NCBI GenBank assembly: GCA_026393695.1 | Contig: JAPKZR010000076.1 | Span: 1 to 32,452, forward strand | Source of the DNA: Actinomycetota bacterium | Lineage (GTDB): Bacteria > Actinomycetota > Acidimicrobiia > Acidimicrobiales > Ilumatobacteraceae | DNA: 32,452 nt | Direction of reading: 5' to 3' | The notes under the pieces: generated by a model | Database searches by the model: none | The model's input: the letters and a program-made list of their open reading frames with translations, nothing else | Told to the model about the DNA's origin: nothing | In this document: piece after piece, positions 1 to 32,452 of the stretch | Layout of the letters: each line of letters begins with the position of its first letter | Numbering within the stretch: position 1 is the first letter of the stretch | Program-made: the position numbers and the translations under genes

Positions 1-522
1 ATAGGCGCCACCGATCCACGCACCAACGGCAAACGGCACGGCCTCACTGCGGCCGCCGCGGATGCAGCCGTGAATCACCAACAACAAACCAATGGTTGCC
101 ACGACCTCGCTGAGCCATAGTGCTCCTGACGATCGTGCATGCGTTGAGAAATGAATTGCAGGTAACTCGAACATCAGGCTGGCAATCACGCTCCCGATGC
201 ACCCTCCAATGGTCTGAGCGATCGTGTACAGCGCTGCATCGCGGGTGCTGATCGAGCCGAACAACCGGTCAACCAAGGTGACCACCGGATTGAAGTGGGC
301 GCCCGACACAGCGCCAAACATCAGGATCAACCCAATGAGAGCGCCAGCGGTGCCGGCAGCATTCTCGAACAGCTGCAAGCCGACGTCGTTTGGCGAGAGG
401 CGAGTGGCCATGATGCCCGACCCCACCACAGCGATGATGAGCAGCGCCGTGCCCAGGGCCTCGGCGGCAAGACGGCGGGTAATCGAGATCGCCGGGGCAG
501 GGGATTGGGCTGGTTGTTTCAT
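1..522 (-). CDS. MIP family channel (aquaporin/glycerol-facilitator-like), 3' part cut off by window edge
   Basis: Translation of the minus strand from ATG at 520-522: MKQPAQSPAPAISITRRLAAEALGTALLIIAVVGSGIMATRL...LIGLILMFGAVSGAHFNPVVTLVDRLFG...; SGAHFNPV motif and TM pattern typical of MIP channels. Open to the window edge, so absent from the ORF track. ATGA overlap with the upstream gene. Confidence 0.88.
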   Translation of the reverse strand, partial: MKQPAQSPAPAISITRRLAAEALGTALLIIAVVGSGIMATRLSPNDVGLQLFENAAGTAGALIGLILMFGAVSGAHFNPVVTLVDRLFGSISTRDAALYTIAQTIGGCIGSVIASLMFELPAIHFSTHARSSGALWLSEVVATIGLLLVIHGCIRGGRSEAVPFAVGAWIGGAY

Positions 523-1184
523 TGTGGGTCTTTCAAGGAGTTGAGGAGAAGGTTGATTCGCTCCCGTAGCTCTGCAGCAGTGGTGTCGAAGGCGCGTTTG
601 GTGCCGATGGCCACTGGGTCGGTGATCGACCAATGCAGCCAATCGGGGTGTGCAGTGATCTCTTCGTGCGCCTGATCGCAAACGGTGATCACCAGCGAGG
701 GCAGTTTGCCGAGGCCGTGCAGCGAGCGAGGTGTGGTTGTTGAGATGTCGAGGCCGCAGCGCTGAGCCGCGGCGACTGCCCCAGGATGCACACGCTCTGC
801 CGGGTGCGTGCCAGCGGACTCGGCAGGTGCGTCGGTCATTGATCGCCAAAGCGCCGCCGCCAACTGGCTGCGCGCCGAGTTTCGGGTGCATACGAACAGT
901 GCCTTGCTGCGCGTGATGGTGCGCTTGGGACCAAGATCAACCAGCGCTCCTTGAGTGAGCCGCACATACTTGCGGCGCGCGTCGCCACTCGAGGCTGAGC
1001 GAGTGATCATCCCCACGTCTTCAAGCACAGCAAGGTGATGGGCCAAGAGGTTCGACTCGATGCCGAGCAACGTGCGTAGTTCTGTGGGCGTGCGATCAGA
1101 CAACGAGAGCTCGTCGACGATCGCCAACCGGCCGGCATCGCCGAGCGCAGCGTGTCTGTTTGCACGACGTTCTCCGGAAGCCAC
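519..1184 (-). CDS. ArsR-type HTH regulator fused to low-molecular-weight-phosphatase-like arsenate reductase (ArsR-ArsC fusion)
   Basis: N-terminal winged HTH (LGDAGRLAIVDELSLSDRTPTELRTLLGIESNLLAHHLAVLEDVGMI) followed by P-loop FVCTRNSARSQLAAALW. GTG at 1184 or TTG at 1205 are the possible starts. Confidence 0.87.
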   Translation of the reverse strand: MASGERRANRHAALGDAGRLAIVDELSLSDRTPTELRTLLGIESNLLAHHLAVLEDVGMITRSASSGDARRKYVRLTQGALVDLGPKRTITRSKALFVCTRNSARSQLAAALWRSMTDAPAESAGTHPAERVHPGAVAAAQRCGLDISTTTPRSLHGLGKLPSLVITVCDQAHEEITAHPDWLHWSITDPVAIGTKRAFDTTAAELRERINLLLNSLKDPQ

Positions 1185-1199
1185 ATGGGCAGCATAATC

Positions 1200-1217
1200 A
1201 CTCAATAATTATTGAGT
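1200..1217. promoter_or_regulatory. 18-bp perfect palindrome, probable operator of the ArsR-ArsC protein
   Basis: ACTCAATAATTATTGAGT equals its own reverse complement; lies at/just upstream of the start of the arsR-arsC gene. Confidence 0.7.
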
Positions 1218-1351
1218 CAATAATTCCGCGGTGGTCGGTCGCTTCGTCGCATTGCGCCGAAGCCGGTACTCTACAAATCTGCGATTTCGGTGGGTCGGCC
1301 AGACGGGCTCGACCACAGTGGGTTGGCCACATCAGTCAGAGGAGCATTGTC

Positions 1352-2224
1352 ATGAGCGAACGGTTCGAGAACGGTTTTGCAGGTCGCGTTGCCGTTGTGA
1401 CGGGCGCAGGCACGGGCATGGGTCGTGAGCTTGTTCGCCAACTCACCGCCGATGGGTGCGACGTTGCGGTGTGCGATGTCATCGGTGAGAACCTTCGCCA
1501 AACGGCCGCAATGTGTGCCGAAGATGGCAACACCGGCCAAGTGCTCGAAGTAATCGCCGATGTCTCGAGCGAAGAACAGATTCTCGCGTTTCGCGATGCT
1601 GTCGCCGAGTGGCGCCCGCACGTGAACTTGTTGTTCAACAACGCCGGCATTGCGGGCGGTGGCAGCATCGTCAACGGCGATCGCGCCCAGTGGGACAAGA
1701 CCTTCGCCGTGTGCTGGAACGGTGTGTATCTCAACACCCGCGCCTTCATGCCGTTACTCATGCAGGCTCCTGTCGGGCATGTCATCAACACCAGTTCGGT
1801 CAACGGATTCTGGGCCTCGGTCGGACCCGACACAGCGCACAGTGCCTACTGCTCAGCCAAGTTCGCGGTCAAGGGTTTCACCGAAGCGCTCATCACCGAC
1901 TTCGCCATCAACGCGCCGCATCTGCGTGCGTCAGTGGTCATGCCGGGCCACATCGGTACGTCTATCGTGATCAACTCACTGAAGCTCAACAGCTCCACCG
2001 CCGACTCGGGTCTCATCGATGTCGAGGGCATGGGTGAGCTGTTCCGTGACAACGCACCAATGACCGCCGCTGAGGCAGCCACCATCATGTTGGATGCGGT
2101 CAAGAACGAGCAGTGGCGAGTGCTCGTGGGCGCCGATGCCCAACTGCTCGATGCTGCCGTTCGTGCTCGCCCCAACGAGGCATACCAGCCCAACTTCTTT
2201 CAGCTGTTCGAACCACAGGACTGA
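1352..2224 (+). CDS. SDR family NAD(P)-dependent oxidoreductase
   Basis: MSERFENGFAGRVAVVTGAGTGMGRELV..., TGxxxGxG cofactor motif, NNAG, YCSAK; AGAGGAG Shine-Dalgarno before ATG 1352. Confidence 0.9.
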   Translation: MSERFENGFAGRVAVVTGAGTGMGRELVRQLTADGCDVAVCDVIGENLRQTAAMCAEDGNTGQVLEVIADVSSEEQILAFRDAVAEWRPHVNLLFNNAGIAGGGSIVNGDRAQWDKTFAVCWNGVYLNTRAFMPLLMQAPVGHVINTSSVNGFWASVGPDTAHSAYCSAKFAVKGFTEALITDFAINAPHLRASVVMPGHIGTSIVINSLKLNSSTADSGLIDVEGMGELFRDNAPMTAAEAATIMLDAVKNEQWRVLVGADAQLLDAAVRARPNEAYQPNFFQLFEPQD

Positions 2225-2304
2225 ACTCGTAACAATCCGTTGCGTTCGCAGCCCAAGCGGAGGCGGCGGATCGCGCCACGGCTGATAACCTCACCCCCGT
2301 TCAC

Positions 2305-2379
2305 GCGGGTGTAGTTCAGCGGTTAGAACCTCAGCCTTCCAAGCTGATGACGCCGGTTCGATTCCGGTCACCCGCTCCA
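2305..2379 (+). tRNA. tRNA-Gly (anticodon TCC), CCA encoded
   Basis: GCGGGTG acceptor pairs with CACCCGC; TCAGC-CTTCCAA-GCTGA anticodon arm; GGTTCGATTCC T-arm; CCA at 2377-2379. Confidence 0.95.
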
Positions 2380-2458
2380 GAAGCTTCGTTGAATGCGCTC
2401 GTTGTTGCCCCTGAGCAGTAGCGCCGCGCTCGGCGGCCCGTGGCCAGCCGTCAAACAA

Positions 2459-2535
2459 TGGTCGGAATGAGAGGATTCGAACCTCCGACCCCCTGCTCCC
2501 AAAGCAGGTGCGCTACCAAGCTGCGCCACATTCCG
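2459..2535 (-). tRNA. tRNA-Pro (anticodon TGG), CCA encoded
   Basis: Reverse complement CGGAATGTGGCGCAGCTTGGTAGCGCACCTGCTTTGGGAGCAGGGGGTCGGAGGTTCGAATCCTCTCATTCCGACCA; cloverleaf arms intact. Confidence 0.95.
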
Positions 2536-2612
2536 TTTCGTCGCATCATATCGGCCGATCGCATCTCCAATGGTGCTTGCCGAGGCAAATAGTGCAACGA
2601 GTCGTTTGGAGG

Positions 2613-2654
2613 TCGTGTGCCGCCGACCACGCTGGGTCGGTCGGCGGCACACGA
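2613..2654 (-). terminator. 16-bp perfect stem downstream of the multicopper oxidase gene; terminator-like but no U-tract
   Basis: TCGTGTGCCGCCGACC (2613-2628) / GGTCGGCGGCACACGA (2639-2654), 10-nt loop. Confidence 0.65.
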
Positions 2655-2661
2655 GGACTTG

Positions 2662-4011
2662 CTACTTGACGATGATCGCCGTGACCATTCCGAACATGCC
2701 CTGGGGGCCTTCGGCGTGGGTCAGGATGTGGCAGTGCCACGCCCAGACGCCTGGGTCCGTGAAGTGGTACACCACCGTGTAGCGCTCGCCGGGAGCAACG
2801 AGGATGGTGTCCTCGGCCATTGGCTCCTTGAGCGGCACGCCGTCTTTAGCGATGATCCAGCCGACCGGTTGATGCATGTGCATCGGGTGAGCCGTGAGGC
2901 CCTCGTTGAAGTAGTTCACGAGCATCGTGTCGCCCACGTTGGCCGAGTACGGCTCGGTAGCGGGGAAGCTCTTGCCGTTCAGCGTGAGTCCGATGGTGCC
3001 AGCGTCGTTGAGCATCATGTTCACGGTCTGGTCAATCTTGGTGATTCCCTTGTCGGCCAGCGAAGCGGGCAACGGCATGTCGCCGATGATGAAGGCTCCG
3101 GCCAAACCGTTAGGGATCTGGGTCTGCGCATCGTGGTGCGAGTGGTACATGCCCACCGCAGGCTCAAGCGCCGTGAACTCATAGATAAACGACTTGCCTG
3201 GCTCCACTGGGTCCTGTGTGAACGGATCGACGCCGTCCATCGCGTTGGGCACCCGAATGCCGTGGAAGTGGATATCGGTTGACTCTGGCAGTTCGTTCTT
3301 GAGAACAATCTTGACCTTGTCGCCAACCTCGACCCGAATCGACGGGCCAGGCACCATGCCGTTATAGGTCCACGCCTTCACGATCTTGCCGGGCTCTACT
3401 TCCCAGTCGACGATCGAGGTGGTCAGGTCGAACTCTTTGGTGCCATCGGCGAGGATCTTTGGCTCAAGAGCAGAGCCGCCGAATGTGCTCTTGGGTTCGT
3501 TCACGAACCGCAATGCTCGTTCGGTCATCGCCTTGTCCATCTCCTGATACGACATCGTTGTCGGGGGAGCCGGAGTGGTGGTCGCTGAGCCGGCGGCTGA
3601 TACATGGATCATGCCCTTCATCCCTGACGCTGCGTGTCCAGGGATGTTGCACTGGAAAGCAATTTCACCCTCGGTGGCGTTCTTCAGGGTGATGGTCTGG
3701 GCCTCGCCGGGCTGCAGGTCTCTCGTGGTGAGGTTGCGCTCGGCGATGCTGAAGTTGTGTGGGATATTTCCGGAGTTCGTGACATGAATGGTCACATCTC
3801 CGGGCGGCACGTCGAGCATGTTGGGCGTCATCGCAAACTCGGTGAGGTTCACATCGACAGCGGTGGTTGTGACTGCAGCGGTTACCGAGCCGTTTGAGCC
3901 CGAGTCGCCCGAGCGTGAAATCGCAAAACCGGCAAAGGCAAGCGCAACCACCCCGAGTCCAAATCCTCCGACAGCCAGCACGGATCTTTCGTCATTGTTC
4001 ATGGCCGTCAT
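2662..4011 (-). CDS. Membrane-anchored multicopper oxidase with N-terminal fused plastocyanin-like cupredoxin domain
   Basis: N-terminal TM anchor; cupredoxin type-1 Cu motif IPHNFSI...FQCNIPGHAASGM; MCO motifs HFHG, YHSHH, HPMHMHQ, HCHILTHAEGPQGM. Alternative start at 4002. Confidence 0.88.
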   Translation of the reverse strand: MTAMNNDERSVLAVGGFGLGVVALAFAGFAISRSGDSGSNGSVTAAVTTTAVDVNLTEFAMTPNMLDVPPGDVTIHVTNSGNIPHNFSIAERNLTTRDLQPGEAQTITLKNATEGEIAFQCNIPGHAASGMKGMIHVSAAGSATTTPAPPTTMSYQEMDKAMTERALRFVNEPKSTFGGSALEPKILADGTKEFDLTTSIVDWEVEPGKIVKAWTYNGMVPGPSIRVEVGDKVKIVLKNELPESTDIHFHGIRVPNAMDGVDPFTQDPVEPGKSFIYEFTALEPAVGMYHSHHDAQTQIPNGLAGAFIIGDMPLPASLADKGITKIDQTVNMMLNDAGTIGLTLNGKSFPATEPYSANVGDTMLVNYFNEGLTAHPMHMHQPVGWIIAKDGVPLKEPMAEDTILVAPGERYTVVYHFTDPGVWAWHCHILTHAEGPQGMFGMVTAIIVK

Positions 4012-4038
4012 TGTGATTGGGCCACGCGCGACCTCATA

Positions 4039-4052
4039 GGGACGATCGTCTC
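4039..4052 (+). promoter_or_regulatory. DosR/NarL-like box upstream of the MCO gene (box 1)
   Basis: GGGACGATCGTCTC, 11/14 match to the DosR core GGGACTWWAGTCCC; contains perfect palindrome GACGATCGTC. Confidence 0.45.
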
Positions 4053-4060
4053 AAGGGCTC

Positions 4061-4074
4061 GGGACTTTGGTCAC
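4061..4074 (+). promoter_or_regulatory. DosR/NarL-like box upstream of the MCO gene (box 2)
   Basis: GGGACTTTGGTCAC; 22 bp centre-to-centre from box 1; shares GGGACTTWGGTCA with the site at 5139-5152. Confidence 0.5.
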
Positions 4075-4094
4075 TGATCCGCGAAATCGGCTGA

Positions 4095-5102
4095 TTACAG
4101 CGGCACCTTCCAGGTGACCAGCGTGCCCCCAGTGGATTTGGCCCTGATTTCGAAGTTTCCACCAAGGCCGTCGGCGCGCGCCGCCAGGTTGCCCAAACCG
4201 TTGCCGTGCCCGAGCGCATTCGGAGCGATGCCGACGCCGTTGTCGTCGATGGTGGCCGTGAGCTCGCCCTCGACGCGGATCTCGACGAGCACTTCGGTTG
4301 CGTGGGCGTGGCGTGCCACGTTGCCGAGTGCCTCGCGGACCACGGCGAACAGCTCGCTGCGTACATCGGCGGGAATCAGCAGTTGCGCAGCGCCATCGAT
4401 CACGAGACGAGGCGTGAACCCCAACAGGCGAGTTGCTTGACGAATCAGGGCCTGAATCTCTTGGCCAAATGAGCCTTGTCGCTGCGCTGAGCCCAGCGTG
4501 AAAACTGTGGTGCGAATCTCGCGGATCGCGTGATCGATCTGGTCGACCGCTGAGGTGACTCGTGATGTCATGGTCGGGTCGACCAACATCTCGAGTGCCT
4601 GCATCTCAAGACCCAACGCGTACAGATGCTGCAGCGCGGTGTCGTGTAGGTCGCGGGCGATGCGCTCTCGTTCGGTCACCAGCGCCAGCGCTTCGTTGGT
4701 GGTTTGTAGGCGTCGCTCGAGCTTGACCCGCTCGGAGATGTCGCGAACGCTGGCAACTATCGAGTGTCCGCGCTCGTTGTTCAGCACGCTGAGGGCGATG
4801 GAGACGGCAATTTCGGTGCCATCACGATGCAGCAAACGAACGTCGCCAGCTGGCCCCATGGGCCGCGAAGCGTCGGCTTTCACAAACCCGGAACGCAACG
4901 TGGGGTGCGACGGGCGGGCCGAGGTGGGCACCAATACCTCGATGCGTTGGCCAATCAAGTCGGCCTTGATGTATCCAGACATTGCTGCCATTGCTGCGTT
5001 GACGAACAAGATGACGCCGGTGTCGTCGCACAGCACAAGGCCATCTGGTGATGCTTCCATCACCGCCGTGGCGGGGAGTTGGCTCAGGTTGGTCGACTCC
5101 AT
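4095..5102 (-). CDS. PAS-domain sensor histidine kinase, HisKA_3/NarL-type
   Basis: PAS region (EASPDGLVLCDDTGVILFVNAAMAAMSGY), ERERIARDLHDTALQHLYALGLEMQ phosphoacceptor, REALGNVARHAHA and DNGVG ATPase motifs. Alternative GTG start at 5120. Confidence 0.92.
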   Translation of the reverse strand: MESTNLSQLPATAVMEASPDGLVLCDDTGVILFVNAAMAAMSGYIKADLIGQRIEVLVPTSARPSHPTLRSGFVKADASRPMGPAGDVRLLHRDGTEIAVSIALSVLNNERGHSIVASVRDISERVKLERRLQTTNEALALVTERERIARDLHDTALQHLYALGLEMQALEMLVDPTMTSRVTSAVDQIDHAIREIRTTVFTLGSAQRQGSFGQEIQALIRQATRLLGFTPRLVIDGAAQLLIPADVRSELFAVVREALGNVARHAHATEVLVEIRVEGELTATIDDNGVGIAPNALGHGNGLGNLAARADGLGGNFEIRAKSTGGTLVTWKVPL

Positions 5103-5116
5103 GGGCGAACCATAGC

Positions 5117-5152
5117 CCACATTTGGTCACCGAAAAAGATGACCTAAGTCCC
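5117..5152. promoter_or_regulatory. Paired DosR-like sites between divergent kinase and regulator genes
   Basis: Degenerate site 5117-5130 (CCACATTTGGTCAC) and site 5139-5152 (ATGACCTAAGTCCC; minus strand GGGACTTAGGTCAT); centres 22 bp apart. Confidence 0.45.
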
Positions 5153-5187
5153 TATATGCGTGGCCTCTCACGTGGTCAAATAGCTGA

Positions 5188-5847
5188 ATGTCTGCAAAGG
5201 TGCGCGTCTTTCTCCTCGATGATCATGAGGTCGTTCGTCAGGGCGTCCGGTCCCTGCTTGAGGCCTCCGGTCAAATCGAAGTGGTCGGCGAAGCTTCAAG
5301 CGCCGCCGAGACCTTGGCTCGAGTTCGTGCATCGCAACCCGATGTGGCCGTACTCGATGTGCGCATTCCCGACGGCAACGGTGTCGAGGTGTGCCGCGAG
5401 ATCCGCAGCGAGTTCCCGCACATCCATTGCCTGATGCTCACGTCGTACAGCGACGATGACGCACTCTTCGAAGCCATCATGGCTGGCGCCTCGGGCTACG
5501 TGCTCAAGCAGATCCGTGGCTCAGAGTTGGTATCTGCAGTGATGCGTGTGTCGCTTGGCGAGTCATTGCTCGATCCTGCCGTCACTGGCAAAGTGTTGGC
5601 CCGGCTTCGATCGCCGGAGCCCGAAGACGATCGTCTGGTCCATTTGAGCCCGCAAGAACGGCGTCTGCTCGAACTCATCGGTGAAGGCCTGACCAACCGT
5701 CAGATCGGTGCCGAGATGTTCCTTGCCGAAAAGACGGTGAAGAACTACGTGTCCACGTTGCTCGGCAAGATGGGCATGCACCGGCGCACCGAAGCTGCCG
5801 TGTATGCCGCTCGGCTCGATATGAGCCAAGCCCGCAAGAACGACTAA
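5188..5847 (+). CDS. NarL/LuxR-family (DosR/DevR-like) response regulator
   Basis: Receiver domain VRVFLLDDHEVVRQGVRSLL...VAVLDVRIPDGNG...; C-terminal LSPQERRLLELIGEGLTNRQIGAEMFLAEKTVKNYVSTLLGKMGMHRRTEAAVYA. Confidence 0.93.
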   Translation: MSAKVRVFLLDDHEVVRQGVRSLLEASGQIEVVGEASSAAETLARVRASQPDVAVLDVRIPDGNGVEVCREIRSEFPHIHCLMLTSYSDDDALFEAIMAGASGYVLKQIRGSELVSAVMRVSLGESLLDPAVTGKVLARLRSPEPEDDRLVHLSPQERRLLELIGEGLTNRQIGAEMFLAEKTVKNYVSTLLGKMGMHRRTEAAVYAARLDMSQARKND

Positions 5848-5868
5848 CGCCCTCGCAGGGGTAACTGA

Positions 5869-6144
5869 TTAGCGCTTTGCTGCTGCTTTAGCGAGGCGCT
5901 TGGCGGTCTTGCCAGCTGGCGCAAGAGATCGGTGATCAAGGTCGCCGTGTTCGGCGCCATTGGCGAACAACACCCGGTAGCGCTGCCAGTTGAACCCGTT
6001 TGCCAAAATCACGCGGCCAGCGGTGCCCACGGGGACGCCGTCGAGTTCGATGGTTGAGGTCACACGATCGCCCATGCTCAACTCGAGCTGGTCTGCGTGT
6101 GGTTTGGCGAGGGCGTGGGGTTTCCAGAACGTCACAGGTTCCAT
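5869..6144 (-). CDS. Small conserved-looking hypothetical protein
   Basis: ORF from ATG 6142-6144: MEPVTFWKPHALAKPHADQLELSMGDRVTSTIELDGVPVGTAGRVILANGFNWQRYRVLFANGAEHGDLDHRSL...; no overlap with tig, basic tail. Confidence 0.65.
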   Translation of the reverse strand: MEPVTFWKPHALAKPHADQLELSMGDRVTSTIELDGVPVGTAGRVILANGFNWQRYRVLFANGAEHGDLDHRSLAPAGKTAKRLAKAAAKR

Positions 6145-6200
6145 TCTGCCCGATGAGAGGGAGTCGTTGCATCTTTCTGCGCCGATACACTCGGCCACCT

Positions 6201-7595
6201 GTGAAAAGCACTCTCGAATCCCTAGAGGGAAACAAGGTCAAGCTGTCGGTCGCCGTTGACGAAACCGAGTTTGATCGCGACATTGACTCAGCATTCAAAA
6301 AGATCGCTCGTGAGGTGCGGTTGCCAGGCTTTCGAGCCGGCAAAGCTCCCCGCAAAGTGCTCGAGGCCCGCATCGGCATTGCAGCCGCTCGCGAGCAAGC
6401 GCTTCGCGATGGTGTGCCGAACTATTTGGCGCAGGCCGTGCGAGAGCACGATGTCGACCTCATCGCTACGCCCGAGATCGAAATCACCGGCGGCGAAGAG
6501 AGTGGTCCTATCTCGTTTGACGCTACGTGTGAGATCCGCCCCGAGGTCACCGTGCCCGGCTACGGCGGCTTGCGTGTCGAAGTTCCGGCTATCACCTGCA
6601 CCGACGCCGACATCGACGCCGAGGTAAAGAAAGAACTCAGTCGTCAAGGCACCCTCGCCGATGTCGAGCGGGCCATCGCCCTTGGCGATCAGGTCACCCT
6701 CAACCTGCAGGGTCTGCGCAACGGCGAGCCAGTTGTTGGCCTCAACACCGAAGACTGGCTCTACGAAGTCGGCAAGGGTTGGGTCGCTGGCGGCTTCGAC
6801 GATCAGCTCGTCGGCGCCAAGGTCGGCGACGACCTCACCTTCTCGCTCATCCCTAACGGCACCGAAGAACCAGCCGATTTCGAAGTCACCATCAACAAGG
6901 TGCAAGAACTCATCCTGCCCGAGTTCAACGACGAGTGGGTCGACTCAAACGTCGCCGAATACGACACCGTTGCTGGCTGGCGCAGTGCGCTGCACGACCG
7001 ACTCAGCGAGGCACACCTCAATCAGGCTCGTAGCCAGATCGTCGATCGCGCCACATCGGCTCTGGCCGAGCTGGTCGACATCGAGCCACCAGAAGCAATG
7101 GTTCAAGGCGACCTGCAGGCTCGTGTGCAAAACACGGTGCAGCAGTTCCAGAGCCAAGGTATTGCGCTCGATCAGTGGCTGTCAGCCACCGGCCAAGACG
7201 CCAACAGCTTTGTCGAGGGGTTGCGCATCCAGTCGCTCAAGGCCGTGAAGGTCGATCTCGCCCTGCGTGCCGTCGCCGTTGCCGAAGACCTCTCGGTCGA
7301 CGACGACGACTTCGAGCGCGAATTCGAGCGCATTGGCCTGCAGGTGCGCCAGCGTCCAGCGCAGGTGCGTAAGGCCTACGAGAAGAACGATGCAATGAGC
7401 GAACTCGGTGCTCAAATTCGCAAGACCAAGGCGCTCGACTGGTTGCTGCATCATGTAGAGATCGTCGACCCTTCGGGTCAGGTCATCGATAACGATGTCA
7501 TTCTCGGCCATGATCATGAGCACGATCATGACCACGACCATGATCACGACCACGATGGTCATGACCACGACGATCACGACGATCACGATCACTAG
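6201..7595 (+). CDS. tig: Trigger factor with His/Asp-rich C-terminal tail
   Basis: [59 protein letters not shown]; PPIase and C-terminal domains; located directly upstream of clpP-clpX. Confidence 0.95.
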
Positions 7596-7606
7596 GAGAA
7601 CTGCGA

Positions 7607-8248
7607 ATGAGTCCAATGCGTGAACCCGTGCGTAACTACTACGTACCAAATGTGATCGAGACGACAAGCCGCGGCGAGCGTCACTCAGACCTGTACTCGC
7701 GCATGTTGCGCGAGAACATCATCTTCATCCCCACCGCCATTGATGACACGGTTGCCAACCTCGTCTGTGCCCAACTCATTCACCTCGAGAGTGAGAACCC
7801 TGACAAGGACATCAGCATCTACATCAACAGCCCCGGTGGAGACATCACCGCCCTGTTTGCCATCTACGACACGATGCAGTTCATCAAGAACGACATCGCC
7901 ACCATCTGCCTCGGACAGGCCGCTTCGGCTGCCGCCGTGCTGCTTGCTGCCGGCACCAAGGGCAAGCGCCTTGCGCTGCCACACGCCCGCGTGTTGCTGC
8001 ATCAGCCGTGGGGCCAGGTTGGCTACGGACAAGTCACCGACCTCGAGTTGGCGGCCAAAGAGATTCTGCGTATGCGCGACCTTCTCGAAGAGATCTTGGC
8101 CAAGCACACGGGTCAGACCGTCGAGAAAATTCACGCCGATACTGACCGCGACTATGTGATTGAAGCGCCCCAGGCAGTCGAGTATGGCATTATCGATGAA
8201 GTAATTACATCTCGTTCCGCTGTCGACCGCTCCGGTCCAATTCGGTAA
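7607..8248 (+). CDS. clpP: ATP-dependent Clp protease proteolytic subunit (ClpP2-like)
   Basis: [41 protein letters not shown] (catalytic Ser), [26 protein letters not shown]. Confidence 0.96.
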
Positions 8249-8278
8249 CGCACGCCAACCGATCCGGTAGGGGGAATA

Positions 8279-9562
<1,284 letters not shown>

Positions 9563-9615
9563 TTCTTCGTTTCTGGCCTGCGGGCATCGTCTCGCACCCA
9601 TAGGGTTGTCATCAC

Positions 9616-10914
9616 ATGAACTACGCCGATGCTCTTGCATACCTCGACGCGCACGCCACCTACGAAAAGACGGGTCTGATCGACTCGCCATCGCTGGCCA
9701 CCATCGAGCGACTCATGTCGGTGATGGGCGACCCGCAGACCACATATCCGGTGATTCACATCACTGGCACCAATGGCAAGGGTTCCACCTCGCAGATGAT
9801 CACCCGCTTGCTCATGGCGCACGGCCTCACGGTGGGTACCTTCTCGAGCCCCCATCTCGAGCGCATCAACGAACGCATGACCTACAACTGCGAGCCAATC
9901 AGTGACGAAGAGTTTGGTGACCAGGTGGGCGCTGTCGCCGATCTCGAGGTGCTTGCGGGCGTGCGACCGAGCTATTTCGAGATCACTACCGCTGCCGCGT
10001 TTCGTTGGTTCAGCGACATCGCCGTCGATGTTGCCGTGGTCGAAGTTGGCTTGCTCGGGCGCTGGGACTCAACCAACGTGGTCGACGCTCAGGTCGCTGT
10101 CGTCACCAACGTGGCGCTCGATCACACCGAGTTTGCAGGCCCCACAAAGGCCGATATTGCCCGCGAGAAAGCCGGCATTGTCAAGGCCAACAGTGCGGTC
10201 ATCATCGGTGAGACCGACCCAGATCTCGTCGAGATTTTCCGGTCGGGGGGCGGCGCTGTTGTGTTCGAACGGGGCGAGCAGTTCGACTGCCTCGAGAACC
10301 AACTCGCGGTTGGCGGTCGACTCGTCGACCTGCGCACTCAAACCACGGTGTACTCCGATGTGTTCGTGCCGTTACATGGGCAGCATCAAGGCGACAACGC
10401 AGCGGTAGCGCTTGCGGCGGTCGAGGCGTTCTTTGCTTCTCCGGTGCCCGAAGAACTCGTGGTCGAGGCCTTTTCGAACGTGCAGATGCCCGGGCGCTTC
10501 GAGGTACTCAATCATCTTCCGCTGGTCATCGTCGATGGGGCGCACAACCCCGCTGGCGCCGACACCTGCGCGCAGGTGTTCTTCGAAGACTTCCATCCCG
10601 AGGGTCGACGCATCTTGATCGTTGGTTGTCTGCGCGGCCGCGATCCAGCGCAGTTGCTTGGTGCGCTGCGCGCCGAAGAGTACGACGTGGTCATCTGCTG
10701 CACCGCTCCATCGCCGCGTGGTCTGCCGGTGAAGGAGTTGGCAGCGATCGCTCGCAGCGTGGGTTGCGACGATGTGTACGAAGTTGCGTCCGTGTTGGCA
10801 GCGTGTCAGCGCGCGCTCGACATTGCTTCCGTCGACGATGCCATCGTGGTGTCAGGCTCGATGTACGTGGTGGGCGAGGCCCGTCCGTACATGATCACCC
10901 GTCGCATCGCCTAG
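9616..10914 (+). CDS. folC: Bifunctional folylpolyglutamate synthase/dihydrofolate synthase
   Basis: VIHITGTNGKGSTSQMITRLL, FSSPHLERINERM, VDGAHNPAGAD. Confidence 0.95.
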   Translation: MNYADALAYLDAHATYEKTGLIDSPSLATIERLMSVMGDPQTTYPVIHITGTNGKGSTSQMITRLLMAHGLTVGTFSSPHLERINERMTYNCEPISDEEFGDQVGAVADLEVLAGVRPSYFEITTAAAFRWFSDIAVDVAVVEVGLLGRWDSTNVVDAQVAVVTNVALDHTEFAGPTKADIAREKAGIVKANSAVIIGETDPDLVEIFRSGGGAVVFERGEQFDCLENQLAVGGRLVDLRTQTTVYSDVFVPLHGQHQGDNAAVALAAVEAFFASPVPEELVVEAFSNVQMPGRFEVLNHLPLVIVDGAHNPAGADTCAQVFFEDFHPEGRRILIVGCLRGRDPAQLLGALRAEEYDVVICCTAPSPRGLPVKELAAIARSVGCDDVYEVASVLAACQRALDIASVDDAIVVSGSMYVVGEARPYMITRRIA

Positions 10915-10993
10915 GCGACCGCCGCGGCGATTGCCGTTGCCGACTCGCTGCTGCGGTAGGCGAACTGGCTGCGGCGCCGTAGCCTTTGGCTCC

Positions 10994-11404
10994 ATGTCTG
11001 ATCGCACTCTCGTCCTCCTCAAGCCCGATGCCGTCGAACGCGGTTTGATCGGCCAGATCACCTCGCGTTTCGAGGCCAAGAACCTCACCATCGCAGCGAT
11101 GGAACTTCGTCAGCTCGACAGCGCGATTCTCGCTCGTCACTACGAAGAGCATCAGGGCAAGGGTTTCTACGGCGAGCTCGTTGAGTTCATGTCCCGCGGA
11201 CCAGTAGTTGCCATGGTCATCGAGGGTCCGGAAGACACATGGGAAGTCGTGCGCACACTGGTTGGCGCCACCAATCCTCGCAAGGCTGCCCCTGGCACCA
11301 TCCGTGGCGACCTCGGCATCTTGTTCACCGAAAACCTGGTGCACGGCAGCGATTCACTCGAGTCGGCACAGCGCGAAATCGGCATTTTCTTCCCGAATCT
11401 GTAA
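10994..11404 (+). CDS. ndk: Nucleoside diphosphate kinase
   Basis: MSDRTLVLLKPDAVERGLIGQITSRFEAKNL...NLVHGSDSLESAQREI (catalytic His). Confidence 0.97.
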   Translation: MSDRTLVLLKPDAVERGLIGQITSRFEAKNLTIAAMELRQLDSAILARHYEEHQGKGFYGELVEFMSRGPVVAMVIEGPEDTWEVVRTLVGATNPRKAAPGTIRGDLGILFTENLVHGSDSLESAQREIGIFFPNL

Positions 11405-11464
11405 CAATCCGCGAGTCCGCTACGATGGTCGGGAACGGCGCCGCCGCTTCGGAAGGTTTTTCCC

Positions 11465-12499
<1,035 letters not shown>

Positions 12500-12520
12500 T
12501 CGTCACCAACTCTCACTACT

Positions 12521-13570
12521 GTGCCCATCTATTCGGTCAGTCGTCGCCGCGCCATCGTGTTGTTGGTGCTGTCGTCAGTGCTGCTGCTCACGATCGACCT
12601 TCGCGGTAACCCCGTCATCGACGGTGCTCGCTCGTTGTTCGCCAGCGTGCTCTCGCCATTCGAAACGGCGGGGCGTGTCGTTTCGACCCCCCTTCGCAAC
12701 GCATGGAATGGGGCCACGAGCTATCACGATCTTGAGCGCGAGAACGAACGCCTGCACGACGAGATTGCTCGACAGCGAGGCGACCAACTCACCGCGCGCG
12801 CAATCGTGTCTGAGTACCAAGAACTGCTCACGCTCAACGGTCTCACCGCGCAATACCCAACTGTCACTTGTCGCGTGGTGGGCGCTTCGCCGGGCAACTT
12901 CAGCCAGACAATCGAAATCGACCGCGGCAGCAACGACGGCATTCTGGTGGGCATGGTCGTGGTGAACAACGCTGGCCTGGTGGGCAAAATCACTTCGGTC
13001 TACGACAACCGCAGCGTGGTGATGCTCGCCAACGATTCCGAGTACGCAATCGAAGCAAAGGTTTCGGCGGGCGGCGAACTGGTGTCGCCGTCAGCGGGCA
13101 CCTCTACCTCGCTCAGCACGCCAACAACGCTGAACACGTCGACCACAACGACGGCCGGCGGCTCGCCGCAGGTCGGTCCCACGGCCACGACCACGACCAC
13201 GACCAGCACAGCGCCAGCAACAACGACGACCACCACCACTGTTGCGCCGAGGCCCTCTGGGGTGACCACTACAACGATCCGTGTCGATCAGCACGACACA
13301 GGTGCGTTCGAAGGGCGAGGCAAGGGCCGTCTTCCAGCGATGAGGTTCGTTGCCGAAAGCGCCATCAGGGTCGGCTCGGTGGTGTCCACCACCGGTGGCT
13401 CGAAAAGCTTGGCGCCACCCGACATCATCATTGGCGAGGTCATCAACATCGTGCGTCGTGCCGGCTCGGCTGGCCCGTTGCTCGAAATCAGACTTGCTGC
13501 GAACTTGGCGCAGTTGAACTTCGTGCAGGTCGTGCGGTACCGGCCACCATCAGAAGTCCCGCCAGGCTGA
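12521..13570 (+). CDS. mreC: Rod-shape determining protein MreC with Thr-rich insert
   Basis: N-terminal TM, coiled coil, VTCRVVGASPGNFSQTIEIDRGSNDGILVGMVVVNNAGLVGKI; GTG start; directly follows mreB. Confidence 0.93.
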   Translation: MPIYSVSRRRAIVLLVLSSVLLLTIDLRGNPVIDGARSLFASVLSPFETAGRVVSTPLRNAWNGATSYHDLERENERLHDEIARQRGDQLTARAIVSEYQELLTLNGLTAQYPTVTCRVVGASPGNFSQTIEIDRGSNDGILVGMVVVNNAGLVGKITSVYDNRSVVMLANDSEYAIEAKVSAGGELVSPSAGTSTSLSTPTTLNTSTTTTAGGSPQVGPTATTTTTTSTAPATTTTTTTVAPRPSGVTTTTIRVDQHDTGAFEGRGKGRLPAMRFVAESAIRVGSVVSTTGGSKSLAPPDIIIGEVINIVRRAGSAGPLLEIRLAANLAQLNFVQVVRYRPPSEVPPG

Positions 13571-13571
13571 C

Positions 13572-14096
13572 GTGGAAGCGCTTCTTCGTCGCCCAATCTT
13601 TCGGGTCGCTCCGGTAGCGCTGATGTTGATCGCGCTGCAGCGCGTGGCTATCGGCGACATTCGTTTTTGGGGTGTGGCCCCGCAGATTGTGCTCGCCTTT
13701 TGCGCCTCGGCTGGCATTGCCGGCGGCGCAGATCGCGGCGCCTGGATGGGCTTCGTGGTGGGGCTGATGTTCGACCTTGGCACCGGTTCATTGCTCGGTC
13801 AGCACGCCCTGGCCTACGGGTTGGCTGGCTACACAGCGGGTCTCGTCAATGTTGTGGCGGTCGACCCGCATTGGTGGCTCTCGATGTTGTTTGTTGGCCT
13901 TGGTAGCGCCGTTGGTGAGTTCACGGTTCCTGTGGTGAAGACATTCGTGAGCGATGGGGGATGGCACGGCGAGCGGTTGTCGTCGATCCTGCCGGTCGTG
14001 GCGATCACCAGCTCGATGCTGTCGTTCGCTTTCATGCCGTTGGGTCGTTGGTCGTTAGCGATTCGAAAGAAGACCTGGAAGGCGCCAGCCGCATGA
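13572..14096 (+). CDS. mreD: Rod-shape determining protein MreD
   Basis: Short polytopic membrane protein between mreC and PBP2; RxFDLGTGSLLGQHALAYGLAGY pattern. Confidence 0.85.
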   Translation: MEALLRRPIFRVAPVALMLIALQRVAIGDIRFWGVAPQIVLAFCASAGIAGGADRGAWMGFVVGLMFDLGTGSLLGQHALAYGLAGYTAGLVNVVAVDPHWWLSMLFVGLGSAVGEFTVPVVKTFVSDGGWHGERLSSILPVVAITSSMLSFAFMPLGRWSLAIRKKTWKAPAA

Positions 14097-14141
14097 CCAT
14101 GGCGCGCCCAATGTCGACAACACACAGACCAGAATGTCGCC

Positions 14142-16355
14142 ATGGCAGTTGACAAACGCGCGGCCCGGCTTGGGGCGCTAGCCCTCGTGGCGGTGGTGTT
14201 GCTCAGTGCTATCGGAGCTCGGCTCTGGTTCTTGCAAACGGTTCAGCGCGACGCCTTTCAACAGCAGGTCTCAGTGAGCAAGACCCGCACCCAGTTGCTC
14301 GTGCCCGAGCGAGGTCGCATCTTCGATTCGGTGGGCCGAATCATTGCCGACAACCGTCGCGTGCTCACCGTCACGGTCGACCGTTCGATCATTCGTAAGA
14401 GCGCCAATCGCAACGAACTGTTTCTGCGCTTGTCTGGCTTACTCGGCGTGTCGGTGCAAGAGATGGAGCTGCGCTACAAGAGCGGCCGCTACAGCAACTT
14501 CTTGCCGCTGCCGCTTCGCGAAGACGTGCCCGAAGATCTGGTGCTGCAAATCGAGAGTCGTAGCGAGGATTACCCCGGGGTGCGTGGCGACGAAGACTGG
14601 AGTCGGGTGTATCCGTTCGCTCCGTTGGCGAGCCACGTGATTGGCTATCTCGGTCTCATCCTCGACACACAGGCGAAAGAGTACAAACAGCTCGGATATC
14701 TCAACAACGAGTCCATTGGGCAGTTCGGTGTTGAAAAGAGCATGGAGACCACGTTGCATGGCTCGTGGGGCAAGGTGATCTACGAGGTCGACAGCACCAA
14801 CCATGTGGTGCGCGAACTCAGCCGAGTCGAGCCTGTCGCCGGTAAAGACATTCAGCTCACGATCGATCTGAGAGTGCAGCAGTACGCCGAGCAAGCGCTC
14901 CAGACCGAGCTTCGTTTGCGTCGCGAAACCACCGACACGGCTCGCATGGCGCGCAACCCACTCGACAAGTTGGGCAATCCCAAGTTCACCGGCGAAGCGT
15001 TTGTTGTCGACCCTGACACGGGCGTCGAATACCTTCCGTACCCCTCGCCGGCCGGTTCTGTGGTGGTGATGGACCACGAGTCAGGCCAAGTGATTGCAAT
15101 GGCGAGTTATCCCACCTTCGACAATCGTTGGTTCAACGCTGGCATTAGCGGCGCGAAGTTCAAAGAACTGTTTCCCAATGATCAGGCCCACCCTGAGAAA
15201 TCGATTCTCGTGAATCGGGCAATTCAGGGCCAATACAACTTGGGTTCCACCTTCAAGCCGTTTGTGGCCTATGCGGGCATGATGTCGGGCGTTATCGCCC
15301 CCGACGAGTTGTACACCGACAAGGGCAGCTACAAGCTTGAGAGCATCGACCGCAGCGTCTGCAACACCGGAGTGCGCTGCGAGTATTTCAATGCCACCAA
15401 CGCCAATACTGGTCGTCCCAGTTCGTATGGGCCAGTCAGCGTCGAGTCTGCGCTGGCCATCTCGAGCGACGCGTTCTTCTACCGACTCGGTGAGCTCACC
15501 TTCAAGGCTGGTCGCAACCTGCTGCAGGACCAAGTGAAGAAGTTCGGCTTCGGTAGAGACTCGGGCATTGAGTTGCCCTTTGAGTTCGATGGTCGTGTCC
15601 CCGACTCAGAGTTGAAGAAGCGCTTGGTCGAGTCAGGCAAACTCGCCAAAGGCGAGGTGCCTCGCCTGCTCGTGGGTGACAACGTGCAGACCTCTATTGG
15701 CCAGGGCCTCTTGGCCGCCTCGCCGCTACAACTCGCCAACGCGTACGCCACCTTGGCCAATGGCGGATTCTTGAATACGCCACACATTGTTCGCGCGATC
15801 TATCAAGGTGGTGTCGCCGAGGTGTCGCCCGGCCTGGTCGATCTCACCCAGGGCGTGTTGATCACTGCCTACGACAAGGCCGACCTTGTCGAACAGATCG
15901 ATCTGCCACCTGCCGTGAATGATCCCATCGTGGCCGGCCTGAAACGCGTGATCACGGGCAAAGGCGTGCGTTATCCATCCACCTTCTACCATGCCACCAC
16001 TGGCGAGACGCTCTTCAAGAACTATCCGTACAGCAAGCTCACCATCGTCGGTAAAACCGGTACGGCGCAAGGGTTTGCGAGCAAGCCGTGGAACGACTCG
16101 TCTGCCTTTGCTGCCTTCAGCACCAATCCGTTCAAGCCGTACACCGTGGTGGCCTACCTCGAAAAGGCTGGCTTCGGCAGCAAGGCCGCGGCCCCCGTGG
16201 TGAAGTGTGTGTTCGAGGCATTGGCCGGCGCCATCAAGCTGGACCCAGTGGTGCCTTCTGATCCGCTCGATGTCACCTCGGCGCTACCCGCCCTGCCGGC
16301 TGAGTTGCGATCGACGAACTGCTTGCAGAATCCCATCGACCCGGTGCGCGACTAA
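14142..16355 (+). CDS. mrdA: Penicillin-binding protein 2 (peptidoglycan D,D-transpeptidase)
   Basis: ERGRIFDSVGRIIADNR, transpeptidase NLGSTFKPF (SxxK), SSD, KTGTAQ; precedes rodA. Confidence 0.94.
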   Translation: MAVDKRAARLGALALVAVVLLSAIGARLWFLQTVQRDAFQQQVSVSKTRTQLLVPERGRIFDSVGRIIADNRRVLTVTVDRSIIRKSANRNELFLRLSGLLGVSVQEMELRYKSGRYSNFLPLPLREDVPEDLVLQIESRSEDYPGVRGDEDWSRVYPFAPLASHVIGYLGLILDTQAKEYKQLGYLNNESIGQFGVEKSMETTLHGSWGKVIYEVDSTNHVVRELSRVEPVAGKDIQLTIDLRVQQYAEQALQTELRLRRETTDTARMARNPLDKLGNPKFTGEAFVVDPDTGVEYLPYPSPAGSVVVMDHESGQVIAMASYPTFDNRWFNAGISGAKFKELFPNDQAHPEKSILVNRAIQGQYNLGSTFKPFVAYAGMMSGVIAPDELYTDKGSYKLESIDRSVCNTGVRCEYFNATNANTGRPSSYGPVSVESALAISSDAFFYRLGELTFKAGRNLLQDQVKKFGFGRDSGIELPFEFDGRVPDSELKKRLVESGKLAKGEVPRLLVGDNVQTSIGQGLLAASPLQLANAYATLANGGFLNTPHIVRAIYQGGVAEVSPGLVDLTQGVLITAYDKADLVEQIDLPPAVNDPIVAGLKRVITGKGVRYPSTFYHATTGETLFKNYPYSKLTIVGKTGTAQGFASKPWNDSSAFAAFSTNPFKPYTVVAYLEKAGFGSKAAAPVVKCVFEALAGAIKLDPVVPSDPLDVTSALPALPAELRSTNCLQNPIDPVRD

Positions 16356-17518
16356 TGGCGTTTTCGGTACTGAATCGCCGGCCTGACTCGGGCCTCGGCA
16401 ATGTGCGCTCGAGTCCTGGCGATCCGAGCCGCAACGTCGATTGGGTGCTGCTGGTTGCCCAAGCGGCGCTCACTGTCATCGGATGCCTCACCGTGTATTC
16501 GGCGTCGCGTACGAAGGTGTCGAATCCGTATCTCTTCGCGACGCGACAGGTGGTGTTCGTCATCATCTCGATCGGCGTGATGCTGCTCATCATGTCGCTC
16601 GACTACTCATGGCTCCGCGAGCGGGCCCGCGCCTTTTACGTGGCCAGCCTTGTCAGCTTGGGTTTGATCTTCGTGTTGGCCAAGGTAAGTAACGGCGCTC
16701 AGCTCAGCTTCAGCGTGGGGCCGATCAACATTCAGCCGAGCGAACTGGCCAAGGTGGCGGTGTTGCTGGCGCTCGCAGCGTTTCTCAGTGAAGACAACAG
16801 TGATTCGGTGTCATACGAACGGTTCGTGGGCGGGCTCTGGCTCGGCGGCATTCCGGTGGTGCTCATCATTTTGCAGCCAGACCTGGGGTCGGCGTCGGTA
16901 TTCGTGGTGTTGATGATGGGACTCCTGCTGGTTGCTGGAGCCCGTGCCAAGTACATCGCAATGATCACGGTGCTCGCGATCAGCACCCTTGCTGCTGCGT
17001 TCGTTACTCGGTTCGTGAGCGGCTACCAGACGATTCGAATCCGGGCGTGGATGAGCCCGAACTCGTCAGACGACCTGTTGCAGCCCTACATCTTTCAGGG
17101 CCGCAACGCATTGCGGGCCACGGCTACTGGCGGAATCACCGGCAAGGGTTGGCTGCTCGGACCCATCACCAACGCCAGAAGCGACATCCCGGTGCAGTGG
17201 GCCGACTTTCCGTTTAGTGCCATCGCCGAACAATTCGGTTTGATTGGTTGCTCGGTGCTCATTGGGTTGTTTGCAGTCGCTCTGTTTCGCATTTGGAGAA
17301 TTGCGCACCTTTCCCGCGACATCTTGGGTACCTACATTTGCGCGGGTGTGTTCTCGATGCTGCTCTGGCAGATCTTCCAGAACATTGCGATGACCCTCGG
17401 ACTGATGCCGATTACGGGCCTGCCGATGCCCTTTATCTCGTATGGAGGATCGGGCATGGTGGCCTATTTCGTGATGTTCGGGCTCGTGCAGAGCGTGCAC
17501 ATGCGCCGAATGCGGTAG
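16355..17518 (+). CDS. rodA: SEDS family glycosyltransferase RodA
   Basis: Polytopic SEDS protein; FSVGPINIQPSELAKVAVLLALA, GLPMPFISYGGSGMVAYF; TAATG overlap with mrdA. Confidence 0.94.
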   Translation: MAFSVLNRRPDSGLGNVRSSPGDPSRNVDWVLLVAQAALTVIGCLTVYSASRTKVSNPYLFATRQVVFVIISIGVMLLIMSLDYSWLRERARAFYVASLVSLGLIFVLAKVSNGAQLSFSVGPINIQPSELAKVAVLLALAAFLSEDNSDSVSYERFVGGLWLGGIPVVLIILQPDLGSASVFVVLMMGLLLVAGARAKYIAMITVLAISTLAAAFVTRFVSGYQTIRIRAWMSPNSSDDLLQPYIFQGRNALRATATGGITGKGWLLGPITNARSDIPVQWADFPFSAIAEQFGLIGCSVLIGLFAVALFRIWRIAHLSRDILGTYICAGVFSMLLWQIFQNIAMTLGLMPITGLPMPFISYGGSGMVAYFVMFGLVQSVHMRRMR

Positions 17519-17560
17519 CGCAACTGCTGCGTGTACCGCACGTTTGGCCAGCGTTCACGT

Positions 17561-17800
17561 GTACGACTTGTTCGAAATGTCGATACCGTTCTGCAGCAAT
17601 ATCGTCTTGCCGCGACCAAGGTCGCTCCAAGACGTAGTGTTGGCCGCAACACACGTTGTCTGCTCTGCGTTCTGCGCAGCGGACAACAACAAGCAATCAG
17701 GGTGAATATTGCCCGTCAATGAGGTCGAAAGCGACGGCGCCGGTTGGGACGATTCCCACCTTGGGCAGCCGTTGCGCAACGCTCACCGGGATGGTGAGCG
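17561..17800 (+). ncRNA. Candidate structured 5' leader of rne (tandem hairpins); not a recognised family
   Basis: Seven mostly perfect hairpins back to back (see finding), ending just before the GGAGGG SD of the rne start at 17821. Confidence 0.45.
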
Positions 17801-17820
17801 CACACGGAGGGAATACGTCC

Positions 17821-19890
17821 ATGGACGACATACGGGTCGAGAATCTCGACGAACCGGCACAGAAATCAGCTGAAACGGCCGCAGAAGCGCCCGATTCAAG
17901 CGCAGAAGATGTTTCAGAAGGCGGAGTTGTCGACGAAACGGGCCAAGAGCCCACGGTGCGACCGGTTCGCAAACGTCGTCGCGGCTCGCGTGGCGGCCGT
18001 GGTCGCTCTAAGTCAGGCACCGGTCAAGGCGCTTCGGGCGACGGTGACGCCGATTCCGATGATGATGACGACGACTTCGGCGATGAGAACGATGTCGAGA
18101 ACGATGTCGATGGCGAAGCTGGTGACTCCGGCTCCGACGCCGACACGTCAGAGACGCCCGCTCCGGGCGCGCCCAAGGTGCAACGTCAGCAGAACCCACC
18201 GCGGCAAAAGCAAGCCGGTCAACAGCCCAGCGGCCAGCCTCGCGCACCGCAGCAGCCGCGCCAGCCTCGCCCTGCTGTCGTCGTCGTAGCCGCTGGCTCC
18301 GACGCAGACCCAGAATTGCCAGAGCGCGCATCCGAGGGTAAGGCCAGCGCCGAGGCCGCCGAGACTGCTCTCGTTCGGCGCCCGCAGATTGGCGATACCC
18401 GCCCCGCCCCGCGCCCGGCATCCGCCGCTCCTGAGGCTGCTGTCGAAGGCGCCGCACCAAGCACCGGCGCCAAGAAGAAGCGTCGGCGCACACCGAAGGC
18501 CAAGGTCGCCTCGGCAACCGGCAGCGGCTCATCGGGTGGCTCTCGCGGGAGTAGTGCCCAACTCGATGCCGATCTGCTTGAGAAGCGGCGTGGTCGCGAG
18601 CGCAACGGCCGTCCGGTCGGTCGCTATTTGATGTGCGTGCAAGTACGCGACAACCTCACCCAGGTTGCAGTGCTCGAAGGTCGCAACCTCGTTGAGCACT
18701 ACGTGAGCCAACCGGCCGACGATGTCAGCCAGATTCACGGCAACATCTACGTCGGCAAGGTGCAAAACGTGCTGCCAGGCATGGAAGCAGCCTTTGTCGA
18801 TATCAGCACGCCAAAGAACGCGGTGTTGTACCGCGGCGATGTGCAGTACGACCAAGAAGACATTGTTGAGGCCGGCAAAGACGCCCGCATCGAGAACATC
18901 CTCAAGGCCAAGCAGCTCATTGTGTGCCAGGTCACCAAGAACCCCATTGGGGCCAAGGGTGCTCGGCTCACTCAGGAAGTTTCGTTGCCGGGTCGCTTCG
19001 TGGTGCTCATTCCTAACTCAAAGACCTATGGCATCTCGAAGCGCTTGCCCGACGATGTGCGCAAGCGTCTGCGCAACATCCTCGACCGGGTGAAGCCCGC
19101 CGAGCATGGTCTCATCGTGCGCACCGCCGCCGAGAACGCATCCGAGCACGAGCTTCGCGCCGACATGACCCGTCTGCTCGATCAGTGGAACATCATCGAA
19201 GCCAAGGCCAAAAAGGCCCAAGGCCCAGCGTTGCTCTACCGTGAACCCGAGCTTGCAGTACGCGTGATCCGCGAGGAGTTCAACGCCGAATACCGCGGTG
19301 TCATTATCGACGACCAGCGCTTATTCGAAGACGTACGTGATTACGTCACGGCGTTCAACCCCGAGCTCGCCGACCGTGTCGAGTACTTCGACGCATCGCA
19401 AGAGGGCCTACCCATCTACGAGCGGTTCCACCTTCACGAGCAGCTTCACAAGGCGCTCGACCGCAAGGTGTGGCTGCGTTCTGGTGGCTCGTTGATCATC
19501 GAGCACACCGAGGCGCTCACGGTCATCGACGTGAACACGGGCAAAAACGTGGGCACATCGAACTCGAATCTTGAAGCAACGGTGTTCCACAACAATCTCG
19601 AAGCTGCCGACGAAATTGCTCGTCAACTTCGGTTGCGCGACATCGGCGGCATCATCGTGATCGACTTCATCGACATGGAGATTCGCGAGAACCGCCGTAA
19701 AGTGCTCGAAGCCTTCCGCGATGCCCTAGCCCGCGATAAGACACGTACGCAGGTGTTCGATATCTCTGACCTCGGTCTTGTCGAAATGACCCGCAAACGA
19801 ATCGGTGAAGGTCTGCTCACCAATTTCGCAGACCAGTGCCCGAACTGCGAAGGTCGTGGCGTGCTCGTTGATTTGGCGCTTTTGCAGTAA
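17821..19890 (+). CDS. rne: Ribonuclease E/G with long disordered N-terminal region
   Basis: Catalytic core IHGNIYVGKVQNVLPGMEAAFVDIST...TVIDVNTGKNVG...IVIDFIDMEIRENRRKVLEAF; CPNCEGRG; GGAGGG SD before ATG 17821; ORF extends in frame to 17656. Confidence 0.95.
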   Translation: MDDIRVENLDEPAQKSAETAAEAPDSSAEDVSEGGVVDETGQEPTVRPVRKRRRGSRGGRGRSKSGTGQGASGDGDADSDDDDDDFGDENDVENDVDGEAGDSGSDADTSETPAPGAPKVQRQQNPPRQKQAGQQPSGQPRAPQQPRQPRPAVVVVAAGSDADPELPERASEGKASAEAAETALVRRPQIGDTRPAPRPASAAPEAAVEGAAPSTGAKKKRRRTPKAKVASATGSGSSGGSRGSSAQLDADLLEKRRGRERNGRPVGRYLMCVQVRDNLTQVAVLEGRNLVEHYVSQPADDVSQIHGNIYVGKVQNVLPGMEAAFVDISTPKNAVLYRGDVQYDQEDIVEAGKDARIENILKAKQLIVCQVTKNPIGAKGARLTQEVSLPGRFVVLIPNSKTYGISKRLPDDVRKRLRNILDRVKPAEHGLIVRTAAENASEHELRADMTRLLDQWNIIEAKAKKAQGPALLYREPELAVRVIREEFNAEYRGVIIDDQRLFEDVRDYVTAFNPELADRVEYFDASQEGLPIYERFHLHEQLHKALDRKVWLRSGGSLIIEHTEALTVIDVNTGKNVGTSNSNLEATVFHNNLEAADEIARQLRLRDIGGIIVIDFIDMEIRENRRKVLEAFRDALARDKTRTQVFDISDLGLVEMTRKRIGEGLLTNFADQCPNCEGRGVLVDLALLQ

Positions 19891-19937
19891 TCACGGGCTT
19901 GCGCCAGCCAGCCATTTGAAATGACCCCAACATCTTG

Positions 19938-19966
19938 TTGGTGTAGTCACCCAACGACGATAGGAT
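19938..19966 (+). promoter_or_regulatory. Sigma-A-like promoter for rplU-rpmA
   Basis: TTGGTG (19938-19943), 17-bp spacer, TAGGAT (19961-19966); ATG at 19977. Confidence 0.5.
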
Positions 19967-19976
19967 CTCACCCGTT

Positions 19977-20288
19977 ATGTACGCAGTAATCGCAACCGGC
20001 GGTAAGCAGGAACGTGTCGCAGAAGGCCAGCAATTGCAGGTCGAGCTACTCGGGGCTGAAGACGGCGCCGACGTCTCCTTCACTCCTGTTCTGTTCGTCG
20101 ACGGCGACTCAGTATTGGCTACACCTGCCGAGCTGAAAGGTGTCACCGTTACGGGCCGAGTCATCGGCACCGCAAAGGGACCCAAGATCGACGGCTTCAC
20201 CTACAAGCGCCGCACGAACCAGCGCAAGCGCTACGGGCACCGTCAAAAGTACACCGTCGTCGAAATCACATCGATCGCAAAGGGCTGA
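19977..20288 (+). CDS. rplU: 50S ribosomal protein L21
   Basis: MYAVIATGGKQERVAEGQQLQVELL...KRRTNQRKRYGHRQKYTVVEI. Confidence 0.97.
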   Translation: MYAVIATGGKQERVAEGQQLQVELLGAEDGADVSFTPVLFVDGDSVLATPAELKGVTVTGRVIGTAKGPKIDGFTYKRRTNQRKRYGHRQKYTVVEITSIAKG

Positions 20289-20291
20289 GCC

Positions 20292-20546
20292 ATGTCAAAG
20301 ACAAAAGGTGGCGGGTCTACTCGCAACGGTCGTGATTCCAATGCACAGCGCCTCGGCGTCAAGGCATTTGGTGGATCGTCCATCACAGCCGGAACCATCT
20401 TGATCCGCCAGCGCGGCACTCGGTTCCACCCAGGCATCAACGTGGGCATCGGCAAGGACGACACCTTGTTCGCTCTCAAGGCTGGCAACGTGCAGTTCGG
20501 CGAGCGCCGTGGCCGCCGTGTTATCAACGTGATTGTCCCTGAGTAA
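20292..20546 (+). CDS. rpmA: 50S ribosomal protein L27
   Basis: [48 protein letters not shown]. Confidence 0.97.
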
Positions 20547-20570
20547 ATCAGTTCTTCACTGAGTTCTTTC

Positions 20571-20605
20571 TGACCCGGCCCTTGTGGCCGGGTTCAGTCT
20601 TTTTC
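20571..20605 (+). terminator. Rho-independent terminator after rpmA
   Basis: TGACCCGGCC-cttgt-GGCCGGGTtCA followed by GTCTTTTT. Confidence 0.88.
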
Positions 20606-20632
20606 GGCTCGACTTCGGTCGATCTCGGTCGA

Positions 20633-21802
20633 CTATTCGGCCATGCCCACGCCGTGCGGTAGCCGATCGGCGCTCCAACCCAGCAGCATCATCGCTTGGC
20701 GACAGGCAAATCGATCGGTCATGCCGCTCACGTAGCGAACTGCTGAGTGCAGGGCTTCGGCGCTGCCCGCCTGAATGCCGGCAACCGGCACGGCGCTGTG
20801 TTGATGGTCGATGTGGTGCTGGGTGTCGATATCGGCGAGCAGGTTGGGTCGATCGGCGTAATGCTCGACGAGGGCCTGCAGCAGGGCGATGACAGCCCTT
20901 GCCTGTGCTTGTGAGGCCGGCCGCAGGTACACGTGCTCGTAGTTGAATTGGCGAAACTCGCTGAGCGCTGCGGCGTAGTCGTTGACCATGCCGATGCGCC
21001 CTGTTTGCGCCGCAGCATCGGTCATTGCGTGCACGAACGCACCGAGTTGGCGCGAGCGGGTGGCGCCACAGCGGTCGCGAACTAACGCGGGCAACATGTC
21101 GGGTGCCACGATTCCGGCGGCTACTGCATCTTCGAAGTCGTGGCACACGTAGGCAATGCGATCGGCCCATGACACCACCTCGCCCTCGGGGGTTGCCGGC
21201 GCTGGCCGTGACCACGAATGATTACGGATGCCATCGAGGGTCTCGGAGCACAAGTTGAGCGAGGTTAAGGTGACATCGGCGCCCCACAGCGCATGGTCGT
21301 ATCCGCCAGGCACATAGGGCGATAGGGCGTCTTCGCTGGCGTGGCCGCCCGGGCCGTGACCGCAGTCGTGGCCGAGCGCGATGGCCTCAGTGAGCGCCAG
21401 GTTTAAGCCGAGGGCCCGCGAGATCGACACGGCCACCTGGGCCACTTCGAGCGCGTGGGTGAGGCGTGTGCGCTGGTGATCGTCGGGAAAGACGAACACT
21501 TGGGTCTTGCCGGCAAGGCGGCGAAACGACGAGGCGTGCAGAATGCGGTCGCGGTCGCGTTCGAAGCAGGTGCGATATGTGTCGACCGCTTCGTCGATGA
21601 CCCGATCGCCCGCGCCGCTGGCTCGGGTGGCGAGGCGTGCCATCGAGGCATCTTGGGATTCTTCGCTGCTGCGGCGATCGACGAGTTCGGTGCTGCCCGG
21701 CCCGGCCCACGAGTCACTATGGGCCAATTGGATGCCTGCGACCTGATGCCCAGACATCGTGGCGGCCCAGCGCTGAGCCCGTTCTTGCACCGATTCGTCC
21801 AT
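20633..21802 (-). CDS. dgt: dGTP triphosphohydrolase-like HD-domain dNTPase
   Basis: RDRDRILHASSFRRLAGKTQVF, RLTHALEVAQ, ALGHDCGHGPGGHASEDAL. Confidence 0.9.
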   Translation of the reverse strand: MDESVQERAQRWAATMSGHQVAGIQLAHSDSWAGPGSTELVDRRSSEESQDASMARLATRASGAGDRVIDEAVDTYRTCFERDRDRILHASSFRRLAGKTQVFVFPDDHQRTRLTHALEVAQVAVSISRALGLNLALTEAIALGHDCGHGPGGHASEDALSPYVPGGYDHALWGADVTLTSLNLCSETLDGIRNHSWSRPAPATPEGEVVSWADRIAYVCHDFEDAVAAGIVAPDMLPALVRDRCGATRSRQLGAFVHAMTDAAAQTGRIGMVNDYAAALSEFRQFNYEHVYLRPASQAQARAVIALLQALVEHYADRPNLLADIDTQHHIDHQHSAVPVAGIQAGSAEALHSAVRYVSGMTDRFACRQAMMLLGWSADRLPHGVGMAE

Positions 21803-21870
21803 GTCTCGCAGGATACGCGGTGCAATCGGCGACCACCGACTACTGCTGACAGATAGCCTGCATTTGCCCT

Positions 21871-23112
21871 ATGAGTGGATTTGTCGACGAAGCCCAACTA
21901 AATGTCCGCGGAGGCGATGGTGGTGCCGGCTGTGTGTCGTTCCGTCGCGAAGGTCCAGAGGCCATGGGTGGACCGAACGGTGGCGATGGAGGCAAGGGCG
22001 GCGATGTCTGGCTCGTAGCCACTCGCAACGTTGCTTCGCTGCTCGCGTTCCGTGATCATCCCCACCGTCGCGCCAAGGACGGCGTGCACGGAAAGGGCAA
22101 GGATCAACACGGTAAGCGCGGCGAAGGTATCGAGGTCATGGTTCCCGAGGGCACCATTGCTCGCGACATGTACACCGGCGAACTGCTCGCCGACCTCGTT
22201 CATCACGGCGACCGTTGGCTCGCTGCTGCTGGCGGTCGTGGCGGCCGTGGCAATGCCAAGTTCTGGTCAAACCGTCGTCGTGCCCCGAACTATGCCGAGC
22301 AGGGCGAGCATGGTGTCGATCAGTGGCTCAAGCTCGACCTCAAACTGATGGCCGATGTCGCCTTGGTGGGTTTCCCCAACGCTGGCAAGAGCACGCTCAT
22401 CAGCAGCATTAGCGCAGCAAAGCCGAAGATTGCGGCGTATCCGTTTACCACGCTCGAACCGCACCTCGGTGTTGTCAGCGTCGACAGCGACACCGAGTTC
22501 ATCGTCGCCGACATTCCCGGCCTCATCGAAGGCGCTAGCGAAGGACGTGGCCTCGGCCATCAGTTCCTGCGCCACATTGAGCGCGCCCGCGTGTTGTGCG
22601 TGTTGGTCGATCTCGAATCAGCCGATGGCGTGTCGCCAGCCGAGCAAGAGCGCATCTTGTTGGGCGAGCTTGGTAACTACGAGCCCGAACTACTCGAGCG
22701 TCCTCGCTTTGTCGTTGGCACCAAGAACGATGTCGGCTTCGAGACCGAGTGGGACGGCCTACGTATCAGTGCCATCACCACCGAGGGCCTACGGGTGCTC
22801 GTGGGCAAGTTGGCCGAGTTGGTCTCGAAGGTTCGCCACGAGCAGCCCGACCAAGAAGGCATTGTCATCATTCGTCCTGAGGTCGATGGTGCAGTTGTCG
22901 AGCGCATCGACGAGAACCAGTTCCGTGTTCGCGGCCGCAATGTTGAGCGCGTCGTTGCGTTGAACGACGTGACCACGCCAGAGGCACTGAACTGGATCGA
23001 CGAGCGGTTGAAGAAGCTTGGTGTCGATCGCCTGCTGAGCCGTGCCGGCGCTCAGGATGGAGACGTCGTGTGGATCGGTGAGTTCAGCTTCGAGTACGAG
23101 CCGGATCTGTAA
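21871..23112 (+). CDS. obg: GTPase Obg/CgtA with C-terminal OCT domain
   Basis: Gly-rich Obg fold (VRGGDGGAGCVSFRREGPEAMGGPNGGDGGKGGDVW), G1 GFPNAGKST, DIPGLIEGASEGRGLGHQFLRHIER. Confidence 0.97.
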   Translation: MSGFVDEAQLNVRGGDGGAGCVSFRREGPEAMGGPNGGDGGKGGDVWLVATRNVASLLAFRDHPHRRAKDGVHGKGKDQHGKRGEGIEVMVPEGTIARDMYTGELLADLVHHGDRWLAAAGGRGGRGNAKFWSNRRRAPNYAEQGEHGVDQWLKLDLKLMADVALVGFPNAGKSTLISSISAAKPKIAAYPFTTLEPHLGVVSVDSDTEFIVADIPGLIEGASEGRGLGHQFLRHIERARVLCVLVDLESADGVSPAEQERILLGELGNYEPELLERPRFVVGTKNDVGFETEWDGLRISAITTEGLRVLVGKLAELVSKVRHEQPDQEGIVIIRPEVDGAVVERIDENQFRVRGRNVERVVALNDVTTPEALNWIDERLKKLGVDRLLSRAGAQDGDVVWIGEFSFEYEPDL

Positions 23113-24201
23113 ATGCGGGTCGTCGCCAAAGTCGGAACATCGTCGCTCACCGATGCATCTGGTGTGATTCAGGTGCACGTGATCGCGTCGCTGTGCGATC
23201 AATTGGCAGCGCTTCGACAGCAGGGCCACGAAGTCATTTTGGTGAGTTCGGGCGCAATCGCAGCGGGTGTGGCGGCGTTGAGTCTTGAGGCACGGCCAAC
23301 CGATGTGTTGTCGTTGCAGGCCCTTGCTGCTGCTGGCCAGCCACGGCTGATGCAGGAGTACAACCAGCAGTTCGCTCGTCATGGTGTCGTTGCTGCGCAA
23401 GTGCTGTTGGTGCCCCACGACTTCGCCAACCGTCATCAGTATCTGCACGCCCGAGACACGCTGGTTCGTTTGCTCGAACTTGGTTGCGTTCCTATCGTGA
23501 ACGAAAATGACACTGTTGCCAGCGACGAGATTCGTTACGGCGACAACGATCGCATCGCGGCGCTTGTCGCTCACAACGTGAGCGCCGATGTGCTGGTCCT
23601 GCTCACCGACATGCCCGGCTTGTACACGGCCGATCCGCGTACGAATCCCGACGCCACGTTGATCAGCAACGTTGCCGCCGATGATCCTTTGCTCTCGGTC
23701 TCGGCTGGCTCAACAGGCACCAATCGTGGCAGTGGTGGCATGGCTTCAAAGCTGGGTGCGGCGCGCCTCGCGAGTTGGTCAGGCGTGCGCGCGGTCATCG
23801 CCGAAGCGTTGCGTCCAAATGTGTTGGTCGATGCTGTTGCGGGCGTCTCGGTGGGCACCACCTTTGAGCCCAGCGATCGACGCTTGCCTGCGCGCAAGCT
23901 ATGGATTGGTTTCGCCAGTCAGGTCGATGGCTCGGTCACGGTCGATGGCGGGGCGGCGAGAGCATTGGTCGAGCGAGGCACTTCGTTGTTGCCGGCAGGA
24001 GTCACCGCGGTTGATGGTGATTTCGAAGAGGGTTCCACCATCGAAGTGCGTGATGCCGAAGGCATTGTGTTCGCCCGTGGCATGGCTGCGGTTTCGTCGG
24101 CCGTGGTGCGCGTGAATGCTGGGCGAAGCACTCGCGATCTTGCCCCGCAGATTGCTCACGAAGTGATTCATCGCGACGATCTGGTGCTGTTGCCTCGCTG
24201 A
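23113..24201 (+). CDS. proB: Glutamate 5-kinase with PUA domain
   Basis: VAKVGTSSLTD, VSSGAIAAG, ENDTVASDEIRYGDNDRIAALVA; directly abuts the obg stop codon. Confidence 0.96.
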   Translation: MRVVAKVGTSSLTDASGVIQVHVIASLCDQLAALRQQGHEVILVSSGAIAAGVAALSLEARPTDVLSLQALAAAGQPRLMQEYNQQFARHGVVAAQVLLVPHDFANRHQYLHARDTLVRLLELGCVPIVNENDTVASDEIRYGDNDRIAALVAHNVSADVLVLLTDMPGLYTADPRTNPDATLISNVAADDPLLSVSAGSTGTNRGSGGMASKLGAARLASWSGVRAVIAEALRPNVLVDAVAGVSVGTTFEPSDRRLPARKLWIGFASQVDGSVTVDGGAARALVERGTSLLPAGVTAVDGDFEEGSTIEVRDAEGIVFARGMAAVSSAVVRVNAGRSTRDLAPQIAHEVIHRDDLVLLPR

Positions 24202-24246
24202 GCTGAGCTGCGTGAGTTGCGTGCGCCGGCCGCCGACTGTGGTCGC

Positions 24247-25827
24247 TTAGACCTCGCTGTGGCGGCGGCGGAGCAAGCGGTCGCTGATCAACGTGAGTTC
24301 GGGCGCCTTCAACAGGGTCAACACGGCCACGTACACGCCGGCGCCGATGATGGTGCCCAGCAGCGCTCGCGGTATCGCTCCGTCGCCAGCATTGGTGCCC
24401 ACGTGGCGAGCGAACAACCACACGACCTCGCCCATGATCGCTGAGGCCAACAACATGCGCCCCATGCTTTCGTAAATGGGGCGCAGTTCGAATCCAGGCA
24501 CCTTGTAGCTCAGCACCAAGAGCGCAACGACAGCACTGGCCAAGTAGGCAATGCCAAACGACAGTCCGAGGCCGAGCACTCCATAGCGGCCAACGAGTAT
24601 CCATGCGAGCACGATGTTGAGCGCGTTCTCGCCGAGGTTGATGATGAACGGCGTGCGCGCGTCTTGATGGGCATAGAAGCCGCGCAACACAAAGAGGTAC
24701 ACGCTGAACCCCACGAGACCGACGGCGAATCCGCCGAGCGCCCGGCTGGTGTTGAGCGCCTGCAGCGCATTGAGGCGGCCGTGTTGCAGGATGCCGCCGA
24801 TGATCGAGCGGCGCAGAACGAATAAGCCAATACCGGCGGGCAAGGTGAGCAATGCCACCATGCGGATGCCGAGCGACGTGCGATCGATGAACGCTGCTTT
24901 GTCGCCGCGGGTCACAAAGCGAGAGAGTTCGGGCACGAAGGTGGTTGCGATTGATACTGCCAGCAAGCCGTGGGGGAGCACGAAGAAGGTGAAGGCTGCG
25001 GTGTACGCCGCCTGTTGGCCTTCGCCCGAACCGAGGGCGAGGTTCTTCACGACCACGATGGAGACCTGGTTGGCAATTGCGTAGCCAAGGGTCCATCCCG
25101 AGAGCTGCACGAGTTTGCGTACCGCCGGATGGCGGAAGTTGGCGTTGAAGCGCAGTGGCACATGCGCCTTCTTCAGCGCCGGCAGCAACGCGATTGCCAT
25201 CACCGCGATGCCGGTGGTAGCGCCGAAGCCGAGCATCAGCCGCAGGCTGGTGTTCGATAACACCTCGCCGAGTTCGATGTCTTTGTGGCCAACCACGCCA
25301 GGAATGAGCAACAGGCTCACGATGATGACCAGATTCGAGAGCACCGGTGACCACGCTGCGGCAAAGAAGCGTCGGCGCGCATTGAGCAACGCAGCGCCAA
25401 GTGCCGACAGGCCGTAGAAGAAGATCTGGATCAAAAAGATGCGGGCGAGCGACGAGCCGACATCGCGGTACTGCGTGGCGTTGATGGTGCTCGGAGGATT
25501 GAACGAGAACAGGTGAAAGATCCACGGCGCAGCGACGAATGCGACTGCGGTGATTGCGGTGAGTGCCAACACGGCCACGGTCACCACAGCGGTGGTGGCT
25601 TCGTCGTCTTCTTGTTCGGCGTGTTTGGTGAACAGCGGCACGAGGCTCGCCGACAGAATGCCGCCGAGCAAGAGCTCGTAGATCGCGTTGGGGCTGTTGT
25701 TGGCGCCGTCGTATGCGTCGGCCAATGCGGTTTGTCCGATGATGATGCTGAAAACGACAATGCGAATCAACCCGGTCAGCCGGGACAATGCTGTGCCCAA
25801 CGTGACGACGACGTTGGATCGCAACAT
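24247..25827 (-). CDS. murJ: MurJ/MviN-family lipid II flippase
   Basis: MLRSNVVVTLGTALSRLTGLIRIVVF..., multiple TM helices, ANNSPNAIYELLLGGILSASLVPLF. ATG 25827 chosen; in-frame extension to 25947 possible. Confidence 0.92.
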   Translation of the reverse strand: MLRSNVVVTLGTALSRLTGLIRIVVFSIIIGQTALADAYDGANNSPNAIYELLLGGILSASLVPLFTKHAEQEDDEATTAVVTVAVLALTAITAVAFVAAPWIFHLFSFNPPSTINATQYRDVGSSLARIFLIQIFFYGLSALGAALLNARRRFFAAAWSPVLSNLVIIVSLLLIPGVVGHKDIELGEVLSNTSLRLMLGFGATTGIAVMAIALLPALKKAHVPLRFNANFRHPAVRKLVQLSGWTLGYAIANQVSIVVVKNLALGSGEGQQAAYTAAFTFFVLPHGLLAVSIATTFVPELSRFVTRGDKAAFIDRTSLGIRMVALLTLPAGIGLFVLRRSIIGGILQHGRLNALQALNTSRALGGFAVGLVGFSVYLFVLRGFYAHQDARTPFIINLGENALNIVLAWILVGRYGVLGLGLSFGIAYLASAVVALLVLSYKVPGFELRPIYESMGRMLLASAIMGEVVWLFARHVGTNAGDGAIPRALLGTIIGAGVYVAVLTLLKAPELTLISDRLLRRRHSEV

Positions 25828-25937
25828 ACCTCGTCCCCCGAGCGCGTCGTTGTTCACCTGCGCATAGTACGGCTTTAGTAACGAAGGTGTAACTCGATTG
25901 AGGCGCCGACGAACCGTGCGGTTAGGGTGCGATCCGT

Positions 25938-26810
25938 ATGGGAACACGCTTTGAATCTGTTCAGTCGGTACGCGAAGGGCTTCGCGCCGAGAATTACCTT
26001 GCTGACGAAGGGATCGCCGGTGTCGTATTCCTGGCCGATCGTCTCGGTAAACCAGTTCTTGTTGAGGGCCCAGCAGGCACCGGTAAGACCCAGTTGGCCA
26101 AGAGCGTCGCCGAGATGCTTGGCGCTCGCTTGATCCGTTTGCAGTGCTACGAAGGCCTCGACGAGTCGAAGGCCCTCTACGAGTGGAACTACAAAAAGCA
26201 GCTGCTGCGCATTCAGGCCGACAAGAGCAGTGACTCGTGGAGCGATGTGCACGACGACATCTTCTCCGACGAGTTCTTGTTGACCCGCCCGTTGCTTGAG
26301 GCCATCACCGCCGAAGATCCAGTGGTGTTGCTCATCGACGAAGTCGACCGTGTCGAGGTTGAGACCGAGGCGTTGTTGCTCGAAATCCTTTCCGAGTATC
26401 AGGTGAGTATCCCCGAGTTGGGCACCATCACGGCCAAGCAGATTCCGCTCGTGTTCCTCACGTCGAACAACACTCGCGAACTGTCCGAGGCGCTCAAGCG
26501 CCGTTGCTTGTTCTTGCATGTCGACTACCCAGAGCTCGAGCGTGAGAAGCAGATCGTGATGACTCGCGTTCCTGACGTCACCGAGAACATGGCCGATCAG
26601 ATTGCGCGCATTGTGCGCAGCCTGCGTCAACTCGATCTGAAGAAGGCGCCAAGCGTCAGCGAAACCATCGACTGGGCGCGCACGCTGGTGCTGCTCGGTG
26701 TGCAAAACATCGATGCGCAACAGGCCAAAGAGACCTTGCACGTTCTGCTCAAGTACCAGACCGACATTGCCAAGGCCGCCAAAGAGTTGTCCGTCGAAGC
26801 CAAGAAGTAG
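25938..26810 (+). CDS. MoxR-family AAA+ ATPase
   Basis: PVLVEGPAGTGKTQLAKSVAEMLG, LLIDEVDRVEVETEALLLEILSEYQVSIPELG, FLTSNNTRELSEALKRRC. Confidence 0.94.
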   Translation: MGTRFESVQSVREGLRAENYLADEGIAGVVFLADRLGKPVLVEGPAGTGKTQLAKSVAEMLGARLIRLQCYEGLDESKALYEWNYKKQLLRIQADKSSDSWSDVHDDIFSDEFLLTRPLLEAITAEDPVVLLIDEVDRVEVETEALLLEILSEYQVSIPELGTITAKQIPLVFLTSNNTRELSEALKRRCLFLHVDYPELEREKQIVMTRVPDVTENMADQIARIVRSLRQLDLKKAPSVSETIDWARTLVLLGVQNIDAQQAKETLHVLLKYQTDIAKAAKELSVEAKK

Positions 26811-26834
26811 TGGGCGCGTACAAGGCCTCGTCTC

Positions 26835-28277
26835 ATGATTGATCTTCTCGCCGGCTTCGTCGTAGAGCTTCGCAACGCGGGCATACCTGTTTCGCTGACC
26901 GAGAACCTCGACGCGATGGAGGCCATCCAGCACATCCCGATCGAGGACCGAGACGCGTTTAAGTACGCGCTCGGCGCCACGATGGTGAAGAACAACAGCC
27001 ATTGGCGCGCGTTCGAAACCGTGTTCGAGGTGTACTTCAGCCTTCGCGGACCCGAGTACAAACTCGTCGATGGCGACGAGAGCGAACTCGACGAGATGTG
27101 GCGCGAGATGCAAGAGCAGCAGCAGGGCCAAGGCGAAGGCAAGGGCGCTGGTGGTGGCGGTATGGAGGCGTTGACGCCCGAAGAGATGATGAATCTCCTC
27201 ATGAAGGCGTTGATGAAGGGTGATCAGGGCATGATGCGTGCCTTGGCCAAGCAGTCAGTGCAGCGTTTTGCTGGCATGGAGCCCGGCCGCCCAGTGGGTG
27301 GCACGTATTACCTGTATCGCACGCTTCGTAATCTCGATCTCGAAGGCATGCTCGAAAAGCTGATGGAGGCGAGTCGTCAAGAAGTTGGCGGCGAACTCAC
27401 CCCACTGGAAGAGCGCCTCGAGAAAGACGAATACGACAGCCGCATCGATCAATTCAAGAAAGAGATCGAAGCCGAGATCCGTCGTCGCCTCGTTGCCGAT
27501 CGTGGGGCCGAGGCAATGGCCAAGACCCTGCGTAAGCCGTTGCCCGAAGACGTCGAGTTCATGCATGCGTCACGCGACGAAATGCAGAACCTGAAGAAGT
27601 CGCTCTACCCGCTCACCCGCAAACTGGCCGCACGGTTGGCGCGCAAGCGTCGCCATGGTCGCAAGGGTCCGCTCGACTTCCGCAACACCGTTCGTCACTC
27701 GCTGTCGTACGGCGGCGTTCCGGCCGATCCCAAGTTCAAGTACCCACGTCCGGCCAAGCCCGAACTCATGGTGATTGCCGACATCAGCGGTTCGGTTGCG
27801 GCATTTGCTCGCTTCACGCTGATGCTGGTCTATGCAATCCAGGGGCAGTTCAGCAAGGTTCGCTCGTTTGTGTTTATCGACGGCCTCGATGAGGTAACCG
27901 AATACTTCAAGGGTGTCGAAGACATCAGCGAAGCAATTCATCGGGTGAACACCGAGGCCGATGTGGTCTGGGTCGATGGTCACAGCGACTACGGCCACGC
28001 GTTCGAAGTGTTCTGGGACAAGTACGGCAAAGACGTTGGCCCCAAGACAACGGTGCTGTTGCTCGGCGATGCTCGCAACAACTATCACGCCAGTCAGGCG
28101 TGGGTCGTGAAGAACATCCGCCAGAAGGCCCGCCATGTCTATTGGCTGAACCCCGAGCCACGCAGTTACTGGAACACCGGCGACTCAATCGTGGGCGACT
28201 ACGGAACTCACACCGACGGCGTATACGAGTGTCGCAACTTGCGTCAGCTCGAAGCCTTCGTCGAAAAGCTCGCCTAA
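26835..28277 (+). CDS. VWA-domain CoxE-like protein, partner of MoxR ATPase
   Basis: LMVIADISGSVAAFARFTLMLVYAIQGQF (MIDAS DxSxS); N-terminal VVELRNAGIPVSLTENLDAMEA typical of CoxE-like proteins; follows moxR. Confidence 0.9.
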   Translation: MIDLLAGFVVELRNAGIPVSLTENLDAMEAIQHIPIEDRDAFKYALGATMVKNNSHWRAFETVFEVYFSLRGPEYKLVDGDESELDEMWREMQEQQQGQGEGKGAGGGGMEALTPEEMMNLLMKALMKGDQGMMRALAKQSVQRFAGMEPGRPVGGTYYLYRTLRNLDLEGMLEKLMEASRQEVGGELTPLEERLEKDEYDSRIDQFKKEIEAEIRRRLVADRGAEAMAKTLRKPLPEDVEFMHASRDEMQNLKKSLYPLTRKLAARLARKRRHGRKGPLDFRNTVRHSLSYGGVPADPKFKYPRPAKPELMVIADISGSVAAFARFTLMLVYAIQGQFSKVRSFVFIDGLDEVTEYFKGVEDISEAIHRVNTEADVVWVDGHSDYGHAFEVFWDKYGKDVGPKTTVLLLGDARNNYHASQAWVVKNIRQKARHVYWLNPEPRSYWNTGDSIVGDYGTHTDGVYECRNLRQLEAFVEKLA

Positions 28278-28291
28278 GCCCCGCGTCGGCG

Positions 28292-28320
28292 TCCCACGTT
28301 TGTCGCCCTCCCACGTTTGT
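28292..28320. repeat. 12-bp direct repeat TCCCACGTTTGT x2, 17-bp period
   Basis: 28292-28303 and 28309-28320 identical. Confidence 0.9.
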
Positions 28321-28363
28321 TGAAGACTATTGGTCGACCCTCGACCAACTGCCTTCAACAAAC
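28315..28363. repeat. Nested perfect inverted repeat (possible bidirectional terminator or mobile/repetitive palindrome)
   Basis: GTTTGTTGAAG-ACTA-TTGGTCGA-CCC-TCGACCAA-CTGC-CTTCAACAAAC; 11-bp and 8-bp perfect arms. Confidence 0.9.
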
Positions 28364-28430
28364 CGAGAAACCGGGGGGAACCTGGGGGACTCCGGAGTGT
28401 TGAAGGCGGTGGCGATGTTGTGGGCGGGCG

Positions 28431-29993
<1,563 letters not shown>

Positions 29994-30097
29994 TTAGGTG
30001 CAATGCCGGTTCGGGTCGTCGGGATTGAACGAAAAGTCAGGCGGCGGGCCCGCCGGACTGTCTGGCCGGACCGCAGCATGCGTATTCTGAGAGGCCT

Positions 30098-30748
30098 GTG
30101 ACCCGCCTCATCATGATTCGCCACGGTGAATCGAACACAACTGTCGCTCGCCGCATCGGGGGCTTTCGAACGTGTTCGGGGCTGTCGCCGCTGGGCCGTG
30201 AGCAATCCGAACGTCTACGCGACCGACTCGCCGCCACCGCAGAGATTTCTGCCGATGTGCTCGTGAGCAGTCAGTTCCCGAGGGCTCGAGAAACTGCCGA
30301 GATCATCGCTCCGGCGTTTGGCAATATCGATATCGACATCGTCGAGGGCTTTGGCGAGCATGATCCCGGCGAGGTGTGCGACGGCATGACCTTCGACGAA
30401 TACGTAGCGCGCTACGGACGTCACGATCATGAGACAGACCCGTTCAGCGTGGGCTTTCCGGGTGGCGAGACATTGGCGGCGTTTCAGCTACGTGTGGGCG
30501 AGGCAATCTCGCAAACCCTGCGCGCTAACGAGGGCAAGACCATCGTGGTTGCATGCCACGGCGGCGTGATCGACGCGGCCCTTCGCCAAGCGCTTCGCAC
30601 CGCTCAGTTGGGTGTGTTCGAAATCAACACGTTGAATACTTCGATCACCGAGATGCAGCTCGTGAAGCCTGGCCGGTGGCGCCTTGTTCGCTACAACGAT
30701 CACGCTCACCTTGCTGGGTTGCCAAGAGAGACTGCTCGGCAGCCCTAG
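30098..30748 (+). CDS. Histidine phosphatase (phosphoglycerate mutase-like) family protein
   Basis: MTRLIMIRHGESNTTVARRIGG...LSPLGREQSERL...SSQFPRARETAEII...VACHGGVIDAAL. Confidence 0.93.
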   Translation: MTRLIMIRHGESNTTVARRIGGFRTCSGLSPLGREQSERLRDRLAATAEISADVLVSSQFPRARETAEIIAPAFGNIDIDIVEGFGEHDPGEVCDGMTFDEYVARYGRHDHETDPFSVGFPGGETLAAFQLRVGEAISQTLRANEGKTIVVACHGGVIDAALRQALRTAQLGVFEINTLNTSITEMQLVKPGRWRLVRYNDHAHLAGLPRETARQP

Positions 30749-30757
30749 ATTACGGGC

Positions 30758-31570
30758 ATGGGGATTCTCGATGGTCAGGTGGCTGTTGTCGTTGGCGGTC
30801 ACAGCGGGTTCGGTGAGTCGATCACGCGGCTGTTCGCTTCCGAGGGCGCGACGGTTGTAGTAGCCGGACGCCGCGTCGATCTCGTCAACGAGGTTGCCGC
30901 GTCGGTTGGCGGACTCGGAGTCGATTGCGATATCACCGACGACGAACAGGTGCAGTCCCTTCAGCAATTGACCACGCAGACATACGGCAAGATCGATATC
31001 GCTGTGAACTGCGCGGGCTACGAGCAGAGCACGCCACTGGCCGACCTCACGCCAGCCAAGCTCGACGCGATGTTGGCCGTTCAGCTCAGCGGAGCGATGT
31101 ACTGCATGCGCCATTTCGGCAATGCAATGGCGGCCTCGGGTGGCGGTGCCTTCTTGTCGATCAGTTCGCTCACGGCCCACAACCCATCGAACGGCCTTGC
31201 CGCCTACGCCAGCGCGAAGGCAGGTGTTGAATACGCCTCGAAGATCGCGGCTGTCGAATACGGGGCCAAGCAGGTTCGGTTCAACACGGTTGCCGCGTCG
31301 CTCATCGAAACGCCGATGACCAAGCGCGTCTTCAAAATCGAGTCGGCCATTCAGGCGCTGCGCGAGGTCACGCCGCTAGGTCGAATGGGAACCAGCGACG
31401 ATGTCGCCAAGGCAGCGTTGTTCTTGTGCGGCCCATCGGGCAACTTCATTACTGGCCAAACGTTGTGCGTCGACGGTGGAGCATCGTTGCTGATGCTGCC
31501 CACGCAACAGATGTTTGCCGACGTGTATCGCCGCTGGAGCGAAGCTCAGACAACACCGGATCCGGCGTAG
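30758..31570 (+). CDS. SDR family oxidoreductase
   Basis: VAVVVGGHSGFGESITRLFASEGATVVVAGRR, NCAGYE, SISSLTAH, YASAKAGVEY. Confidence 0.92.
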   Translation: MGILDGQVAVVVGGHSGFGESITRLFASEGATVVVAGRRVDLVNEVAASVGGLGVDCDITDDEQVQSLQQLTTQTYGKIDIAVNCAGYEQSTPLADLTPAKLDAMLAVQLSGAMYCMRHFGNAMAASGGGAFLSISSLTAHNPSNGLAAYASAKAGVEYASKIAAVEYGAKQVRFNTVAASLIETPMTKRVFKIESAIQALREVTPLGRMGTSDDVAKAALFLCGPSGNFITGQTLCVDGGASLLMLPTQQMFADVYRRWSEAQTTPDPA

Positions 31571-31573
31571 TCG

Positions 31574-32452
31574 GTGCGCTACGACACGGTGATCATTGGT
31601 GCGGGCTCGGCCGGCGCTGTGTTGGCCTCACGGCTGTCGCAGTCGGCCACCCATCAGGTGCTGCTGCTTGAGGCCGGCCCCGATCACCGCAGTGCGCAGA
31701 CGCCAGCGTCTATCGCCGGTAACTCGTTTCTCGACGCGCTCGCCGAACCGGGTCGCATGTATCCGAACCTTGTTGCGCAGCGGACTGAGGATGGGCCTGA
31801 GAGCGTGTATCGGCGCGGCAGGGGCATCGGTGGGTCGTCGGCAGTGAACGCGATGATCGGCATGTGGGGCGTGCCCGACGACTACGACCGGTGGCAGCGC
31901 GATCTGGGTTGCGAGGGTTGGTCGTGGGCCGATGTGGCGCCTGTGTTTGGCCGACTCACAGCGATGCTCAGCCAGCCATCTCGGGCGGAGTGGGGAAGTG
32001 TCGACACGGCGTTAGTCGAGGCCGCGCAGTTGCTCGGTCATAGTGCCTGCGACGACTATCTGCAGGCCGGTGCGCTTGGCGTAGGGCCAGCGTGGCTGAC
32101 GCGGATGAATGGTCGACGGGTATCTACCAACGATGCGTATCTCGAAGCCGCACGTGATCGTGCAAACCTCAGCATTCGCGGCGACGCGTTAGCAGATCGC
32201 GTGTTGCTCGACGGCGCCCGTGCAGTTGGGGTTCGCCTCGCCGATGGCGAAGTGATCGACGCTGGCGAAGTCATTGTGTGCGCAGGCGCCATTCACTCAC
32301 CCGCCGTGCTGTTGCGAAGTGGCGTGCAACTCGAGGGCATCGGTCGCGGGCTTAAGGACCATGCGTCGGCCAGCGTCACGCTGCAGCTTCACAACCACGC
32401 TCGGGCATCGTCCAACGATCTTGCGTTAGCCACGTTGCTGCGTTGGTCATCA
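31574..32452 (+). CDS. GMC family FAD-dependent oxidoreductase, C-terminus cut off by window edge
   Basis: Open frame from GTG 31574: VRYDTVIIGAGSAGAVLASRLSQSATHQVLLLEAGPDH...RGRGIGGSSAVNAMIGMWG...VIVCAGAIHSPAVLLRSGV. Confidence 0.9.
   Translation, partial: MRYDTVIIGAGSAGAVLASRLSQSATHQVLLLEAGPDHRSAQTPASIAGNSFLDALAEPGRMYPNLVAQRTEDGPESVYRRGRGIGGSSAVNAMIGMWGVPDDYDRWQRDLGCEGWSWADVAPVFGRLTAMLSQPSRAEWGSVDTALVEAAQLLGHSACDDYLQAGALGVGPAWLTRMNGRRVSTNDAYLEAARDRANLSIRGDALADRVLLDGARAVGVRLADGEVIDAGEVIVCAGAIHSPAVLLRSGVQLEGIGRGLKDHASASVTLQLHNHARASSNDLALATLLRWSS

Follow-up and report, generated by a model that had tools for sequence, protein, structure and literature searches.

A conserved hairpin beside the rne ribosome-binding site in Acidimicrobiales, a candidate leader RNA for the control of RNase E

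The window analysed here, a stretch of 32,452 nucleotides from a genome of the order Acidimicrobiales (G000), carries the gene order mreB-mreC-mreD-mrdA-rodA-rne-rplU-rpmA, in which rplU and rpmA were identified by reading the sequence. RNase E initiates much of mRNA decay and thereby governs mRNA lifetimes. The rne product of the window matches TIGR00757 (E 7e-141) and RNase E in the PDB (E 4e-74); it also matches RnaseEMycob (E 2e-140), yet falls under the curated cut-off of that family. Two tRNA genes lie on opposite strands elsewhere in the window (2305–2376, plus strand; 2462–2535, minus strand). The rodA-rne spacer (17519–17820) had been described preliminarily as a dense array of seven hairpins, H0 to H6, and as a candidate structured leader of rne. 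The features of the spacer and of the genes that flank it are the following.

16355–17518, plus strand: rodA (mrdB), the gene 5' of the spacer (NCBIfam RodA/FtsW matches; list of open reading frames)
17572–17590, plus strand: conserved block TCGAAATGTCGATACCGTT, putative rne promoter region with a possible -10 element TACCGT at 17584–17589 (identity with locus L031)
17603–17634, plus strand: H1, lineage-specific hairpin (pair probability 0.84 in the outer and 1.0 in the inner stem; L001–L003 only)
17637–17652, plus strand: H2, lineage-specific hairpin (pair probability 0.97; variation in L002 and L003 confined to the loop)
17655–17687, plus strand: H3, lineage-specific hairpin, eroding (pair probability 0.997 in the window)
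17694–17820, plus strand: conserved rne leader element, comprising Palpha, Pbeta, H6 and the Shine-Dalgarno sequence (matches of model R1; covariation)
17700–17714, plus strand: helix Palpha, 17700–17705 with 17709–17714 (two-sided changes in 3 of 6 pairs in the genus)
17731–17775, plus strand: helix Pbeta, enclosing an apical stem at 17746–17757 that corresponds to the former H5 (pair probabilities of ~0.98–1.00 in the outer part)
17780–17800, plus strand: H6, the hairpin abutting the Shine-Dalgarno sequence, CGCTCACC-GGGAT-GGTGAGCG (covariation in the genus; constant position in the family and order)
17806–17812, plus strand: rne Shine-Dalgarno sequence GGAGGGA (sequence)
17821–19890, plus strand: rne, encoding an RNase E/G family protein whose N-terminal extension is long and of low complexity (profile and PDB matches)

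The folding comparison proposed in the preliminary description came out in favour of structure. Region 17555–17825 has a predicted energy of -113 kcal/mol, compared with an average of -95.1 for its shuffles (z -3.63); none of 200 dinucleotide shuffles folded as well, and its two halves have z values of -5.69 (17596–17693) and -2.62 (17694–17823) when each is compared with shuffles. The minus strand of the spacer also folds well. The sequences and coordinates originally listed for H0–H3, H5 and H6 agree with our reading of the DNA, but the array required revision. H4 (17724–17735) has a pair probability of 0.012, and its 3' arm belongs to the 5' arm of Pbeta, in which 17731–17741 pairs with 17764–17775. 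The pairing of H5 holds, but it forms the apical part of Pbeta and not a separate hairpin, and Palpha had been overlooked altogether. A mini-hairpin between the GGA of the Shine-Dalgarno sequence and a UCC before the AUG (window 17806–17820) is also possible in the genus, with a predicted probability near 1; no covariation was found for it there.

The 5' part of the spacer is confined to a narrow lineage. H0–H3 (17561–17687) were found solely in three sister species (L001–L003) and exhibit no compensatory changes, the outer stem of H3 being broken without compensation in both L002 and L003. The segment with H1–H3 (17596–17693) is highly stable (z -5.7), yet it is limited to these three species and its stems are eroding. 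A fourth member of the genus, L031, lacks H1–H3 and has both TCGAAATGTCGATACCGTT and the element from Palpha onward. This locus contains an additional 137-codon open reading frame (L031:646–1059) between rodA and the rne leader, and the block at 17572–17590 is identical despite that insertion, indicating that the promoter-like block and the 3' element both travel with rne. On the same grounds H0, which overlaps the block, is probably promoter DNA and not leader RNA, although its pairing sequence is as described, and positions 17572–17590 are probably the rne promoter region. No match to a sigma-70 consensus promoter was found in the spacer region, this block included, and no intrinsic terminator was found there.

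These results rule out a single seven-hairpin array, since H4 does not form, H0 overlaps the promoter-like block and H0–H3 have a restricted range; what is conserved is Palpha, Pbeta and H6. The covariation expected among the spacers of relatives is accordingly seen in the 3' part (17694–17820), whereas changes in H0–H3 are uncompensated. The confinement of H0–H3 to three species without covariation, together with the good folding of the minus strand, would fit a view of the hairpins as products of chance or as lineage-specific repeat DNA. The spacer occurs just once in the genome, for which reason a repeat or REP element was rejected, and its 3' part is conserved and covaries, so that we consider this explanation highly improbable.

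The conserved element occupies 17694–17820, with H6 ending ~20 nt upstream of the rne AUG and immediately 5' of the Shine-Dalgarno sequence. Alignment of eight genus leaders (A2), which form seven distinct rows, gave 95.9% paired cells and two-sided changes in 9 of 28 pairs. Double-changed cells numbered 16 compared with 5.7 in shuffles, and slid controls of the same alignment were 31–53% paired with no more than four pairs showing two-sided changes. The changes are concentrated in Palpha, the tip of Pbeta and H6: the apical stem of Pbeta has two-sided changes in 3 of its 4 pairs, and H6, in which 98% of cells are paired, in 3 of 8. The outer part of Pbeta is mostly invariant, and its near-invariant base speaks neither for nor against structure. 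A larger alignment of 38 sequences (A3) gave 90.2% paired cells and two-sided changes in 23 of the 28 pairs, but it was fitted to the structure and therefore leans towards it. Compensatory changes thus exceed those of the shuffled and slid controls, on the basis of the seven distinct A2 rows and the structure-fitted A3. Two of the genus leaders, taken singly, are no more stable than their shuffles (L031, z -0.4; L033, z -0.3), and the case for the element rests on comparison and not on energy alone.

Searches with the genus model (R1) across genomes of the family, scored by whole-genome E values, had their best matches outside the genus at the start of rne in three other genera, g20, g23 and g11 (E 9e-9 to 3.5e-4), and several matches at rne were confirmed by direct reading of the loci. 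In a plain family-wide MAFFT alignment (A1) the register slips by 1–2 nt and much of the stem is masked; we therefore applied a register-free test to 55 non-redundant family leaders, after dropping loci with an uncertain start codon (L075, L092, L098–L100 and L104). In 21 of the 55 leaders the best hairpin between -58 and -10 outperformed its shuffled versions (p ≤ 0.05). The 36 that have no long reading frame upstream gave a combined p of 3e-10 on their own; combined p values overstate independence here, owing to kinship among the leaders. By comparison, the same test was positive in 2 of 45 leaders of neighbouring genes taken from the rne loci as controls (combined p 0.85). The 3' end of the H6-type stem clusters ~16–24 nt 5' of the AUG in the family leaders. 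Folding in 40-nt windows was deepest at ~-90 to -40 and at -60 to 0 relative to the AUG, while the windows on the Shine-Dalgarno sequence and the start had a mean z of +0.2 to +0.3 over the 55 leaders and were thus unstructured.

The hairpin extends through the order. Most of the ~35 order leaders that we read have it at this position, with a consensus near CGCACGCC..GGCGTGCGTCATGAGAAGGGA; two-sided changes are few within the tight order set. A model built from these leaders (R2) matched 111 of 119 order genomes at E ≤ 0.5, a threshold near which weak matches include chance ones. Among its best 30 loci, which include genomes absent from training, rne was present in 26, and the remaining four stop short of its catalytic domain. 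Beyond the order, R2 located rne in a single genome from the same class (G227, E 5e-7) and also matched a locus without rne (G361, E 3e-9), which may be a different gene with a similar hairpin and Shine-Dalgarno sequence. The feature therefore has the constant position and the specificity for one gene family of a structured leader. At two loci from another actinobacterial family (L159 and L165, from G218 and G270), the rne Shine-Dalgarno sequence is apparently buried in a strong hairpin.

In many relatives a DUF2344 gene (PF10105) precedes rne and the element overlaps its 3' end, the TGA of the gene falling within CATGAGAAGGGA directly after the hairpin. The nine genus genomes gave no PF10105 match, nor did G064, G134, G018 (g11), G167 (g22), G030 (g23), G028, three g19 genomes, G022, G080 or G021; the pattern is consistent, although some of the assemblies are incomplete drafts. 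The gene adjoins rne in the sister species G103, G092 and G114 (g11), G097 and G071 (g22), and G072 and G086 (g23), as well as in the order genomes G038 and G041, and the hairpin is found in the groups with and without it alike. A string of codons similar to the DUF2344 C-terminus is still present in genus leaders (VESDGA in the window, IERDGA in L033) and now lies within the 5' part of Pbeta. L046, L084 and L012 hold apparent remnants of the DUF2344 C-terminus that are open to the usual stop before rne, and PF10105 was not found there.

The similarity among leaders could accordingly be a coding leftover of DUF2344, consisting of its C-terminal codons and stop, or reflect translational coupling of DUF2344 to rne, with the hairpin itself having no role. 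The stop within CATGAGAAGGGA just 3' of the hairpin in many relatives, and the codons like the DUF2344 motif IERDG in the genus leaders, are what such an origin would leave behind. However, the hairpin persists with compensatory changes where the gene is missing, in the nine genus genomes and in several lineages, and a Shine-Dalgarno sequence left uncovered by the hairpin provides no lock for coupling. We regard this origin as very improbable. Retention of the hairpin after loss of DUF2344 is the strongest argument, drawn from sequence comparison, for selection acting on the RNA and not on the old protein.

Comparison with Rfam revealed no counterpart. No family matched the window at its gathering score, and a search of 17400–17950 up to E 5 gave no match to rne5 (RF00040), which we take to be the 5' UTR element of E. 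coli and enterobacterial rne, to rne-II, or to Actino-pnp, whose gene is presumably that of PNPase. A match to PrrB_RsmZ at 13.4 bits, under the family's gathering score of 44, was taken as chance. The opinion that the leader differs from both the E. coli and the Pseudomonas element therefore stands, given the Rfam result at gathering, the covariation and the recurrence at rne. Like rne5, the element lies directly upstream of rne and is a structured leader with hairpins before the start, but it differs from rne5 in sequence and architecture, its key hairpin abuts the Shine-Dalgarno sequence directly, and it may overlap the upstream gene. The rne-II motif (RF01756; PMC2864571), from the distant Pseudomonadales, is likewise a conserved structured RNA associated with rne, and Actino-pnp (RF01688; PMC2864571) is likewise an actinobacterial cis-regulatory leader of a ribonuclease gene, but one of pnp and not rne.

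Structure, covariation, a constant position, recurrence at rne and persistence without the DUF2344 gene are all computed properties of the element. The element is real and conserved and has no Rfam entry, and it probably has a regulatory role; the leader could plausibly control RNase E. The precedents come from other bacteria. In E. coli the rne 5' UTR, a leader of 361 nt, mediates feedback control of the gene, and in Synechocystis RNase E cleaves the 5' UTR of rne, which has been implicated in autoregulation (PMC10989929; see also PMC3997798). The Synechocystis leader relies on a U-rich cleavage site and premature termination, whereas the Acidimicrobiales region has no terminator-like site. 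In M. smegmatis, the half-life of an rne transcript whose promoter and 5' UTR were replaced exceeds that of the native transcript (PMC10641625).

By analogy with E. coli rne5, for which feedback is established, we propose that the 3' half of the spacer is a cis-acting rne leader that serves as a feedback sensor of RNase E in Acidimicrobiales, a reading to which we give about an even chance. Its core would be H6, directly 5' of the Shine-Dalgarno sequence, with Palpha and Pbeta ahead of it in the genus. The enzyme would attach to the helices of the leader and cleave either the neighbouring unpaired ribosome-binding segment or mRNA farther downstream, such that rne mRNA would decay when RNase E is in excess. 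The sequence of H6 varies, which argues against base-specific recognition, and the overlap of the element with coding sequence in many relatives counts against a leader with a feedback function. A C after GGA, sought as a conserved signature of RNase E cleavage 3' of the Shine-Dalgarno sequence, gave only 30 of 75 and is unconvincing. The groove residues named for E. coli RNase E, H268, Y269 and Q270 (PMC9841416), correspond in an alignment by eye to R, F and H in the enzyme encoded in the window, so conservation of the known stem-binding surface is not supported.

Stabilisation of mRNA by a 5' stem-loop is an established bacterial theme, and it lends support to a serious rival in which H6 is a protective or boundary stem-loop and not a sensor. 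It would block 5'-end-dependent decay or mark the 5' end of a processed rne-rplU-rpmA transcript, leaving the Shine-Dalgarno sequence free and involving no feedback. A hairpin that abuts the Shine-Dalgarno sequence, a stem that keeps its pairing while its sequence is free to vary, and the presence of rplU and rpmA downstream of rne all agree with this. A generic stabiliser would, however, be expected more commonly, whereas the feature occurs at rne and not before the tested control genes, and Palpha and Pbeta would be superfluous; we judge protection unlikely, though well worth weighing. The downstream genes also invite the suggestion that the leader responds to a different RNA-binding factor; other ribonucleases, or ribosomal proteins with genes downstream such as L21, would be examples. 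No specific support for such a factor was found and the element abuts rne, not rplU, making this improbable.

In other Actinomycetota we found a different hairpin at the equivalent rne position, in Mycobacteroides, Mycolicibacter, Rhodococcus, Amycolatopsis and Actinokineospora, and also in Nonomuraea and relatives, Actinocatenispora, Virgisporangium and Blastococcus. Its layout comprises an outer stem, a 3-nt internal loop on the 5' side, a GGC/GCC helix, a bulge and an inner stem, followed by the Shine-Dalgarno sequence. Four pairs of the outer stem have two-sided changes, a modest signal compared with shuffles. Examples of this motif (model R3), among others, are the following.

L250, 1815–1872: actinomycete rne hairpin
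L253, 1944–2003: actinomycete rne hairpin
L254, 1617–1692: actinomycete rne hairpin
L247, 1681–1752: actinomycete rne hairpin
L204, 1349–1407: actinomycete rne hairpin

In a sample of 248 genomes of the phylum, R3 matched six, once each and all in family f81; the match lies upstream of the known rne position in G248 and G260. Automatic start calls were often poor in other Actinomycetota. R3 matched neither the window, which does not have its layout, nor the tested Acidimicrobiia loci, and Rfam gave no match at gathering in five sources holding actinomycete rne loci. Among the open-licence papers searched, we found neither a description of either motif nor a described mechanism that sets the level of RNase E in Actinomycetota.

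Taken more broadly, these observations suggest, tentatively and somewhat short of an even chance, that Actinomycetota use leader hairpins abutting the Shine-Dalgarno sequence as a general means of RNase E control, with at least two unrelated and unlisted motifs both reporting RNase E activity to rne. One would be the H6 type of Acidimicrobiales, which has outlived the loss of DUF2344 in several lineages, and the other the internal-loop hairpin of actinomycetes, mycobacteria included. Lineages in which DUF2344 was lost and the hairpin kept provide a natural experiment; they suggest that an RNA element lying within a coding 3' end can persist alone. The conserved leader provides a defined sequence to mutate in studies of RNase E level, and the actinomycete motif is open to test in M. 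smegmatis.
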